The translations under genes were made by a program, and so were the position numbers. This document shows, piece by piece, positions 1 through 64,000 of a stretch of 64,000 nt of DNA; positions within the stretch are counted from its first letter, which is position 1, and each line of letters begins with the position of its first letter. The DNA lies in NCBI RefSeq assembly GCF_039536245.1, contig NZ_BAAAYN010000035.1, positions 62,001 through 126,000 on the forward strand. The letters run 5' to 3'. Under the pieces are notes generated by a model. It had not been told where the DNA came from and searched no databases. It saw nothing but the letters and a program-made list of their open reading frames with translations. This DNA is from Cryptosporangium minutisporangium. Its GTDB lineage: Bacteria; Actinomycetota; Actinomycetes; Mycobacteriales; Cryptosporangiaceae.

Positions 1-129
1 GCCCCGTTCCGTCGGTCGGTGCCGCCCATCAAAATAGGCCATCTGCACGTGCAGACGCTCTTGCACATGCACGGCCTGATGCAGGAGGATAACGCACGTG
101 CGCGACTGTGCTCGGTAGTCGAATCGTGA
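1..129 (+). CDS. Possible 3' end of a gene entering from the left edge
   Basis: An open frame enters from the window edge and closes at TGA 127-129. Its 42 visible codons have mostly G/C third positions and encode a His-rich stretch (HLHVQTLLHMHGLM). No family is recognised. The frame is too short to rule out chance, because high-GC DNA keeps frames open easily. It contains the perfect 14-bp palindrome at 42-55 and ends 25 bases before the next small ORF. Confidence 0.3.
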   Translation, partial: APFRRSVPPIKIGHLHVQTLLHMHGLMQEDNARARLCSVVES

Positions 130-154
130 CAGCTCGGGTGATGGGAGGTAGATC

Positions 155-370
155 GTGTCCCCTGCTCCACAGCCGGTCCGGACCGAGTCCGCTCGCGGCT
201 GCGCACACAGAGAGGCAGCGTGGAAGGTCGAGCTCTCGGCCCGGCTCTGCACTGATCGCGCGCACGCCGCTCGCTTACGCGGGTTGGCTGCCTGGCATCA
301 GCGGCAGGCCGATTATTTCGACCAGCTTTTCGGCGGCGATGATTCCGGCGCTTCGCCGGCCACCGCTTAG
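155..370 (+). CDS. Small hypothetical protein, 71 aa
   Basis: A GTG start at 155 is preceded by GGGAGGT at 144-150, a convincing ribosome binding site that decides the start. The product is Arg/Ala-rich in its first half and ends in an acidic, Trp/Phe-containing segment (WHQRQADYFDQLFGG). It has no signal peptide or membrane helix, and I recognise no family. A perfect hairpin begins 20 bases after the stop, which supports a genuine short transcript. The competing frames here lack good start sites. Function unknown. Confidence 0.5.
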   Translation: MSPAPQPVRTESARGCAHREAAWKVELSARLCTDRAHAARLRGLAAWHQRQADYFDQLFGGDDSGASPATA

Positions 371-389
371 TCCACTCGCCCCACAGCTC

Positions 390-416
390 CGACGGCGTCC
401 ACTGTGCACGCCGTCG
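390..416 (+). terminator. Hairpin after the 71-aa gene
   Basis: Perfect 9-bp inverted repeat CGACGGCGT / ACGCCGTCG with a 9-base loop, 20 bases downstream of the stop at 370. There is no U-tract, as is usual for high-GC actinobacterial hairpin terminators. The rest of 371-551 shows no gene I can support. Confidence 0.5.
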
Positions 417-551
417 GTCGTGGCTGGTGCGGGTTGGAGGCGCCCGGACCCTCCAGCCCGTGCCGCCCCGCGGACCGTCCGCGCGTCGTCTCCCCGGCAT
501 GGCGACGCGCGGACTTCGGCGTTGACGGCCCCGGTCGTTGAGAGACACAGC

Positions 552-578
552 AAAGGCCCCGCCATCGGCGGGGCCTTT
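552..578. terminator. Bidirectional intrinsic terminator
   Basis: Perfect 12-bp inverted repeat AAAGGCCCCGCC / GGCGGGGCCTTT with a 3-base ATC loop. The flanking A-run and T-run give a U-tract in both directions. It lies about 95 bases beyond the stop of the minus-strand GTPase gene that ends the conservon operon. Confidence 0.85.
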
Positions 579-586
579 GTCACATG

Positions 587-620
587 CGTATTCAGGCGAC
601 CGCGAGGGTCGCCTGATACG
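587..620. terminator. Second hairpin downstream of the conservon
   Basis: Arms CGTATTCAGGCGACC and GGTCGCCTGATACG pair with one bulged T around a GCGAG loop. It lies between the GTPase stop (674) and the stronger terminator at 552-578, so the two form a tandem stop for minus-strand transcription. Confidence 0.55.
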
Positions 621-673
621 CGCCGGACGTAGACGGACGGCGGCCCGAGCTTCACGCCCGGGCCGCTCCCCCG

Positions 674-1288
674 TCAGGTCGCGGCGACCTGCTCGCCGAT
701 CGCCTTGTGCAGCGCCCGATTGAGCAGGACGAGCAGGGTGTCCCGCACCGACCGGCGGTCGCGCGCGTCGAACGCGACGACCGGCACTTGGTCGTCGATC
801 GCGAGCGCCCACCGGACCGCGGCGAGGTCCTGGGCGAGCAGACCGTCGAAGGCATTGACGCCGACGATGAACGGAATGCCGGTGTGCTCGAAGTAGTCGA
901 CCGCCGGGTAGCAGTCGTCCAGCCGCGAGCTGTCCACGACGACGAGCGCGCCGAGTGCTCCACGCGCGAGGTCGTCCCACATGAAGCCGAACCGAGCCTG
1001 ACCGGGGGTACCGAACAGGTACAGCTTGACTCCGGCGTCGATCGCGACCGAACCGAAGTCCATCGCCACCGTCGTCGTGGTCTTGGTCGAATGCTGGCCA
1101 GGGATGTCGATCCCGACCGCCACCTCGGTCATTTCGGCCTCGGTGGTGAGCGGGGCGATGTCGGAGATCGCTCCGACCGTCGTCGTCTTCCCGACCCCGA
1201 AGCCACCGGCGATGACGATCTTTACCGGGAGTGGTGGCTTGGAGCCGGGTGCCGATGCGGTGCGGTCAGACGATGGCGCTGAGTCCAC
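674..1288 (-). CDS. Conservon Rab-like GTP-binding protein (CvnD-type)
   Basis: A 204-aa small GTPase of the actinobacterial conservon family. It has a P-loop GGFGVGKT (residues 28-35), a switch-II-like FGTPGQ (92-97) in place of DxxGQ, and an NAFD base-recognition motif near 145 (NKxD equivalent). It is expected to act at the inner membrane face as the GTP switch receiving input from the roadblock/DUF742/kinase complex, by family analogy. The GTG start lies inside the end of the DUF742 gene (23-base overlap), so the genes are probably translationally coupled. It is the last gene of the operon, followed by two hairpins. Confidence 0.93.
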   Translation of the reverse strand: MDSAPSSDRTASAPGSKPPLPVKIVIAGGFGVGKTTTVGAISDIAPLTTEAEMTEVAVGIDIPGQHSTKTTTTVAMDFGSVAIDAGVKLYLFGTPGQARFGFMWDDLARGALGALVVVDSSRLDDCYPAVDYFEHTGIPFIVGVNAFDGLLAQDLAAVRWALAIDDQVPVVAFDARDRRSVRDTLLVLLNRALHKAIGEQVAAT

Positions 1289-1727
1289 GGATCACTCGCA
1301 GGATGAGTTCGGGGGAGTTGGGAGAGCTCACGTCGTGGTTGTGGACGTCGAGGTAACCGGTGGCTCGCAAGTCACCGACCAGAATCTTGACCACGCCGAG
1401 GTGAAGCTTGAGTCGTGCCGAAATCTCGGCGACGGAGATGGGCTGGGCACAGAGGGTCACGATGGCTCGGAGTTCCGGCGAAAGCCGGGACGTCGGCACT
1501 CGTCCACCACGGGTTGCGGCCGTCACCTGAGTCTCCAGCCCGATCTCGGGATCGGCGGTGACTCGACCGGAGGTGAGGACGAACGGGCGCAGTTGTCCGG
1601 ACGCCTCGGACCCGACGGTGCTGGCCTTGTTGCCGCTGTCCCCGGGGGTGGAGAACGACGGCGAGGCCTTCAGATACGGCCGGATGGAGGCCGGTTCCTC
1701 TGAGTCGGATCCGCCCAGGATCCTCAT
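1266..1727 (-). CDS. DUF742 protein of the conservon (CvnC-type)
   Basis: A 153-aa protein with the DUF742 layout. An N-terminal variable acidic segment carries a SIRPY motif, the family's (V/I)RPY signature. A winged-helix-like half follows (ISVAEISARLKLHLGVVKIL) and then the typical GDLRATGYLDVHN stretch. The ATG overlaps the roadblock stop as ATGA at 1724-1727. DUF742 proteins are encoded between roadblock and GTPase genes in conservons and are thought to link kinase and GTPase modules; the biochemical role is not fixed. Confidence 0.92.
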   Translation of the reverse strand: MRILGGSDSEEPASIRPYLKASPSFSTPGDSGNKASTVGSEASGQLRPFVLTSGRVTADPEIGLETQVTAATRGGRVPTSRLSPELRAIVTLCAQPISVAEISARLKLHLGVVKILVGDLRATGYLDVHNHDVSSPNSPELILRVIRGLSAIV

Positions 1728-2185
1728 GACTGTACGGAATTCTTCAACTCGACGATGAGCTGCGGCGTCAGCACCGCTCCGGCGCGGCTCGCGAAGAGCG
1801 TCATCTCGTAGGCGACGGTGCCCAGGTTCGCCGAGCGGTCCGCGATGACGCCGAGCACCGAGCCTCGGCTGATCGCAGTCGCCAGCAGGTAACCGCCGGT
1901 CAGGTCCACGATGACCTTGTTCAGACCGCCCAGCGTGTAGGTGTCCGCCACCCCCGCCGCGAGACTCGTCATGCCCGAGATGACCGCAGCGAGCCGGTCG
2001 GCGTTCGCGTGGTCGGAGGTGGCGGACTTCGCCATCAGGAGACCGTCGGCCGACACCGCCACGGCTTCCACGACACCTGCGGTGCCGGTGCAGAACGAGT
2101 CCAGCAACCAGTTGAAGGTCTGTGCCTCGGCGCTGAGGCCGGCGGTCGCCAGGTCGCCGCCGTTGGGTCGGTAGGAGCTGTTCAT
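1724..2185 (-). CDS. Roadblock/LC7 domain protein (CvnB-type)
   Basis: A 153-aa roadblock/LC7 protein, a dynein-light-chain-like fold used as a GTPase regulator. The conserved core runs from the LLDSFC segment near residue 30 through AVSADGLLMA and GGYLLATAISRGSVLGV to the end. The ATG at 2185 overlaps the histidine-kinase stop as ATGA (2182-2185), which rejects the longer frame running upstream in kinase-tail sequence. It probably forms a dimer and acts on the neighbouring GTPase. Confidence 0.93.
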   Translation of the reverse strand: MNSSYRPNGGDLATAGLSAEAQTFNWLLDSFCTGTAGVVEAVAVSADGLLMAKSATSDHANADRLAAVISGMTSLAAGVADTYTLGGLNKVIVDLTGGYLLATAISRGSVLGVIADRSANLGTVAYEMTLFASRAGAVLTPQLIVELKNSVQS

Positions 2186-5100
2186 CGTGGTGATCCTTCG
2201 TGCTGATGGCCGTCGACGACGACCCTGTTGAGAGCGCGGGACACGCCTGCTTCGATCTGCTCGATCAGCGCCCGGGCAGCGTCGGGGTCCGCCACCGGAG
2301 TCGCTGTGACCGAGGCGCCAGCTCGGCCGCTGGTGAAGCTCTTCAACGTCGCACCGGGTACCCGCCGCACCAGGCCGCCCGGGGTCCGCTGTCCCGGCTG
2401 CGGCTGCGGCTGCGGCGAAGCGGCCGGCGCCGGCCGGGAAGGCAGGACCGGCGGAGAGACCGGCGCCGCGGACGGCGCCTGCCGTGCGGCCGGTGCGGCC
2501 GCCGGCGTGTTCCAGGGTGACTGCTGCGGTGCCGTCGGTTCGTTCCACGGTGACGGCTGCGGTGCCGTCGGTTCGTTCCAGGGCGACGGCTGGGATGCCG
2601 ACGACGCTGTCTCGTTCCACGGCGACTGCTGTGGTGCTGTCGGCTCGTTCCACGGCGACGTGGAGCGCTCCGTATGCGGGGGCGGCCCGCTGGGCCGTCC
2701 GCCAGTGCTGCCCGAGCCGCCATTGCTGCCCGAGCCACCGCCAGGCGTGGACAGCTGCGGGATCGCGCCGGTGTCCGCGGTCCGCTGCGCGTTCCGCACA
2801 CCGGCCTCGAACTCCTCGATCAGCGCCCGTGCCGCCGCCGGATCGCCGGCGTCGCCCAGCGCCGTCGGCTCGGCCTGCTTGCTCCGCTTGCTGGCGATAC
2901 CGGCCGGGAGCTGCGCTCCTGGCACGCGTCGCTGCAGGCGAGGCGCCGAATCACCGGGTCCGGCTGGACGGCCCGAAGATGGCGTCGCCACCGACGGGGC
3001 TGTCCGGACGCTCGGCGTCTGCGGTGCGGCCGGCTGGACCGGCTGCGGGATCGGCGCAGCCATCGGCGGAGCCGGCGCGACCGGGGCCGCAGCGACCGGT
3101 GGTGCCGCAGGCGGCGTCGCGGCGGGCGGCAGCGACCGGAACGCGGCCGGGGCCGCGGGCTCGGACGGCGGCTGACCGACGGGCGAGTCCCACCAGGAGA
3201 CGTCGGCACCGCCCGGAGCGGACTGCCCCGGCGCCGACTCACTGCGGTAGAGCGCGCTGCTCGCCACGACCGGCTCGGCCTCTACCGACTCGCGCTGAGC
3301 CGGAACCTGGGCCCCGGAGCCCGAGAACGCGTTCCAGGGTCCGGCCGAGATCGCGCGCGTCGCCCGCTCGAGCGCCACGTTGTCGAAGATCGCGGTCGAA
3401 GCCACGACCGGCAGCCTCGTGGACACCGGCTCGTGCGCGGGCTCCCGGTACGGCTCGTGGTACGACGGCTCGTGCATCGGGGCCGCGGCGGGGTTGGGTG
3501 CGACCTGCTCCCGTGCCGGAGACGCCCCCGCAGGCGACATGGCGGTATTCGGAACCCGCAACACGTCGGGCTGCTGCATCGTCGGCCCGGCGGGAAGCGC
3601 GGGCCGCGGGTCCTCCACCGCCGCGATGCCCTGGTACACCGACGGAACCAGGTGCTGCTCGTTCATCGCCAGCACCGCGGTGACACCGCCGCCGGGCGTC
3701 GGCACCAGCGCGACGCCGATCCCGTGACGACGTGCCAGACGACCGGTCACGAACAGACCGAGCACCTCGGTCGGAGCGAGGTCGAGGCGCTCACGGCGGG
3801 CGAGCCGCGCGTTCTCTTCCGCGAGCCGCTCCGCCGACATACCGATGCCCTGGTCGACGATCAGCACCTGGGCACCGGCCCCGGTCGCCTCGGCACTCAC
3901 CGTCACCCGCGTGTGCGGAGGCGAGTACGCCGCCGCGTTCTCCATCAGCTCGGCGAAGATCAGCGTGAGGTCGGAGACCACCGACGGCTGCACGACGATG
4001 TCCTCGGGCACGTCGATGTCGACCCGGGTGTAGTCCTCGATCTCACCCAGCGCCAGCCGGGCGAGGTCGGCGAGTGCCAGCGGGCTACCGCCACCCTGCT
4101 CGGTTGCGATCGAGCCGGAGAGAACGACCAGGGATCCCGCGTTCCGGTTGAGGCGGCTGGAGAGGTGGTCCAGCTGGTACAGGCTGCTCAGCCGGTCGGA
4201 GTTCGTCTCCTGACGCTCCAGCCGGTCGATCATCGAGAGCTGACGACCGATCAGGTTCTGCGTACGACGTCCGATGTGGCCGAACATCGTCGCGACGTTG
4301 CGCCGGCTGATGATCTGACGTTCGACCAGTCGGGCCGCGGTGTCCTGCACCTGCTCGAACGCTCGGGCCAGCTCGCCGATCTCGTCGCGACCGGTCGTGT
4401 CGACCGTGTCGAGGCGGACCGGCTCGAAGACCTCGGACTCGTCGTCGGCGACCCGGGTGAGCTCGCTCTCGACTGCGGTGGCGATGCGGTTCGCCGACGA
4501 TGCCAGGGCGACCAGCGGCTGCGAGACCCGACGTCCGACGAGGACGGTGAGGGCCGCCACGAACAGCAGGATCAGCACGAGGCCGAGACCGATACCGGCC
4601 GCGGTCGCGGCTGCGTTCCGCCTCTGGTCGTTCGCGGCCGCGGTGATGTCCGCCACCAGCTTGGTCTCGAGGTACTGCGTCTGGCCGAGGAACGACTGGA
4701 ACCGCGGGAAGTAGGTCCCGAGCGGCAGGCTCTGGACGGTGTTCAGGCTCACCTGGTTACCCAGGGAGGCCAGCTGCGGAGACGTTCGCGCGGCGTTCGC
4801 CTCCACGAGCAACTGGTACAGCGCGTCCTGGCTGGAGTTCGCGTACCGGAAGTACTGGAGGCCCAGTTCTTGCGAGATACCCAACCCGTTGACGTACTGG
4901 CTCAGCAGCGTGTCGTTGGGCGTGGCCAGGAGCAGGGTGAGCGTCGCGAGGTTCAGCGAGTTCGCTTCCCCCAGGTGCAGGGCGGCGTCCATGGCCAGGA
5001 TCTGTCGGCCGATCGACGTCGTCGCGTCCGCGGTGCGGTGCAGCTGGAGGCCGTCGATCAAGCCGTTGATCAGGTCGGTCAGCTGCTCGGCGACGACGGT

Positions 5101-5496
5101 CTGCGGGAAGTTGCGCGCCAGCGACTCGGTCCGTAGGTCCTTCAGCTCGTCGAGCTTCTTCACTGCGGCTTTCAGCGTCGGCGGCGACTCCTCGTCGATC
5201 CGATCCTGAACCACCGCGAGCCGGTCGTCGACGATCGCTTCCTGCTGGAGCACCTCGGACCTGCTGGCGAACTCACCGGCGAGGAAGCCGATCGTCAGCA
5301 ACCGCTCTGCCTGGAGTTCCCGGACGAGGGTCGCGACGTCACCGGCGATGCCGATGTCGCGGGAGATGTCGTTGGCCTTGTCCGCGGACGAGACTCGGCC
5401 GACGATGACCGACACCGCGAGCAGCGACACGGCCAGCAGCGGGATGATCGCCAGGAGGACCAGCTTTCCGCTGATCCGGAGCCTATCGAGGAACAC
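2182..5496 (-). CDS. Conservon sensor histidine kinase with NIT-type sensor domain
   Basis: A 1104-aa membrane sensor kinase (CvnA-type). A TM helix (about 10-35) leads to an extracellular helical NIT (nitrate/nitrite-sensing-like) domain to about 310. A second TM (about 318-345), a HAMP-like region and a dimerisation region with LDHLSSRLNRN instead of a classic H-box follow. The HATPase has N-box ELMENAAAYS and G-box DQGIGM. The C-terminal ~450 residues are a low-complexity Pro/Ser tail with SPWNEP repeats and two copies of an RRVPGA...DPxAARALIE module. GTG 5496 overlaps the upstream gene by 14 bases. The longer frame upstream is rejected because it is Arg/Ser shadow sequence. Confidence 0.9.
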   Translation of the reverse strand: MFLDRLRISGKLVLLAIIPLLAVSLLAVSVIVGRVSSADKANDISRDIGIAGDVATLVRELQAERLLTIGFLAGEFASRSEVLQQEAIVDDRLAVVQDRIDEESPPTLKAAVKKLDELKDLRTESLARNFPQTVVAEQLTDLINGLIDGLQLHRTADATTSIGRQILAMDAALHLGEANSLNLATLTLLLATPNDTLLSQYVNGLGISQELGLQYFRYANSSQDALYQLLVEANAARTSPQLASLGNQVSLNTVQSLPLGTYFPRFQSFLGQTQYLETKLVADITAAANDQRRNAAATAAGIGLGLVLILLFVAALTVLVGRRVSQPLVALASSANRIATAVESELTRVADDESEVFEPVRLDTVDTTGRDEIGELARAFEQVQDTAARLVERQIISRRNVATMFGHIGRRTQNLIGRQLSMIDRLERQETNSDRLSSLYQLDHLSSRLNRNAGSLVVLSGSIATEQGGGSPLALADLARLALGEIEDYTRVDIDVPEDIVVQPSVVSDLTLIFAELMENAAAYSPPHTRVTVSAEATGAGAQVLIVDQGIGMSAERLAEENARLARRERLDLAPTEVLGLFVTGRLARRHGIGVALVPTPGGGVTAVLAMNEQHLVPSVYQGIAAVEDPRPALPAGPTMQQPDVLRVPNTAMSPAGASPAREQVAPNPAAAPMHEPSYHEPYREPAHEPVSTRLPVVASTAIFDNVALERATRAISAGPWNAFSGSGAQVPAQRESVEAEPVVASSALYRSESAPGQSAPGGADVSWWDSPVGQPPSEPAAPAAFRSLPPAATPPAAPPVAAAPVAPAPPMAAPIPQPVQPAAPQTPSVRTAPSVATPSSGRPAGPGDSAPRLQRRVPGAQLPAGIASKRSKQAEPTALGDAGDPAAARALIEEFEAGVRNAQRTADTGAIPQLSTPGGGSGSNGGSGSTGGRPSGPPPHTERSTSPWNEPTAPQQSPWNETASSASQPSPWNEPTAPQPSPWNEPTAPQQSPWNTPAAAPAARQAPSAAPVSPPVLPSRPAPAASPQPQPQPGQRTPGGLVRRVPGATLKSFTSGRAGASVTATPVADPDAARALIEQIEAGVSRALNRVVVDGHQHEGSPR
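2509..2665 (-). repeat. SPWNEP coding repeats in the kinase tail
   Basis: Within the kinase gene, five imperfect copies of a 30-48-base unit encode SPWNEPTAPQ-like decapeptides (SPWNEP, SPWNET, SPWNEP, SPWNEP, SPWNTP). On the plus strand each copy shows TCGTTCCA(C/G)GG. This is a tandem coding repeat likely to vary in length between strains. The Trp-Asn pairs in a Pro-rich linker suggest a multivalent docking tail, which is inference. Confidence 0.75.
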
Positions 5497-6700
5497 CGAC
5501 CCGCTCCCGCCTCGCGTCGCGTCCAGCGTCCCGGTACGGGTCGGCACCCATCGAGTGGCTGCCACCCGGCGGCTGCGAGCCGCCCGGGTAGCCCGAGTAG
5601 TCGAGGTTGCCGTGCTCGTACGCCGGGGGCGCCTCGACCGTCTCGGACCGCGAACGGCGAGCCGAGACGAGGAGGAAGAGGAGGCTCGCCACCGTGGCGA
5701 GTATCGCGATCGCCAGCAGCGCGATCGCCATGACGCGCCCGGTGTCCGCACTGCCTTTCCGGTCGTCGATCTGTGAGCTGAGCTCGTCGAGGAGCAGCGG
5801 GTCCAGCTCGACTGCGGCCTTCTGCGCGGCGGCCCGCTGCTTGGCCACGTCCGCGACCCGCGGGATCGTCGAGAGGCCGACCTCGCCCGGCGGGGCGAGC
5901 GCCTCGATACCCCGCTGGAACTCGTCCAGGCTCTGGAGCAGGGTGGTGCTGAACGTGCCGCTACCGGAGTTGTCCACCGCGGCGGCCATGTCCGACGCTA
6001 CGTCCCCGCCGGCCTCGGAGGCGACCTGCCGACTCACCGCGAGCTCGGTGAAGGCGGCGCTGATCTGGGCTGCCTGCGAGTTGTAGGTCTCCTGCGGTGC
6101 GTTCCGGTCGGGCGGGGTCAGCGCGCTGGTGATGACCACCTGGTCCTGGTACCGGCCCGACCAGACGATCGCCGCAGGGATCTCTTCGAGCGCCGCGTCC
6201 TGCAGGTAGCTGATGACGCCGTCGCCGTCGTTCCGCAGACCGGAGGCCTGAGCCACCTGCTGGTAGAGCGCGAGGAGGAGGTCGGTGGCCTCGCCGAAGT
6301 TCTTGAACGCGCCGAGCCCTTCGCCGCCCTGCTCCGGCAGGGTCTCGATCCGCGCCCGGAGCCCCGACCAGCGGTTGGAGGTCCCGAAGTCCGAGCCGAA
6401 CTTCTCGTCGACCGCGGCGACCGCATCGAGTGGCTCTTTGAAACTGTCCTTGGCGACCGGGTTGCCCTGTACCGCGGTCGACTGGGCGTCCACCAGGACC
6501 GGCAGCAGTTTGTTCAGGGCCGCGACGTACTCCACGCCGCCCTGTTCGCGTCCGTGCAGATCACTGTCGTCAGAGCGCGGTCCCCACACCAGCGCGAACA
6601 TCGCTATTACGGCGATAACCGTAATGATCTGCAGCGCTAGGGGCGCAAACACCCGCAATGGGGCGGACCGTAACCGGGATCCGGACCCGGGAGAAGTCAT
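5483..6700 (-). CDS. Two-TM sensor-like membrane protein without kinase domain
   Basis: A 405-aa protein. A short cytoplasmic start and TM (about 20-41) are followed by a ~275-residue mostly helical extracellular region. A second TM (about 318-343) leads to a Tyr/Gly/Pro-rich cytoplasmic tail (NLDYSGYPGGSQPPGG). The layout matches the sensing half of the adjacent NIT kinase, but no HAMP, H-box or ATPase follows. It is encoded just ahead of the kinase with a 14-base overlap, so it is probably co-expressed as an accessory sensor (inference). The ATG at 6700 overlaps a preceding small ORF as ATGA. Confidence 0.85.
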   Translation of the reverse strand: MTSPGSGSRLRSAPLRVFAPLALQIITVIAVIAMFALVWGPRSDDSDLHGREQGGVEYVAALNKLLPVLVDAQSTAVQGNPVAKDSFKEPLDAVAAVDEKFGSDFGTSNRWSGLRARIETLPEQGGEGLGAFKNFGEATDLLLALYQQVAQASGLRNDGDGVISYLQDAALEEIPAAIVWSGRYQDQVVITSALTPPDRNAPQETYNSQAAQISAAFTELAVSRQVASEAGGDVASDMAAAVDNSGSGTFSTTLLQSLDEFQRGIEALAPPGEVGLSTIPRVADVAKQRAAAQKAAVELDPLLLDELSSQIDDRKGSADTGRVMAIALLAIAILATVASLLFLLVSARRSRSETVEAPPAYEHGNLDYSGYPGGSQPPGGSHSMGADPYRDAGRDARRERVGVPR

Positions 6701-6933
6701 CGCTCTTCCTTCACCAACATCGCCTGCATGTGGACCCTGCGACCAGTCTCGGCACCGGTCGCCTCCGCACGAGCCAGAAAACCAGCGCCATACGAAGCTA
6801 GTTCTTCGATAAACCCGATGGCAAGATGCACACCGTTAACCACAAGAATCACAGGGCGATCTGCACCGTCCGCAAATAAATGGTGGCGTGTTTTGGCGTG
6901 TTTGCCCGAATCTGGAGCGCCATAACTTACCAA
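6697..6933 (-). CDS. Possible small first gene of the conservon operon
   Basis: This frame ends in an ATGA overlap with the sensor-like gene, an arrangement repeated in this operon. The C-terminal part (GFIEELASYGAGFLARAEAT, then GRRVHMQAML) looks protein-like. The start is unclear. The longest form uses TTG at 6933 (78 aa); a GTG at 6852 would give 51 aa. Third-position G/C is clearly lower than in neighbouring genes, most of all in the first half. No family recognised. It could be a real small regulator or only the leader of the operon. Confidence 0.4.
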   Translation of the reverse strand: MVSYGAPDSGKHAKTRHHLFADGADRPVILVVNGVHLAIGFIEELASYGAGFLARAEATGAETGRRVHMQAMLVKEER

Positions 6934-7409
6934 TAAGTAATGTCGATTAATGCGTTGGGTCGATGCTTCCGGAGCGTATTTCGGCCCTCACTCAACGCAA
7001 CCAAGAACAGTGCGAACTGCGTACTTGTTGTTGAACACCCGGTAGAACTCTCGCCGCTGCGCACTTTCGGAAACAACTCCAGTGAGTTACCGGCGGCGAA
7101 CATCGAGCCCGCCACCTGCCGAAATCTCGACTTAACCCAATAGCCATAGAGCGACGTACTCACGTCGAGCGCCATCCCGGTCGGGTTATATGCCAGCCGG
7201 GGCCACCGCGGCCGAGCAGACCCTACCGGAATGAGCAGCTGCACGTGCACGGACCCCCGGAACGCGCGTAAGACCGCCCGATATCGACACTCCATAAGAG
7301 ACCTGCGCCGCGCCGCCGACACTCAACACCTCTGAGCTGTTTGCCCTATTTCGTCCATTCTGGTTGAGTTCGCAGGGCCCAACACGCGGGACTCATAGGG
7401 AGGTAGGGC
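6934..7409. other. AT-rich intergenic region
   Basis: This 476-base stretch is clearly poorer in G/C than the rest, especially about 6820-7190. It separates the conservon (minus) from the His-rich protein gene (plus), so promoters for both should lie here. TGCACGTGCA at 7240-7249 is a perfect palindrome. A minus frame at 6927-7322 is open but has poor codon bias, so I do not call it a gene. No unambiguous -35/-10 pair was recognised. Confidence 0.5.
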
Positions 7410-7874
7410 ATGCGAGACAGCAGCAAGCGCATCATGACGGCGATCGCCGGTGTGGCGCTGGCCGGCGGCGCGGTGCTGGCGTCCGCACCGGCGGCCAAGG
7501 CCGCCACTGTCGGCAGCACGGCGACGACGGTCAACGCGGGCGCTCCGGGCGCCGCCGTCACCAGCTGGGACGACGACCGGGGCCGAGACGGCCGCTGGGG
7601 CGAGCGCCGTCACTGGGGCAAGCGCCACCACTGGGGCAAGCGTCACCACTGGGGCAAGCGCCACCACTGGGGCAAGCGCCACCACTGGGGCAAGCGCCAC
7701 TGGGAAGGACGTCACTGGGAAGGACGCCGCGGCCACCACCACTGGCGGACCCACGGACGCTTCCACAGCTACCACGAGGCGTGGAGCGTCGGTTCGCGTT
7801 ACCGCGGCTCGCGGTGGTCGTCCTTCGACTGCGACCGCATCGGCGGAGCCTGGGTGCTGCGCGTCTACGGCTGA
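7410..7874 (+). CDS. Secreted His-rich repeat protein
   Basis: A 154-aa exported protein. It has a positively charged start, a hydrophobic core (IAGVALAGGAVLASAPAA) and AKA-A cleavage near residue 31. Six tandem copies of a hexapeptide (HWGKRH type) and two WEGRH copies follow, then a non-repetitive C-terminus ending in a Cys-containing FDCDRIGGAWVLRVYG segment. GGGAGGT just before ATG 7410 fixes the start. Dense His/Trp/Lys/Arg suggests metal (Zn, Cu, Ni), heme or polyanion binding outside the cell, which is inference from composition. Family not recognised. Confidence 0.85.
   Translation: MRDSSKRIMTAIAGVALAGGAVLASAPAAKAATVGSTATTVNAGAPGAAVTSWDDDRGRDGRWGERRHWGKRHHWGKRHHWGKRHHWGKRHHWGKRHWEGRHWEGRRGHHHWRTHGRFHSYHEAWSVGSRYRGSRWSSFDCDRIGGAWVLRVYG
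7593..7730 (+). repeat. 18-bp coding tandem repeat (HWGKRH) plus 15-bp repeat
   Basis: Six 18-bp units run from 7593 to 7700; the five from 7611 are almost identical (CACTGGGGCAAGCGCCAC with one C/T change). Two 15-bp units TGGGAAGGACGTCAC-like follow at 7701-7730. The near identity at DNA level suggests recent expansion by slippage or recombination, so copy number probably varies. Confidence 0.9.
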
Positions 7875-7900
7875 CCGTTCCGGTCGAGCGTCGACATGGT

Positions 7901-7930
7901 CGGCGGGTGCCCTTTCCGGGGCGCCCGCCG
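7901..7930. terminator. Terminator between convergent genes
   Basis: Arms CGGCGGGTGCCC and GGGCGCCCGCCG pair (one G-U) around a 6-base loop, in the 63-base gap between the His-rich gene (stop 7874) and the DUF2252 gene (stop 7938). Confidence 0.7.
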
Positions 7931-7937
7931 ATCGCTG

Positions 7938-9338
7938 TTACGCGCGGAGCGGTGCGCTCGCCGGCCGCGCGACGGACCGCGTACGCCGCGGCGCGGGCAT
8001 CGTGCCGTCCTGCACCGCTTCGACGAGCAACGCGTGGTCTGCCTCGGTGCGGTCGGCGTAGCGCTGACCGAACTTCACCATCGAACGGTCGAAGCGGTCG
8101 CCCTGACCGATGTACCCGGCGATCGCCGCCGGGTCGCCGCTGCGGGCGTGTGCTCTGGCGAGCACCCGGCCGCAGAGCCGCGCGTAGGTCGCCAGTCCGG
8201 ACGCGTTGAACGTGGACGTGTCGAACGATCCCTTGGCGTCCCACAGCTGCCGGACGTAGTAGTCGTGACCGGCGGCGGGATCGCGGAACCAGCCGAGCAG
8301 GACGTCCGGCGCGGCTTGAATCAGCCGCTGTCCCTCGACGACCCGCTGGCCGGCGTTCCGATAAGGACTCGGGGTCAGGTGCCATTCGAGCACCGACGGC
8401 CCGGCTTCCTTGATCTGCAGCAGCAGGGGGTCGTTCGGGGAGGCCGCGAGCAGCACCACCCAGCAGCGGCTTCCGACACTGCCGACACCCACCACCTTGC
8501 GTGCGAAGTCGACGAACGAGTACCGGTCGAGCAACACCCGGCGGTCGGCGGGCAACGTCTGCCGGTACTCACGGATGCACCGGCGTACGAGCTCCTCGTC
8601 CATGCCGCCGTCGGCGCTGTCCGAGACGTGGGTGAGCAACGGCGGGTCCTCGCGGAGGCGCCAGCCACCATCGACCCGTTCGGTCAGTTTGGCCGCGGCG
8701 CTCAGATGGTCCCGGCTGCGGGCCTTCTCCACCGCCTGGAGGGTCGGCACGCTGGCCCGACCCCGATTCAGCAGCGGCACCAGGTCGTCGACTTCGATCC
8801 GGTCGTACCAAACCTCCAGTGCCCGCTGGGTCGCGTACTCGCTCATCGCCTCCCGATAGCCGGCCGCCGCTCTGGAGGCGGCCGCCGCTGCCTCACCGTT
8901 CTTGAAGCGATTCGCCCTGGCGGCGAGGATCACACTGCTGACCAGCCGCTTCAGGTCCCATTCGAACGGTGCTTCGAGCGTCTCGTCGAAATCGTTCAGG
9001 TCGAAAACCAGGCGACGGTCGGGCGTTCCCAACATCCCGAAGTTCTGCAGGTGCGCATTTCCACCGGCCTGGACGAACAGGCCGCTATGGGGAAGCAGCG
9101 CTAAATCGTGCGCCATCACCGTGGCGGCGCCTCGGAAAAAGCTGAATGGCGACGCGATCATCCGCTCGTATCGCAGCGGCAACAGTTCCGCGAGACGGTG
9201 CTCGTCCGCGGCGGCGAGAAGCGTCAACGGATTGCGGCCGTCGTCGCCGAGCTCGGCCTGTGCGGACCGGGACACCCTGGTCCGCGCAGTGCGGCCGAGT
9301 TCGTAACCGACCGGAGACACGACGGTCAATCCGCCCAT
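7938..9338 (-). CDS. DUF2252 family protein
   Basis: A 466-aa protein with strong DUF2252 signatures: RYERMIASPFSFFRGAA (about 57-73), the NAHLQNFG motif (family GDAHL.NFG) and FDLNDFDETLEAPFEWDLKR. The family is distantly related to aminoglycoside-phosphotransferase/kinase folds; its enzymatic role is unproven. Here the usual GD before AHL is GN. The ATG at 9338 follows an excellent GGGAGGGGGAG site. It stands alone between convergent and co-directional neighbours, so context gives no further clue. Confidence 0.92.
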   Translation of the reverse strand: MGGLTVVSPVGYELGRTARTRVSRSAQAELGDDGRNPLTLLAAADEHRLAELLPLRYERMIASPFSFFRGAATVMAHDLALLPHSGLFVQAGGNAHLQNFGMLGTPDRRLVFDLNDFDETLEAPFEWDLKRLVSSVILAARANRFKNGEAAAAASRAAAGYREAMSEYATQRALEVWYDRIEVDDLVPLLNRGRASVPTLQAVEKARSRDHLSAAAKLTERVDGGWRLREDPPLLTHVSDSADGGMDEELVRRCIREYRQTLPADRRVLLDRYSFVDFARKVVGVGSVGSRCWVVLLAASPNDPLLLQIKEAGPSVLEWHLTPSPYRNAGQRVVEGQRLIQAAPDVLLGWFRDPAAGHDYYVRQLWDAKGSFDTSTFNASGLATYARLCGRVLARAHARSGDPAAIAGYIGQGDRFDRSMVKFGQRYADRTEADHALLVEAVQDGTMPAPRRTRSVARPASAPLRA

Positions 9339-9477
9339 CGTGCTCCCCCTCCCAGAAACTCAAGTCCCGGACACCGGAGGTTCTGTCGGCAACACCCTGT
9401 CCGGGCTGCACCGCCCGCCGCTGCCTATGCCTGCAACGTTAACGGAGGTTGGCCCGCGGGGAAACGTGAGGCGCTCG

Positions 9478-11709
9478 TCACCTCGCCGCGATGGCGGGCG
9501 AATCCGGTAGGTATCGGATGAACTCCTCCGGCCCGAGAGCAGGTGCGAAGTACCAACCCTGGCCGGTGTCGCAGCCCAGCTCCCGCAGCCGGTCCCGCTG
9601 CTCGACGCTCTCGATGCCCTCGGCGACGACCTGCAACCCGAGCGCGTGCGAGAGCCCGACCAGCGATTCGATGATCTGGTCGTCGACCGCCGAACGATCG
9701 GTCCCCGCCAGCCGCTGCACCAGGCTGCCGGACAGTTTGAGCACGTCGACCGGCAGCTCGCGCAGCAGGCTGAGCTGCGACCATCCCGCGCTGACGTCGT
9801 CCACCGCCAGCCGGACTCCCAGGGCCGCGAGGCGCTCGAGTGGTGCGGTGTTCAGCGTCGTCACGGTGCCGGCCGCCAGCTCCAGTTGCAGCCGCCCCGC
9901 CGGGAGGCCGGTCTCCTCCAGCACCCGGACGACGTCGTCCACCAGGCCGGGGTCGCGGAACTGCCGCACGGCCAGGTTCACGCTGACGTACGGGCCCCAG
10001 CTCGCGGGCTGACGTCCGCTTCCCGGCCACCGCGCGGCCTGCCGGCACGCCAGCTGGAGCACCCGCCTGCCGATCGGCACGATCGCGCCGGTCTCCTCGG
10101 CGAGCCCGACGAACCGCTTCGGCGAGAGCAGCCCGAGCTCCCGGTGACGCCAGCGGACCAGTGCCTCCGCGCCCCGGACGGTGCCGTCGGTGAGCCCCAC
10201 CAACGGCTGGAATTCGACGACGAACTCGTCCCGTTCCAGGGCGGCCGGCATCGCGGTGGAGAGCCAGTAGCGGGCGACCTGCTGCTCGTTGCGGTGCGGT
10301 TCGTAGACCGCCCAGCGTCCGGGCCCCTCGGTCTTCGCGCGGTACATCGTCAGCTCGGCCGCCCGGATCAGGTCGGCTGCGTCCGCGTCGGCCGTCGCGT
10401 GCTCGACCACCCCGATGCTCGCGGAGAGCGTGAGACTGCTGTCCGCCAGCGGGAACGGCACGGCGAACGAACGGACGACCTCGGCCGCGAGCCGCTCGAC
10501 GTCGGCCACGCCCGCGGTGTCGGCCAGCAGGATGCCGTACTCGTCACTGCCCAAGCGGGCGACCAGCGCGTCCCCGGCGAGCGTGCGCAGCCGGTCCGCG
10601 ACGGCCACCAGCAGCTCGTCGCCGACCGGGTGCCCGAGGCTGTCGTTGAAGACCTTGAAGCCGTCGAGGTCGAGGAAGCACAGCCCGACCCGCTGCACGG
10701 TGCCTCGCTCCCGCAGCATCCCGGTCAGCCGCTCGACGAACGCGACTCGGTTGGCCAGGCCGGTGAGCTGGTCGTGCGAAGCCTGGAACTCCCACGCCAG
10801 CCGCAGCGCGCGCTGCTCGGTGACGTCCTCCACCAGCGCGGTGTGCCAGCGCGGGATGCCCGCCTCGTCGGCGACCAGCGTCAGCCGGATCGACAACCAG
10901 GTCTCCGCGCCACCGGGCCGGGCCAGCCGACGTTCCACGTGGACGCGCGGCACCTCACCGGCGAGCAAGCGGATGTAGGCGTCCTCCAGACCGGCGCGGT
11001 GTTCCGGAACCAGGAACTCGCCGAGGTGCCGACCGGTCAGCGCGCTCACCGGAAGTCCGAGCAGGTTCGCCAGCACGTCGTTCGCCTCGGTGATGTGCCC
11101 GTCCGGCGTCCCCAGCGCGATGCCGACCGGAGGACCGCCGAACACGGCCCGGAACCGGGCTTCGCTCGCACGCAGCGCGCGGTGCGCGTCGGATTGGGTC
11201 GCCAGCGCGGTGCGGCGCAGTGCCTCGCGCTCCTCGGCGGCCCGGTCGCGTGTCCCGGTGGCGAAGCCGGTGGCGAACTCGGCTTGGATCGCGGCGAGCC
11301 GGGCACCGGCGTCGGCGGGCGCCTCCGCGCGCTGGGCCGGCGCATCCGCGGGCGCGGGCGGAGCTGCGCTCGCGGTCGATCCGGCGGGGCCCACCGGCTC
11401 CGCCGCCAGCACCGCGGGGAACTCGGTGGCGAGCAGCCGAAGGCTCTCCCCCAACACCCTCGGGTCGGTCAGTCCGAGGCTCACCAGCGCCGCGCCGACG
11501 TTCGCCGCCTGGCGCGCGTCGAACGGTTCGCTCCGCGCGGCGTCCACCAGCCGGTCGACGGCGCCGAGCAGCCGAAACTCCGTCTCGTCCGCGGCCAGCG
11601 AGGTAGCACCCGCGCGCCGCAGAGCCCCGGCCCAGGCCGCGGCGAACTGCCGTCGAGGGTCGCTCCCCGAACCCCGCCCCGGGTCCACGGTGACGTCGAC
11701 GGCGGTCAC
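9478..11709 (-). CDS. PAS-GGDEF-EAL protein, catalytically degenerate
   Basis: A 743-aa cytoplasmic protein: helical N-terminal region (1-180), PAS (about 185-300), GGDEF (about 310-470) and EAL (about 485-735). The GGDEF signature reads GSDEY. In the EAL domain EALVRW and VVAEGIE are kept, but DDFGTGYS is DDVSAGWS and the lKID motif is LKLSG. Loss of these metal ligands argues against active cyclase or phosphodiesterase function and for c-di-GMP/GTP sensing or scaffolding; this is inference from motifs. GTG start 11709, weak RBS, no partner gene. Confidence 0.9.
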   Translation of the reverse strand: MTAVDVTVDPGRGSGSDPRRQFAAAWAGALRRAGATSLAADETEFRLLGAVDRLVDAARSEPFDARQAANVGAALVSLGLTDPRVLGESLRLLATEFPAVLAAEPVGPAGSTASAAPPAPADAPAQRAEAPADAGARLAAIQAEFATGFATGTRDRAAEEREALRRTALATQSDAHRALRASEARFRAVFGGPPVGIALGTPDGHITEANDVLANLLGLPVSALTGRHLGEFLVPEHRAGLEDAYIRLLAGEVPRVHVERRLARPGGAETWLSIRLTLVADEAGIPRWHTALVEDVTEQRALRLAWEFQASHDQLTGLANRVAFVERLTGMLRERGTVQRVGLCFLDLDGFKVFNDSLGHPVGDELLVAVADRLRTLAGDALVARLGSDEYGILLADTAGVADVERLAAEVVRSFAVPFPLADSSLTLSASIGVVEHATADADAADLIRAAELTMYRAKTEGPGRWAVYEPHRNEQQVARYWLSTAMPAALERDEFVVEFQPLVGLTDGTVRGAEALVRWRHRELGLLSPKRFVGLAEETGAIVPIGRRVLQLACRQAARWPGSGRQPASWGPYVSVNLAVRQFRDPGLVDDVVRVLEETGLPAGRLQLELAAGTVTTLNTAPLERLAALGVRLAVDDVSAGWSQLSLLRELPVDVLKLSGSLVQRLAGTDRSAVDDQIIESLVGLSHALGLQVVAEGIESVEQRDRLRELGCDTGQGWYFAPALGPEEFIRYLPDSPAIAAR

Positions 11710-12000
11710 GAGGGCGAAGACCCCGCCGCGTGCAAGGAACCCGCGGGCCCGGAACTCGAGTTACCAGGAAGGGCCACGGCGCTCAGCCGTAACTTCATGC
11801 CAGCGAGAGTAGCGAAGCGCCACCAGGCATACGCGCGGAGTCGCCACATCGACCCACGACTGTCACAGCCGCTTCACGATCGCTTCGCGGGCACGGCGCC
11901 GCCGGCACGACGTCGCCGGGCGGATCCCCTCAACCGGCGCTCGCCTCGGCCGATGAACACGGGGATCGACCTGGAGCTGCGCCCGATGAAGGACGGTCGG

Positions 12001-13236
12001 ATGACGGTCAGCACGCTCGGTAACCGTGCCCAGATGCTGGAACCGTACGCGATCATCGGCGAGCCAGCCGAGCCCGACCTGGAGGCGATCGCGAGCATCG
12101 CCGCGCACATCTGCGGCGCACCCACCGCCGTCGTGAACCTGATAGACGAGACCCACCAGTACCAGGTCGCCGCGCACGGATTCGCTCGATCGGTCTGCGA
12201 CCGGGACGACTCGATGTGCGCGGTCACGATCGCCTTGCCGGAGCCGGTGTACCTGTCCGATGCCCGGCTCGACCCCCGGTGGGCGGAGAACCCGTTCGTC
12301 ACCGGCGTGATCGGCAACGTCCGGTTCTACTCGTCCACGCAGCTGGTGAACGCCGCCGGCGAGGTACTCGGCACGCTCTGCGTCTTCGACGAAGAGGTCC
12401 GGGAGATCACCGAGGACCAGCGAGCGCAGCTGGAGCTGCTCGCGCACCAGGTCGTGGACGTGCTGGAGCTGCGGCGGCAGAGCTTCGAGCTCAAGGCCGC
12501 GGTCGGACAGCTGGAGCGGGCCCGCGAGGAGCTGGTGCGATCGAACGAACACCTCGCCGCGTTCGCCGGCCAGGTGAGCCACGATCTGAAGAACCCGCTC
12601 GCCAGCGTCGTCGGCTACTTGCACAACCTCTCCGAAGTCGGTGCGGTGGTCGCCGAGCCGGAAGCGGCGTGGTGCACCCAGCGCGCGCTGGCGGCCAGCC
12701 AGCGGATGAGCGACATGATCGGGCACCTGCTGGACTACGCGAGTGTCGGCGGTTCGCTGACGTTCGAGCCGGTCGACCTGGCACGCCTGCTGGACGATCT
12801 GACCGACGACCTGAGCGATGCGCTCGCCTCGGTCGGAGGGTCGGTCACGGTGGCGGACACCCTGCCGACCGTCCCCGCCGACCGAGTTCAGCTGCGGGCG
12901 GTGCTGCAGAACCTGATCAGCAACGCGCTGAAGTTCCGCCGTCTCTCCCGCGCGCCGCGCGTCGAGGTCAGTGCGGCGTTCCGGGACCGCGCCTGGCTGA
13001 TCCGCGTCGCCGACAACGGGATCGGCGTCCCCCACGACCGGCGCGAGCAGGCGTTCGCACTGCTCAGCCGAGTCCACGACCAGTCGGCACGGGAGATCGC
13101 CGGTAACGGCATCGGGCTGGCGACGTGCAAGCGGATCATCACCGCACACGGCGGGGAGATCGGGCTCGTCGACACCCCCGGCGGCGGGACGACGGTCTGG
13201 TTCACCCTGCCCGCCGCCGTACGAGCGCTGCCCTGA
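12001..13236 (+). CDS. GAF-domain sensor histidine kinase
   Basis: A 411-aa soluble kinase. A GAF domain (about 25-155; HICGAPTAVVNLIDETHQYQ region) precedes a coiled linker, HisKA with H-box FAGQVSHDLKNPLASV, and HATPase with N-box NLISNALKF, G1 VADNGIGVP and G2 GNGIGLATCK. It probably senses a small ligand or redox state. ATG 12001 is preferred because AAGGAC lies 6-7 bases upstream; in-frame ATGs at 11953 and 11986 would add 16 or 5 residues. No response regulator is adjacent. It converges on the haemoglobin gene with a 12-base gap. The 291 bases upstream (11710-12000) hold no other gene I can see. Confidence 0.9.
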   Translation: MTVSTLGNRAQMLEPYAIIGEPAEPDLEAIASIAAHICGAPTAVVNLIDETHQYQVAAHGFARSVCDRDDSMCAVTIALPEPVYLSDARLDPRWAENPFVTGVIGNVRFYSSTQLVNAAGEVLGTLCVFDEEVREITEDQRAQLELLAHQVVDVLELRRQSFELKAAVGQLERAREELVRSNEHLAAFAGQVSHDLKNPLASVVGYLHNLSEVGAVVAEPEAAWCTQRALAASQRMSDMIGHLLDYASVGGSLTFEPVDLARLLDDLTDDLSDALASVGGSVTVADTLPTVPADRVQLRAVLQNLISNALKFRRLSRAPRVEVSAAFRDRAWLIRVADNGIGVPHDRREQAFALLSRVHDQSAREIAGNGIGLATCKRIITAHGGEIGLVDTPGGGTTVWFTLPAAVRALP

Positions 13237-13248
13237 GCGAGGCCCGGC

Positions 13249-13626
13249 CTACCCGCTGACGATGTCCGGCTCCAGCGGAGTGAGCGCGTCCGCGATCTGC
13301 CCTATCGTCGCCTCGTCGACGCCTGCCTCCGCTAACGACGTCGCGAGATGCCCGACCACGGTGGCGAACGCCGCTGGGGTGATGCCCATCCCCGCGTGGG
13401 CGGCGCTCATCGTCCGGCCCGAGTACGGATAGGTCGCGCCGAGCGCGGCACCGACGAACAGCCGCTGGTGCTCCTTCAACCGCTCGAGGTCGACGCCCTC
13501 GAAGTACGGAGCGAGGGACGGGTCAGCGATCACCTTCGCGTAGAACAGATCGACCACGGCCGCGACGGCCGGCGCGCCGCCGATCCGCTCGTAGATGGTC
13601 TCGGGTGGGGCTGCCTCGGTGCTCAT
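13249..13626 (-). CDS. glbN: Truncated haemoglobin, group I-like
   Basis: A 125-aa truncated globin. It shows the short helix-A start (TIYERIGG), the FYAKVIADP turn, LKEHQRLFVGAALGA carrying the distal region, and the H of MSAAHAGMGI as likely proximal-side landmark, matching trHbN/glbN proteins. The family binds O2/NO and often performs NO dioxygenation. The start ATG 13626 has AGGAGGAC in front, which rejects the much longer frame upstream. It diverges from an ABC transporter operon across a 168-base region with an inverted repeat. Confidence 0.88.
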   Translation of the reverse strand: MSTEAAPPETIYERIGGAPAVAAVVDLFYAKVIADPSLAPYFEGVDLERLKEHQRLFVGAALGATYPYSGRTMSAAHAGMGITPAAFATVVGHLATSLAEAGVDEATIGQIADALTPLEPDIVSG

Positions 13627-13703
13627 CTGCGTCCTCCTGACGAGATCTGCGTACTCGGGCACGAAGCTGTCGACGGTCCACCGATCGGACGACCATCCAC
13701 CGG

Positions 13704-13729
13704 GTGGTGGAGTGCGCGTCCTCCACCAC
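13704..13729. promoter_or_regulatory. Inverted repeat in divergent promoter region
   Basis: Perfect 9-bp inverted repeat GTGGTGGAG / CTCCACCAC with an 8-base spacer, between glbN (start 13626) and the ABC ATPase (start 13795). The spacing and position suit a dimeric regulator such as the NarL-type response regulator encoded in this operon. A hairpin function is also possible. Confidence 0.5.
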
Positions 13730-13794
13730 GGTCCCACCGCTCGGACCGCCTGCTGGTGGATGTCCGGAATCTTGTTCGGGCCGAACCTGGATGC

Positions 13795-14703
13795 ATGGCG
13801 ATCATCGAGGTGGAGAGCCTCCACAAGCGATACGGCGAGCGAGTCGCGGTCCAGGACCTCTCGTTCTCCGTCGAGCACGGCGAGATCTTCGGGGTGGTCG
13901 GGCCCAACGGGGCGGGCAAGACCACGACGGTCGAGTGCATCACCGGACTCCGCACCCCGGACGGCGGCTCGATCCGCGTCGTCGGGCGCGACCCACAGCG
14001 CGACGGCCAAGAGGTGCGGAAGCGGGTTGGCGTGCAGCTGCAGGAGTCGCAGTTGCCCGATCGGCTGAAGGTCTGGGAGGCACTGGACCTCTACGCCTCC
14101 TTCTACGACGAGCCAGCCGACTGGCGTGCGTCGCTGGACGACTGGGGCCTGAGCGACCTCCGGAACTCGCCGTACCGGACACTCTCCGGCGGGCAGAAGC
14201 AACGGTTGGCGATCGCACTGGCGCTCGTCGGTAACCCGCAGGTGGCGGTGCTGGACGAGCTGACGACCGGCCTCGACCCGCAAGCCCGCCGCGACACCTG
14301 GCGGCTCCTCGCCGCGATCCGGGACCGGGGCGTGACGATCCTGCTCGTCACGCACTTCATGGAGGAGGCCGAGGAGCTCTGCGACCGGATCGCGGTGATC
14401 AACGGCGGGCGGCTGGTCGCGCTGGACACGCCGGCCGGGCTGGTGTCGTCCGTACAGGCCGAGCAGCGCGTCCGATTCCGGCCGTCGGCCCCGCTCCCGG
14501 ACCGATTGCTCACCGACCTGCCGGAGGTCACCTCGGTCACCACCGCGGGCAGCCAGACCGTCGTCACCGGCACCGGCAGCCTGCTGCAAGCAGTCACCGC
14601 CGTACTCGCCCGGCACCAGATCGTCGCCGCAGACCTCCGCGTCGAGCAGGCCAGCCTCGACGACGCCTACGTGGCCCTCACCGGCCGTACCGAGGAGAAG
14701 TGA
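13795..14703 (+). CDS. ABC transporter ATP-binding protein (drug/lipid export type)
   Basis: A 302-aa ATPase with Walker A GPNGAGKT, Q-loop near VQLQESQ, signature LSGGQKQR, Walker B VAVLDEL followed by TTGLDPQ, and H-loop VTHFMEEAE. A C-terminal ~80-residue accessory domain is typical of ABC-2 exporters such as DrrA/CcmA types. ATG 13795 begins at the domain edge; no strong SD is visible and a longer frame upstream is shadow. It heads the ATPase-permease-kinase-regulator operon. Confidence 0.93.
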   Translation: MAIIEVESLHKRYGERVAVQDLSFSVEHGEIFGVVGPNGAGKTTTVECITGLRTPDGGSIRVVGRDPQRDGQEVRKRVGVQLQESQLPDRLKVWEALDLYASFYDEPADWRASLDDWGLSDLRNSPYRTLSGGQKQRLAIALALVGNPQVAVLDELTTGLDPQARRDTWRLLAAIRDRGVTILLVTHFMEEAEELCDRIAVINGGRLVALDTPAGLVSSVQAEQRVRFRPSAPLPDRLLTDLPEVTSVTTAGSQTVVTGTGSLLQAVTAVLARHQIVAADLRVEQASLDDAYVALTGRTEEK

Positions 14704-14708
14704 GCCCG

Positions 14709-15449
14709 ATGTCCGCGTTCGGAAAACTGCTGACCGTCGAGACCAAACTCTTCCTGCGAGAGCCCACCGGCCTGATCTTCACGCTCGCCGTGCCGGTCGT
14801 CGTTCTGGTGGCGCTCGGTTCGGTCCCGAGCTTCCGGGAGGACAACCCCGACCTCGGTGGGGCGAGCGTCATCGACCTCTACGTCCCGATCCTGATCGGG
14901 CTCTGCCTGGCCACCCAAGCAATGAACGCCCTGCCGGTGCTGGTGGCCACCGCCCGCGAGCAAGGGATACTTCGCCGCATGTCCGCCACCCCGGTGCCGC
15001 CGTCCCGGCTGCTCGCCGCGCAGACCCTCGTGCAGGTGGGCGTGTTCGTGCTGATGGCGCTGCTGCTCCTCGCGATCGGACGGCTGGCGTTCGGTGTCCC
15101 GCTGCCGGCGAACCCGGCCGCCTTCGTCGTCGCGTTCCTGCTCGCCGCCGGCGCGTCGTTCGCGGTCGGCATGCTGCTCTCCGCGGTCCTGCCGAACAAC
15201 CGGGTGGCCACGCCGGTCACGATGCTCATCTACTTCCCGATGCTGTTCTTCGCCGGGCTGTGGCTGCCGCGCGAGATCATGCCTGACGTGATCAACCGGA
15301 TCGGCGACTTCACGCCGCTCGGTGCCGGCGTGCAGGCGATCCGGGACGCGTCGGCCGGCGAGTGGCCGTCGCTGCTGCACGTGGCGGTGCTGCTGGTGAT
15401 CACGGTCGCCGGTGCCACGGCTGCGTCCAAGCTGTTCCGCTGGGTGTGA
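14709..15449 (+). CDS. ABC-2 type permease
   Basis: A ~246-aa membrane permease with six hydrophobic segments, including LIFTLAVPVVVLVALG and TMLIYFPMLFFAGLWLP, and the ABC-2 motif near LLYxxPMxxFSG. It pairs with the ATPase just upstream. GAGGAG at 14692-14697 suits ATG 14709. A GTG at 14700 overlapping the ATPase stop (GTGA) is possible but sits too close to that SD. Confidence 0.92.
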   Translation: MSAFGKLLTVETKLFLREPTGLIFTLAVPVVVLVALGSVPSFREDNPDLGGASVIDLYVPILIGLCLATQAMNALPVLVATAREQGILRRMSATPVPPSRLLAAQTLVQVGVFVLMALLLLAIGRLAFGVPLPANPAAFVVAFLLAAGASFAVGMLLSAVLPNNRVATPVTMLIYFPMLFFAGLWLPREIMPDVINRIGDFTPLGAGVQAIRDASAGEWPSLLHVAVLLVITVAGATAASKLFRWV

Positions 15450-15453
15450 GTCG

Positions 15454-16737
15454 ATGAGCGCGGTGGCGACGCCTCCGGCCGATCGTCGGGTCGATCGATG
15501 GGAAGCGCGGGTCCAGGCCGGCAGCTTCTACGTCGCGCCGTACGTCGGCTTGGCCGTCGGCACCGTGCTCTTCCTGGCCGTCGGCTCCGGCGACGCGCGG
15601 TCCACGGTGATCACGCTCGGTCTGCTGCTGACGACCATCGCCTGGATCACCGGGCTGGCCACGCTCAACCCGCACGCCCGCGAGCCCGGCCCGCTGATGG
15701 CCGTGTACTTCGTCGGACTGCTCCTGCTGCTCGGGGTGCTGATCTGGCGCAGCCCATGGTTCGGGTTCGGGATGGTCGTCGGCTACGTGCACGGGCCGGA
15801 AATGCTGCCGACCCGCTGGATCCCCGTCGGCGTCGCCGCCACCGCGGCCCTGACCGCGACGTCGCAGGCGGGTGGGTTCGGGCCCGCGTTCGCCAACCCG
15901 ATGCTCTACGCGATCGCGATCGTGTTCAACATCCTGATCGCCGGTGGGTTCACACTGCTCGGCTGGTTGACCTACCAGCAGGGGCTACGACGCGACCGGA
16001 TGCTCGCCGACCTGTCCGAGGCCCACCGGCAGCTCGCCGAGACGATGGAGGAGAACGCCGGTCTGCACGCCCAGTTGCTCGTACAGGCCCGGGAGGCTGG
16101 CGTTCTGGACGAGCGGGAACGGATGGCCAGGGAAATCCACGACACGCTGGCCCAGGGCCTGACCGGGATCATCACGCAGCTGCAGGCCGCCGAGCAGTCG
16201 ACCGACGCGGCCGCCCGCGAGCACCACGTCGCCACCGCGATCGAGCTGGCGCGGGAGAGCTTGTCCGAGGCTCGGCGGTCGGTGCGGGCGATGCGGCCGG
16301 AACCGCTGGAGGACGCCGGGCTCGTCGATGCGCTCGGCCACGCGGTGACCCGCTGGTCGGGTCTCAGCGGTGTCCCGGCGCAACTGGTCGTCACCGGTAT
16401 CGCCGTCCCGCTGCCGCCGGACGTCGAAGTGGTGCTGCTCCGCACCGCACAGGAGGCGCTCGCCAACGCCGCCAAGCACGCGTCCGCGCACCGCGTCGGC
16501 CTCACGCTCTCGTACATGGACGACGAGGTGGCGCTCGACGTGCGCGACGACGGCGTCGGCTTCGACGTGGACGCACCGCTGCCGCCTCCGGACGGCCGCC
16601 GCGGTGGCTTCGGCTTGACCGCGATGCGGGAGCGGGTCGAAAGTCTCGCCGGCACGCTGGAGGTCGAGTCGACGCCCGGCGCGGGCACGGCCCTCTCCGC
16701 TCGCTTACCGCTGTCATCGGAGGAGCCGGATGACTGA
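15454..16737 (+). CDS. NarL-family sensor histidine kinase (DesK-like)
   Basis: A 427-aa membrane kinase with about five N-terminal TM segments (residues ~25-185), a coiled coil, then HisKA_3 with MAREIHDTLAQGLTGIITQL (His in EIHD) and a HATPase ending GGFGLTAMRERVESL. Such kinases next to ABC-2 exporters usually sense membrane state or the exported compound. ATG 15454 lies 5 bases after the permease stop. The response-regulator gene overlaps its end by 8 bases. Confidence 0.93.
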   Translation: MSAVATPPADRRVDRWEARVQAGSFYVAPYVGLAVGTVLFLAVGSGDARSTVITLGLLLTTIAWITGLATLNPHAREPGPLMAVYFVGLLLLLGVLIWRSPWFGFGMVVGYVHGPEMLPTRWIPVGVAATAALTATSQAGGFGPAFANPMLYAIAIVFNILIAGGFTLLGWLTYQQGLRRDRMLADLSEAHRQLAETMEENAGLHAQLLVQAREAGVLDERERMAREIHDTLAQGLTGIITQLQAAEQSTDAAAREHHVATAIELARESLSEARRSVRAMRPEPLEDAGLVDALGHAVTRWSGLSGVPAQLVVTGIAVPLPPDVEVVLLRTAQEALANAAKHASAHRVGLTLSYMDDEVALDVRDDGVGFDVDAPLPPPDGRRGGFGLTAMRERVESLAGTLEVESTPGAGTALSARLPLSSEEPDD

Positions 16738-17398
16738 CCCGACCGTGCGGGTGCTGATCGTGGACGACCACCCGGTCGTCCGCGACGGGCTTCGCGGCAT
16801 GCTCGCCGGCGCCGACGGGTTCGAGGTGGTCGGCGAGGCCGCGGACGGCGCCGAGGCGGTCGCGTTGGCCACCGCGCTGACGCCGGACGTCGTCCTGATG
16901 GACCTGCGGATGCCCGGGGTCGACGGGGTGACAGCGATCGGCCTGCTCACCGCGCAGGGCATCCCGTCCCGGGTGCTGGTGCTCACCACGTACGACACCG
17001 AGAGCGACGTCCTCCGCGCGATCGAGGCCGGCGCCACCGGTTACCTGCTGAAGGACGCTCACCGCGACGAGCTGTTCCGGGCAGTCCGGGCGGCGGCCCG
17101 CGGTGAGTCGGTGCTGGCGCCGTCCGCGGCCAGCCGGTTGATCGGACGGGTGCGTGCTCCTCGTCCGGCGCCGGAGCCGGGGACGCTGAGTGTGCGGGAG
17201 CTGGAGGTGCTCGGGCTGGTCGCCAGGGGCACGACCAATCGGGAGGCCGCCCGGCAGCTGTTCATCAGCGAAGCGACCGTCAAAACGCACCTGGTGCACA
17301 TCTACGAGAAGCTGGGTGTGAAGGACCGGGCCGCGGCCGTCGCGACGGCGTTCGAGCGTGGCCTGCTCAGCCGCGGCAACTCGCCAGGTGAGCGTTGA
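16730..17398 (+). CDS. NarL/FixJ response regulator
   Basis: A 222-aa regulator. The receiver has acidic pair DD in VLIVDDHPVV, phosphorylatable Asp in DVVLMDLRMPG (near 54), Thr in LVLTTYD and Lys in GYLLKDA. The LuxR HTH spans the C-terminal 65 residues (LSVRELEVLGLVARGTTNRE). It is the cognate partner of the kinase it overlaps, and probably controls the ABC operon. Its last 32 bases overlap the convergent deaminase gene. Confidence 0.95.
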   Translation: MTDPTVRVLIVDDHPVVRDGLRGMLAGADGFEVVGEAADGAEAVALATALTPDVVLMDLRMPGVDGVTAIGLLTAQGIPSRVLVLTTYDTESDVLRAIEAGATGYLLKDAHRDELFRAVRAAARGESVLAPSAASRLIGRVRAPRPAPEPGTLSVRELEVLGLVARGTTNREAARQLFISEATVKTHLVHIYEKLGVKDRAAAVATAFERGLLSRGNSPGER

Positions 17399-17849
17399 CC
17401 TTGCGGACCAGCGGAGCCAGCGACGGCACCTCGATCACGACGACGCCGGCCGCGCGGAGTCGTTCGGCACCGTCGCAGTCGACGAAGATCTCCGGCTCCC
17501 GCCAGGCGAACACCACCCGCCGCAGGCCCGAAGCGAGGATCAGCTCGGTGCAGGTGCGGGAGCGGGACGCCCGGGCCGAGCACGGCTCCAACGAGCTGTA
17601 GATCGTCGCGGTCGTCAGCCGCGTCTCGCTGCCCGCGCGGGCCAGAGCCGACTCCTCGGCGTGCTCGTGCGGGTCGTCCCGGCGCGACCAGCCGTCCGCG
17701 ACGACCGTGTTTCCAGCGCTACCCCCGTCGACGATCAGGGCCCCGACCGAGAACGCGGTCGTCGAGGGCGGGCAGCGGCGGGACAGCTCGATCGCCTGTC
17801 GCAGCCAGTGCAGGTCCGCCTCGGTGACCTCGCCGGGGTCGACGTCCAT
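17367..17849 (-). CDS. RibD-like cytidine/deoxycytidylate deaminase-fold protein
   Basis: A 160-aa zinc deaminase-fold protein with HAEESAL (zinc His and catalytic Glu) and SLEPCSARASRSRTC (two zinc Cys). The spacing resembles the deaminase half of RibD (diaminohydroxyphosphoribosylaminopyrimidine deaminase). The reductase half is a separate gene immediately upstream, with a 1-base TGATG overlap at 17849. A riboflavin-type pyrimidine pathway step is the best guess; a nucleoside deaminase in antibiotic or cofactor metabolism is the alternative. Confidence 0.85.
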   Translation of the reverse strand: MDVDPGEVTEADLHWLRQAIELSRRCPPSTTAFSVGALIVDGGSAGNTVVADGWSRRDDPHEHAEESALARAGSETRLTTATIYSSLEPCSARASRSRTCTELILASGLRRVVFAWREPEIFVDCDGAERLRAAGVVVIEVPSLAPLVRKVNAHLASCRG

Positions 17850-18460
17850 CAGGTGTGCCCCAGGAGGTAGCGGAGCAGCACGACGTCACCGATCGGACGT
17901 GTCTCGGCAAGCTGCATCCGCCGGCCGGGTCCGTGCGGGTACGTCCCGGGGCCGGCGAATCGGGGCGCGGCGGGGTCGCCGACGAAGAACGGCGCGACGA
18001 CGAGGTGTAGCTCGTCCACGAGCCCGGCGGTGAGGAACTGGGCCTGGACGCTGCCACCGCCCTCGACCAGGAGCCGCCGCACACCCCGTCCGGCCAGGCT
18101 CGTCAGCACCTCCAGCGGCTCACCCCGCTGGACGACGGTCTCGGCGCCCGGCCCGAACACCGCGGATGCCGGGTCCAGACGCCCGCTGCGGCTGAGCACG
18201 ACCCGGAGCGGAGACGCGGTCTCGCCCCGCGCCTCCCGGGCCGCCCGGCGGAGCTCGGAGCGCACCAGCAGCCGCGGATTGTCCCGCCGGACCGTCTCGG
18301 CGCCGACCAGGATCGCGTCGCAGCCCGCCCGGACCTCGTCGACACGGTCGAAGTCGTCGTCGTTGGAGAGCAGGAGCCGGTTCGGGGTCGCGTCGTCGAG
18401 GTAACCGTCGACCGAGACCGCCGCCGAGACGACGACGTGAGGCCGGGCGCCGTCGGTCAC
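17849..18460 (-). CDS. RibD C-terminal-type pyrimidine reductase
   Basis: A 203-aa dihydrofolate-reductase-fold protein of the RibD_C family: VVVSAAVSVDGYLDD at the start, CDAILVGAETVRRDNP, and RLLVEGGGSVQAQFL (NADPH-binding GGG). It would reduce the ribose of a pyrimidine nucleotide as in riboflavin synthesis. GTG 18460 overlaps the crotonase stop as GTGA, which rejects the longer frame. It is coupled to the deaminase gene downstream, so the two halves of a bifunctional RibD are separate genes here, in reversed order. Confidence 0.88.
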   Translation of the reverse strand: MTDGARPHVVVSAAVSVDGYLDDATPNRLLLSNDDDFDRVDEVRAGCDAILVGAETVRRDNPRLLVRSELRRAAREARGETASPLRVVLSRSGRLDPASAVFGPGAETVVQRGEPLEVLTSLAGRGVRRLLVEGGGSVQAQFLTAGLVDELHLVVAPFFVGDPAAPRFAGPGTYPHGPGRRMQLAETRPIGDVVLLRYLLGHT

Positions 18461-19233
18461 GGGAGCATCGGGTCGGCGGTGGGTTTCCAGGGGAAGTTCG
18501 GTGCCCGGCGCTCGGTGAACGCGGCCACGCCCTCGGCCAGCTCGTCGCGACCGGCCTCCTCCCACCGCCGCTGGCGCTCGGCCGTCGGTTCACCGGCGAG
18601 CGCGGCGCCGATCAGCTCCTTCGCCGCGTGCTGGGTGAGCTGCGACCGGCTGACCAGGGTCCGCGCCAGCTCGGCGACGCGGGCGTCCAGTTCGCCGGCC
18701 GGCACCAGCTCGTCGATCAGACCGACCCGCAGCGCCCGCTCGGCGTCGATGAAGTCGCCGGTGTAGAGCAGGAACTTCGCCGTCGCCGGGCCGACCAGGT
18801 CGACCAGGCGGGCGGTGGTCGCAGCCGGATAGACCACGCCGATCTTCGAGGGCGTAATGCCGAACCGGGCACCTTCCTCGGCGATGCGCAGGTCACAGGC
18901 GACCGAGAGCTGGCAGCCGCCACCGACGCACCAGCCCCGGATCGCCGCGACGACCGGCTTCGGGAACGCCACGAGCGCGTCCTCGGCGAGCACCGCCGGC
19001 GCCCGTACCCCGGGCACCATCCCGGTGAGCGTCGAGATGTCCGCACCGGCGGAGAACGCGTCACCGGCGCCGGTGAAGACCACCACCCGGACGTCCGGGT
19101 CCGCAGCGAGACGCTCCAGCAACGGCGGGAGCGCGTCCCACATGTCGGTGGTCATCGCGTTCCGTTTGGCCGGATTGTCAAGTACGACGGTGGCCACGCC
19201 GTCGTCGATCGCACAGGTCACGCGCCCCGTCAC
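18457..19233 (-). CDS. Enoyl-CoA hydratase/isomerase family protein
   Basis: A ~258-aa crotonase-fold enzyme: NPAKRNAM, oxyanion-hole segment GDAFSAGADIS, and IRGWCVGGGCQLSVACDLRIA. The usual catalytic Glu positions read RFGITPSKIGVVYP, unlike the GxxxLG(x)xPE of true hydratases, so the reaction is uncertain. GGGAGGT at 19239-19245 lies 5 bases before GTG 19233, the chosen start; a GTG at 19266 would be longer. First gene of the crotonase-reductase-deaminase set. Confidence 0.9.
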   Translation of the reverse strand: MTGRVTCAIDDGVATVVLDNPAKRNAMTTDMWDALPPLLERLAADPDVRVVVFTGAGDAFSAGADISTLTGMVPGVRAPAVLAEDALVAFPKPVVAAIRGWCVGGGCQLSVACDLRIAEEGARFGITPSKIGVVYPAATTARLVDLVGPATAKFLLYTGDFIDAERALRVGLIDELVPAGELDARVAELARTLVSRSQLTQHAAKELIGAALAGEPTAERQRRWEEAGRDELAEGVAAFTERRAPNFPWKPTADPMLP

Positions 19234-19286
19234 CACATACCTCCCGAAAAGCTGGGCCGAGTCCACGGATAGCCGGGCCCAACTGA

Positions 19287-19757
19287 TCAGCAGACGATAG
19301 TGCCGGTACCCCCGAGAACTCTGTGAGCCAGCTCGCGGAGCTGCGCGCGCTCCGCGTCGTCGAGCGCGGCGAGCAGTTCGTCCTCGGCCCTGGCGATCGC
19401 GTCCCGGCCGGCGTCGAGAGCCTGCCGACCGGCGTCGGTCAGCGCGACGACGTACCGGCGGCGGTCGGCCGGGTCGCGCCGACGCTCGGCCAGCCCCAGC
19501 CGTTCGAAGTCGTCGACGAGCGCGACCATCGTCGTTCGGTCGACGCCGCAGCGGAGCGAGAGCTGCTGCTGGGAGAGCGGTTCGGCGGCGGCCAGCTCGA
19601 GTACGCGCAGGTGTTTGGCGGTGAGGCCCAGAGGGGCGAGCACTTGGTCCCCGCGTGCCAACGCGACCTTGCCGAGCTCGGCGAGCACGAACCCGACCCC
19701 GTCTCCGAGGGCGCGGGGAGGGTCGGCGGGCGGAACGGTGTCCGACGGGGCGTGCAT
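19287..19757 (-). CDS. MarR family regulator
   Basis: A 156-aa MarR-type winged-helix regulator: helix LGLTAKHLRVLELAAAEPL, recognition helix around QQQLSLRCGVDRTTMVALVD, and the wing DPADRRRYVVALTDAGR. MarR proteins are dimeric repressors released by phenolic or other ligands. It diverges from the SDR gene, and a near-perfect inverted repeat lies in the 77-base gap, so it probably controls both. Confidence 0.93.
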   Translation of the reverse strand: MHAPSDTVPPADPPRALGDGVGFVLAELGKVALARGDQVLAPLGLTAKHLRVLELAAAEPLSQQQLSLRCGVDRTTMVALVDDFERLGLAERRRDPADRRRYVVALTDAGRQALDAGRDAIARAEDELLAALDDAERAQLRELAHRVLGGTGTIVC

Positions 19758-19800
19758 CCCCTCACTCTACGGGCGCACCCCTTGCGCCTCTCCGCTACGC

Positions 19801-19825
19801 TGATCATCAGTCAAACTGACGATCA
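19801..19825. promoter_or_regulatory. Probable MarR operator
   Basis: Arms TGATCATCAGT and ACTGACGATCA match in 10 of 11 positions around a CAA spacer. The site lies between the divergent marR and SDR genes and ends just before the SDR ribosome binding site (AGGAGAAGCG). Occupancy there would block SDR transcription or initiation. Confidence 0.7.
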
Positions 19826-19834
19826 GGAGAAGCG

Positions 19835-20563
19835 ATGGACTGCCGAGGCTCGACTGCACTGATCACCGGCGCCTCCAGCGGACTGGGCGCGGCGTTCGCC
19901 GAGGCACTCGCCGCCCGCGGAGCCGGCGTCGTCCTGGTGGCTCGCTCCACCGGGGCGCTGGAGGCCCTCGCCGAGCGGCTACGCGCGGCCCACGGCGTCC
20001 GCACCGACGTCGTCACCCAGGACCTGACCACCCCGGACGCGGCCGAAGCCGTCCGAGCCGAGACCGACCGTCGCGGCCTGACGATCGACGTACTGGTCAA
20101 CAACGCGGGATTCGGTAGCGCCGGCCGGTTCGACCGGATGGATCCCGAGCGCGCGCAGCGGGAGATCCTGCTGGACGTCAACGCGGTGGTCGGCCTCACC
20201 CACGCCTACCTGCCCGGAATGGTGGAGCGGCGGAACGGCGCGGTCCTGAACGTCGCGTCGATCGCGGCCTTCCAGCCGACGCCGTACATGTCGATCTACG
20301 GAGCCGCCAAGGCATTCGTGCTGTCGTTCGGCAACGCACTGTGGCAGGAGTACCGGAGCCTCGGGGTGCGGGTGACCACGCTCGCGCCCGGGCCGGTCGC
20401 GACGAACTTCTTCGAGGTGGTGGGGACGGAGGCGGTGATGGTCGGCTCCCCGCTACCGGCAGAGGTGGTCGTCGACGCGGCGCTGCGTGGGCTCGACCAC
20501 AACCGGCCCGTCGTGGTGCCCCCGGTCGGCGGAACGCATCTCTGCAGCTCGTCAACCGGCTGA
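19835..20563 (+). CDS. Short-chain dehydrogenase, frameshifted before its C-terminus
   Basis: A classical SDR: TGASSGLG cofactor motif, NNAG, catalytic Ser in NVASIAAF and YGAAK (Tyr/Lys). The frame reads well to about residue 227 (NRPVVVP), then ends in a short unrelated tail at 20561-20563. The expected C-terminus (GRRNASLQLVNRLTPLRL) continues in another frame from the C5 run at 20519-20523 to TAA 20662-20664. Either a real disruption (two extra or one missing C) or a sequencing error. Probably an oxidoreductase controlled by the adjacent MarR. Confidence 0.85.
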   Translation: MDCRGSTALITGASSGLGAAFAEALAARGAGVVLVARSTGALEALAERLRAAHGVRTDVVTQDLTTPDAAEAVRAETDRRGLTIDVLVNNAGFGSAGRFDRMDPERAQREILLDVNAVVGLTHAYLPGMVERRNGAVLNVASIAAFQPTPYMSIYGAAKAFVLSFGNALWQEYRSLGVRVTTLAPGPVATNFFEVVGTEAVMVGSPLPAEVVVDAALRGLDHNRPVVVPPVGGTHLCSSSTG

Positions 20564-20664
20564 CTCCGCTTCGGCTGGTGCTCGCGATCGGGGCGCGCAT
20601 GCTGCGGGCGGTGGACTCCGCGGGAGCGGCAGACACGGTGCCGAGCGTCGCAAAAACGGCGTAA
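20524..20664 (+). other. Out-of-frame C-terminal part of the SDR
   Basis: Read in the shifted frame, this encodes a segment (GRRNASLQLVNRLTPLRL, then RMLRAV) that matches the usual C-terminal helix region of SDRs of this type. It has no start of its own. Restoring the frame at 20519-20523 would give a protein of about 275 residues. Confidence 0.75.
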
Positions 20665-20949
20665 CCGCTCAAGGCGGGTGGGTTGCCGCCGACGTGCATG
20701 CTGTGCTGGTGGAATCGCCGAACCGCCGGACGGATGAGTCCGTGTCACCTGTTGGGTGCCGAACAGGTGCCGATGCGGAGCAGTTGCCGCTGAGGCTCGG
20801 CGAAGCAACCAGGTGCGCGGTAGCCTCGTGAACAGCGCGTGACCCACCAGGGAACGCGCGGCGGAGCGGCCGCGTTGTAGCAAGCAGATGTTGTTCGACC
20901 GGGCGATTCGTCATCGCCTGCCCCGTCCCGACTCGCCCGAGGATCATCG

Positions 20950-21093
20950 ATGGACCCAGTGACACCCTTCGCGATCGCTGTGATGACTCTTGCTGGCGGC
21001 GCCTTCGTACTCACGTGGGCAACGGAGAAGACGCGGCGGGCGACTCGTCCGGTTCGCGTCCGGGCCCAGCGTCGCCGCCCAACCGACCGCTGA
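20950..21093 (+). CDS. Small single-pass membrane protein, 47 aa
   Basis: ATG 20950 is preceded by CGAGGAT at a suitable distance. The peptide has one hydrophobic segment (FAIAVMTLAGGAFVLTW, residues 7-23) followed by a strongly basic tail (Arg-rich, ending DR), the pattern of a small bitopic membrane protein with its basic tail inside. A perfect hairpin lies 22 bases after the stop. No family recognised. The 285 bases upstream (20665-20949) show no other gene. Confidence 0.5.
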   Translation: MDPVTPFAIAVMTLAGGAFVLTWATEKTRRATRPVRVRAQRRRPTDR

Positions 21094-21115
21094 CAGCGAC
21101 ACACCGACTACCCCC

Positions 21116-21151
21116 GAACGGCGGGCGACCTCCAACGGTCGCCCGCCGTTC
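21116..21151 (+). terminator. Strong hairpin after the 47-aa gene
   Basis: Perfect 15-bp inverted repeat GAACGGCGGGCGACC / GGTCGCCCGCCGTTC with a 6-base loop. It is placed as a rho-independent-like stop, without a U-tract. Confidence 0.75.
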
Positions 21152-21360
21152 GCGTGCTGCGAACGGCCGCGAGGGGGACACCCCGTGACGGGGGCCCGGT
21201 TTTCGGGAAACCGCCCCTGAGGCGGGCCCGGATTCCTCCGGTGGTGGCAGCGCCTCGGGAGCGGGGTGCCTGTCGGGTGGCAGGGGCGAGGCCGCTGGGT
21301 GGGTTTCGTCGGTACGACACCGGTGTGGGGTTAGGCCCGGGATCGCATGCTGGGGGCCGG

Positions 21361-21640
21361 GGGGTGGTTGTCGCCGTTTCCGGGTGCTGCGGAGATGGTG
21401 GTCGCGCTTCCCGTGCCATGGTGCGGAAGACCCGACAACCACTGTGTGCGCTACCCGGAATGCGCGACAACCACCCCGCATTTCGCCGGAATTCGCGACA
21501 ACCACCCCGCGCGCCGCCCGGAAAGCGCGACAACCATCTGCGGGGCCACCCGGCGACCAACTCAACCGAGCAGCCGGTCACTCCCGTTGCCACGGCCGTT
21601 TGACGATGGGGCGGCCCGGGAGGGCGGCTTCGAGAAAACG
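21361..21640 (-). repeat. Dispersed repeat element, copy A (32-bp period, flips at CCATGG)
   Basis: TGGTTGT/TGGTGGT cores lie at 21365 and 21396 on the plus strand. After a CCATGG centre (21416-21421) the cores become ACAACCA at 21435, 21467, 21498 and 21530, giving spacings of 31, 32, 31 and 32. The innermost cores are symmetrical about the centre. Reverse-complemented, the element matches copy B (55541-55812) throughout, including a ~100-bp flank with TTTTC...CCATCGT. It fills the gap between the 47-aa gene and the response regulator. No coding potential is supported. Confidence 0.9.
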
Positions 21641-21660
21641 GGCCGCGCGGCGCGGGAGGT

Positions 21661-22305
21661 TCAGAGCGACTGGTAGGTGAAAACGACTAGTTGCGCTCGG
21701 TCGCGGGCGTTGAGCTTCACCATGGCCCGTCCGACGTGGGTCCGGACCGTCGCCGGGCTGATCACCAGCCGATCGGCGATCTCGTCGTTCGACAGGCCGT
21801 CCGCCACCAGCGCGGCAATTTCCTGCTCCCGATCGGTCAGGCTCGTCCACTGCGGGTGCGGCCGGGACGTCCGGGTGGGCCGATCCACGAACGTCTTGAC
21901 CACCCGGCGGGTCACCGACGGCGAGAGCAGCGCCCCACCAGTGAGGACCTGCCGAATCGCGTCCAGCAGCTCGGCCGGGCGGGTGTCCTTGAGCAGAAAA
22001 CCGGACGCACCGACGCGTAAAGCGTCGAAGATGTACTCGTCGATCTCGAACGTCGTCAACACCACGATCCGGGTGTCGGCGGTCTCCGGCGCGGCGACGA
22101 TCCGCCGGGTGGCCTCGATCCCGTCGATACCCGGCATCCGGACGTCCATCAGGATCACGTCCGGACGGGTTCGGGTGGCCGCCGCGACCGCGGCGAGCCC
22201 GTCGGCGACGTCGTCGACGACCTCCATGTCGGGCTCGTTCTCCAGCAGCGCGCGCAGCCCCAGGCGCACCAGCGCTTGGTCGTCGGCGATCAGGACCCGG
22301 ATCAC
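21661..22305 (-). CDS. NarL/FixJ response regulator
   Basis: A 214-aa regulator: acidic DD in VLIADDQALV, phospho-Asp in DVILMDVRMPG, TT and K in VVLTTF and GFLLKDT, then a LuxR HTH (LTDREQEIAALVADGLSNDE). GTG 22305 overlaps the kinase stop as GTGA, which rejects the very long upstream frame. It forms a two-component pair with the kinase just upstream. A likely target is the divergent ABC exporter promoter with its TGACGTA palindrome. Confidence 0.94.
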   Translation of the reverse strand: MIRVLIADDQALVRLGLRALLENEPDMEVVDDVADGLAAVAAATRTRPDVILMDVRMPGIDGIEATRRIVAAPETADTRIVVLTTFEIDEYIFDALRVGASGFLLKDTRPAELLDAIRQVLTGGALLSPSVTRRVVKTFVDRPTRTSRPHPQWTSLTDREQEIAALVADGLSNDEIADRLVISPATVRTHVGRAMVKLNARDRAQLVVFTYQSL

Positions 22306-23438
22306 CGTGCTGACCGGGTCTCGGGCGCCGGGATGTCGGCCGCGACCCGGAACCCGTGGGCGGCCGGTGCGGCCTCGAACGATCCGCCCAGCGCCGTCAC
22401 CCGCTCCCGCATCCCGGCGATCCCGTGCCCCTCGGCGCCGTGCCGGCGGGCGAGTTCGGTGCCGCCGGCGCCGGTGTCCGTCACCTCGACCCGCACCGCT
22501 TCCGCACCGTAGTCGACCCGGACCGTCGCGGTGGCCGGACCGGCGTGCCGCAGGACGTTCGTCAGTGCCTCCTGCACCACGCGGTAGGCGGCCAGATCCG
22601 CACCCGGGGGCAGCGGACGGACGGCGCCGGTCACCACGGTGTGCACGGGCGTGCCGCTGGCGGTGATCCGCTCGGCGAGGGCGCCCAGCCGGGCCAGCCC
22701 GGCGGTGGGTACCCGCTCGGTGTTGTCCCGCAGGACCGCCAGCGTCGCCCGCAACTCGTCCAGCGCCTCCCGGCTGGTCTCGCTGATCGCGGTGAGCGCG
22801 GTCTCTGCCTGCTCCGGCTTGGTCGGTAGCAGGTGCAGTGCGATGTCGGCTTGCATCGTGATCGCCGCGAGGCCGTGCCCGACGACGTCGTGCACCTCCT
22901 GGGCGACCCGGAGCCGCTCGTCGTCGGCCGCGCGCCGGGCCTCGGCCGCCCGTTCCCGCACCGCCGCCCGGCGGTTGAGCCGCACCACGGTCCCGATCGC
23001 GAACGGCACGACGATCCACGCCGAGCCGGGCACCAGCCCGACCAGTGCCGGCAGCGTGCCGAGCGAGAACACCAGGTGGGCGAGCAGTACGACGAGGGCG
23101 GCACCGGCGGCCAGCACCGCACGCCGGACCGGCCAGACCAGCACCAGGCTGTACACCGCGACCGCCACCGCCCCCAGCACCGGCCCGTACGGGTAACCCA
23201 CGATCAGGTACGCGGAGACCGCGGTGGTGGCGACCGCGAGCGTCAGCAGCGGGTAGCGACGCCGCACGACCAGCGCCGAGCAGGCCACCACGATCAGGAC
23301 GTAAGCCAGGGCGTCGACCCGGGTCGAGTCGGGTTGGACGAGGACGATCGGGTCGACCGTCACCGCGCTGAGGGCCGCGAGGACGGCCGCGAGCGCGGCG
23401 TCGGCCAGGATCGTGCGCCACCTCATCGCCGGGCTCAC
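22302..23438 (-). CDS. NarL-family sensor histidine kinase
   Basis: A 378-aa kinase with about five N-terminal TM helices (residues 10-160), HisKA_3 with VAQEVHDVVGHGLAAITMQA (His in EVHD), and a HATPase ending GHGIAGMRERV. Start GTG 23438 or ATG 23426. Partner of the overlapping response regulator; probably senses an envelope signal linked to the ABC exporter encoded divergently. Confidence 0.93.
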   Translation of the reverse strand: MSPAMRWRTILADAALAAVLAALSAVTVDPIVLVQPDSTRVDALAYVLIVVACSALVVRRRYPLLTLAVATTAVSAYLIVGYPYGPVLGAVAVAVYSLVLVWPVRRAVLAAGAALVVLLAHLVFSLGTLPALVGLVPGSAWIVVPFAIGTVVRLNRRAAVRERAAEARRAADDERLRVAQEVHDVVGHGLAAITMQADIALHLLPTKPEQAETALTAISETSREALDELRATLAVLRDNTERVPTAGLARLGALAERITASGTPVHTVVTGAVRPLPPGADLAAYRVVQEALTNVLRHAGPATATVRVDYGAEAVRVEVTDTGAGGTELARRHGAEGHGIAGMRERVTALGGSFEAAPAAHGFRVAADIPAPETRSAR

Positions 23439-23468
23439 CGTCCGGCCCCGCTCGCTCCCATGCCGGGC

Positions 23469-24002
23469 TCAGCTCCCCACCGGGCGAGGTTCGGTCCGCG
23501 GCGCGCTGCGACGGCCGGTGGCCACCGCACGGCGGCCGCGGGCAGTGCGGTCCCAGGGCTTCGCGACGCTCAGCACGGTCGTGAGCAGCAGCAGCGAACA
23601 GGCCACCGAGGGCGCGACGACCATGTTGATCTGCTCGTCCCGAGGCAGCTCGGCACCGAGCTCGGCCGCGGTCCGCAACCCGGGTGCCAGCAGGAACAGC
23701 ACCAGGACGGTCATGCCTGCGGTCACCACGAGTTTCACCGTCACCCACCAGTACCGGATCAGCCCCCACTTCGTGCCGAGACCGCACAGGATGCCGGTGA
23801 CCAGCGCCGCGACCGCCAACGGGGTGATCAGCACGGTACCGATCAGCCCGGCGACCGGGTAGACGACGTCCGGGCCGCCGGCGGCCCCGGTGAGCCCGGC
23901 GACGCCGAGGACGACGAGGACCGCGTCCGCGCCCAGCCAGCCGACCGAGCTCGCGACGTGGGTGATCAGCGCGATCTTTCGCCAGCGTGGTGTGAGTTTC
24001 AT
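23469..24002 (-). CDS. DUF2269-like integral membrane protein
   Basis: A 177-aa protein with four hydrophobic helices and conserved polar residues in them (THVASSVGWLGAD, then WWVTVKLVVT). This resembles the DUF2269 / copper-resistance-D-like membrane family in which a His in the first helix is conserved. The C-terminus is a basic tail. It precedes the kinase gene by 30 bases, so it is probably in the same operon. Substrate unknown. Confidence 0.8.
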   Translation of the reverse strand: MKLTPRWRKIALITHVASSVGWLGADAVLVVLGVAGLTGAAGGPDVVYPVAGLIGTVLITPLAVAALVTGILCGLGTKWGLIRYWWVTVKLVVTAGMTVLVLFLLAPGLRTAAELGAELPRDEQINMVVAPSVACSLLLLTTVLSVAKPWDRTARGRRAVATGRRSAPRTEPRPVGS

Positions 24003-24069
24003 GGCTCGATCGTCGGCTGCGGTGCGCCGGAAAGCGTCCGCCGACGAACCGGTCCTCAGCTGCCCTCCC

Positions 24070-24107
24070 TGACGTAGGCACCGGCCCCGCGTACGTCAGC
24101 TGACGTA
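24070..24107. promoter_or_regulatory. Operator with three TGACGTA boxes
   Basis: TACGTCAGCTGACGTA at 24092-24107 is a perfect 16-bp palindrome. A third TGACGTA lies at 24070-24076, 22 bases from the palindrome's left half. The site is in the divergent gap between the DUF2269/kinase/regulator operon and the ABC exporter, as expected for the local response regulator. Confidence 0.75.
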
Positions 24108-24190
24108 GGCCGAGTCCCGCAGCAGCGCGGACGACCGCACCCCTCTCCCCCGGCCAGCCTGAGGCGACACCGATACGAGAGGCAACCACC

Positions 24191-24892
24191 ATGACGACCG
24201 ATGCGGCGGCTCGCGCAGTAGCGGCCCGCAAGATCTACGGCCGCGGTGAGACCGCCGTGACCGCTTTGGACGACGTGACGATCGGATTCCCCCGCGGCCG
24301 CTTCACGGCGATCATGGGCCCGTCCGGGTCCGGCAAGTCGACGCTGATGCACTGCGCGGCCGGCCTCGACCCGCTGACCTCCGGTCAGGTCTACCTCGGG
24401 GACACCGAGCTCTCCACGCTCTCGGACACCGCGCTGACGAAGCTCCGGCGGGAGCGGGTGGGCTTCGTCTTCCAATCGTTCAACCTGCTGCCGACGCTGA
24501 CCGCGGCGGAGAACATCACGCTGCCGCTGGCGCTCGCCGGCGTGGAGCCAGACCGCGACTGGATCGAGCTGGTCACCGCCACGGTGGGCCTCGACGATCG
24601 GCTCGGGCACCGCCCGGCCGAGCTCTCCGGCGGGCAGCAGCAGCGAGTCGCGGTGGCGCGGGCGCTGGCCACCCGGCCGGACGTCGTCTTCGCGGACGAA
24701 CCGACCGGCAACCTCGACTCGGCCGCCAGCGCCGAACTGCTCGGCTTCCTGCGCCACGCGGTCGACGCGTTCGGCCAGACCGTGGTGATGGTGACGCACG
24801 ACCCGGCCGCGGCCGAGTATGCGGACGCCGTGGTGCGGCTCGCCGACGGCCGGGTGGCCGAGCAGCGCGAAACGTCAGGTGCGCGGCGATGA
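24191..24892 (+). CDS. ABC transporter ATP-binding protein (MacB/LolD type)
   Basis: A 233-aa ATPase: Walker A GPSGSGKS, Q-loop VGFVFQSFNLLPTLTA, signature LSGGQQQR, Walker B VVFADEPTGNLDS, H-loop VTHDPAAAE. The GFVFQSFNLLP and EPTGNLDS forms are typical of MacB/LolD/FtsE-type ATPases that drive mechanotransmission rather than channel transport. It overlaps the FtsX-like permease by ATGA (24889-24892). Confidence 0.95.
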   Translation: MTTDAAARAVAARKIYGRGETAVTALDDVTIGFPRGRFTAIMGPSGSGKSTLMHCAAGLDPLTSGQVYLGDTELSTLSDTALTKLRRERVGFVFQSFNLLPTLTAAENITLPLALAGVEPDRDWIELVTATVGLDDRLGHRPAELSGGQQQRVAVARALATRPDVVFADEPTGNLDSAASAELLGFLRHAVDAFGQTVVMVTHDPAAAEYADAVVRLADGRVAEQRETSGARR

Positions 24893-27372
24893 GGCGCCTG
24901 CTGCTCGCAGGGCTGCGGGCGCGGCGTCGGCGGCTCGCCGGGACGTTCCTCGCGGTGCTGCTCGGAGTGGCGTTCCTGGCCGCGACGCTGACCATGACTG
25001 CGACGATGACCAGCGCGATCGACGGCTTCTTCACCCGGGCGAACGCGGGGATCGACGTCGTCGTCCGGAGCGGGACCGCACTGGCGGACACCCCGAACGC
25101 GTCCCGCACGCCGATCGACGCATCGCTGCTGGACACCGTGCGCGAGGTGCCGGGTGTCGCGGTAGCGGCGCCGGTCGTCGAGGGGTTCGGGCAGCTGCTC
25201 GGCCGGGACGGCACCGCGATCGCGGTGAACGGTCCCCGGCTGGCCGGTAGCTGGGTGGCCGACCCGGAGCTCAACCCGTACCGGGTGGTGGAGGGCCGGG
25301 CGCCGACGGTCACCGGGGACGTGGTTGTCAACCGGGCCGCCGCAGAGGACGGAGGGCTGCGGGTCGGCGACCGGACGACGCTGCTGACCCCGGCGCCGGA
25401 ACCGGTGCGGGTCGTCGGCATCGTCACGTTCGGCGACGCGGACGCGTTCGGAGGTACGTCGTACGTCGGGCTCACCGCCGCCGACGCGAAGACCTTCCTG
25501 GCGGGCGGACGCGACCGGCTGACCAGCATCCAGGTCAAGGCCGCCGACGGGGTGGCCCGGGACGCGCTGGTCGAGCGGATCGCCGCCACGCTCCCGCCGG
25601 GCGTCCAGGCGATCAGCGGCCAGGCGGCCACCGACGAGACGACCGACGCGATCAACGACGGATTCCTCATCGTGCTGCGGGCGCTGCTCGGCGCGTTCGC
25701 GGGGGTGGCGTTGCTGGTCGCGGTGCTGAGCATCCACAACACGTTCGCGATCCTGGTGGCCCAGCGGACCCGGGAGACCGCGCTGCTGCGGGCGGTCGGC
25801 GCCGTCCGGGGGCAGGTGCTCGCGGCGGTGCTCGTCGAGGCGCTGGTGCTCGGGGCGGTGGCTTCCGGCGCTGGTGTTGCGGCTGGGTACGGCTTGGCCG
25901 GGCTGCTGAAGCAGGTGTTCGGTGCGCTCGGGTTCGACGCACCGGTCGAAGGTCTGGTGTTCCCGCTCTCCACGATCGCCATCTGCGTGCCGATCGGGGT
26001 GCTGGCCACGGTCGTCGCCGCGCTGGCACCGGCCGTCCGGGCGTCCCGGGTGGCACCGGTGGAGGCGCTGCGCGAGGCGGCCGCGGAACGGCCCGGAACT
26101 TCTCGGGTGCGGACAGCCATCGGTGCGGTGCTGGCACTCGCCGGAGTAGTGGCCGTCGGCGCCGGTACCGCGGTCGCGGTCGTCGGCATCGGCGCGGTAC
26201 TGGTCGTCGCGGGGGTGCTCGCGCTGGCGCCACTGCTGGTCGGCCCACTCTCCGGATTGCCGCTGCGCGGGGTCACCGCGCGGCTGGCCCGCCGGAACGC
26301 CCGTCGCAATCCGCGTCGTACCGCGGGAGCCGCCGCCGCACTCCTGATCGGCGTCGGGGTGGTCACGCTGTTCACGGTGGCGGCCGGCTCGCTGGGAGCG
26401 GCGTCCCGCTCGGACGTGGAGAAGGCGTTCACTGGGGACTTCGCGGTGGACAGCGGAGCACGCTTCGGCATGGGCTCGCTCTCGCCCGCGATCGCGCCGA
26501 CGCTCGCCCGGCTACCCGAGGTGTCCGGTGTGGCCGCGGTCGGCGGCGGGCAGGCGCTGGTGGGAGGCGAGGGGACGACCGTCAGCGTCGCCGACCCGCC
26601 GTCGCTGGCGCGCCTGGTGTCCTTCGGGGACGTGGAGGGCGCGCCGATCTCGTCGCTGCGCCCGGGTCAGGTGGCCGTCGCCGAGGGCTCCGGCCATTCG
26701 CGCGGGGAGCGGCTGTCGGTGCGGTACCCGGACGGCACGACCGCGACCGTCGTGGTCACCACCGTGTACGAGGAGAATCCGCTGGTGGGGCCGGTGCTGA
26801 TAAGTGCGGCCGAGTGGACGCCGCACGCGTCGCAGCCACTGGCCGCCGCGGTGTACGTGGGGCTTTCGGACGGGGTCAGCGCCTCCGAGGGCCGAAGCGC
26901 GATCGAGGCCGCGGTCCGCCCGTTCGGCAACCCGACCGTGTCGGACGCCGACGAGTTGGCCGGCGCCGGTGCCGCCGCGATCGACCAGTTGCTCAACCTC
27001 GTCTACGTGCTGCTCGCGATCGCGGTGATCACCGCACTCCTGGGCATCGCGAACACGCTCTCGCTCGGGGTGCACGAGCGGACCCGCGAGTTGGGGCTGC
27101 TCCGCGCGGTCGGCGCGACCCGGCGTCAGGTGCGGTCGCTGGTGCGCTGGGAGTCGGTGCTGATCGCGCTGTTCGGCACCGTGCTCGGGGCGACGCTCGG
27201 CACCGCGCTGGGGTGGGCCCTGATGCGGGCGGCCGGATCGGGGTTCTCGGTGCCGGTGCTGCCGCTGACGGTGATCGTGGTCGGTGGAGCACTCGCCGGC
27301 CTGCTCGCCGGCGCCCGCCCCACCCGCACCGCCGCCCGCCTCGACGTCCTGCGTGCGATCGCCACCGAGTGA
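24889..27372 (+). CDS. FtsX-like ABC permease (two FtsX domains)
   Basis: An 827-aa permease. N-terminal TM (about 18-40), extracytoplasmic domain to about 255, and three TM helices (about 260-385) with LLRAVGAVRGQV form the first FtsX domain. A middle TM, a second extracytoplasmic domain (about 500-700) and a final FtsX domain with LLRAVGATRRQV follow. The duplicated cytoplasmic loop is the family hallmark. It works with the preceding ATPase, probably exporting or sensing a lipid or antimicrobial at the membrane. Confidence 0.93.
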   Translation: MRRLLLAGLRARRRRLAGTFLAVLLGVAFLAATLTMTATMTSAIDGFFTRANAGIDVVVRSGTALADTPNASRTPIDASLLDTVREVPGVAVAAPVVEGFGQLLGRDGTAIAVNGPRLAGSWVADPELNPYRVVEGRAPTVTGDVVVNRAAAEDGGLRVGDRTTLLTPAPEPVRVVGIVTFGDADAFGGTSYVGLTAADAKTFLAGGRDRLTSIQVKAADGVARDALVERIAATLPPGVQAISGQAATDETTDAINDGFLIVLRALLGAFAGVALLVAVLSIHNTFAILVAQRTRETALLRAVGAVRGQVLAAVLVEALVLGAVASGAGVAAGYGLAGLLKQVFGALGFDAPVEGLVFPLSTIAICVPIGVLATVVAALAPAVRASRVAPVEALREAAAERPGTSRVRTAIGAVLALAGVVAVGAGTAVAVVGIGAVLVVAGVLALAPLLVGPLSGLPLRGVTARLARRNARRNPRRTAGAAAALLIGVGVVTLFTVAAGSLGAASRSDVEKAFTGDFAVDSGARFGMGSLSPAIAPTLARLPEVSGVAAVGGGQALVGGEGTTVSVADPPSLARLVSFGDVEGAPISSLRPGQVAVAEGSGHSRGERLSVRYPDGTTATVVVTTVYEENPLVGPVLISAAEWTPHASQPLAAAVYVGLSDGVSASEGRSAIEAAVRPFGNPTVSDADELAGAGAAAIDQLLNLVYVLLAIAVITALLGIANTLSLGVHERTRELGLLRAVGATRRQVRSLVRWESVLIALFGTVLGATLGTALGWALMRAAGSGFSVPVLPLTVIVVGGALAGLLAGARPTRTAARLDVLRAIATE

Positions 27373-27382
27373 CCGCTCGGCT

Positions 27383-27431
27383 GAGCGCTGTGCGTTCCGG
27401 CCGCGGATGGGTCGCGAATCGCACAGCGCTC
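27383..27431. terminator. Hairpin between convergent genes
   Basis: Perfect 12-bp inverted repeat GAGCGCTGTGCG / CGCACAGCGCTC with a 25-base loop, filling the gap between the FtsX-like gene (stop 27372) and the truncated regulator (stop 27433). Confidence 0.65.
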
Positions 27432-27432
27432 G

Positions 27433-27903
27433 TCAACGCAGGAGCCAGCCGTGGGACTCCGCCAAGCGGACCGCCTCGGCGCGGGTACGTGCGCCGGTCT
27501 TGCCGATCGCGGCGGACAGGTGGTTGCGGACCGTTCCCTCGGAGAGGCGGAGTTCCTTCGCCAGGTCGGCGACCGTGCCACCGGCGCGGGCCGCGCGCAG
27601 CACGTCGGTCTCCCGATCGGTGAGCGGGCTCGCGCCGGTGGCGAGCGACTCGGCGGCGAGCGTCGGGTCGACGACCCGGAGGCCGGCGTGCACTCGGCGA
27701 ACCGCGTCGGCCAGCTGCCTGGCGGGGGTGTCCTTGACGACGAAGCCGTTGGCACCGGCCTCCATCGCCCGGCGGAGATACCCGGGTCGGCCCAAGGTCG
27801 TGACGATCAGGATCCGGCAGGGGCGGCCGGGGAACATCGCCGTAGCGCCGGCCAGCGCGGTCTCCGAATCGAACCGCCGCTCGGGGGTAGCGGCACTGGT
27901 CAC
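27433..27903 (-). pseudogene. NarL/DesR-type response regulator lacking the phosphorylation site
   Basis: The frame encodes the second half of a receiver (ILIVTTLGRPGYLRRAMEAG, GFVVKDTPARQLADAVRRVH) and a complete LuxR HTH (LTDRETDVLRAARAGGTVAD). The first ~60 receiver residues, with the acidic pair and phospho-Asp, are missing. Upstream codons (VTSAATPERRFDSETALAG) show no homology to a receiver start. I place the start at GTG 27903 (156 aa); an ATG at 28002 would reach into the next promoter. The HTH may still be made, but phosphorelay control is lost. No kinase gene is adjacent. Confidence 0.75.
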
Positions 27904-27999
27904 GGGTGCCACGGTAGCGCCGAGCCGGGCCAGCGCCCCATGACATCCGGCAGGGGTCCACCTTGCCACTAGACACCGGCACGGCGGGCCCTCAAGATA

Positions 28000-28019
28000 C
28001 ATACCGTCAAGACTGCATC
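28000..28019. promoter_or_regulatory. TetR-type operator before the monooxygenase operon
   Basis: Half-sites CATACCG and CTGCATC flank TCAAGA, and TTTTTT follows. The same 7-6-7 design with the same central TCAAG and following T-run occurs, as a perfect inverted repeat, at 37385-37404 upstream of the tetR gene of the fad operon. Confidence 0.7.
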
Positions 28020-28057
28020 TTTTTTCGACCGCAACTTCCAGTGCCGGAGGTGAGAGC

Positions 28058-29554
28058 GTGTCCGAGGATCTCCCCGCCGAGGTACGAGTCCTGGTGGTCG
28101 GCGCCGGGTTCGGTGGCCTGGCCGCCGCCGCGCACCTCCGAGCCGCCGGTTACCGGTCCGCGGACGACGTCCTGCTCATCGAGCAGGCGGACGAGGTGGG
28201 CGGCACCTGGCGCGACAACACCTACCCGGAGTGCGCCTGCGACGTCCCGTCGGTGCTGTACTCGTTCTCGTTCGCGCCGAACCCCGGATGGACGCGGTCG
28301 TACGGGCGTCAGCCGGAGATCCAGGAGTACCTGGTGCGGACCGCCCGGCAGACCGGGCTGATCGAGCAGATCCGCTTCGGTTGCGCCTTGATCGGAGCGT
28401 CCTGGGACGCCGCGACCTCGCAGTGGGTGGCCGAGACGTCGAGAGGCGTCATCCGGGCCCAGGTGCTGGTCACCGCGACCGGCGCGCTGTCCGCTCCGCG
28501 CCTGCCCGACCTTCCCGGCCTGGAGTCGTTCACCGGCGACGCGTTCCACTCCGCCCGCTGGGACCACGGGGTCTCGCTGGCCGGCAAGCGGGTCGGGGTG
28601 GTCGGCACCGGGGCGTCCGCGGTGCAGTTCGTCCCGGCGATCGCACCGTCGGTGGGGCACCTGACCGTGTTCCAGCGGACGCCGGGCTGGGTCATCCCGC
28701 GCGGCGACCGGGCCTACGTGGCAGGCGAAAAAGCGCTGTTCCGACGGTGGCCGGTCACCCAGAAGATCTCCCGCGGTGCGTGCTACACGTACCGCGAGGG
28801 ATACGTGATCGGCATGGCCCACGCGCCCTCGCTGTTACCGGCGATCCAACTGGTCGCGGAGGCGCACCTGCGGCGGCAGGTGCCCGACCCCGAGCTGCGG
28901 GCCAAGTTGCGGCCGCCGTTCCAACTCGGCTGCAAGCGCGCGCTGCTTTCCAACGACTGGTTCCCGGCGCTCCAGCGACCGAACGTCGAGCTGGTGACGT
29001 CGGCGGCAGCGGAGGTCACCCCGCACGGCGTGGTGGATGCCACCGGCCGCAAGCACGAGCTGGACGTGTTGATCTTCGGCACCGGATTCACACCCACCGA
29101 GCCGCCGGTCGCTCGATTACTCACCGGGCGGGACGGCCGGACGCTGGCCGAGACCTGGGACGGCAGCCCGCGGGCGCACCACGGACTGACCGTGCACGGC
29201 TTCCCGAACCTCTTCCTGATGTACGGCCCGAACACCAACCTCGGGCACAGCTCGATCGTCTACATGCTCGAGTCGCAAGCCCGCTACGTCGTCGACGCGG
29301 TGCGGACGCTCGACCGGGCGAACCTCGCATCGCTGGAGGTCCGGGCAGACGTCGAACACGCCTCCGTCGCCGACGTCCAGCGGCGGCTCGAACACTCGGT
29401 CTGGAACAAGGGCGGCTGCGCGAGCTGGTACCTCGACCGGAACGGCCGCAACAGCGTGATGTGGCCGACGTTCACCTGGCGGTACCGGCAGGCCACCCGC
29501 CGCCTCGACGTGGACAGCTACCACTTGAAGGCGGTGCCGGTTCATGCACTATGA
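28058..29554 (+). CDS. Flavin-dependent Baeyer-Villiger-type monooxygenase
   Basis: A 498-aa class B flavoprotein monooxygenase. It has FAD motif VVGAGFGGLAAAAHLRAAG, BVMO/FMO fingerprint FTGDAFHSARWDHG (FxGxxxHxxxW form), NADPH motif VVGTGASAVQ and the distal IFGTGFTPTEP. It inserts oxygen next to a ketone, or N/S-oxygenates, with NADPH and O2. GGAGGTGAGAGC precedes GTG 28058. First gene of an operon with a ChoD-like oxidase and an acetoacetate-decarboxylase-like protein. The operator upstream matches that of the fad operon, which suggests catabolism of a cyclic or steroid-like ketone (inference). Confidence 0.93.
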   Translation: MSEDLPAEVRVLVVGAGFGGLAAAAHLRAAGYRSADDVLLIEQADEVGGTWRDNTYPECACDVPSVLYSFSFAPNPGWTRSYGRQPEIQEYLVRTARQTGLIEQIRFGCALIGASWDAATSQWVAETSRGVIRAQVLVTATGALSAPRLPDLPGLESFTGDAFHSARWDHGVSLAGKRVGVVGTGASAVQFVPAIAPSVGHLTVFQRTPGWVIPRGDRAYVAGEKALFRRWPVTQKISRGACYTYREGYVIGMAHAPSLLPAIQLVAEAHLRRQVPDPELRAKLRPPFQLGCKRALLSNDWFPALQRPNVELVTSAAAEVTPHGVVDATGRKHELDVLIFGTGFTPTEPPVARLLTGRDGRTLAETWDGSPRAHHGLTVHGFPNLFLMYGPNTNLGHSSIVYMLESQARYVVDAVRTLDRANLASLEVRADVEHASVADVQRRLEHSVWNKGGCASWYLDRNGRNSVMWPTFTWRYRQATRRLDVDSYHLKAVPVHAL

Positions 29555-31220
29555 CGTCCTGGTGGTGGGCAGCGGCTTCGGCGGCAGCGTCACCGCACTG
29601 CGCCTGGTCGAGAAGGGCTACCGGGTCGGCGTCCTGGAGGCCGGTCGCCGGTTCGACGAGTCGTCGTACCCGAAAACGTCCTGGGACTTGCGCCGGTATC
29701 TGTGGGCACCGCAGATCGGCTGTTACGGGATGCAGCGGATGCATTTGCTGCCGGACGTCCTGGTGATGGCGGGCGCGGGTGTCGGTGGCGGCTCGCTGAA
29801 CTACGCGAACACGCTCTACCAGCCCGGGGAAGCGTTCTTCAACGATCCGCAGTGGGCGCACATCACCGACTGGGCCGACGAGCTGGCACCGCACTACGAG
29901 CAGGCGCGCCGCATGCTCGGCGTCACCACCAACCCGTCGGTGACGCCGGCGGACGAGGTGATGCGCCGGGTCGCCGACGAGATCGGCGCCGGCGACACCT
30001 GGCGATCGACCCCGGTCGGCGTGTTCTTCGGTCCATCAGAGGCCGGAGACCCGTTCTTCGGCGGAGCAGGCCCGGAGCGCGTCGCGTGCACCGAGTGCGG
30101 CTCGTGCATGACCGGGTGCCGGGTCGGGGCGAAGAACACGCTGACGAAGAACTACCTGTACCTGGCGGAGAAGGCCGGGGCGGCGGTGCACCCGCTGACG
30201 ACCGTGCGAACGCTGCGCCCCGGGCCTTCGGGCTGGGTGGTCGAGACGGTCCGGAGTGGACGCCGTACCGGGAAGCGGACGTTCACCGCCGACCAGGTCG
30301 TGCTCTCGGCGGGCACGTACGGCACTCAGCGCCTGCTGCACGCGATGCGCGACCGGGGCGTACTGCCCGCGCTCTCGCCACGGCTGGGCGAGCAGACCCG
30401 GACGAACTCCGAGGCGGTGCTCGCCGCGACGTCCCGGCACCGGCGGACCGACTACTCGCGCGGAGTGGCGATCACCGCCTCGTTCAACGCGGACCCGGCC
30501 ACCCACATCGAGCCGGTGCGCTACGGCCCGGGTAGCAACCTGATCGGGCTGCTGCAGACGCTGCTCGTCGACGGAGGTGGGCGCTTCCCCCGCTGGGTGT
30601 CCGCGCTGGGTGTGGCGGCGCGCAACCCCGGTGCGCTGCTGCGCAGCCTGTCGGTGCGGCACTGGTCCGAGCGGACCGTGATCGCACTGGTGATGCAGGA
30701 GCACGACGATTCGCTGGTGGTTTCCGGAAAACGCGGGCTCCTCGGTGGCCAGCGGCTCCGCACCCGCCCGGGTCCGGGTGAGCCGCCGCCGCGCTGGATC
30801 CCGGTGGGCCACGACGTGGTGCGGCGGCTCGCGCGTCTCGTCGACGGTGATCCTGGCGGGTCGTTCGCCGACATCGCGAACATCCCGATGACCGCCCACT
30901 TCATCGGGGGCTGCGCCGTCGGATCGTCCGCCTCCGAGGGCGTCATCGACCCGTATCACCGGGTGCACGGCTACCCCGGGCTGTCGGTGGTGGACGGCTC
31001 CACCGTCTCGGCGAACCTCGGGGTGAACCCAGCGCTGACGATCACCGCGCTGGCCGAGCGGGCGGCGTCGTACTGGCCGAACAAGGGGGACGCCGACCCG
31101 CGACCCGCCCCGGGGGACACTTATCGACGGATAACCCCGGTGGCACCGCAGTCGCCGGTGGTGCCCGCCGCGGCACCGGCCGCCCTACTGTTTCCGACGA
31201 TCCGCGTCCGGGAGTCTTGA
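29544..31220 (+). CDS. choD: GMC oxidoreductase, ChoD/cholesterol-oxidase-like
   Basis: A 558-aa FAD enzyme. VVGSGFGGSVTALRLVEKG is followed by features I recognise from mycobacterial ChoD: LEAGRRF, TSWDLRRYLWAP, GAGVGGGSLNYANTLY, a CTECGSCMTGC cysteine cluster followed by RVGAKNTL, NIPMTAHFIGG, and a C-terminus with YRRITPVAPQSPVVPA. It probably oxidises a sterol-like or other bulky secondary alcohol to a ketone. True cholesterol oxidase activity of ChoD-type proteins is doubtful. ATG 29544 overlaps the monooxygenase end by 11 bases. Confidence 0.9.
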   Translation: MHYDVLVVGSGFGGSVTALRLVEKGYRVGVLEAGRRFDESSYPKTSWDLRRYLWAPQIGCYGMQRMHLLPDVLVMAGAGVGGGSLNYANTLYQPGEAFFNDPQWAHITDWADELAPHYEQARRMLGVTTNPSVTPADEVMRRVADEIGAGDTWRSTPVGVFFGPSEAGDPFFGGAGPERVACTECGSCMTGCRVGAKNTLTKNYLYLAEKAGAAVHPLTTVRTLRPGPSGWVVETVRSGRRTGKRTFTADQVVLSAGTYGTQRLLHAMRDRGVLPALSPRLGEQTRTNSEAVLAATSRHRRTDYSRGVAITASFNADPATHIEPVRYGPGSNLIGLLQTLLVDGGGRFPRWVSALGVAARNPGALLRSLSVRHWSERTVIALVMQEHDDSLVVSGKRGLLGGQRLRTRPGPGEPPPRWIPVGHDVVRRLARLVDGDPGGSFADIANIPMTAHFIGGCAVGSSASEGVIDPYHRVHGYPGLSVVDGSTVSANLGVNPALTITALAERAASYWPNKGDADPRPAPGDTYRRITPVAPQSPVVPAAAPAALLFPTIRVRES

Positions 31221-31894
31221 TGACACGTGCAGGGCTGGAGAACCTGACCGCGATTCCGAGCGTGCGGGAGTCCGTGCTCGCCTCCGACGTCGAGCTGCCC
31301 ACCTCGTCGGCACCGGCGCCGTGGCGGACGAAGATCGACGCCGCGTTCTGGTGGCACCGCGCCTCCGCGGACGCCGCCTCGATGCTGCCGCCCGCGCTGC
31401 GTTCGCTCGGCGTCATCCCGGTGACGCTCGTCGCGTTCGTCCGGTACCGGGAGACTCCGGTGGGGGCGTACTCGGAGGTCTTCGCGAGCCCGGTGCTGCT
31501 GCGGAAGTGGCCGGTGCCGCCGATCCACATCCCGTTCATGGCGGTGGACTCGCTGACGTCGGTGCACGGCGGACGGTCGAACTGGGCGCTGCCGAAGACG
31601 CTGGCGTCGTTCGAATGGGGCGGTGCTGCGGTGACGGCTACCGGCGACGGATGGAAGATGTCGGCGGAGGCACGCGCCAGTACGCCGAAGTTCCCGATGG
31701 CGGGGGGACTGAAGACGCTCCAACTGTTCGACGGAGAACCTCGAGCCGCCTGGGTAGGAATGCACGGGCGCGCTCGCCTGGGACGGGTCACGGCGTCCGC
31801 GGAGGGACCCACGTTGTCCCGGTGGCTGACCCCGGGCCGCCACCCCGCGCTGCTGATCAGCGACGCCACGATGTCGGTCGGCGCCCCCAGGTAG
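31220..31894 (+). CDS. Acetoacetate decarboxylase-like protein
   Basis: A 224-aa protein of the ADC family: YSEVFASPVLL, PFMAVDSLTSVHGGR, then NWALPKTLASFEW, whose Lys aligns with the Schiff-base Lys region of ADC. Many relatives are not true decarboxylases but act on other beta-keto or hydrated substrates. ATG 31220 overlaps the choD stop by one base (TGATG). Last gene of the operon, followed by three hairpins. Confidence 0.85.
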   Translation: MTRAGLENLTAIPSVRESVLASDVELPTSSAPAPWRTKIDAAFWWHRASADAASMLPPALRSLGVIPVTLVAFVRYRETPVGAYSEVFASPVLLRKWPVPPIHIPFMAVDSLTSVHGGRSNWALPKTLASFEWGGAAVTATGDGWKMSAEARASTPKFPMAGGLKTLQLFDGEPRAAWVGMHGRARLGRVTASAEGPTLSRWLTPGRHPALLISDATMSVGAPR

Positions 31895-31905
31895 GCGGCG
31901 CGCAG

Positions 31906-31943
31906 CATATGGACGCTGCGAGCACGCGCGTAGCGTCCATATG
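31906..31943. terminator. Hairpin 1 of a terminator cluster
   Basis: Perfect 12-bp arms CATATGGACGCT / AGCGTCCATATG around a 14-base GC-rich loop, 12 bases after the ADC-like stop. Confidence 0.75.
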
Positions 31944-31959
31944 CCGTTGACGCACACGA

Positions 31960-31998
31960 ACGGAGGGCCGGGAGCGTCATCGCGTCCCGGCCCTCCGT
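31960..31998. terminator. Hairpin 2 of a terminator cluster
   Basis: Perfect 14-bp arms ACGGAGGGCCGGGA / TCCCGGCCCTCCGT around an 11-base loop, midway between the convergent ADC-like and fadB genes. It can serve both strands. Confidence 0.8.
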
Positions 31999-32006
31999 GT
32001 CTGTGC

Positions 32007-32031
32007 GGCGGGGCGCCCGAGGCGCCCCGCC
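32007..32031. terminator. Hairpin 3 of a terminator cluster
   Basis: Perfect 11-bp arms GGCGGGGCGCC / GGCGCCCCGCC with a CGA loop, 7 bases from the fadB stop (32038). It is the first hairpin met by fad-operon transcripts. Confidence 0.75.
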
Positions 32032-32037
32032 CGATCC

Positions 32038-34215
32038 CTACGCGACAGCCTCGCGGAGGGAGCCCGCCTCGACGGCCTTCTCTCGGAGCAGTGCCGGCGG
32101 ACGGAAGCGCTCACCGAACTTGTCGGCGAGCTCGTCCGCGCGGGCCACGAAGCCCGCCACCCCGCCGTCGTACTGGTCGACGAACTGAGCCACGCCTCCG
32201 AAGCCGGGCGGGAACCCGATGCCCATGATCGAGCCGATGTTCGCGTCCTCGATCGAGGTGAGCACGCCCTCCTCGAAGCACCGCGCGGTCTCCACCGCCA
32301 TGATGAACAGCAGCCGGTCCTGGGCGTCCTTGAAGCGCAGCGAGGTCTTGCCCGTGTTCGGGGCCAGACCGTCGGCGTTCGGCGGGAACACCTCGGCGAG
32401 CCCTGGCCAGACCCGCTTCTCCGGCGCCCAGTCGAAGAAGCCCTTGCCCGCGGCCTTACCGGTGCGGTCGTGCTCCTTCACCAACGTGCGCAGGACACGC
32501 AGGCCTGGGTGCGCCGCATCCCCGGTAGCACCCCCACCCTGCTCCTCGATCTTGAGCGGCAGCGTCAGCGTCACCTCGTCGAGCAGCGTCAGCGGCCCGG
32601 CCGGGAAGCCGGCCTGCAGCGCCGCCCGCTCGACGCTCATCGCAGGCAGGCCCTCGGCGAGCAGCGCCGCACCCTCCATGACCATCGTCCCGAACACCCG
32701 GCTGGTGAAGAACCCACGGCTGTCCTTGACGACGATCGGCGTCTTACCGACCGCCCGGGTGTAGTCGTACGCCTTCGCGACGGCTTCCGGCGACGTGTGG
32801 GCGCCGACGATCAGCTCGATCAGCGGCATCTTCTCCACCGGGGAGAAGAAGTGCACGCCGACCAGGTCGGACAGGCCCGCGCCCTCCTGCAGCCCGGTGA
32901 TCGGCAGCGTCGAGGTGTTCGACGTGATCAGCGCGTCCGGTGCGGCGGCCGCCGCCTCCGCGAGCACCTTGTGCTTCAGCGCCGCGTCCTCGAACACCGC
33001 CTCGATGACGAAGTCGCACCCGGCGAGGTCGGCGGCGTCCGCGGTGGCGAGGATCCGACCCAACAACGCATCCCGCTTCTCGGGCGTGCTCCGACCGCGG
33101 GCGACCTGCTTGTCGAGGATGTTCTGCGAGTACGCCTTGCCTTTCTCGGCGGCCTCGACCGAGACGTCTTTCAGGACGACGTCGATCCCGGCCTTGGCGG
33201 TGACGTACGCGATGCCCGCGCCCATCATGCCGGCGCCCAGCACCCCGACCTTGCGAGGCGTGTAGGCGGGCACGTCCGCCGGGCGGCTTCCACCGCCGTT
33301 GATTCGGTTCAGGTCGAACCAGAACGCCTGGATCATGTTCGTGGACGTCTGGCCGGTCGCCAGGTCGGCGAAGTACCGGCCTTCGATCACGAACGCGGCC
33401 TCGATGTCGACCAGCAGCCCTTCCACCGCAGCGCAGAGGATGTGGTGCGGCGCCGGCAGGTTCGCACCCTTGAGCTGCTTGCGCAGGTTCGCGGGGAGCG
33501 CGGGCAGGAACCCGGCGAGCGACGGAGACATCGGCGAGCCGCCCGGGACCTTGTAGCCCTTGGCGTCGTACGGCTGGATGGCCTGCGGGTTGGCGTCGAT
33601 CCACTCCCGGGCCTTGACCAGGAGGTCGGCCGGGTCGCTGACGACCTCGTGCACCAGGCCGAGCTTGAGTGCGGCGGACGCCCGCAGCTGCTGTCCCTGG
33701 AGCAGTACCTGGGTCAGTGCGTTGACCAGCCCGAGCAATCGCACCGAGCGGATGACTCCCCCGGCGCCCGGCAGCAGGCCCAGCGTCACCTCGGGGAAGC
33801 CCAACTTCGTGGCGGGCGTGTCCAGCGCGATCCGGTGGTGAGCGGCGAGCGCGATCTCCAGGCCACCGCCGAGCGCTGCACCGTTGATCGCGGCGACGAC
33901 CGGCACGCCGAGCGTCTCCAGCGTCCGCAGCCGGCGCTTGATGTCGGTGACCGTGTTCAGCAGCGCTTCGCGGTTCTCCGGGCGCGTCTGGATGAGCTCG
34001 TCCAGGTCGCCACCGGCGAAGAACGTCTTCTTCGCGCTGGTGATGATGACGCCCTTGAGGCCGTCCTTCTCCCGCACCAGCCGGTCGACGGTCTCGCCGA
34101 GCGCTGCCTGGAACGCGGCGTCCATCGTGTTCGCCGACGAGTTCGGGGCATCGAGCGTCAACGTGACGACGCCGTCGTCGTCGCGCTCCCAGCGAATCGG
34201 GCTCTCGTTGCTCAC
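32038..34215 (-). CDS. fadB: Fatty-acid oxidation trifunctional enzyme alpha subunit (FadB)
   Basis: A 725-aa bifunctional protein. An N-terminal enoyl-CoA hydratase domain (NTMDAAFQ; INGAALGGGLEIALAAH; LGFPEVTLGLLPGAGG with catalytic Glu) is followed by a Rossmann 3-hydroxyacyl-CoA dehydrogenase (GVLGAGMMGAGIA near 330, GVHFFSPVEKMPL with the dehydrogenase His) and C-terminal helical domains. Size and partner match the mycobacterial FadA-FadB trifunctional complex. GTG 34215 has GGAGCG upstream and lies 11 bases after the fadA stop. Last gene of tetR-fadE-fadA-fadB. Confidence 0.95.
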   Translation of the reverse strand: MSNESPIRWERDDDGVVTLTLDAPNSSANTMDAAFQAALGETVDRLVREKDGLKGVIITSAKKTFFAGGDLDELIQTRPENREALLNTVTDIKRRLRTLETLGVPVVAAINGAALGGGLEIALAAHHRIALDTPATKLGFPEVTLGLLPGAGGVIRSVRLLGLVNALTQVLLQGQQLRASAALKLGLVHEVVSDPADLLVKAREWIDANPQAIQPYDAKGYKVPGGSPMSPSLAGFLPALPANLRKQLKGANLPAPHHILCAAVEGLLVDIEAAFVIEGRYFADLATGQTSTNMIQAFWFDLNRINGGGSRPADVPAYTPRKVGVLGAGMMGAGIAYVTAKAGIDVVLKDVSVEAAEKGKAYSQNILDKQVARGRSTPEKRDALLGRILATADAADLAGCDFVIEAVFEDAALKHKVLAEAAAAAPDALITSNTSTLPITGLQEGAGLSDLVGVHFFSPVEKMPLIELIVGAHTSPEAVAKAYDYTRAVGKTPIVVKDSRGFFTSRVFGTMVMEGAALLAEGLPAMSVERAALQAGFPAGPLTLLDEVTLTLPLKIEEQGGGATGDAAHPGLRVLRTLVKEHDRTGKAAGKGFFDWAPEKRVWPGLAEVFPPNADGLAPNTGKTSLRFKDAQDRLLFIMAVETARCFEEGVLTSIEDANIGSIMGIGFPPGFGGVAQFVDQYDGGVAGFVARADELADKFGERFRPPALLREKAVEAGSLREAVA

Positions 34216-34226
34216 AGTCGCTCCGC

Positions 34227-35441
34227 TCACAGTCGCTCCACCACCGTTGCGATTCCCATGCCGCCGCCGACGCACAGCGTCGCCAGGCCGTAGCGCTGGT
34301 CGCGGCGCTCCAACTCGTCGATCAGAGTGCCGAGCAGCATCGCGCCGGTCGCACCGAGCGGGTGCCCCATCGCGATCGCACCGCCGTTGACGTTCACGAT
34401 GTCCTCGGAGAACCCGGTGTCGGCCATGAACCGCAGCACGACCGCGGCGAACGCCTCGTTCATCTCGACCAGATCGATGTCTTCCACGGTCAGACCGGCC
34501 TTCGCCAGCGCCTTGTGCGAGGCGGGTGCCGGGCCGGTGAGCATGATCGTCGGGTCCGCGCCGGACACCGCCGTCGACAGGATCCGCGCCCGCGGCGTCA
34601 GCCCGTGCCGACGCCCGGCCTCCTCGCTACCGATGACGACCAGCGCGGCACCGTCCACGATCCCGGACGAGTTGCCGGCCGTGTGCACGTGCTCGATCCG
34701 CTCGATCCAGTGGTACTTGTCCAGCGCCACCGCGTCGAAGCCGCCCTGGTCGCCGATGGTCGCGAAGGAGGCGGGCAGCCCGCCCAGCGACTCGACCGTG
34801 GTGTCCGGGCGGACGTGCTCGTCCTGGTCGAGGACGACGTCCCCGTTACGGTCGACGACCGGCACGACCGAGCGGTTGAAGTACCCGTTCGCCCAGGCCT
34901 TGGCCGCGCGCTGCTGCGAGCGGGCGGCGTAGGCGTCGACGTCGGTGCGCGACCAGCCGTGCATCGTCGCGATCAGGTCGGCGCCGATGCCCTGCGGGAC
35001 GAAACCGGTGGCGTACGCGGTCTCCGGGTCCTGGGCCCAGGCGCCACCGTCCGAGCCCATCGGCACCCGGGACATCGCCTCGACGCCGCCGGCGAACACC
35101 AGGTCTTCCCAGCCGGACCGGACCTTCTGCGCGGCGATGTTCACCGCCTCCAGACCGGAGGCGCAGAACCGGTTGAGCTGCACGCCGGCGACCGTGTCCG
35201 GCAGCCCGGCGGCGATCGCGGCGGTCTTCGCGATGTCGGCGCCCTGCTCGCCGATCGGGCTCACCACACCCAGCACGACATCGTCCACGCCATCGGTGTC
35301 GAGGTTCGGGTTGCGGTCACGGACCGCGTCGATCAGGCCGGTGACCAGCGACACCGGCTTCACCGAGTGCAGCGACCCGGTCTTCTTGCCGCGGCCGCGC
35401 GGTGTGCGGATCGCGTCGTAGACGTAAGCCTCAGTGCTCAT
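34227..35441 (-). CDS. fadA: Acetyl-CoA acyltransferase / thiolase (FadA)
   Basis: A 404-aa thiolase: nucleophile Cys in [12 protein letters not shown] (about residue 91), His in [16 protein letters not shown] and the second Cys in [12 protein letters not shown]. Length and motifs match mycobacterial FadA, the beta subunit cleaving 3-ketoacyl-CoA in the trifunctional complex. It is followed by fadB and preceded by an acyl-CoA dehydrogenase gene 24 bases away, so beta-oxidation steps 1-4 are encoded together. Confidence 0.95.
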
Positions 35442-35465
35442 GGGACGCCTCCGGGTCCAGTGGGG

Positions 35466-36611
35466 CTATACGCCGAGCGAGCGCCCGACGATTTCCTTCA
35501 TGATCTCGGTCGTACCGCCGTAGATCGTCGTGATCCGGGTATCGGTGTACGCCCGCGCGATCGGGTACTCGCGCATGTAGCCGTAGCCGCCGTGCAACTG
35601 CAGGCAGCGGTCGACGACGCGCTTCTGCATCTCGGTCGTCCACCACTTCGCCATCGCGGCGTCGACGACCGTGTACCGCCCCTCGTTGTGCTCGAGGATC
35701 GCCTTCTCGACGTACGTCTCGGCGAACTCCAGCTCGGTGGCGATCTCGGCGAGGACGAACCGGTTGTGCTGGAAGCTTCCGACCGGGCGTCCGAATGCCT
35801 TGCGTTCTTTGGCGTACTCGAGCGTGCGGTCGAAGACCGCGCGGGCACCGGCGACCGCCGCCACCGCGATCGAGAGCCGCTCCTGCGGGAGCATCGTCAT
35901 CAGGTGGAAGAAGCCCTGGTTGAGCTCACCGACCAGGTTGGACGCCGGAACCCGCACGTCGTCGAAGAAGAGCTCCGCCGTGTCCTGCGCGTGCATGCCG
36001 ATCTTGTCGAGGTTGCGGCCGCGTTCGAAGCCGGGCATGCCTCGCTCGACGGCGATCAGCGAGAGGCCGTGCGCGGCCTTCGCGTCGGGGTCGGTGCGGG
36101 CGACGACGAGGACGAGGTCGGCGTGGATGCCGTTGGTGATGAACGTCTTCGACCCGTTCAGGACGAAGTCCGTACCGTCGCGGCGAGCCGTCGTCGCGAT
36201 GCCCTGCAGGTCGGAGCCGGCACCCGGCTCAGTCATCGCGATCGCGGTGATGATCTCGCCCGAGCAGAAGCCGGGCAACCAGCGCTGCTTCTGCTCGTCG
36301 GTGGCCAGCTCGACCAGGTACGGCGCCGTGACGTCGTTGTGCAGCGAGAACCCGACGCCGCTCGCTCCGACCGCGATCGTCTCCTCGGTGAGGACGGCGT
36401 TGTAGCGGAAGTCCTTGATGCCACCGCCGCCGTACTCCTCCGGGACGTCGGTGCCGAGGAGGCCCTGCGCGCCCGCCGCGGTCCAGATCCGGCGGTCGAC
36501 GAGGCCCTCGTTCTCCCACTGCTCGTGGAACGGGACGACCTCCTTGGCCATGAACGTCCGAGCGGTCGAGCGGAACGCCTCGTGGTCGGCGTCGTAGAGG
36601 GTTCGGCGCAT
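35466..36611 (-). CDS. fadE: Acyl-CoA dehydrogenase (FadE type)
   Basis: A 381-aa FAD dehydrogenase: AMTEPGAGSDLQG, the WWTTEMQ region, QLHGGYGYMREYPIARAYTD, and a C-terminus with YGGTTEIMKEIVGR. The Glu of the common YEGT motif is Gly, as in isovaleryl-/long-chain-type enzymes whose catalytic base sits on another helix. It performs the first beta-oxidation step and probably passes electrons to ETF. It lies 10 bases after tetR, in one operon with fadA and fadB. Confidence 0.94.
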   Translation of the reverse strand: MRRTLYDADHEAFRSTARTFMAKEVVPFHEQWENEGLVDRRIWTAAGAQGLLGTDVPEEYGGGGIKDFRYNAVLTEETIAVGASGVGFSLHNDVTAPYLVELATDEQKQRWLPGFCSGEIITAIAMTEPGAGSDLQGIATTARRDGTDFVLNGSKTFITNGIHADLVLVVARTDPDAKAAHGLSLIAVERGMPGFERGRNLDKIGMHAQDTAELFFDDVRVPASNLVGELNQGFFHLMTMLPQERLSIAVAAVAGARAVFDRTLEYAKERKAFGRPVGSFQHNRFVLAEIATELEFAETYVEKAILEHNEGRYTVVDAAMAKWWTTEMQKRVVDRCLQLHGGYGYMREYPIARAYTDTRITTIYGGTTEIMKEIVGRSLGV

Positions 36612-36621
36612 CCTTAGGTCC

Positions 36622-37329
36622 TTATGTAGTCAGGCCGGAGGAGGGTGCAGGGCTGGAGGTCGGCCCGGCGGGGGGTGCATTGCGCGCGGCGAGCATCTCG
36701 GCCCAAGCGTCCAGCGCCCGGGATCGTTGGCTCGCGGTGAAGTCGGTGAGCAGGCCGCTGACGCCGCGGCCGAGCAGCAGGTCGAGCGTCATCTGCTGGA
36801 GCAGCGGATCGGACGTGACGTACTCCCGACAGATCTCCCGCAGCTCTATCGCGAGCCGGGCCTCGACCGGGATCAGCAGCTCGCGAAGCGCGGGGTCGCT
36901 GCGGGCGGCGACCCAGAGCTCGATCGTCGCCGCGTAGAGCGGTCCGGAGAGGAAGTCGGCCAGCAGGTCGAGGGTGCGCCGGAGCGTGTTGCCGGCGTTG
37001 CCCAGCTGGGCGATCTGCTCGCGGACGACCGCGGCGCGCTGCTCGGCGAGGTGCCCGACCGCCGCAGCGACCAGCTTCTCCTTGGTGCCGTAGTGATGCA
37101 GCTGGGCCCCGCGGCTGACGCCGGCGCGCTGGGCGACGGCGGTCGTGGTGGTGCCGACGTAACCGTCCTCGACCAGGCTCGCGAGCGTGGCGTCGAGGAG
37201 GCGGGCGCGGGTGGCCGCGCTCCGATCAGCTTGCGTGCGGCGCGCGGGCGCGGCGCCGTTCGCGGGCGCGTCGGGCGTTCGGCCCTGCGCAGCCTCGGCG
37301 TCGGTCGTCCGGACAGAGCTCGCGCCCAC
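36622..37329 (-). CDS. TetR family regulator of the fad operon
   Basis: A 235-aa TetR protein with an N-terminal ~30-residue disordered extension. The HTH is LVEDGYVGTTTTAVAQRAGV, followed by SRGAQLHHYGTKEKL. The C-terminal ligand domain is Leu-rich. GTG 37329 has GGAAGG upstream. It leads its own operon (tetR-fadE-fadA-fadB). The perfect operator at 37385-37404 is 56 bases upstream, and a related one precedes the monooxygenase/choD operon, so it probably represses both and responds to an acyl-CoA (inference). Confidence 0.92.
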   Translation of the reverse strand: MGASSVRTTDAEAAQGRTPDAPANGAAPARRTQADRSAATRARLLDATLASLVEDGYVGTTTTAVAQRAGVSRGAQLHHYGTKEKLVAAAVGHLAEQRAAVVREQIAQLGNAGNTLRRTLDLLADFLSGPLYAATIELWVAARSDPALRELLIPVEARLAIELREICREYVTSDPLLQQMTLDLLLGRGVSGLLTDFTASQRSRALDAWAEMLAARNAPPAGPTSSPAPSSGLTT

Positions 37330-37384
37330 TCGCCACCTTCCTCACACCGTTCGGTTCGGCGTCCTGAGTCTCCGGCGCGGAGCG

Positions 37385-37404
37385 CATACAGTCAAGCCTG
37401 TATG
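37385..37404. promoter_or_regulatory. TetR operator before tetR-fadEAB
   Basis: Perfect 7-bp inverted repeat CATACAG / CTGTATG around TCAAGC. On the minus strand the site contains TTGACT, a good -35 for the tetR operon, so binding would block the promoter directly. Confidence 0.75.
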
Positions 37405-37421
37405 TTTTTGCTCTCGACTCC

Positions 37422-37913
37422 TCAGGCGGCGTGCGGCCGCGGCTCCGCGACTCGCAGGGTGTCCCCGACCCGCACGCGGACGACGTCCGCGCCGTTCCCG
37501 TCGAGATAGCGGACGAGTAACGCCGCGGTGAGCACCGGCACCATGACCCGGAAGTCGAGCAGGTCGCCGTCGGGCAGCCCCACCCGGTTGCGCCGGGCGT
37601 CGATGACGACGTCGTGCAGCGCCATCGGCGGGGACGGTAGCCGCCACGCCGCCCGGGTAGCGAGCCCGACGAGCGCCACCGTCTCCGGCTCCACCGGAAC
37701 CATCGTGCCGATCCGCGCGTAGACGCGCTGCAGGTCGCTGCCGTCGACGGTCGGGTTCCAGAGCCGCTCCAGCCGAGCGACGAGCGCGCGGGCACCGGGC
37801 AGCAGCGCCGGCGGCGCGTCGATCTCCACCGGGAAGCTCCAGGCGAAGAACGCCTCGTGCGCAGCGCCACGCTCCGGCGGCCGCACCGCCGTACCGAGAG
37901 CCAGCGCGGTCAT
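37422..37913 (-). CDS. ApbE-like N-terminal fragment
   Basis: A 163-aa protein resembling the first half of ApbE flavin transferases: ARLERLWNPTVDGSDLQRVY (ApbE LERLWSRF.PDSDLSRLN), GTMVPVEPETVALV, and VVIDARRNRVGLPDGDLLDF (ApbE LDxxxxxVxLPxGxxLDLG). The part with the metal-binding Asp and the catalytic C-terminal half is absent, as is the conserved GG(I/V)AKG after LDLG. So FAD:protein FMN transferase activity is unlikely; it is a truncated derivative or a new small family. ATG 37913 overlaps a 19-codon leader ORF as ATGA. Confidence 0.65.
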   Translation of the reverse strand: MTALALGTAVRPPERGAAHEAFFAWSFPVEIDAPPALLPGARALVARLERLWNPTVDGSDLQRVYARIGTMVPVEPETVALVGLATRAAWRLPSPPMALHDVVIDARRNRVGLPDGDLLDFRVMVPVLTAALLVRYLDGNGADVVRVRVGDTLRVAEPRPHAA

Positions 37914-37969
37914 GAGCGGCGGCCGAGCAGGCGGAGCGACGGGGTGAGGGTGGGAGCGGCGGCGGTCAT
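37910..37969 (-). CDS. 19-aa leader ORF coupled to the ApbE-like gene
   Basis: ATG 37969 follows a strong AGAGAGGAC site and encodes MTAAAPTLTPSLRLLGRRS. The stop (TGA 37912-37910) overlaps the next ATG as ATGA. The only good ribosome binding site for the ApbE-like gene is the one in front of this leader, so translation of the second frame probably depends on the first. Function of the peptide is unknown. Confidence 0.55.
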   Translation of the reverse strand: MTAAAPTLTPSLRLLGRRS

Positions 37970-38081
37970 CGGGGTCCTCTCTGTCCGCTGTTGTCTTCGA
38001 CGATCCGCCGCGCTGCTGAGCGTTTGCTGATCTTTTCCTGTGAGGCTCCAATGAGTCACCGAGCGTGATGCGGACGACGAA

Positions 38082-38858
38082 TCAGACGCGCTGGGTGTCG
38101 CGGCGGAAGAGGCGGGCGGCACCGAGGCCGAACGCCAGCGTCCAGGCCACCACGTTCACCACCTCGGCCACGCGCACGCTGCCGCCGGTCAGCGGCGTCC
38201 GCGCGATCGTGCCGATGCCGTAGACCGGCGTCCATTTCGCGATCTCGCCGAAGGCGTGCGGCAGCGTGTCCAGCGGCACGAACAACCCACCGGCCATCGC
38301 GAGGATCGCCAGGATCGGACCGAGGAACTGCATCACGTTCTCCGCCGGGGCGAGGTACCCGATGAACAGTCCGAACGCGGCGAACACCAGCGACCCGAGC
38401 CACGCCGCCGCCCCGGCCAGCACCCAGACGTGCAGCGGCATCCGCACTCCGGCCACCGCGCCGACCGCGAACTCCACCAGCACCGCGGCCAGCCCGAGCG
38501 TCATCGCGCTGAGCACCTTCGTCAGGACGTACGCCGCCGGACGTAGCGGCGTCAGCCGCAGCTGGCGACTCCAGCCGAGCGCCCGCTCGGCCGCCACCAT
38601 CGCCCCGCCGCTGGTCGTCGCGACCATCGCCCCGTAGACCGCGAGGCTGATCATGAGGTAGCCGGTCACCGGCTGGCCGTTGTCCAGCGTCTGACCCTTC
38701 TGCGGCAGCCCGAACAGCAGGAAGAACACCGCCGGCATGATCAGGACGAAGAGCAGCGTCCGGCGGTTGCGGAGGATCCGGCGGACCTCCAGGCCCAGGT
38801 AGGTCGCGTTCAGGCCACCCATCCGCGGCGTCCGGCGCTCACCCACGTACGTGGTCAT
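38082..38858 (-). CDS. Orphan ABC-2 type permease
   Basis: A 258-aa permease: N-terminal RRILRNRRTLLFVLIMPAVF, six hydrophobic segments, and GLFVPLDTLPHAFGEIAKWT, a typical ABC-2 exporter motif region. ATG 38858 overlaps the stop of an ATPase remnant (ATGA 38855-38858). The ATPase next to it has lost its nucleotide-binding core, so this permease either uses another ATPase or is inactive. The longer frame upstream is the shifted remnant. Confidence 0.9.
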   Translation of the reverse strand: MTTYVGERRTPRMGGLNATYLGLEVRRILRNRRTLLFVLIMPAVFFLLFGLPQKGQTLDNGQPVTGYLMISLAVYGAMVATTSGGAMVAAERALGWSRQLRLTPLRPAAYVLTKVLSAMTLGLAAVLVEFAVGAVAGVRMPLHVWVLAGAAAWLGSLVFAAFGLFIGYLAPAENVMQFLGPILAILAMAGGLFVPLDTLPHAFGEIAKWTPVYGIGTIARTPLTGGSVRVAEVVNVVAWTLAFGLGAARLFRRDTQRV

Positions 38859-39200
38859 CGGGCGCTCTCCTGGGAACCCGTGGTGAGCGCGAGGAACGCG
38901 TCCTCGAGCTTGCGCGAGGTGATCTCCAGGTCCCGCGCGCCGGTCGCGGTGAGCAGGTACCGGGCCACCGCGTCGGAATCCGACGCGTGCACCCGCACCG
39001 AGTCGCCCCACACCTCGGCCTGGTCCACACCGGGCAGTGCGGAGAGCACCAGCGGATCGGCGCCGGGCAGCGTCGCGCGGACGGTGCGGCCGGCGGCGAG
39101 GCCCTTGATCTCGGCGGCGGTGCCGTCGGCGACCGCCGAATCGCTTGGTGAGACCGGTGAGCCGAACGGCCGCGGTCCGCGTCAGCGTTGTGTTCTCCAT
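38855..39200 (-). pseudogene. ABC ATPase remnant: start and C-terminus only
   Basis: The first ~22 codons from ATG 39200 read as an ABC ATPase start (TAAVRLTGLTKRFG). Near 39135 the sequence jumps, with a frame change, to the C-terminal accessory domain (VADGTAAEIKGLAAGRTVRA ... ITSRKLEDAFLALTTG) ending at 38855. Walker A, signature and Walker B are all missing, roughly 190-200 codons. An internal deletion that also broke the frame explains this. The remaining stop still overlaps the permease ATG. Confidence 0.85.
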
Positions 39201-39292
39201 GCCGTTGACGGTCGCGCCGCGCGGCGTCGGGCTCCCGGATGGAGCGTCACCGCCCGACCCGTGACATCCGTCAGGCCGGACGGCGCCGAACG

Positions 39293-39991
39293 TCAGCGGA
39301 AGCGGTCCGGCCTGGGCAGATTCCCCGGTAGCGGCCCGTCGGTGTTGTCCAGGACATGAGCGCTCACCAGTAGCGACGTCAGCAGGGTTCGCGCCTGGTC
39401 GACGACGTCGGCCCGCGTCTTCGGATCGAGCAGCGGCACACCGGAGTCGTCCGACTCCTCTGTCGAGTCCCGGGTGGACGCTCCGGTCAGCGCCCGGAAC
39501 AGCAGGCCGTCGAGGCAGGCGGTCACCAGCGCGGCCCGCTCGGCGGCGCAGTCCACCCCCACGTCGCTGATGATCCGCGCGACCAGCGCGTCGAACGCCG
39601 TCCGCCAGGCCGTCATCGCCTCGCCCAGTTCGGGCCGGCGCGACGATTCCAGCGAGAGCTCCAGCCGGGCCGCGAGCGGCGCCGGGTCGGACAACCAGCG
39701 GTCGAGCAGCTTCATCGTGTGCGCGACGGCGTGCGCGGGGTCGCCCCGGTGCTGCGCGGTCTCGGCCGCCAACTCGTCGACGTCGGCGCCGATCCGCTCG
39801 TCGAGCCGGGCCACCACCGCGGTGAGCAACGCGGCCCGCGTGCGGAAGTAGGCCGAGGTCGAGCCCTCGGACAGGCCGGCGGCGGCGTCGACGGCGCGGT
39901 GGGTCAGGCCGCGGAGCCCGGCGCCGGCGACCAGGTTGATCGCCGCGTCCAGGATGTCCGCTCGACGGTTACCGGACGACGCTCTGACCAT
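39293..39991 (-). CDS. TetR family regulator
   Basis: A 232-aa TetR protein: HTH LVAGAGLRGLTHRAVDAAAG, then LSEGSTSAYFRTRAALLTAV, followed by an all-helical ligand domain. ATG 39991. It diverges from a 64-aa membrane protein gene, with three copies of a 14-bp palindrome in the 145-base gap (40031-40101), the probable binding sites. Confidence 0.93.
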   Translation of the reverse strand: MVRASSGNRRADILDAAINLVAGAGLRGLTHRAVDAAAGLSEGSTSAYFRTRAALLTAVVARLDERIGADVDELAAETAQHRGDPAHAVAHTMKLLDRWLSDPAPLAARLELSLESSRRPELGEAMTAWRTAFDALVARIISDVGVDCAAERAALVTACLDGLLFRALTGASTRDSTEESDDSGVPLLDPKTRADVVDQARTLLTSLLVSAHVLDNTDGPLPGNLPRPDRFR

Positions 39992-40030
39992 CTCGACACC
40001 GTACTCAGCGCGCGTGTGATCGGCGCAACT

Positions 40031-40101
40031 TCTACAGCTGTAGATGTCTGCGGAATCCTGGGGTAGCTTCTACAGGTGTAGACAGCTTCTACAGATGTAG
40101 A
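40031..40101. promoter_or_regulatory. Triple TetR operator
   Basis: TCTACAGCTGTAGA (40031-40044, perfect), TCTACAGGTGTAGA (40069-40082) and TCTACAGATGTAGA (40088-40101) differ only at the centre. The starts are 38 and 19 bases apart, a 19-bp grid with one empty slot. Two copies are preceded by AGC and one by AAC before TTC. They lie between the divergent tetR and small membrane protein genes. Confidence 0.88.
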
Positions 40102-40136
40102 AGCCCGCCGACCGGGAAGAACCGGAGGGGATCAGG

Positions 40137-40331
40137 ATGATCGACCAGGGTCTTGCCACCGCCGCCATCACTTACGTGGGCGTGCTCATCGCGGTCGGTG
40201 CCGTGGTGCTGCTCGCGCTCGGCGCGTGGGCCGTCCGTTCGCCGCTGAACGAGTGGATCCAGCGCCGGCACGCCGTGCGTCGTTCGGACCAGAACACGCG
40301 GCTCGGCCACGCGCCGCACCCCGCCCACTGA
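40137..40331 (+). CDS. Small single-pass membrane protein, 64 aa
   Basis: ATG 40137 follows CGGAGGGG. The protein has one long hydrophobic helix (ITYVGVLIAVGAVVLLALGA, residues 11-30), then a Trp/Arg-rich amphipathic region (WIQRRHAVRRSDQ). It is expressed from the triple-operator promoter and ends at a perfect hairpin terminator, so it is its own transcription unit. No family recognised. It could be a regulatory or toxin-like membrane peptide controlled by the divergent TetR. Confidence 0.75.
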   Translation: MIDQGLATAAITYVGVLIAVGAVVLLALGAWAVRSPLNEWIQRRHAVRRSDQNTRLGHAPHPAH

Positions 40332-40344
40332 CCTGCCTTCCGCA

Positions 40345-40374
40345 CCAGGGCCCCGCATCACTGCGGGGCCCTGG
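40345..40374 (+). terminator. Hairpin terminator after the 64-aa gene
   Basis: Perfect 12-bp inverted repeat CCAGGGCCCCGC / GCGGGGCCCTGG with a 6-base loop, 14 bases after the stop. Confidence 0.8.
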
Positions 40375-40468
40375 TCGTGTTCGGCGACACACTCTTGGTA
40401 CCAACCGGAACCACGCTGGTCGGCTGCAGGATGATGGGGGCGATCCGCAGACCGCACGGGAGGCACGG

Positions 40469-41350
40469 ATGACCAGCCCCGCCGACGTGGCGACACCGTA
40501 CGAGACCGACCAAGCTCTGCCAGCCCTGACCGCGCTCGCCGCGACCCGCCACGGCGAGGAGGGCCGCGTCGTCCGCGTGACGCTCCTCGGCCCCGGTAAG
40601 GGCAACGCGATGGGACCGGCGTTCTGGTCCGAGACACCGAAGCTGTTCCGCGCGTTGAGCGCCGACGAGAGCGTCCGCGCGATCGTGGTGACCGGTTCGG
40701 GCAACCACTTCAGCTACGGCCTCGACCTGACCTCGTTCGCCGGCACCGCCGGAGCGACGATGTCCGACGACGGCGGCCTCGCGCGCGCTCGCACCCGGTT
40801 CCTCTACGAGATCCGCGAGATGCAGACCGCGCTGGACGCCGTCGCCGAGTGCCGGAAGCCGGTCGCCGCCGCGATCAGCGGCTGGTGCATCGGCGGCGGC
40901 ATCGACCTGCTCGCCGCCTGCGACGTGCGGTACGGCAGTGCGGACGCGAAGTTCAGCATCCGCGAGGTGAAGATGGCGATCGTCGCGGACATGGGCAGCC
41001 TGGCCCGACTCCCCGGCATCCTCTCCGAGGGTCACCTGCGGGAGCTGGCGTTCACCGGGCGGGACGTGGACGCCGCGAAGGCCGAGCGAATCGGCCTGCT
41101 CAACGACGTCCTGCCGGACCGGGACGCCGCGCTCGCCGCCGCCCACACGTTCGCCGACGAGGTCGCCGCCAACCCGCCGCTGGTGGTGCAGGGTGTGAAG
41201 GAGGTCCTGGACGTCAACCGCGCCGAGCGCGTCGCCGTTGCGCAGCGGTACGTGACGACGTGGAACGCCGCGTTCCTGCCCTCGCACGATCTGACCGAGG
41301 CGATGACCGCGTTTCTGGAGCGGCGCGCCCCCAACTTCGAAGGACGCTGA
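40469..41350 (+). CDS. Crotonase family, dienoyl-CoA isomerase-like
   Basis: A 293-aa crotonase: GKGNAMGPAFW, NHFSYGLDLTSF (oxyanion hole), ISGWCIGGGIDLLAACDVRY, FSIREVKMAIVADMGSLARL and AERIGLLNDV. The EVKM(A)xxADxGxLxRLP pattern with Asp is the delta3,5-delta2,4-dienoyl-CoA isomerase (Ech1) type, used on odd-position double bonds. GGGAGG precedes ATG 40469. The next crotonase gene starts directly after its stop. Confidence 0.9.
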   Translation: MTSPADVATPYETDQALPALTALAATRHGEEGRVVRVTLLGPGKGNAMGPAFWSETPKLFRALSADESVRAIVVTGSGNHFSYGLDLTSFAGTAGATMSDDGGLARARTRFLYEIREMQTALDAVAECRKPVAAAISGWCIGGGIDLLAACDVRYGSADAKFSIREVKMAIVADMGSLARLPGILSEGHLRELAFTGRDVDAAKAERIGLLNDVLPDRDAALAAAHTFADEVAANPPLVVQGVKEVLDVNRAERVAVAQRYVTTWNAAFLPSHDLTEAMTAFLERRAPNFEGR

Positions 41351-42025
41351 ATGCCTACCCTGCAGCGCGACGGCGAGGTATTCGTCCTCGATCTCGGCGC
41401 CGACGAGAACCGCTTCCACCCCGACTGGCTGGCTTCGGTCAACGCCGCGCTCGACGAGGTGGAGGCCGCCGACGGGCCGCGTGCGCTGGTCACGTCGGCC
41501 ACCGGCAAGTTCTGGTCGAACGGGCTGGACCTGGACTGGCTCGGGAGCCACGCCGACCAGCTCCAGCAGTACGTCATCGACGTGCACGCGCTGTTCGCGC
41601 GGGTGCTGACGCTGCCGGTGCCGAACGTCGCCGCGATCCAGGGACACTGCTTCGCAGCCGGGGCGATGCTGGCACTGGCGCACGACTTCCGGGTCATGCG
41701 CGCCGACCGGGGCTTCTTCTGCCTGCCCGAGGCCGACATCCAGATCCCGTTCACGTTCGGCATGTCCGCGCTGATCCAGGGTCGGCTGGACAAGCAGACC
41801 GCGCACGAGGCGATGACGACCGCCCGTCGGTACGGCGGTAGCGACGCCGCGGCGGCCCGGATCGTCGACGCGGTCGCCGACGAGGGCAAGGTGCTCGCGA
41901 CCGCCGTCGAGCTGGTGCGGCCGCTGGCGGGCAAGCCGGCAGCGACGCTGGGGACGATCAAGTCGCGTATGTACGCCGACGTGATCACCGCACTCCGGGA
42001 CCCGGCTGGCGCCGCACTCGGCTGA
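41351..42025 (+). CDS. Enoyl-CoA hydratase/isomerase, ECI-like
   Basis: A 224-aa crotonase: SATGKFWSNGLDLDWL, IQGHCFAAGAMLALAHDFRV and FFCLPEADIQIPFTFGM, the Glu in LPE(A)D matching the single catalytic Glu of delta3-delta2-enoyl-CoA isomerases. With the dienoyl-CoA-isomerase-like gene just upstream (zero-base gap, TGA-ATG), the pair looks like an auxiliary set for unsaturated fatty acids. Followed by a perfect hairpin. Confidence 0.9.
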   Translation: MPTLQRDGEVFVLDLGADENRFHPDWLASVNAALDEVEAADGPRALVTSATGKFWSNGLDLDWLGSHADQLQQYVIDVHALFARVLTLPVPNVAAIQGHCFAAGAMLALAHDFRVMRADRGFFCLPEADIQIPFTFGMSALIQGRLDKQTAHEAMTTARRYGGSDAAAARIVDAVADEGKVLATAVELVRPLAGKPAATLGTIKSRMYADVITALRDPAGAALG

Positions 42026-42034
42026 TTCGGATCG

Positions 42035-42080
42035 ACGCGAAAGCGGCCTCCACCGACGTGGGTAGAGGCCGCTTTCGCGT
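42035..42080 (+). terminator. Terminator after the crotonase pair
   Basis: Perfect 16-bp inverted repeat ACGCGAAAGCGGCCTC / GAGGCCGCTTTCGCGT around a 14-base loop, 9 bases after the stop at 42025. Confidence 0.85.
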
Positions 42081-42139
42081 GGATCGGCGGGGATCCGTCT
42101 GCAGTCCGGGCAGTGCCGGACCAGGATCAGGAGTAGGAT

Positions 42140-42155
42140 TTCATCGTGTGATGAA
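42140..42155. promoter_or_regulatory. Possible operator before the FAD monooxygenase
   Basis: Inverted repeat TTCATC / GATGAA with a GTGT spacer in an unusually A/T-rich patch, 29 bases before the monooxygenase start. It is a size typical for MarR/PadR/TetR half-sites, but no regulator gene is adjacent. Confidence 0.4.
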
Positions 42156-42184
42156 TTAGGACTCCAGCGAACAGGAGCGCGGCG

Positions 42185-43372
42185 ATGGAAACTGATGTCT
42201 GCATCGTCGGCGGCGGCCCCGCCGGCCTGGTACTCGGACTACTCCTCGCCCGCGGCGGCGTCCGCGTCGTCGTCTGCGAGAAGCACGACGACTTCCTGCG
42301 CGATTTCCGCGGCGACACCGTCCATCCGTCCACCCTCGACCTCCTCGCCGATCTGGGCCTGGAGAAGGAGTTCGACCAGCTCCCCGCCCGCACGGTCACC
42401 CAGCTCTCGGTCGACCTCCCGGACGGCGTCTGGCCGCTCGCCGACCTCTCGCGGCTGCGCAACCCGCACCCGTTCCTCGCGATGGTTCCGCAGTGGGACC
42501 TGCTCGAGATGCTCGCCGGGGACGCCGCCCGGTGTCCCACGTTCACGCTGCGGCGATCGACCGAGGTCACCGACGTGATCCGGGAGAACGGCGTCGTCAA
42601 GGGAGTCCGGACGGCCGAGCACGGGGAGATCCGGGCCCGGCTGACCGTCGCCGCCGACGGCCGCCACTCGACCGTCCGCCGCGCGCTGAACCTCCGCCCC
42701 CGCGACTTCGGTGCGCCGATGGACGTCGCCTGGTTCCGACTCCCCCGTCGCGACTCCGACGGCGACGGCCTGACCGCCCACTTCGGTGCCGGCCGCATCC
42801 TGATCACGATCGACCGGGGCGACTACTGGCAGATCGCCTTCGTCCTGCCGAAGGACAGCTACCAGCAACTGGTCGCCGCCGGCCTCCCGGCGTTCCGCGC
42901 GTCGATCGCCGACCTCATCCCCGCCTTCGGGGACCGGGTGGACGAGATCACGGACTGGGACCAGGTCAAGATCCTCACCGTGAAGGTCGACCGGCTGGAG
43001 CGCTGGCACGGGCCGGGCGTCCTGCTCATCGGCGACGCCGCCCATGCGATGTCGCCGATCGGCGGCGTCGGTATCAACCTCGCGGTACAGGACGCGGTCG
43101 CTGCCGCCCGGATCCTGCTGCAGCCACTGCGCGAGCACCGGCTCTCCAGCAACGTGCTCGCCGAGGTCCAGCGCCGCCGCACGTTCCCCACCGCGGGCAC
43201 ACAGCTGTTCCAGCGGCTCGCGCAGGCCGGCGTCATCCGACCGACGCTGTCCGGCGGGCGTCCGGTGACGGCACCGTTCCCGCTGCGCCTGCTCCGCCGG
43301 TTCCCGGCGCTCCAGGTCCTGCCTGCCCGCCTCATCGGCATCGGCCTGCGCCCCGAACGGTTCACGCCATAG
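42185..43372 (+). CDS. FAD-dependent aromatic-type monooxygenase
   Basis: A 395-aa class A flavoprotein monooxygenase: CIVGGGPAGLVLGLLLARGG (dinucleotide fold), VAADGRHSTVRRAL (DG motif) and VLLIGDAAHAMSPIGGVGIN (GD motif). Such enzymes hydroxylate aromatic or related compounds with NAD(P)H and O2; the substrate is not predictable. GGAGCGCGGCG precedes ATG 42185. The PfkB kinase gene follows after 10 bases. Confidence 0.93.
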   Translation: METDVCIVGGGPAGLVLGLLLARGGVRVVVCEKHDDFLRDFRGDTVHPSTLDLLADLGLEKEFDQLPARTVTQLSVDLPDGVWPLADLSRLRNPHPFLAMVPQWDLLEMLAGDAARCPTFTLRRSTEVTDVIRENGVVKGVRTAEHGEIRARLTVAADGRHSTVRRALNLRPRDFGAPMDVAWFRLPRRDSDGDGLTAHFGAGRILITIDRGDYWQIAFVLPKDSYQQLVAAGLPAFRASIADLIPAFGDRVDEITDWDQVKILTVKVDRLERWHGPGVLLIGDAAHAMSPIGGVGINLAVQDAVAAARILLQPLREHRLSSNVLAEVQRRRTFPTAGTQLFQRLAQAGVIRPTLSGGRPVTAPFPLRLLRRFPALQVLPARLIGIGLRPERFTP

Positions 43373-43382
43373 GCTCCGACGC

Positions 43383-44222
43383 GTGCCGAGTGGGCTGTTC
43401 GTCGGGATCGCCACGGTTGACGTCGTCCATCGGGTGGAACGGCCGGTCGCCCGGAACGAGAAGGTGACCGCGCTCGCTCAAGAGGTCGCTGCGGGCGGTC
43501 CGGCCGCGAACGCAGCGGTGACGTTCGCCCGCCTCGGCGGGGACGCCACGCTGGTCTCCGCGCTCGGCAGCCATCCGCTGGCCCGGTTCGTGGCGGACGA
43601 ACTGGCCGGGCACGGCGTCACCGTGCGGGACGCCGCGCCGGACGTGACCGTGCCGCCGGCCGTCTCGGCGATCCAGGTGGTCGACGGCACCGGCGACCGA
43701 CAGGTGTCCTCGATCAACGCCGGTGCGTACTGGGCGTTCCACCCGGCGGAGCCACCGGCCGACCTCGCCGACCTCGGACGGGACGCCGACGTGGTCCTGG
43801 TCGACGGGCATCATCCGCGGTTGGCGCTGGCCGCCGCCCGCGCCGGATCGTCGGTGGTGCTGGACGGCGGGAGCTGGAAGCCGGTGACGCCGGAGCTGCT
43901 TCCGCTGGTCGACTACGCGGTCTGCTCCGCGGTGTTCCGGCACCCGGACGGGGTCGCGCCCTCCGCGCTCGGCGTGCCGCACCTGGCGGTGACCCGCGGG
44001 CCCGATCCGGTCCTCTGGTGGTCCGGCGGGCGCGCCGGGGAGGTGCCGGTACCGTCGGTCCCCGTGCAGGACACTCTCGGAGCCGGCGACGTCTTCCATG
44101 GCGCGTTCGCGTACGCGCTGGCCGGCGGCGCCTCGTTCGTGGAGGCACTCGCGGAAGGCGCCCGGGTCGCGGCGCTCCGGTGCTCGGTCGCGGGGCCACG
44201 GGCCTGGCTGGAGCGGCTGTGA
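43383..44222 (+). CDS. PfkB family carbohydrate kinase
   Basis: A 279-aa ribokinase-fold kinase: GGPAANAAVTFARLGGDATL near the start and DTLGAGDVFHGAFAYALAGG carrying the catalytic Asp and anion hole. It phosphorylates a sugar or nucleoside. GTG 43383. The following P-loop kinase gene overlaps its stop as GTGA, so the two kinases are translationally coupled and may act on linked substrates. Confidence 0.92.
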   Translation: MPSGLFVGIATVDVVHRVERPVARNEKVTALAQEVAAGGPAANAAVTFARLGGDATLVSALGSHPLARFVADELAGHGVTVRDAAPDVTVPPAVSAIQVVDGTGDRQVSSINAGAYWAFHPAEPPADLADLGRDADVVLVDGHHPRLALAAARAGSSVVLDGGSWKPVTPELLPLVDYAVCSAVFRHPDGVAPSALGVPHLAVTRGPDPVLWWSGGRAGEVPVPSVPVQDTLGAGDVFHGAFAYALAGGASFVEALAEGARVAALRCSVAGPRAWLERL

Positions 44223-44863
44223 CGAACAGCGCCCGGGTGGGGGTCACCCGGCTGGAGATCCCGGCCGACCTGCTCGGCCGCGCGCGTGAGCTGGCCGCCG
44301 GTCCGCGATGCGTCCTCGGCCTCACCGGCGCTCCCGGTGCCGGCAAGTCGACGCTGGCCGCCGCGCTCGTCGAGGCGCTGCATCCGCACGCCGTACTGGT
44401 GCCGATGGACGGCTTCCACCTGGCCAACACCGAGCTCGAACGGCTCGGTCGCCGGGAGCGGAAAGGCGCGGTCGACACGTTCGACGCCGCCGGGTACGTG
44501 GCGCTGCTCCGCCGGCTGCGCGACCCCGCCGACGAGGTGGTGTACGCGCCACACTTCGCCCGCGAGATCGAGGAACCGATCGCGTGCGCGCTTCCGGTTC
44601 CGGCAGCGGTTCCCCTGGTCGTGACGGAAGGCAACTACCTCCTGGTGGACGAGGGGCCCTGGGCCGCCGTCCGGAGCCTGCTCGACGAGGTCTGGTACGT
44701 GGAGGTGGCCGAGGACGTCCGGCTGGAGCGGCTGGTTGCCCGGCACGTGGCGTTCGGGAAGGACCCGGCCGCGGCCCGGGCGTGGAGCCACGGCACCGAC
44801 CAGCGCAACGCCGACGTCATCGCCGCCACCCGCAGCCGCGCCGACCGGATCGTGCGCCTCTGA
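44219..44863 (+). CDS. P-loop nucleoside/sugar kinase (PRK/uridine-kinase-like)
   Basis: A 214-aa P-loop kinase: LGLTGAPGAGKSTLAAALVE (Walker A), VPMDGFHLANTELERLGR (acceptor-binding), VVTEGNYLLVD (Walker-B-like) and ERLVARHVAFGK with HGTDQRNADVI near the end. This is the layout of the family related to pantothenate/uridine kinases and fructose transport kinase FrcK. GTG 44219 overlaps the PfkB stop, and longer upstream frames are shadows. Exact substrate unknown. Confidence 0.9.
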   Translation: MTNSARVGVTRLEIPADLLGRARELAAGPRCVLGLTGAPGAGKSTLAAALVEALHPHAVLVPMDGFHLANTELERLGRRERKGAVDTFDAAGYVALLRRLRDPADEVVYAPHFAREIEEPIACALPVPAAVPLVVTEGNYLLVDEGPWAAVRSLLDEVWYVEVAEDVRLERLVARHVAFGKDPAAARAWSHGTDQRNADVIAATRSRADRIVRL

Positions 44864-44880
44864 AAAAAGTTCGGCACTCC

Positions 44881-44906
44881 TGTCGATCCGAGGCTTCCCC
44901 GTTCGA
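44881..44906 (+). promoter_or_regulatory. Probable ECF42-type promoter
   Basis: TGTCGA at 44881-44886, 17 bases, then CGA at 44904-44906. This matches the ECF42 promoter form reported for Streptomyces as I recall it (TGTCGA at -35, CGA at -10). It is placed upstream of the DUF998-DGPF-ECF42 sigma operon, so the sigma factor probably drives its own operon. Confidence 0.7.
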
Positions 44907-44955
44907 GAGACGGATGAAGGGCCGGTCAGCGGCCCGCCTCCGGAGGGAGACCGGA

Positions 44956-45591
44956 ATGTCGACGAACACCACGGCCACCGATCGGATTTCGGCTCGGCTG
45001 CTCGCCGCCGGAGCCGCGGCCGGTCCGCTGTACGTCGTCGTCTCGCTGGTCGAGGTCGTGACCCGGGAGGGCTTCGACCCGACCCGCCACGCCTGGAGCA
45101 TGCTCGCCAACGGCGGCCCCGGCTGGATCCACCGCACCAACCTCATCGTGTCCGGGGTGCTGGTGATCCTCGGCGCGGTCGGTCTGTCCCGGGCCCTCCG
45201 GAGCCGCTGGGCACCCGCACTGCTCGGGCTGTACGGCCTCGGCATGGTCGGCGGCGGGATCTTCGCGGCAGACCCAGGGCGCGGCTTCCCGGTCGGGACG
45301 CCGGAGGTGGTGCCGGTGAGCGCGTCCGGAGCCCTGCACTTCGTCTGCGGCGGCATCGGGTTCGTCGGGCTGATCGCCGCGTGTTTCGTCCTCGCCCGAC
45401 GCCTACGGGCGGAGGATCACCGACGGCTCGCGACCTTCTCGCGCGTCACCGGGGTGGCTTTTGCGGTCGGGTTCGTCGTGATGGGCGCGACCGGTGGCCA
45501 AGCCTGGTCACTGCTCGCGTTCACCGCCGCCGTGATCCTCGCGTCGGCCTGGCTCACCACTGTTTTCCTGCACTACTCGAAGAACAACTGA
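44956..45591 (+). CDS. DUF998 membrane protein
   Basis: A 211-aa membrane protein with six hydrophobic helices and DUF998 features: SMLANGGPGWIHRTNLIVSG near residue 50 and GFPVGTPEVVPVSASGALHF near the middle. DUF998 proteins are frequently associated with stress sigma factors; function unknown. GGAGGGAGACCGGA precedes ATG 44956. First gene of the operon with the DGPF protein and ECF42 sigma factor. Confidence 0.9.
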   Translation: MSTNTTATDRISARLLAAGAAAGPLYVVVSLVEVVTREGFDPTRHAWSMLANGGPGWIHRTNLIVSGVLVILGAVGLSRALRSRWAPALLGLYGLGMVGGGIFAADPGRGFPVGTPEVVPVSASGALHFVCGGIGFVGLIAACFVLARRLRAEDHRRLATFSRVTGVAFAVGFVVMGATGGQAWSLLAFTAAVILASAWLTTVFLHYSKNN

Positions 45592-45603
45592 AGGGGAACG
45601 ATC

Positions 45604-45972
45604 ATGCGCTACCTGACGCTGCTCCGCGGACAGCACTCCACGACCCCGCCCCCGCCCGAGCTGATGGCCGCGATCATGGCCCTGGGCGAGGAAGCGACCA
45701 AGGCCGGCAGCCTGCTGGACACGTCCGGCCTCGCGCCGAGCGCCAGCGGTGCCAGGGTGAGCCTGGCCGCCGGCGACCTGAGCACCACGGACGGCCCGTT
45801 TGCGGAGTCCAAAGAGGTCATCAGTTACGCGATCTACGAGGTTCGGTCGAAGGAAGAAGCGGTCGAGTGGGCGTCGCGCTTCCTCAAGGTGCACCGGGAC
45901 CTGTGGCCCGGCTGGGAGGGTGAGGTCGACGTGCTGAAGCTGTTCGGCCCGGAAGACTTCCCGGCACCGTGA
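45604..45972 (+). CDS. DGPF/YCII-related domain protein
   Basis: A 122-aa protein of the YCII-related DGPF family, with the signature TTDGPFAESKEVI near residues 60-72. DGPF proteins are the standard neighbours of ECF42 sigma factors, where their role is not clear. AGGGGAACG precedes ATG 45604. The sigma gene overlaps its end as GTGA (45969-45972). Confidence 0.93.
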   Translation: MRYLTLLRGQHSTTPPPPELMAAIMALGEEATKAGSLLDTSGLAPSASGARVSLAAGDLSTTDGPFAESKEVISYAIYEVRSKEEAVEWASRFLKVHRDLWPGWEGEVDVLKLFGPEDFPAP

Positions 45973-47243
45973 CCACTGATCCCGCGCACGTACGCCGCGT
46001 CCTGGACGCGGTGTGGCGGATCGAGTCGGCGAGGCTCGTCGCGAGCCTCGCCCGGCTCACCCGCAACGTCGGCCTGGCCGAGGAGTTGGCGCAGGACACC
46101 CTGGTCATCGCCTTGGAGCAGTGGCCTCGGGACGGCGTGCCGGACGAGCCCGGACCGTGGCTGCGGGCGACCGCCAAGCACCGCGCGATCGACCGGCTCC
46201 GGCGGCGGCAGCGGTACACGGAGAAGCTCGCGGTGCTCGGCCGGGACGTCGAGCACCACGAGCGCGACCGCGAGGACGAGCTCGTCGACACGCTCGACGA
46301 CCACATCGGCGACGACCTGCTGCGGCTGATCTTCACCGCGGCGCACCCGGTGCTCTCCACCGAGGGAAAGGTCGCGCTGACGCTTCGGCTGCTGGCCGGC
46401 CTGAGCACGCCAGAGATCGCACGGGCGTTCCTGATCCCGGAGGCCACCGCGGCGCAGCGGATCGTCCGGGCCAAGCGGACGCTCGCCGCAGCCGGAGTGG
46501 AGTTCACGATGCCGACGCCGACCGAGATCGCGGAGCGGGTAGGCACCGTGCTCGGCGTTATCTACCTGGTGTTCAACGAGGGATACTCGGCGACCAGCGG
46601 CGCGGACTGGGCGCGCCCCGCGCTGTGCCAGGAAGCGATGCGGCTCGGACGGACCCTGGCCGGGTTGCTGCCGGACGAGCCCGAGGTGCACGGGCTGGTC
46701 GCGCTGATGGAGCTCCAGGCCTCCCGGCTACCCGCCCGGATCGACTCGGCGGGGCGCCCCGTGCTCCTCGGTGACCAGGACCGACGGCGATGGGATCGGC
46801 TGCTGATCCGCCTCGGCCTGGACGCGCTGGAGCGGGCCGATGCGCTCGGCGGCGGTCCGTACACGCTGCAGGCCGCGATCGCCGCCTGCCACGCACGGGC
46901 GCACACCGCCGAGGACACCGACTGGGCTCGCATCGCGGCGCTGTACGAGGTATTGGCGTACGTACAGCCGTCGCCGGTCGTCCGGCTCAACCAGGCGGTC
47001 GCGATCGGGAAGGCCGGCGATCCGGCCCGCGGTCTGGCGGTCGTGGATGCGCTCGGCGCGGAGCGTGCGCTGCGGGGTTACGCCCAACTGCCGGCGGTGC
47101 GCGGCGAGCTGCTCGCGCAGCTCGGTCGCCTCGCGGAGGCCGCCGCCGAGTTCCGGCGCGCCGCCGATCTGACCGCCAACGACAGCGAGCGGACGCTGTT
47201 CAGCGGGCGAGCCGCGTCGCTGGACACCGAGTCGGCCAGCTGA
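45969..47243 (+). CDS. ECF42-type RNA polymerase sigma factor with C-terminal extension
   Basis: A 424-aa sigma factor. Sigma-2 (LTRNVGLAEELAQDTLVIAL; PWLRATAKHRAIDRLRRRQ) and sigma-4 (LLAGLSTPEIARAFLIPEAT) occupy the first ~180 residues. A long TPR-like extension then carries the family motifs VFNEGYSAT, DWARPALCQEAMRLGR and GPYTLQAAIAACHARA. There is no anti-sigma gene; ECF42 factors are thought to be controlled through this extension. The start GTG overlaps the DGPF gene. Confidence 0.94.
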   Translation: MTTDPAHVRRVLDAVWRIESARLVASLARLTRNVGLAEELAQDTLVIALEQWPRDGVPDEPGPWLRATAKHRAIDRLRRRQRYTEKLAVLGRDVEHHERDREDELVDTLDDHIGDDLLRLIFTAAHPVLSTEGKVALTLRLLAGLSTPEIARAFLIPEATAAQRIVRAKRTLAAAGVEFTMPTPTEIAERVGTVLGVIYLVFNEGYSATSGADWARPALCQEAMRLGRTLAGLLPDEPEVHGLVALMELQASRLPARIDSAGRPVLLGDQDRRRWDRLLIRLGLDALERADALGGGPYTLQAAIAACHARAHTAEDTDWARIAALYEVLAYVQPSPVVRLNQAVAIGKAGDPARGLAVVDALGAERALRGYAQLPAVRGELLAQLGRLAEAAAEFRRAADLTANDSERTLFSGRAASLDTESAS

Positions 47244-47325
47244 CACCAGGCGCCAAGTGCGGCGAAAGCGGCCGCCAAGATCGACGTCCGATCCTCGGTG
47301 CATCGAACGAACCGAGGAGCTCCCG

Positions 47326-48033
47326 ATGACCGCAGTCACCACCGCACACCGTCCGCAGATTCGCTTGCCCGGCCAGTCCGCCGCCGCGCCCGGTCCGCTG
47401 AACATGGGCACGATGTACCTGATGCACCACGCGCTGCGCCGCGACTTCGCCCGCCTGCGGACGGCGACCCACGCGGTGCCGCTGACCGATACCCGCCGGC
47501 TGACCGGCCTGCACGGCCACCTGGAGTACGTGCTGCACGCGTTGCACCAGCACCACTCCGGCGAGGACGCGATGATCTGGCCGGAGATGCGTCGCCGAGC
47601 CCCGCAGGAACACGTGCTCCTGGACGCCATGGAGGCCGAGCACGGCGGGCTGGACAGCGCGATCGAGGCGGCCCGTGCGGCGTACTCGGCGCTGGTGGCG
47701 ACGCCGACCGAGGCGAACCGCTCCGCGGCCGTGTCCGCCGTCGACGCGGTCGGCAGCGCGGTGGACGCCCACATGACGCACGAGGAGACCGCGGCGATCC
47801 CGCTGATGCACCGGGTGTTCACGTACGAGGACTTCGAAGCCATCGGCGCGAAGCTCCAGAAGGAACACTCGTCGTTCAAGGACCTGTCGACGCTGGTGCC
47901 GTGGATGGCCGACGCGGTGCCGGACGCCGTGCTCCAGCAGGTGTGGGCGGACCAGCCGAAGGTGATGTGGTTCCTGTTCCGGCGGATCTGGCGGCCCCGC
48001 TACGCCCGCCGGGTCGCGTCGCTCTTCGGATGA
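47326..48033 (+). CDS. Hemerythrin-like (HHE) domain protein
   Basis: A 235-aa four-helix-bundle protein with metal-ligand-like motifs: MHHALRRDF (helix 1 His), HALHQHHSGEDAMIWPEM (helix 2 HxxxE-type cluster), MEAEHGGLD (helix 3) and MTHEETAAIPLM (helix 4). Hemerythrin-like proteins bind O2/NO at a di-iron site or act in redox sensing. GAGGAGC precedes ATG 47326. Monocistronic, with a hairpin after it. Confidence 0.9.
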   Translation: MTAVTTAHRPQIRLPGQSAAAPGPLNMGTMYLMHHALRRDFARLRTATHAVPLTDTRRLTGLHGHLEYVLHALHQHHSGEDAMIWPEMRRRAPQEHVLLDAMEAEHGGLDSAIEAARAAYSALVATPTEANRSAAVSAVDAVGSAVDAHMTHEETAAIPLMHRVFTYEDFEAIGAKLQKEHSSFKDLSTLVPWMADAVPDAVLQQVWADQPKVMWFLFRRIWRPRYARRVASLFG

Positions 48034-48050
48034 GCGTCCAGGAAAGACCA

Positions 48051-48082
48051 GGTGGCGGCCGCCCGATCGGGCGACCGCCACC
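48051..48082. terminator. Terminator after the hemerythrin gene
   Basis: A 15-bp stem with one mismatch runs from GGTGGCGG to CCGCCACC, with CGCCCG/CGGGCG inside, in the gap between the convergent hemerythrin (stop 48033) and esterase (stop 48131) genes. Confidence 0.8.
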
Positions 48083-48101
48083 GGTGCTCTACCTGATCTA
48101 C

Positions 48102-48120
48102 CTGATCTACTCGAGATCAG
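48102..48120. terminator. Small hairpin and GATC-rich repeats before the esterase stop
   Basis: CTGATCT / AGATCAG with a 5-base loop, within a run of repeated CTGATCTAC and AGATCAGATCGGG units (48090-48140). This may help stop minus-strand transcripts. Confidence 0.4.
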
Positions 48121-48130
48121 ATCGGGGAGA

Positions 48131-49015
48131 TCAGATCGGGCAGGTGTTGCGGTACTCGGAGATACCCAGGCCACTCGGTCCGGGGCAGAGGAACTGGCTG
48201 TACCGGGTGTCCTCGTCGACGAAGCGCTTGAGCCAGCTGATCATCATCTTCGCCACGTCGTCGTTCGGCGTTTGCGGGAAGAAGTGGCTTCCGCCGCGCA
48301 ACTCCAGGTACGCCTTCTCCGGCGAACCCAGCGAGGTGTAGAACGGCTCGGAGTGCGACGAGACCGGCGCGATCGTGTCGGAGGAGCCACCGATGATCAG
48401 CGTGGGAACGCGCTGCCGCGTCCAGCTCTTGGTCGCGTTCCACGGCGCCAGCGGGATCGCGGCCTTGAGCGACGGCCGGTCGAGGGACGCCTCCAGCGAG
48501 CCGCCACCGCCCATCGAGTGGCCCGCCACGGCGAGGCGGTTGCGGTCGATGCGGCTCGCGGCCGGGCTGCTGGTGACCGCCCAGTCGAGCGCGGCGAGCA
48601 GCTGGTTGCCGCGGGAGGCCGGCTGGTCGAGCGTCGAGTTGGTCTCGATGCCGATCACCACGAAGCCCTGGGATGCCAGTCGCGGACCGAGCCACTCGAG
48701 GCTCGACCAGTACGCGGTGAACCCGGGCGAGATCGCGACCGCGCCGAACGTGCCCTGGCTGGTGTCGGTCGGGTAGTAGATCCGGCCACCGCCGAAGCCC
48801 GAGACGAGGCCGCTGATGCGGGCTTCGGTGACGCGGAACGGGCCGGTGGTCGCGGTGACGCTGGCGTTGGTCGGCGCCGGTCCCTTCCAGTACGGGCCGT
48901 CCGCTGCCTGAACACCGCTCGGGGCAGCGGCGATGCTGCCGCCGGCGAGTGCCAGAGCGAGGGTGAGCTTGCCGATCAGCCGCAATCGGCGGGTGGGTTT
49001 ACGTAACGTCAGCAC
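48131..49015 (-). CDS. Secreted polyester hydrolase (PET hydrolase/cutinase type)
   Basis: A 294-aa alpha/beta hydrolase with a signal peptide (TRRLRL start, possibly Tat; cleavage near VQA-AD at 37-38). It matches actinobacterial cutinases/PETases along its length: [51 protein letters not shown] (nucleophile), [11 protein letters not shown] (substrate Trp), [11 protein letters not shown] (Asp), GGSHFFP (His), [14 protein letters not shown] and a C-terminal Cys giving one disulfide. The residue after the oxyanion Gly is Phe, where many have Tyr. Expected substrates are cutin-like and synthetic polyesters. GTG 49015 with AGGGAG upstream. Confidence 0.93.
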
Positions 49016-49276
49016 GTCGTTGTACTCCCTGCTTATCGGAGCGGGACTACCTGCGTGTCCGGGCGGACTCCCCGTTCGTCCGGGCGAACGATGGAATTCT
49101 GCGCATTCCGCCGAATATCACGGATCGGCAATTACACCCATCTGTGTCACCGGCCCGGGGCTACCGATCACCCGCGTGAGGAAACCGGGTGCTCTTCCCG
49201 CCCCGCGGCCGCCCGGATCGACGCATGGTTGTCCGTCACGGCGCTCTGGCAGAACAGCGCGACGTGGATCCGCGGG

Positions 49277-50791
49277 TCAGCCGATCTGTGCAGGGACCTG
49301 ATCGGGAGCCGCGACGGACCGACGGGGGCGGGTCAGGAAGAACGTGAGCGCGGCGCCGATCAGCGCGATCGCCGCGCAGACCAGGAACGCCCAGCGCAAC
49401 CCGGACGCGAAAGCAGTGTGCACGACCTCGTCAACGGCCCCGCGCTGCGCGTCCGGAGCACTGGAGGTCACGACGCGTGCCTGCCCACCGGTGAGCAGCT
49501 CCGCCACCTGGTGCGCGTCCGGCAGCGAGCTCTCACTCCGCACCACGGTCTCGACCCGTCCGGCGAACACCCCGCCGAGCACCGCGATTCCGAGCACCAG
49601 GCCCAGCTGCCGGAACGTCGTCACGGCGCCGCCGGCCATGCCTGCGCGCTCGCGAGGCGCCGCCGCGAGCGCAGCGGCCGAGAGCGTCGGCATCACGGTC
49701 CCGACCCCGACGCCCACCACCAGCAGGCCGGGGATCAGCACAGCCCACGACGACGCGCTGCCGACCAGCGCCTGCAGCGCGCTGCCCAGACCGATCAGCG
49801 CGAGGCCGGCGGAGATCACCAGGCCCGGCGCGACCCGGTCGTGCAGCACCCGCCCGGCCACCACCGAACAGACCAGCGACGCGAGGCTGAGCGGCAGGAA
49901 CACCGCGCCGGCCGCGATCGGACCGAGGCCCAGCACCGACTGGAGCCAGAGCGAGGTGAACGCCATCGCGCTGAACGCTCCGAGGCTCGTCGCGGCGGCC
50001 GCGATCATCAACCCGGTAAACAAAGGCCGTTTGAACAGCGCCAGATCGAGCATCGGGTACGCGCGGACCCGCTCGACCGTGACGAACGCCGCCAGCGCGA
50101 CCGCGCCGACCGCGAACCCGATCAGCGGAGCGGGCTCGGTCCAGCCGTCCTCACCGGCCCGGATCAGCCCATACGTGACCGCGCTCGCCGCGAGCGTGAA
50201 CGTGACGACGCCGACCGGGTCGATCCGCGCCGAGGGATCGGCGGACTCCCGGATCACCCGCACGGACAGCACCAACGTCAGGACGCTGATCGGGACGTTC
50301 ACCACGAAGATCGCCGGCCACCCGTAGTGCTCGGTGAGCAATCCGCCGAGGATCGGGCCCGCTGCCGCGGCCGCACCGTTGATCGCGCCCCAGATCCCGA
50401 ACGCGACCCCCCGGTCCTTGCCGACGTAGGCCGTGTTGATCAGCGCGATCGTCGTCGCCAACATCGCCGCTCCGCCGATGCCCTGGAGGCCGCGCGCGGC
50501 GATCAGCGCGGCGGAGCTGTCCGCCAGCGCACAGCCGATCGACGCGAGCGCGAACAGCACCATGCCGATCAGATAGACCTTCTTGCGGCCGAACCGATCA
50601 GCGGCCGAGCCGGCACCGAGCAGCAGCGCCGCCAGGGCGAGCGCGTAGACGTCGATCACCCACTGCAGGTCACCCATGCCGGTCCGCAGGTCAGCGGCGA
50701 TGTCCGGCAGTGCGACGTTCACGATCGTGACGTCGACCAGCAGCATGAACGTTCCCAAGCTGATCGCGATCAGCGGCAGCCACTTACGCAT
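49277..50791 (-). CDS. MFS drug exporter (EmrB/QacA type)
   Basis: A 504-aa transporter with 14 hydrophobic helices. The motif-A-like GAGSAADRFGRKKVYLIGM is in the loop after TM2, motif C is around GPILGGLLTEHYGW, and LLVDVTIVNVALP near the start is typical of the DHA2 family. ATG 50791 follows GGGGGAA; a longer frame is rejected. Exports drugs by proton antiport. It diverges from a Lrp/AsnC regulator that probably controls it. The 261 bases beyond its stop (49016-49276) hold no gene I can support. Confidence 0.94.
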   Translation of the reverse strand: MRKWLPLIAISLGTFMLLVDVTIVNVALPDIAADLRTGMGDLQWVIDVYALALAALLLGAGSAADRFGRKKVYLIGMVLFALASIGCALADSSAALIAARGLQGIGGAAMLATTIALINTAYVGKDRGVAFGIWGAINGAAAAAGPILGGLLTEHYGWPAIFVVNVPISVLTLVLSVRVIRESADPSARIDPVGVVTFTLAASAVTYGLIRAGEDGWTEPAPLIGFAVGAVALAAFVTVERVRAYPMLDLALFKRPLFTGLMIAAAATSLGAFSAMAFTSLWLQSVLGLGPIAAGAVFLPLSLASLVCSVVAGRVLHDRVAPGLVISAGLALIGLGSALQALVGSASSWAVLIPGLLVVGVGVGTVMPTLSAAALAAAPRERAGMAGGAVTTFRQLGLVLGIAVLGGVFAGRVETVVRSESSLPDAHQVAELLTGGQARVVTSSAPDAQRGAVDEVVHTAFASGLRWAFLVCAAIALIGAALTFFLTRPRRSVAAPDQVPAQIG

Positions 50792-50967
50792 GTCGTCGTT
50801 CCCCCTTCCGTGGGCGGTGCAGTGTGGGCCGGACGGTTGCCCGTGCACCTGGTCGACTGTTCACGCGTTCGGGCCGGGCCGCTATTCGCGAGGCCCGAAG
50901 CGGCGGATCTCGACATTCCGCGCCTGGTTCCGGCGGATACCCTCGCTGTGGGCCCCTGGAGGTGGAC

Positions 50968-51930
50968 ATGCTCGACGAACTCGATCGGCAGATCGTGCAC
51001 GCGCTCGAGGCGGACGGCCGGGCGGCGTTCAGTCGCATCGCCCAGGTGCTCGGGGTCTCGGACCAGACCGTGGCGCGACGGTACCGGCGGCTCCGGGCCG
51101 AGGAGAGTGTCCGGGTGGTGGGGCACCTCGATACGTGGCGGCTCGGCGCGGTCTCCTGGTACCTGCGCTTGCAGTGCACGCCGGACGCGGCCCAGTCGGT
51201 CGCCGGAGCGCTGGCCCGACGTCCGGACACGGCCTGGGTGCGGCTCTCCTCGGGCGGCACCGAGGTCAGCTGCGTCACCCGGGCCCGGTCGCAGGCCGAC
51301 ACCGACGCGCTGCTGCTCGACAAGCTGCACCGGACGCCACGGATCGTCGGGGTCAGCGCACACGCCCTGATCCACCTGTACTACGGCGGCACCGAGTCGT
51401 TCCTCCGCAAGGTGCAGGTACTCGCCGACGACCAGATCGCAGCGCTGGCCCCGCCGTGGGCCGGCGAGCCGAACGGTGAGGTGCCGGAGCTCGGCCCCGG
51501 CGACCGCACGCTGCTCGCCGCCCTGTCCAGGGATGGACGCGCCGGGCTACCCGAGCTCGCCACGGCAACCGGCTGGTCGGAAACGCGGGTCCGTCGCCGG
51601 GTGACCGAGCTCCGCCGCAGCGGTGCCTTGTTCTTCGAGGTGGACGTGCCGGGGTCGGCGCTCGGCCTGGAAATGTCGGCGATGATGTGGCTCTCGGTGG
51701 CGCCGCACGCGATGGTACGGGCCGCCGAGACGCTGGCCGGGCACCCCGAGGTGCCGTTCGTCGCCGCGACGACCGGGTCAACGAACATCGTCGCGAGCGT
51801 GATCTGCCGGGACGTCGGCGCGCTCTACGAGTACCTGACCAACCGGGTCGCCGCGATCCCGGCGATCCACCACATCGAGACGAACCCGATCGTCCGCACC
51901 CTAAAACGCGAAGGCGCACTCCTCCCCTGA
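50968..51930 (+). CDS. Lrp/AsnC family regulator with two HTH halves
   Basis: A 320-aa protein with two AsnC-type units. HTH1 (LDELDRQIVHALEADGRAAF) is followed by a ligand-domain-like region. HTH2 (GDRTLLAALSRDGRAGLPEL, then TRVRRRVTELRRSG) leads into a second RAM-like region ending HHIETNPIVRTLKREG. A fused or duplicated Lrp protein about twice the family's usual ~150 aa. GGAGGT precedes ATG 50968. Divergent from the MFS exporter across 176 bases, so regulation of that exporter is likely. Confidence 0.92.
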   Translation: MLDELDRQIVHALEADGRAAFSRIAQVLGVSDQTVARRYRRLRAEESVRVVGHLDTWRLGAVSWYLRLQCTPDAAQSVAGALARRPDTAWVRLSSGGTEVSCVTRARSQADTDALLLDKLHRTPRIVGVSAHALIHLYYGGTESFLRKVQVLADDQIAALAPPWAGEPNGEVPELGPGDRTLLAALSRDGRAGLPELATATGWSETRVRRRVTELRRSGALFFEVDVPGSALGLEMSAMMWLSVAPHAMVRAAETLAGHPEVPFVAATTGSTNIVASVICRDVGALYEYLTNRVAAIPAIHHIETNPIVRTLKREGALLP

Positions 51931-51960
51931 GAGCGGCCCGTCCAGAGCGCTACGCGCTTC

Positions 51961-53130
51961 TCAGAAATCTGCCGCGACAGGAACATGCCCCTTCAGGACG
52001 TTGCGGGCGATCGTGCGGCGCTGGATCTCGTCCGTGCCCTCGTAGATCCGCAGCAGCCGCAGCTCCCGGTACCACCGCTCGATCGGCAGCTCCCGCGTGT
52101 ACCCCATGCCGCCGTGGATCTGCAGCACCCGGTCGACGATCTCGTTCGCCTTCACGCCGCCGTACAGCTTCGCGATCGACTGGGCCTGCCGGGAGTCCCG
52201 CCCAGCCTCGACCTGCCAGGCCGCGTGCAAAACGAGTAAGCGCAGCGCCTGGAGCTCGACGACCGAGTCGGCGATCATCCACTGGATCGCCTGCCGCTCG
52301 GACAGCGGCGCGCCGAACGTCGTCCGGGAGTTCGCCTGCTCGACCGCCATCTCGATCAACCGCTCGCACGAGCCGATCGCCCGGGACGGCAGCAGGTAAC
52401 GCCCCTGCCCGATCCACTGGAGCGCCAGCGCGAACCCGAAGCCCACCTCGCCGAGCACGTTCTCGGCCGGCACTCGTACGTCGTCGAAGACCAGCGCTGC
52501 CGGACCCCACTGCCCCATGGTCTGGATCGGCTCGGACTTCCAGCCCATGTCCCGGTCGACGAGGAAGCAGGTGACCCCGCCGTTGACGCCCTTCTCCTTG
52601 TCGGTGACCGCGAACACCATCACGAAGTCGGCTTCGTTACCCTGCGTGATGAATGTCTTCTCGCCGCTGATCACCCACTCGTCGCCGTCCCGCCGCGCCG
52701 ACGTCCGAATCGCCTTCGCGTCCGACCCTGCACCGGGCTCGGTGATCGCGAAGCAGGAGATCCGCTCGCCCTCGATCGTCGGGAGCAGGTAGCGCCGCTT
52801 CTGCTCCTCGGTCGCGTGGAACAGGATGTTGTCGGCGCTGCCGCCGAACCGGAACGGCACGAAAGTCCGGCCCAGCTCGGCCTCGACCATCGACGCGGTG
52901 ATCGCGCCGAGGCTCATCCCGCCGTACTCCTCCGGCGTGAGGATGCCCCAGAAACCGGACTCGCGGGCCTTGAGCTGCAGTGCGCGGATCTCGGACCGGG
53001 TCATGCCTGGCTCGCCGGCCCGCTCGCGCCGGAGCACCTCGGGCTCGAGCGGCATCAGCTCGCGCTCGACGAACGTCCGTACCCAGTCGCGGACGGCGCG
53101 CTGCTCGTCGGATAAGGCGAAGTCGACCAC
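51961..53130 (-). CDS. Acyl-CoA dehydrogenase
   Basis: A 389-aa FAD dehydrogenase: FAITEPGAGSDAKAIRTSA, NVLGEVGFGFALALQW, QIHGGMGYTRELPIERWYR and a C-terminus with LRIYEGTDEIQRRTIARN, keeping the catalytic Glu of YEGT. Start GTG 53130 with AAGGAGACACT upstream. Forms an operon with a second acyl-CoA dehydrogenase encoded 41 bases upstream. Confidence 0.95.
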   Translation of the reverse strand: MVDFALSDEQRAVRDWVRTFVERELMPLEPEVLRRERAGEPGMTRSEIRALQLKARESGFWGILTPEEYGGMSLGAITASMVEAELGRTFVPFRFGGSADNILFHATEEQKRRYLLPTIEGERISCFAITEPGAGSDAKAIRTSARRDGDEWVISGEKTFITQGNEADFVMVFAVTDKEKGVNGGVTCFLVDRDMGWKSEPIQTMGQWGPAALVFDDVRVPAENVLGEVGFGFALALQWIGQGRYLLPSRAIGSCERLIEMAVEQANSRTTFGAPLSERQAIQWMIADSVVELQALRLLVLHAAWQVEAGRDSRQAQSIAKLYGGVKANEIVDRVLQIHGGMGYTRELPIERWYRELRLLRIYEGTDEIQRRTIARNVLKGHVPVAADF

Positions 53131-53171
53131 AGTGTCTCCTTAGAGGGCGGATCCGTTGAGGGGCGGATTCG

Positions 53172-54320
53172 TTAGAACGCGTTCAGTCCGGTCAGGGCAC
53201 GGCCGATCAGGAGCTTCTGGATCTGGCTGGTGCCCTCGTACAGCGTCATCACCCGGGCGTCGCGCAGGTACTTCGACACCGGGTACTCGTCCAGGTAGCC
53301 GTACCCGCCGAAGACCTGGACACCCAGGTCCGCGACGCGCACGGCCGCCTCACTCGCGAACAGCTTGGCCATCGACGCCTCGGAGCCGAACGGCTGCCCA
53401 CGGTCGATCAGGTCGGCGACCCGCCACACCATCAGCCGGGCGGCGTCGGTGGTGACCGCCATGTCGGCGAGCATCTCCTGCACCAGCTGGTGCCCGGCGA
53501 TCGGCTTGCCGAACTGGGTCCGCTCCCCGGCGTACCGGATCGACGCCTCCAGCGCGCCCCGGGCGATGCCGACACAACCGGCGGCGACCGACATGCGCCC
53601 CTTGTCCAGCGCGGACATGGCGACCTTGAAGCCTCGCCCGACGTCGCCCACCACCGCGTCGTCCGCTACCCGGACGTCCTCGAAAAGCAGTTCGGCAGTG
53701 GGCTGACCGCGGAGGCCGAGCTTGCCGTGCACCTCACGGCGGATGAAACCCGCCGTGGAGGTCGGGATCGCGAAGGCGGTCACGCCGCGCGGCCCCGGCT
53801 CGCCGGTCCGCGCGAACACCAGGGCGACGTCGGCCCAGGTGCCGTTCGTGATGAACATCTTCGAGCCGTTGAGCACCCAGCCGTTCCCGTCGCGGGTCGC
53901 CCGGGTGGCCAGGTTGCCGGCGTCCGAGCCGGTGTCGGGCTCGGTCAGCGCGAAGCAGCCCAGCGCCTCGCCGGAGCACAGCTTCGGCAGCCACTGCTCC
54001 TTCTGGGCCGCGGACCCGTACGCGAGCAGCGACTTCGCCACCAGGCCGAGCGAGACCGAGACGAGGCCGCGCACCGCGGAGTCGCCCCGTCCGAGCTCCT
54101 CCAGCGCCAGGCAGTAGGCCAGGTGGTCCATCCCGGAGCCGCCGTGCTCCTCCGGGATCGTCAGCCCGAGAAATCCCACCTTGCCCAGCTTGGCGATGAT
54201 CGCGCGATCGACCGACTCGGCCCGATCCCACGCCGCGGCGTACGGCACGACCTCGGAGTCGACGAACTCCCGAGCGACCTCGCGGAGCCGAACGTGATCG
54301 GGGGTCAGGCCGAGATCCAT
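53172..54320 (-). CDS. Acyl-CoA dehydrogenase
   Basis: A 382-aa FAD dehydrogenase: FALTEPDTGSDAGNLATRAT, KLGLRGQPTAELLFEDVRV, QVFGGYGYLDEYPVSKYLRD and VMTLYEGTSQIQKLLIGRAL with the catalytic Glu. Closest in style to short/medium-chain enzymes. ATG 54320. It diverges from a TetR gene; the 86-base gap contains a TTAGGCTAA element. Confidence 0.95.
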   Translation of the reverse strand: MDLGLTPDHVRLREVAREFVDSEVVPYAAAWDRAESVDRAIIAKLGKVGFLGLTIPEEHGGSGMDHLAYCLALEELGRGDSAVRGLVSVSLGLVAKSLLAYGSAAQKEQWLPKLCSGEALGCFALTEPDTGSDAGNLATRATRDGNGWVLNGSKMFITNGTWADVALVFARTGEPGPRGVTAFAIPTSTAGFIRREVHGKLGLRGQPTAELLFEDVRVADDAVVGDVGRGFKVAMSALDKGRMSVAAGCVGIARGALEASIRYAGERTQFGKPIAGHQLVQEMLADMAVTTDAARLMVWRVADLIDRGQPFGSEASMAKLFASEAAVRVADLGVQVFGGYGYLDEYPVSKYLRDARVMTLYEGTSQIQKLLIGRALTGLNAF

Positions 54321-54355
54321 GAGCGCCTCCGTCGCCGAACACTGTTAGGTGACCG

Positions 54356-54364
54356 TTAGGCTAA
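54356..54364. promoter_or_regulatory. Possible TetR site between divergent genes
   Basis: TTAGGCTAA is a palindrome around a central G, and a second GTTAGG lies at 54344-54349. Both are in the 86-base gap between the acyl-CoA dehydrogenase and tetR genes, in otherwise G/C-rich sequence. Short, so only suggestive. Confidence 0.35.
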
Positions 54365-54406
54365 GCCTGGCCGGCGACCGCAGGCAAGACGGAAGGGGAG
54401 GTGCGC

Positions 54407-55087
54407 ATGGCCCGCCCCAGCAGCCCACTGCTGACCCGTGAGCGCATCCGCGCGGCGGCACTGGCGATGGTCGACCGCGACGGGCTGGACGGCCTGTCGA
54501 TGCGGCGACTCGCCGCTGACCTGGGCGTTCGCGCCGCCTCGCTCTACGGGTACCTGGCGACCAAGGAAGAGCTGCTCACCGACCTCGCCGACGAAGTGCT
54601 GACCGGCGTCGACAGCAGCGGGTTCGCCGACGGGAACTGGCGGCTGGGCCTGACGGTCTGGGCCCGGTCGTACCGGGAGGCGCTGGCCGCCCACCCCAAC
54701 CTGGTGCCGTTCCTGGCGCACTCGCCCGGACGGCGTCCGCAGGCGCTCAAACACGCCGACGCCGTCCACGGTGGGCTGACGTCGGCGGGTTGGCCGCCGC
54801 GCTACGCAACGATGATCGGCGCCTCGACGAAGTACCTGGTCGTCGGAGCAGCGATGACGTCGTTCTCCGGCGGGTTCGCCGACGACGTCGAGGTCTACGT
54901 CGGGCGCTACCCGAACCTGAGTCAGGCGCACCTGCTTGCGGGGCACGAGGAGATCGACCGGGACAGTTTCGAGCTGGCGCTCACGGCCTTCCTGGACGGG
55001 CTGAGCCGCCTGCACGGACAGGTGGCGCGGAACGATTCAGCTCCGGGCGTACGATCCGGCTCGGACGGCCTAGCTTTCCCGGAGTAG
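54407..55087 (+). CDS. TetR family regulator
   Basis: A 226-aa regulator: LTRERIRAAALAMVDRDGLD, HTH MRRLAADLGVRAASLYGYLA, then a TetR C-terminal domain of the type beginning TWARSYREAL-like (here TVWARSYREALAAHP). GGGGAGG suits ATG 54407; GTG 54401 sits on the SD. It probably represses the divergent acyl-CoA dehydrogenase operon in response to an acyl-CoA-like ligand (inference). Confidence 0.92.
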   Translation: MARPSSPLLTRERIRAAALAMVDRDGLDGLSMRRLAADLGVRAASLYGYLATKEELLTDLADEVLTGVDSSGFADGNWRLGLTVWARSYREALAAHPNLVPFLAHSPGRRPQALKHADAVHGGLTSAGWPPRYATMIGASTKYLVVGAAMTSFSGGFADDVEVYVGRYPNLSQAHLLAGHEEIDRDSFELALTAFLDGLSRLHGQVARNDSAPGVRSGSDGLAFPE

Positions 55088-55099
55088 TAAGGACCCCCG

Positions 55100-55522
55100 A
55101 TGAGTGAATCCCGGTCCGACGCCGACGGTGTCGAGGACGACGGCGTGCTCGACCCGGCCGACAGCCTCGACGACGACGACCTGCGCAGCGATCTCCTCGA
55201 CCGAGGCATCGATGCCGGTGACCGCTACCGCGCGTCCGATCGGTTCGGCACCACCGCAGCGGAGCAGGCCCGCGGCGAAAGCCTCGAGCAGTTGCTGGCG
55301 GAGGAGGAGCCGGACGTCAGCGCCGAGTTCGACGACGAGGACGAGGACGTCCCGGCCGACCTCGGCTCGTCGCCGCAGACCCGGGCCGGCCGCCTGGTCC
55401 AGCCGGACGAAGGCTCCCACGAGGACCAAGACTCCGAGGTCTACGCGCGGGACGCCGGGATCGACGGCGGGGGCGCGAGCGCCGAGGAAGCGGCCGTCCA
55501 CCTGGTGGACGAAGACCGCTAG
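55100..55522 (+). CDS. DUF5709 acidic protein
   Basis: A 140-aa highly acidic protein matching DUF5709: GVLDPADSLDDDDLRSDLLD near the start, ESLEQLLAEEEPDV in the middle, and a C-terminal AEEAAVHLVDED. Function unknown; the family is common in actinobacteria. GGACCCCCG precedes ATG 55100, 12 bases after the tetR stop. Followed by a small CCCGAA/TTCGGG hairpin (55536-55549) and repeat element B. Confidence 0.88.
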   Translation: MSESRSDADGVEDDGVLDPADSLDDDDLRSDLLDRGIDAGDRYRASDRFGTTAAEQARGESLEQLLAEEEPDVSAEFDDEDEDVPADLGSSPQTRAGRLVQPDEGSHEDQDSEVYARDAGIDGGGASAEEAAVHLVDEDR

Positions 55523-55540
55523 GGCCCGGCCGACACCCGA

Positions 55541-55812
55541 ATTTTCGGGAAAACCACCCGCTCGGGGCCGGCCATCGTGGAGCGGTCGCGGCAAACGAGG
55601 CGGCTCCGCCTGCTTGGCAGAGGCAGTCGCCGGATGGTTGTCGCGCTCTCCGGGTGACGCGCCGGATGGTTGTAGCGCCCTCGGGGTGACACACCGGGTG
55701 GTTGTCGCGCTTCCGGGGTGGCGCACGCAGTGGTTGTCGTGAATTCCGGACCATGGCACGGGAAGCGCGACAACCATCTCGGCGGCACCCGGGAACGGCG
55801 CCAACCATCCCC
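55541..55812 (+). repeat. Dispersed repeat element, copy B (32-bp period, flips at CCATGG)
   Basis: TGGTTGT cores start at 55635, 55667, 55699 and 55731, an exact 32-bp period. They flip to ACAACCA at 55770, and to CCAACCA at 55801, about the CCATGG centre at 55751-55756. Each unit reads GG(A/G)TGGTTGTCGCGC-TCCGGG with a variable end. The left flank (TTTTCGGGAAAACC ... CCATCGT) and the whole array match copy A in reverse. It fills most of 55523-55881, with no supported coding potential. Confidence 0.9.
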
Positions 55813-55881
55813 ACTGACAGCGCATGGGCTTAGGCGTGCCCGGGGGTTAAGGGCAGCTAACGGTGGGGGCTGGCGGGGGCG

Positions 55882-56781
55882 GTGGCCGGTAGCGTGGCCG
55901 GTGTGGAGCCTGTTGATCCGGTGCCGGGCTGGTCGGTACCCCCGAAGCCCGCGTCACCGCACTCAGCGTTACCACCGCACCCCGAAGGGCGACCAAACCG
56001 CACCCGCATCGTCCTGCTCGCGGGCGTTGTCGCCGTTGTGCTGCTCGGGATCGTCGGGGTGACCACCGCGCTGGTGGTCCGCCCGGACTCCGAGCCGACC
56101 CAGCTCCGCGCCGAATCAGTACCGTCCGACGAAGCGAGCACACCAGGCACGCCGGGCGCCGAATCGGACCCTGGTCAGGCGGCGGCCGGCCAGCCGCCCC
56201 ACCCGTCCACCGAGTCGTCGTCGACGGCCGGGGCGTCGCCGAGCACGGGCTCCTCCGCCGCGGCACCCGCCCCCAGCACCGGTCCGGCCGCCCCGGCGCC
56301 CGCCCCGACGTCGCAGGCCCCGACCCCGAAGGCACCGGCCCCGAAGCCTCCGACCTCGAAGGCACCGGCCCCGAAGCCCCCGGCCTCCAAGAAGCCGACG
56401 ACGAAGCCTCCCGCTCCGAAGCCTCCCGCCCCGAAGGCCCCGGAGATCAACAAGGCCGTCGCCAAGTCCGGCACCCGCGGCGCCGGGCCGTGCTCGACCA
56501 AGCTCGCCGCCGGGTACGGCTGCCTCCAGACGTACGGCGACGTCTGGTGGGTGTACGACACCAAGGCGGACAGCCACTCCGCGGTCGTCTTCTGGGAGGT
56601 CGGCTCCGGCACCGCGAAGCGCACCGGCCAGTGCGCGAACTCGATGGGCAACGGCAAGATCGGCGTCTGCAACAAGAACTACGCCGAGGGCACGAAGGGC
56701 CGGGCGAAGGTCTGCATCATGGACTGGGACACCAAGCAGGTTCACCAGTGCACCGCGTACTTCTCGTTCAAGACCGGCTGA
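55882..56781 (+). CDS. Membrane-anchored Pro/Lys-rich protein with six-Cys C-terminal domain
   Basis: A 299-aa protein. A cytoplasmic N-terminus of about 40 residues is followed by a TM helix (RIVLLAGVVAVVLLGIVGVT), then Ser/Thr/Pro-rich and (A/T)PKPP-type repeats of cell-wall-spanning character to about residue 192. The C-terminal ~105-residue globular domain has six Cys (AGPCS, GYGCL, GQCA, GVCN, KVCIM, HQCT), probably three disulfides, plus many Trp/Tyr. Family of the domain not recognised. Start GTG 55882 is uncertain; GTG 55894 is possible. Confidence 0.85.
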   Translation: MAGSVAGVEPVDPVPGWSVPPKPASPHSALPPHPEGRPNRTRIVLLAGVVAVVLLGIVGVTTALVVRPDSEPTQLRAESVPSDEASTPGTPGAESDPGQAAAGQPPHPSTESSSTAGASPSTGSSAAAPAPSTGPAAPAPAPTSQAPTPKAPAPKPPTSKAPAPKPPASKKPTTKPPAPKPPAPKAPEINKAVAKSGTRGAGPCSTKLAAGYGCLQTYGDVWWVYDTKADSHSAVVFWEVGSGTAKRTGQCANSMGNGKIGVCNKNYAEGTKGRAKVCIMDWDTKQVHQCTAYFSFKTG

Positions 56782-56883
56782 AGTCGAGTAACTGACACCA
56801 CACACCAAGTCGCCCGCAAGTCGTCACGAAGTACCCCGCGAGACCGTCCTTGGGACACCAACTCGCTCTAAGGGGTACCTCCC

Positions 56884-59094
56884 ATGTCCCGCTTCCTCTA
56901 CCGCGTCGGCGGCGCGGCAGCCGCGCACCCGTGGCGAACGATCGCCGGCTGGCTCGTCGTCCTCATCGCCGCGCTGACTCTCGCCGGCGTGGCCGGCGGA
57001 ACACCGCACGACAACTACAACGTGCCGGGCACGTCCTCCCAGCGCGGCACCGACCTGCTGCGTGAGGCGTTCCCGACGTTCGCCGGCACCGACGCCCGGG
57101 TCGTCGTCCACGGCGAGCAGCTCGACCCGGCGCTGCTGACCGCGCTGGGGAAGCGGCTGGCCGACGTCGAGCACGTCGGCACCGTGTCGCCGCCCCGGGT
57201 GTCGGGCGACCGCGACACCGCGCTGTTCTCCCTCACCTACACCGTTCCGGTGACCGACTTCCAAGGATCCGAGGCACTGGACGCGCTGGAAGGCGCGGCG
57301 AAACCCGCCACCGACGCCGGCCTCCAGGTCGAGTTCGGCGGTCAGGTGGCCGAGAACATCGGCTCGGTGAGCGGTATCGCGGAGGCGATCGGCATCGTCG
57401 CCGCGCTGATCATCCTGCTGCTCGCGTTCCGGTCGGTGGTCGCCGCAGGGCTGCCGATCGCCGTCGCGATCGTCGGACTCGGCATCGGCTCGGCGGCCAT
57501 CCTGCTGTTGGCCGCCGTGAGCGACGTGAGCACCACCGCTCCGACCGTCGCGTCGATGGTGGGGTTGGGCGTCGGCATCGACTACGCGCTGCTGCTGGTG
57601 ACCCGCTACGCGGAAGGCGTGCGCTCGGGTCTGGACCCCCGGGTCGCTGCGGCGACCGCCACCGCGACCGCCGGCACGTCGATCGTCGTCGCCGGGGTCA
57701 CGGTGCTGCTGTCGCTGTTCGGCCTGGCGTTCGCCGGCCTCGCGACCTACCGATCCTTCGGATCGGCGACCGCGCTGGTGGTGGGCTTCGTGGTGCTCTC
57801 CGCGGTGACGCTGGTGCCCGCGCTCTGCGGCCTCGCCGGTCGCCGCGTCCTCCCCCGTCGCGAACGCAAGAACATCGACGCCGTCCCCAGCACCGCCGCA
57901 GTTCACCCAGCCACCAGCGGGCGCAAGGCGGGGGCGCGCGCCGCCGGGACCCCGACTACCAGCGGGGGCCCGGCGAAGCCGGGGCTGACCGCGCGGTGGG
58001 CCGCCCGAGTGGGCCGCCGTCCGCTGCCGTGGGCGCTGGCTGCGCTCGCGGTCCTGCTCCTGCTCGCCACCCCGATGCTCGGCATGCGGACCTGGCCGCA
58101 GGATGCGGGCAGCCAGCCGACCAGCAACACGTCCCGGCAGGCCTACGACCTGATCGCGGCGGAGTACGGCGAGGGCGCGAACGGACCGCTGCTGGTCGCG
58201 GTGGACCTGACCGAGCTCCCGGCGTCCGCGCTGCCCGAGCTGGCGGCCCGGCTCGCAGCGGATCCGGGTGTGGCCGCGGTGGCACCGCCGGTCGTCGCGC
58301 CCAGCGGAGACGCCGCGGTGATCACCGTCGAGCCCGAGTACGGGCCGCAGGACGAGCGAGCCTCCGCTCTCGTCGACCACCTGCGGGCGGACGTGCTGCC
58401 CGACGGCGCTGAGATCACCGGCCTCACCGCGGTGTTCCGGGACATCGCCGCGTTGCTCTCCGACCGGCTCTGGCTGGTGGTCGGGGTCGTGGTGGCACTC
58501 TCCCTGGTGTTCCTGCTGGTGATGTTCCGCTCGGTGGTGGTGCCGGTGAAGGCGGCGGCGATGAACCTGCTGTCGATCGCGGCGGCCTACGGCGTCATCA
58601 CCGTGGTGTTCCAGTGGGGCTGGGGTGCGGAGCTGCTCGGCCTGCCGCACGCGGTGCCGGTCTCGACCTGGGTGCCGCTGCTGATGTTCGCGGTCCTGTT
58701 CGGACTGTCGATGGACTACGAGGTGTTCCTGCTCTCGCGGATCCGGGAGGACTGGCTGCGCACCGGCGACGCGCACGGAAGCGTGGTGCGCGGGTTGGCG
58801 GCGACCGGCCGGGTGATCACCGGTGCGGCGCTGATCATGGTCGCGGTGTTCGTGGGCTTCGGGCTGGACCCCGATGTGACCGTCAAGATGATCGGCGTCG
58901 GCATGGCCACCGCGGTCGCGGTCGACGCGACGATCGTCCGGATGGTGCTGGTGCCGGCGACGATGGCGCTGCTGGGCCGGGCGAACTGGTGGCTGCCGGG
59001 ATGGCTGGACCGGATCCTGCCGAAGGTGGACCTGCACACCGAGGAGGCTCCGCCCGCCCCGACCCGCGAACCCGAACTGGCGACCGCCCGCTGA
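56884..59094 (+). CDS. MMPL/RND family transporter
   Basis: A 736-aa transporter with 12 TM helices in two halves. TM1 is near 17-37. After an extracellular domain, helices include AIGIVAALIILLLAF and MVGLGVGIDYALLLVTRY with the conserved polar GxGxDY. A Gly/Ala-rich cytoplasmic linker (about 330-375) precedes a second half with FGLSMDYEVFLLSRIREDWL. Such proteins export lipids or drugs using the proton gradient. ATG 56884 follows AAGGGG. Followed by a perfect terminator. Confidence 0.94.
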   Translation: MSRFLYRVGGAAAAHPWRTIAGWLVVLIAALTLAGVAGGTPHDNYNVPGTSSQRGTDLLREAFPTFAGTDARVVVHGEQLDPALLTALGKRLADVEHVGTVSPPRVSGDRDTALFSLTYTVPVTDFQGSEALDALEGAAKPATDAGLQVEFGGQVAENIGSVSGIAEAIGIVAALIILLLAFRSVVAAGLPIAVAIVGLGIGSAAILLLAAVSDVSTTAPTVASMVGLGVGIDYALLLVTRYAEGVRSGLDPRVAAATATATAGTSIVVAGVTVLLSLFGLAFAGLATYRSFGSATALVVGFVVLSAVTLVPALCGLAGRRVLPRRERKNIDAVPSTAAVHPATSGRKAGARAAGTPTTSGGPAKPGLTARWAARVGRRPLPWALAALAVLLLLATPMLGMRTWPQDAGSQPTSNTSRQAYDLIAAEYGEGANGPLLVAVDLTELPASALPELAARLAADPGVAAVAPPVVAPSGDAAVITVEPEYGPQDERASALVDHLRADVLPDGAEITGLTAVFRDIAALLSDRLWLVVGVVVALSLVFLLVMFRSVVVPVKAAAMNLLSIAAAYGVITVVFQWGWGAELLGLPHAVPVSTWVPLLMFAVLFGLSMDYEVFLLSRIREDWLRTGDAHGSVVRGLAATGRVITGAALIMVAVFVGFGLDPDVTVKMIGVGMATAVAVDATIVRMVLVPATMALLGRANWWLPGWLDRILPKVDLHTEEAPPAPTREPELATAR

Positions 59095-59100
59095 AAACAA

Positions 59101-59137
59101 GAGGTCGGCCCGGTACCCCTCGCACCGGGCCGACCTC
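59101..59137 (+). terminator. Terminator after the MMPL gene
   Basis: Perfect 14-bp inverted repeat GAGGTCGGCCCGGT / ACCGGGCCGACCTC with a 9-base loop, 6 bases after the stop, preceded by an A-rich stretch. Confidence 0.85.
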
Positions 59138-59224
59138 GGTGTTGCGTTTCCTGCCTTGCTGCGCCCGCCGGTAGTCCGGCAGCACCATTCTGCGCGGGAC
59201 TCGTGTGAACGGTGATCAGCCGCG

Positions 59225-59238
59225 TGACTGATCAGTCA
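59225..59238. promoter_or_regulatory. Perfect TetR-like palindrome in a convergent gap
   Basis: TGACTGATCAGTCA is a perfect 14-bp palindrome of the kind bound by TetR-family dimers. It lies between the 3' ends of the MMPL and tetR genes, where no promoter is expected. Confidence 0.45.
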
Positions 59239-59303
59239 GGGCGATACGCCCGAGCCGCCGGGACACCCGCCCGTGGGCACCGCCTGAAATCTGGCCCGTT
59301 GTG

Positions 59304-59329
59304 GACCTATCGCCGGGCTGCGATAGGTC
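59304..59329 (-). terminator. Terminator after the TetR gene
   Basis: Perfect 10-bp inverted repeat GACCTATCGC / GCGATAGGTC with a 6-base loop, 12 bases beyond the tetR stop at 59342. Confidence 0.7.
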
Positions 59330-59341
59330 AACTTTCTGTGG

Positions 59342-59929
59342 TCAGTCCGCGGCGGCGACTGCGGCCACCGCGACGGCTGCTTGGCGCAAGTCAGCCGCGA
59401 CCCGCTCGGGGTCGGGGTCGGCCAGGTATTGGAGCAGTAGCCCGTCGACGAAGGCCGCAACGAGCCGGGCCACCTGGTCGGTCGGCAGGCGGAGCTCCCA
59501 CCCGGCCAGCTCCAGCGTCTTGGCGATCCACGCTTCGCGCCGCTCCTCGTTCCACCGGGCGAGGTTCCCGGCGAGGCCTTCCCGCACCGCGTGCAGCGTC
59601 ACCTCGAACCGCGCGAGGTGGGCGCCGGGCTCCTGGTCGACCACCTGCTGCCACAGGTCGTGCAGCGCGTCGGTCAGCCAGTCGACGAACCGCTGGTCCG
59701 GCCCACCCACCGACAGCGCCGCGTGGCGAGGAGCGGCCAGCATCTCCTCGACGACGGCCCGGAACAGCGCCTCCCGCGTACGGAACACGTGCTGCAGCGT
59801 GCTCAGTGCGATCCCGGCCTCGTCCGCTACCGCCCGGAGCGAGGCCCTGGCCAGGCCCCGACGCTCCAGCACCCGGCGCGCTGCCAGGACGATCTGCCGT
59901 CGCCGGACCGCGGACGAGACGTACGGCAC
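59342..59929 (-). CDS. TetR family regulator
   Basis: A 195-aa TetR protein: RRRQIVLAARRVLERRGLAR, HTH LRAVADEAGIALSTLQHVFR, then TREALFRAVVEEML, followed by a helical ligand domain. AGGAGGTCTC precedes GTG 59929. It converges on the MMPL transporter gene, a frequent partner, and diverges from the SARP gene across 164 bases. Confidence 0.93.
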   Translation of the reverse strand: MPYVSSAVRRRQIVLAARRVLERRGLARASLRAVADEAGIALSTLQHVFRTREALFRAVVEEMLAAPRHAALSVGGPDQRFVDWLTDALHDLWQQVVDQEPGAHLARFEVTLHAVREGLAGNLARWNEERREAWIAKTLELAGWELRLPTDQVARLVAAFVDGLLLQYLADPDPERVAADLRQAAVAVAAVAAAD

Positions 59930-60093
59930 GAGACCTCCTGACGCGGGGCCGACAGCCGGTCACCCCGCGTCAGTGTTCAACAGACTGGGATGGACCACTA
60001 GGCCCTGTTTGGGAGTGATCCGGCGCCCGCCGAGGAGTCAGGCTCCGGACAGTCGGCGCGGACCTGCGACAACCGCCCGTAGGCTTCCGATCC

Positions 60094-63000
60094 ATGGTGC
60101 GGTTGAGCGTGCTCGGCCCGCTACGAGCCGAGGTCGCCGACCGCCCGGTGGAACTCGGCAGCCCGCGGCAGCGCGCGGTCCTCGCCCGATTGCTGAGCGC
60201 CCGTGGCCACGTCGTCTCCACGGAGCGTTTCGTCGACGATCTCTGGCAGGGCGAGCCACCCCCGAAGGCACTCGCCGCCCTCCAGGTCTACGTCTCGCAC
60301 CTCCGCCGGGTGCTGGAGCCAGGCCGGGCACCGCGGACGCCGGCCCGCGTGCTGGTCAGCGCACCTCCCGGATACGCATTGCGGCTGGACGAGGACGACG
60401 CCGACGCCTGGCGGTTCGAGCGGTTGCTCGACCGCGCGGGCACCGCAGCGGACCCGGCCGACGTCGTGGCTCTGCTCGACCGCGCGCTGGCCCAGTGGAG
60501 CGGCCCGGCGTACGCGGAGTTCGCCGACGAGCCGTGGGCGCTGCCGGAAGCCGAGCGGCTGGAGGAGCTACGCCGGGTCGCCGTGGAGCGGCGCGCCGAG
60601 GCGATGTTGACGCTGGGTCGCAACGCCGAAGCGGTGGCCGACCTCGACCATCACGTCCGGGCCCATCCGCTGCGCGAGGACGCCGTCGGGTTGCTCGCGC
60701 TCGCGCTCTACCGCACCGGTCGGCAGGCCGAGTCGCTCGCCGCGCTCCGGGAGGCCCGTGCACGGCTCGCCGACGAGCTGGGCGTCGATCCGGGTCCGGC
60801 GCTCCGCGCACTCGAAGCCGACGTCCTGGCCCAGTCACCGTCCCTCGACGCCGCTCCGGTCGTACCGCCGAGCCCGGCTCCGATCGAGGTGGCCGCTCCG
60901 CCTCCCGCGGGGCCGAGCCGGCCCGCGTCGCTCGTCGGGCGGGACACCGAACTCGCCCGGCTGACCGCCGCCGCCGACGCCGCCGCGGCGGGCGCGTTCC
61001 GCGTCACCTGGGTGGGCGGCGACCCCGGTGCGGGCAAGTCCACACTCGCCGCGGCGCTCACCACCGCACTGGCCGAATCGGGCTGGCAGGTCGTCCGCGG
61101 ACGCTGCCCCGAGGTCGACGGCGCCCCGCCCGCCTGGGCCTGGAGCGAGGTGGTGCGCGCCCTCGTCGACGGCGTCGACGGTGACCTGGCGGCCCGGCTG
61201 AGGCCGCTACTCCAGCAGGAACCCTCCCGGTCGGAACCGACGGTGCCCCCGTTCTGGCTCGGCCGAGCCGTCGCCGAGCTGCTCGCCACGCTCAGCGCGT
61301 CGATGCCGCTGTTGGTCGTCCTGGACGACGTGCACCGCGCCGACGGCGAGACGCTGCAGTTGCTCCGGATCGCCGCGTCCGAGCTGGTCGGACGCCCGGT
61401 GCTGGTCGTCGCGACCTACCGTCCGGCCGAGGTGAACGACGAGCTGCGGACCTGCTGGGCCGCGCTCGCCGGCCCGCACGCCGATCGGCTGGACCTCGGC
61501 GGACTGCCCGAGGGCGACGTCGCTGAGCTGCTGCGGCGTCAGGGCGCACCGACCGACGAGGCCCTGGTGCAGCTGGTGACCCGACGGACCGGCGGCAACC
61601 CGCTCTTCGTCTCCGAGACCGCGCGGCTGATCGCTGCCGAGGGTCCGGCCGCCGCGGCGCACGCCGTCCCCGCCGGCGTCCGCGACGTGCTGCGTCGCCG
61701 CCTGGCGCGGCTGCCGGGCCCGGCCCGCGCGGTGCTGCGCACGGCGAGCGTGCTCGGCGTCGACGTGGACGTGGACGTGCTGCTCGCGCTGGAGTCCGAG
61801 GGCGAAGAGGCGGTGCTGGACGCCCTGGAGGCCGGCGTCCTCACCGGGCTGCTCGTCGAGCCAGAGCCGGCCTCTCCAGCCCTACACCCCCCGCCCACCC
61901 ACCCTTATTCGGAATGGCAAACGTCGACTGGCACCGTCCGCTTCGCGCATGCGCTGGTGCGGGACACGCTTTACGAGGACATCCCCCGGCTGCGCCGGAC
62001 CCGGCTGCACGGCCGTGCGCTGGCCGCCCTGGAGGCGGTGCGGCCGGGCGACCGGGCCGGGCTGGCGCACCACGCGCTCGCGGCGGCGACACCGGCCACC
62101 GCGGTGCGGGCCGCCGTACTGGCCGCCGAGGCCGCACGGGCCGCGTCGGTGTTGTCGGCGCACCAGGAGGCGGCCTCGCTGCTGAGCCGCGCCCTGGACG
62201 CGCTGGACCTCGACGCCGGAGCGGCGGACGCCCAGCTCCGGGTCGACCTGCTCTGTGCGTTGGTCTCCGCCCAGGGACACGCGGGCAACGTCCTCGGGGC
62301 GCGGCTGACGCGGCAGCGCGCGATCGCGGCCGCCGAGAAGGTGGGTCGGCTGTCGACGATCGCGCAGGCGTACGCGTCCTTCGATGCACCGGTGATCTGG
62401 AGCGTCCGGGAGAACCGCTCGGTGGATCGGCCGTTCGTCGACGGCTTGGAGGCGATCCTGCGCGGGCTACCGCCCGATGACCCGACCACCGCAGAGCTGC
62501 GGTGCCAGCTGCTGGCGACGCTCACGGTCGAGCTCGAGGGCATCGACCCGGACCGCGCCCGGCCGAGCAGCGACGAGTCACTCGCGATCGCCCGGCGGAT
62601 CGGTGACCCGCAGCTCCTCTGCCGATCGTTGAGCGCGCGCTACTACGTCCAGGTGGCGCCCACCCGACGGCACCAGCTGGGCGACCTCGGCGCGGAGTTG
62701 CGGGACGTCGCCACTCAGGCGGGACTGACCGGCTACCGCGCCCAGGGCCACCACATCCTGTTCCAGGTAGCGCTGAGCACGCCGTTCCTCGACGACCTGG
62801 AGAAGGCGCAGTACGAGGCCGACCGCGCCGTGGAGAACTCCAGCACCGGCCAGCTCGGGCTGGCGCTCGGTGTGGTGCGGATGTTCCGCGGGCTGCGAGC
62901 CTTGATCGCCGGCCGGTTCGACGAAGCAGCGACCGAGTACGCCGGCGTCATCGCCCAGCTGCGTCAGTTGGGCGCGCCGAACGCGGCCGGCGTCGAACAG

Positions 63001-63537
63001 CTGACGCTCTACACGGAAGGGCGGGCCAGGCGCGACGCCGCCCTCGTCCTGAGTCTGGTGGAGCCGATCGGGCAGATCTACGCCCAGGAGCCCTACCTGG
63101 TGTCCGAGCCGTACACGCGGCTGCTGCTGCACGCCGGGCGGGTCGAGGACGCGCGGGCGGTGTGGCAGCCCGGATCGCCGGTGCCGCCGGACTACTACTG
63201 GCTGCTCTGGATGGCGTTCCGTGCCGAGAACGCGCTCGGCCTCGACGCGGCGGACGTCGCGGCGGACTGTTACCGAACCCTACTGCCGCACACCGGAATG
63301 CTGCCGGGCATGTCGAGCGGGTCGGTGACGCTCGGCCCGCTGGACACAACGCTCGGCGATCTGGCCGCGTACCTCGGCGACCCGGACGCCGCCCACCGGC
63401 ACTACCGCGACGCCGTGCGGACCGCCGAGCTGCTGCGGTCACCGCACTGGGTCACGGAGGCGCAGGAGCGTCTGGAGCGTCTGACCCGGTGGCGACGCGC
63501 CGGCGGCCCGGCTCCGTGGTCGCAGCCGCTGCGCTGA
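60094..63537 (+). CDS. AfsR/SARP-type regulator: BTAD + AAA ATPase + TPR
   Basis: A 1147-aa regulator. The OmpR-like winged helix (VRLSVLGPLRAEV; SPRQRAVLARLLSARG) and bacterial transcriptional activator domain (QVYVSHLRRVLEPG; APPGYALRLDEDD; ALREARARLADELGVDPGPAL) occupy 1-~245. The AAA/NB-ARC-like ATPase (VGGDPGAGKSTLAAALTTAL near 310; LLVVLDDVHRADGET) extends to about 600. TPR-like helical repeats run to the end. SARPs activate secondary-metabolite genes; no such cluster is visible here. The 3' end overlaps the convergent hemerythrin gene by 86 bases. Confidence 0.93.
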   Translation: MVRLSVLGPLRAEVADRPVELGSPRQRAVLARLLSARGHVVSTERFVDDLWQGEPPPKALAALQVYVSHLRRVLEPGRAPRTPARVLVSAPPGYALRLDEDDADAWRFERLLDRAGTAADPADVVALLDRALAQWSGPAYAEFADEPWALPEAERLEELRRVAVERRAEAMLTLGRNAEAVADLDHHVRAHPLREDAVGLLALALYRTGRQAESLAALREARARLADELGVDPGPALRALEADVLAQSPSLDAAPVVPPSPAPIEVAAPPPAGPSRPASLVGRDTELARLTAAADAAAAGAFRVTWVGGDPGAGKSTLAAALTTALAESGWQVVRGRCPEVDGAPPAWAWSEVVRALVDGVDGDLAARLRPLLQQEPSRSEPTVPPFWLGRAVAELLATLSASMPLLVVLDDVHRADGETLQLLRIAASELVGRPVLVVATYRPAEVNDELRTCWAALAGPHADRLDLGGLPEGDVAELLRRQGAPTDEALVQLVTRRTGGNPLFVSETARLIAAEGPAAAAHAVPAGVRDVLRRRLARLPGPARAVLRTASVLGVDVDVDVLLALESEGEEAVLDALEAGVLTGLLVEPEPASPALHPPPTHPYSEWQTSTGTVRFAHALVRDTLYEDIPRLRRTRLHGRALAALEAVRPGDRAGLAHHALAAATPATAVRAAVLAAEAARAASVLSAHQEAASLLSRALDALDLDAGAADAQLRVDLLCALVSAQGHAGNVLGARLTRQRAIAAAEKVGRLSTIAQAYASFDAPVIWSVRENRSVDRPFVDGLEAILRGLPPDDPTTAELRCQLLATLTVELEGIDPDRARPSSDESLAIARRIGDPQLLCRSLSARYYVQVAPTRRHQLGDLGAELRDVATQAGLTGYRAQGHHILFQVALSTPFLDDLEKAQYEADRAVENSSTGQLGLALGVVRMFRGLRALIAGRFDEAATEYAGVIAQLRQLGAPNAAGVEQLTLYTEGRARRDAALVLSLVEPIGQIYAQEPYLVSEPYTRLLLHAGRVEDARAVWQPGSPVPPDYYWLLWMAFRAENALGLDAADVAADCYRTLLPHTGMLPGMSSGSVTLGPLDTTLGDLAAYLGDPDAAHRHYRDAVRTAELLRSPHWVTEAQERLERLTRWRRAGGPAPWSQPLR

Positions 63538-63934
63538 GCAGCGCGTCCACCAGGTACTCGTGGTCGGCGGCGGTGAGGTACCGCACCGCGGCCGCGAAGA
63601 CCACCTGCTCCTCCTCGGCGACGTGCTCCTCCAGCAGGTCACGGAGCTCGACCGCCACCGGTCCGAGGCCCGGACCGTTGCTTTCGTCGGCGATTCGGTC
63701 CAGCACGGCGTGGAGCGCCCGGTGGTCGTCGCAGAGCCCGGCGAGCTCGACGGCCGCACCCGCCCGTTCGATCAACACCGGCCAGACGACGTCGTCCTCG
63801 GCGGCGAGATGGGCGCGGATCGCGGCCGTCAGCAGCCGGGCCGAGGCGGGGTCCGGAGCCGCGGCCAGGTCCCGGGCGCCCCGGACCAGCGTGGCGTGGA
63901 CGTCGGCGAGCGCGGAGCAGAGATCGAGCGGCAT
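63452..63934 (-). CDS. Hemerythrin-like (HHE) domain protein
   Basis: A 160-aa four-helix protein: SALADVHATLVRGA (helix 1 His), IRAHLAAEDDVVWPVLIERA (helix 2 HxxxE), LCDDHRALHAVLDR (helix 3) and LLEEHVAEEEQVVFAAAVR (helix 4 HxxxE). A probable iron-binding hemerythrin-like protein. ATG 63934. The C-terminal ~28 codons overlap the SARP gene antisense; codon bias supports both frames poorly at the junction, so the true end might differ. 63935-64000 shows nothing further. Confidence 0.85.
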   Translation of the reverse strand: MPLDLCSALADVHATLVRGARDLAAAPDPASARLLTAAIRAHLAAEDDVVWPVLIERAGAAVELAGLCDDHRALHAVLDRIADESNGPGLGPVAVELRDLLEEHVAEEEQVVFAAAVRYLTAADHEYLVDALLSAAAATTEPGRRRVATGSDAPDAPAPP

Positions 63935-64000
63935 GGTGGGCTCCCGGGCGGAGGGGCAGAGCGGGCCCAGCGTCGGTCTTCGCGCTAAGCGGTGGCTTTC

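Follow-up and report, generated by a model that had tools for sequence, protein, structure and literature searches.

Two places in the window, by which we mean the whole 64,000-nucleotide stretch of the Cryptosporangium minutisporangium genome that was analysed, carry a short unit that is repeated on one strand, reaches the palindrome CCATGG and is then repeated on the other strand. These two places, copies A and B, raise the question of what kind of element is built in this way, and whether it was dispersed as a mobile element, is bound by a protein or acts as a folded RNA.

Structure of the two copies

A unit was defined as the 11-mer TGGTTGTCGCG or its complement, and the unit positions quoted are 11-mer starts. 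The parts of both copies are as follows.

21200–21216, + strand: degenerate unit TTTTCGGGAARACCACC (3 mismatches) of a second repeat family, left of copy A
21228–21357, + strand: copy A, leader segment (E 2e-21 with the nhmmer leader model, whose training set included copy A)
21365–21406, + strand: copy A, fixed side with two forward units (21365, 21396)
21396–21441, no strand: copy A, near-palindromic 46-bp centre with CCATGG at 21416–21421
21431–21536, − strand: copy A, array side with four inverted units (21431, 21463, 21494, 21526)
21537–21641, + strand: copy A, tail segment, in which a counterpart of the leader motif GGTCGTGGCAACG recurs in inverted form
55521–55848, no strand: ~328 bp in this genome where the congener G001 has 9 bp
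55538–55636, − strand: copy B, tail segment (tail model, whose training loci included copy B)
55542–55558, + strand: exact unit of the second repeat family within the copy B tail
55635–55741, + strand: copy B, array side with four forward units (55635, 55667, 55699, 55731)
55731–55776, no strand: copy B, near-palindromic 46-bp centre with CCATGG at 55751–55756
55766–55807, − strand: copy B, fixed side with two inverted units (55766, 55797)

The initial annotation had described copies A and B as arrays of 2 + 4 and 4 + 2 units spaced 31–32 bp apart, and the unit positions bear out this geometry, as they do the 13 bases between CCATGG and the innermost 7-mers on each side of both copies. The match between the copies in opposite orientation was also confirmed, with 108 of 128 positions identical without gaps and an E-value of 4.8e-46 over ~180 positions. 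The flank of ~100 bp that they were said to have in common is the tail segment (21537–21641 in A and about 55538–55636 in B). The interval proposed for copy A was slightly too short, since the leader at about 21228–21357 also belongs to it. As for the reported absence of an ORF, a coding-potential caller called no gene under A or B, but mechanical ORFs are present. The exact unit pair occurs 79 times genome-wide compared with 0 for a reversed-pattern control, which excludes chance.

A dispersed family with a fixed centre

A BLAST search with copy A against its own genome (G000, 9.2 Mb) gave at least 180 matching pieces among the best 40 of 130 candidates. Merging these pieces with the pattern matches yielded 47 loci, each of which was taken with up to 4 kb per side. 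A 48th locus (L222, contig C76) surfaced only among 20 loci of the second repeat family, and 48 is therefore a minimum. Copies A and B, which had been annotated as a dispersed repeat, are thus members of a family of at least 48 loci. A core profile found nothing convincing (best E 2.1) in 400 kb of other sequence from this genome, in regions chosen after the known copies were known. Unit pairs did occur in these regions (17, compared with 4 for the control); they were rejected as copies because they lie inside called genes, mostly in one coding tandem repeat.

The centre was resolved by script in 40 of the 47 loci. With every copy turned so that its smaller side is on the left, a choice that biases the left count downwards, the shorter side has exactly two units in 37 of these 40. 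This orientation is not arbitrary, because the first unit of the shorter side has a consensus of its own, TGGTTGTCGCCGtTTCcGGG, that differs from the array-unit consensus TGGTTGTCGCgCtttCcGGG. The facing units are 35 bp apart in 39 loci and 34 bp apart in one, under a script that retained only 34- or 35-bp centres; a 36-bp option was also scanned and gave no row. CCATGG stands at the centre of 32 of the 40 loci exactly and is one base off in the other 8. The longer side ranges from 2 to 30 units, with exactly four in 15 loci, and its intervals are 32 bp in 226 of 256 cases and 30, 31 or 33 bp in the rest. Some arrays reach contig ends (C2, C21, C27, C56 and C93), so that true lengths may be greater. 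Seven loci (L143, L147, L156, L167, L174, L181 and L186) are outside this anatomy set; a looser scan found both unit directions in several of them and one direction only in L186, and L156 is an array with a 30-bp period.

Unit identity is 0.75 within arrays compared with 0.65 between arrays, and 64-bp higher-order doublets are found in the arrays of contigs C11 and C105. Together these indicate local duplication. A CRISPR-like array was rejected, since the linkers are partly conserved and homogenised and are not unique spacers.

Leader, tail and a second repeat family

Models trained on 7 (leader) and 8 (tail) of the loci later matched found a leader of ~130–150 bp at 16 of the 47 loci, namely L156 and 15 of the resolved 40, and a ~105-bp tail likewise at 16 of the 47; the ends of the element are accordingly ragged. 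At the 9 leader-matching loci outside the training set the leader likewise adjoins the array. Neither model matched any of 40 other stretches of the same genome. In a genome-wide leader search, all 9 matches listed among the best 40 of 130 candidates adjoin arrays, the query's own included. Leader and tail share the motif GGTCGTGGCAACG in inverted form, and some copies also have an outer TTTTCGGGAARACCACC. We considered the latter as a terminal repeat of the main family, and it proved to be an independent repeat family.

This second family, with the core TTTTCGGGAARACCACC, has 41 exact copies in this genome and 0 in four relatives. It forms tandem arrays with a period of mostly 39–42 bp (loci L203–L222). 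Among 11 close pairs in opposite directions, 10 face inward, and 8 of these are 33–37 bp apart. Two repeat families of one genome thus follow a similar inward-facing grammar, the second with a 41-bp period.

Other tandem repeats were seen in the same material. The window has 18-bp tandem repeats within a called gene (7574–7717), and an uncalled gap elsewhere in the genome holds a perfect 72-bp tandem array after an inverted partial copy (L270:7003–7469). A coding tandem repeat with a 30-bp period (L271:15594–16024) is also from this genome and is unrelated to the main family.

Copies in related genomes

Exact unit pairs of the type described above were found in none of three congeners (G001, G002 and G003) and one family member. 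In a sample of the class, 1 of 393 other genomes had a single unit pair, and the reversed control gave single hits in three genomes. In a BLAST search of 397 genomes of the order (best 2 candidates per genome), the matches obtained beyond G000 were all short and weak and came from 7 genomes. One of these weak matches led to a copy in G002, which consists of two units, 35 bp, and two inverted units, with CCTGG at the centre, and which lies between convergent called genes. A further G002 copy was found among 39 blindly chosen 20-kb regions. This congener therefore has at least two minimal copies, each of the form 2 + centre (35) + 2 with no expansion beyond 2 + 2 visible. The motif in these units is shifted, with TGTGGC in 5 of 8 and TGTCGC in 0 of 8. 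We rejected the idea of a species-specific family on the strength of this G002 version, which is invisible to the exact pattern. Flanks of the G002 copies have short matches to loci L152, L159 and L184 that are not collinear with the element, and no synteny with the G000 loci examined is visible. Samples of 427 kb from G001 and about 427 kb from G003 showed no copy.

The ~328 bp present here at copy B are replaced by 9 bp in G001, while G002 and G003 hold other sequence at this site. The short G001 gap suggests an empty site at this one locus, with loss in G001 as the alternative. A target-site duplication is unreadable at copy B, as its flanks are too diverged from those of the G001 site. In G002 the same site contains, in place of the repeat, an 854-codon open reading frame between the flanking genes (L201:948–3512). 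The copy A gap is uninformative because G002 and G003 have unrelated and somewhat longer sequence there; a weak profile match in the G002 gap (E 0.5) was judged by eye to belong to a sequence that G003 has as well, rather than to a relic of the element.

A stricter de novo detector flagged 4 gaps in G001 compared with 4 in shuffled sequence, 8 compared with 4 in G000, and 10 compared with 2 in G002; four detector hits inspected in the congeners were simple tandem repeats without a flip, which leaves these counts with little weight. Plasmid and phage origins were both rejected. There was no plasmid match, and of 12 viral contigs with one exact pair each, none showed the 2 + 2 flip in a unit scan.

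As a separate observation, the window has a segment of ~490 bp between called genes (20660–21152) that is 75–85% conserved in the three congeners, one of which carries it at a different position. No gene was called in this segment and no Rfam match was obtained.

Position relative to genes

Genes were called from codon usage, with the window and the fetched loci as training sequence. At none of the 47 loci does the midpoint lie inside a called gene. Forty loci have two neighbours; these genes are convergent at 16 loci, co-directional at 23 and divergent at 1. With intergenic bases weighted from 464 kb of the same genome, convergent gaps are enriched (16 of 40 loci compared with 12% of intergenic bases, p = 8e-6) and divergent gaps are depleted (1 of 40 compared with 26%, p = 1e-4). 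Within co-directional gaps, 19 of 23 loci are closer to the 3′ end of the upstream gene (p = 0.003). This location fits tolerance of insertions away from promoters. When only oriented loci with two neighbours were considered (n = 35), 12 were ++, 8 were −−, 14 were convergent and 1 was divergent. The 12 and 8 co-directional counts give no clear orientation preference relative to genes.

A search for a recurrent neighbour gene family at the 47 loci gave only small groups, the largest spanning at most 7 of the 47, which we take to be common gene families. A linked autonomous gene was rejected on these grounds.

Conservation of the motif and pairing of the arms

We compared G/C positions outside the 11-mer search word, with the motif taken as positions 12–20. 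In unit 1 (37 loci) mismatches were found at 21 of 222 motif positions compared with 102 of 296 linker positions, and in array units (40 loci) at 24 of 240 compared with 191 of 480. Such unevenness would not be expected of neutral repeat decay, with the caveat that it was resemblance to copy A that initially identified the loci.

The initial annotation had predicted that the inverted units would fold into long hairpins. Predicted folds are indeed strong (z −6.0 and −4.4), but similar units placed in opposite orientations are expected to fold in this way, and the arms show little co-variation. In 39 copies, the 34-bp centre being excluded, the centre arms are complementary at 17.74 of 23 positions compared with 17.27 after permutation, a slight excess (z 2.6; 148 of 20 000 permutations were as good) that is helped by a few copies, the best-paired being L183, L153, L155, L158 and L173. 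G-T and A-C mismatches are similar in number (39 versus 32 at the 20 better-matched positions, and 45 versus 55 at all 23), which gives no RNA strand bias. Since the motif is conserved while the arms barely co-vary, it seems to be the site rather than the hairpin that is kept.

We rejected a transcription terminator, since in the copy A scan no terminator-like site overlaps the array; the one found is at 21643–21655, with 0.7 expected by chance. A known RNA family was rejected as well: four loci scanned against Rfam gave no match at the gathering score, just sub-threshold miRNA matches.

Origin and possible function of the array

We consider it probable that the family is a non-coding, non-autonomous mobile element of the MITE/REPIN type that carries sequence-specific sites and was later expanded as a minisatellite. 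A mobile element of the non-autonomous kind was one of the two readings offered initially, and it is supported by the loci in this genome (at least 48), the copy B gap of G001, the copies elsewhere in G002 and the leader and tail. The core is an imperfect palindrome of ~110 bp with four putative recognition sites, two facing two, around the CCATGG dyad, and with a site spacing of 32 bp, close to three helical turns. A putative trans-acting enzyme, not a recognisable RAYT, may bind the inward-facing sites, as proposed for REPINs, and have moved the core together with leader and tail. One arm would then have grown into a minisatellite in this species as its 32-bp unit was duplicated in tandem. 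The copies that survive may be mostly those lying just 3′ of genes, where an insertion is largely harmless. Several results count against this reading: no transposase was linked to the family, PF01797 being the one transposase family searched across the genome; genes beside the loci recur only as apparently common families; no target-site duplication was readable; the candidate empty site is a single locus; and the ends are ragged.

The other reading offered initially, a multivalent binding array, is compatible with the strong conservation of the motif, but no protein is known for it. In its broader form it would make the array a host-functional platform, whose phased duplex sites are bound by a nucleoid, chromosome-organising or regulatory protein and whose copies are kept for that reason. 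Conservation of the motif in all unit classes speaks for this, as does the regular geometry, with a spacing of 30–33 bp (exactly 32 in 226 of 256 intervals) and a centre distance of 35 bp in 39 of 40 loci, where the script retained only 34 or 35. The TGTGGC of G002 (5 of 8 units, TGTCGC in 0 of 8) is likewise what a co-evolving binder could produce. Tandem duplication alone also keeps spacing, however, and the number of units per array varies erratically between 2 and 30. The family is moreover sparse in the congener samples, it avoids the divergent-gene gaps where promoters lie, and there is no known binder. On balance we regard such a host function as unlikely. The more specific proposal, that a dedicated protein reads the 2 + 2 core of a bipolar array, that its specificity shifted from TGTCGC to TGTGGC and that array length tunes occupancy, strikes us as a good deal more doubtful; if true, mobility and a chromosome-organising role would be one system.

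The location downstream of genes and the strong predicted folds (z −6.0 and −4.4) could also point to an RNA element, in which the transcript of the upstream gene forms a long hairpin that acts as a terminator or serves in protecting or processing the 3′ end of the mRNA, a role proposed for REPs. We think this improbable. Arm co-variation is barely above permutation (17.74 versus 17.27 of 23 pairs, z 2.6), there is no G-T versus A-C bias and no clear orientation relative to genes, the copy A array is without a terminator-like site, and none of four scanned loci gave an Rfam match at the gathering score. Recombination and slippage alone, without mover or binder, might have spread a neutral minisatellite and would account for homogenised arrays, including the 64-bp doublets of C11 and C105. 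Such a process explains neither how copies with leader, centre and tail came to lie at unrelated loci nor why motif and linker are unevenly conserved, and we hold it to be very improbable.

Comparison with known systems

The element is short, non-coding, multi-copy and dispersed, as MITEs are. The text of a 2024 review of prokaryotic MITEs, in the excerpts at hand, has no words starting with Actino, Streptomyces or Mycobacteri (PMC10969869). A literature search at the level of titles and abstracts, with subscription journals thinly covered, gave no description of this sequence or of a bacterial strand-flipping array. The initial statement that no named family has this design thus holds for the sequence and the strand flip, but BrickBuilt and the REPINs are close precedents.

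The inverted palindromic doublet, the intergenic location and the preference for 3′ ends are also traits of REPs and REPINs. Excerpts of the literature describe REPINs as inverted REP doublets, with occasional tandem clusters, that are tied to RAYTs (PMC3116915), and GTAG/CGTC REPs as lying mostly downstream of coding regions (PMC3733652). As far as these excerpts go, the present family resembles REP doublets and REPINs as a short intergenic palindrome that has two inverted recognition sequences as its unit and lies 3′ of genes, and it resembles REPINs in forming some tandem clusters and in being presumably mobilised in trans. It differs from REPINs, as described there, in that the reiterated part is the 32-bp site of one arm and not the whole doublet, and in that no RAYT was detected. 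RAYT (PF01797), the only transposase family searched genome-wide, was found in 0 of 4 genomes (G000–G003) compared with 5 of 14 control genomes, and no GTAG/CGTC tag was seen by eye in the unit consensus TGGTTGTCGCgCtttCcGGG. A RAYT-dependent REP/REPIN was rejected for these two reasons. The question then posed is what moves or binds an inward-facing site phased at three helical turns when no RAYT is detected. With about fifty natural copies, the family lends itself to following the conversion of a small palindromic element into a tandem array.

Inverted arms made of short tandem repeats are found in the foldback elements of Drosophila. The likeness is one of design only, and these elements are eukaryotic.

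BrickBuilt of Porphyromonas gingivalis is described, in the excerpted text of PMC4596501, as a non-autonomous MITE with 19 copies, always intergenic and of narrow host range, in which a tandem minisatellite of variable length lies between leader and tail segments that bear small inverted ends, with no internal transposase. Its repeats are 23-nt tandem direct repeats, and both terminal repeats are present in only 4 of the 19 copies, according to the same excerpts (PMC4596501). On this description the family reported here is like BrickBuilt in being intergenic and narrow in host range and in having a leader, a tail and a variable tandem array with no transposase inside, leader and tail each being matched at 16 of 47 loci. 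Unlike BrickBuilt as described there, it is not an array of single orientation: in an actinobacterial host, its 32-bp units change strand at a fixed near-palindromic centre that separates a side of two units from a side of variable length. This flip was resolved at 40 of the 47 loci, and a looser scan shows it at some of the other seven. The present copies would extend minisatellite-bearing miniature elements to an actinobacterium and add to them the design of an array that switches strand at a fixed palindromic centre. By this comparison BrickBuilt is the nearest precedent, and the strand flip around an inward-facing core distinguishes the present family from it.
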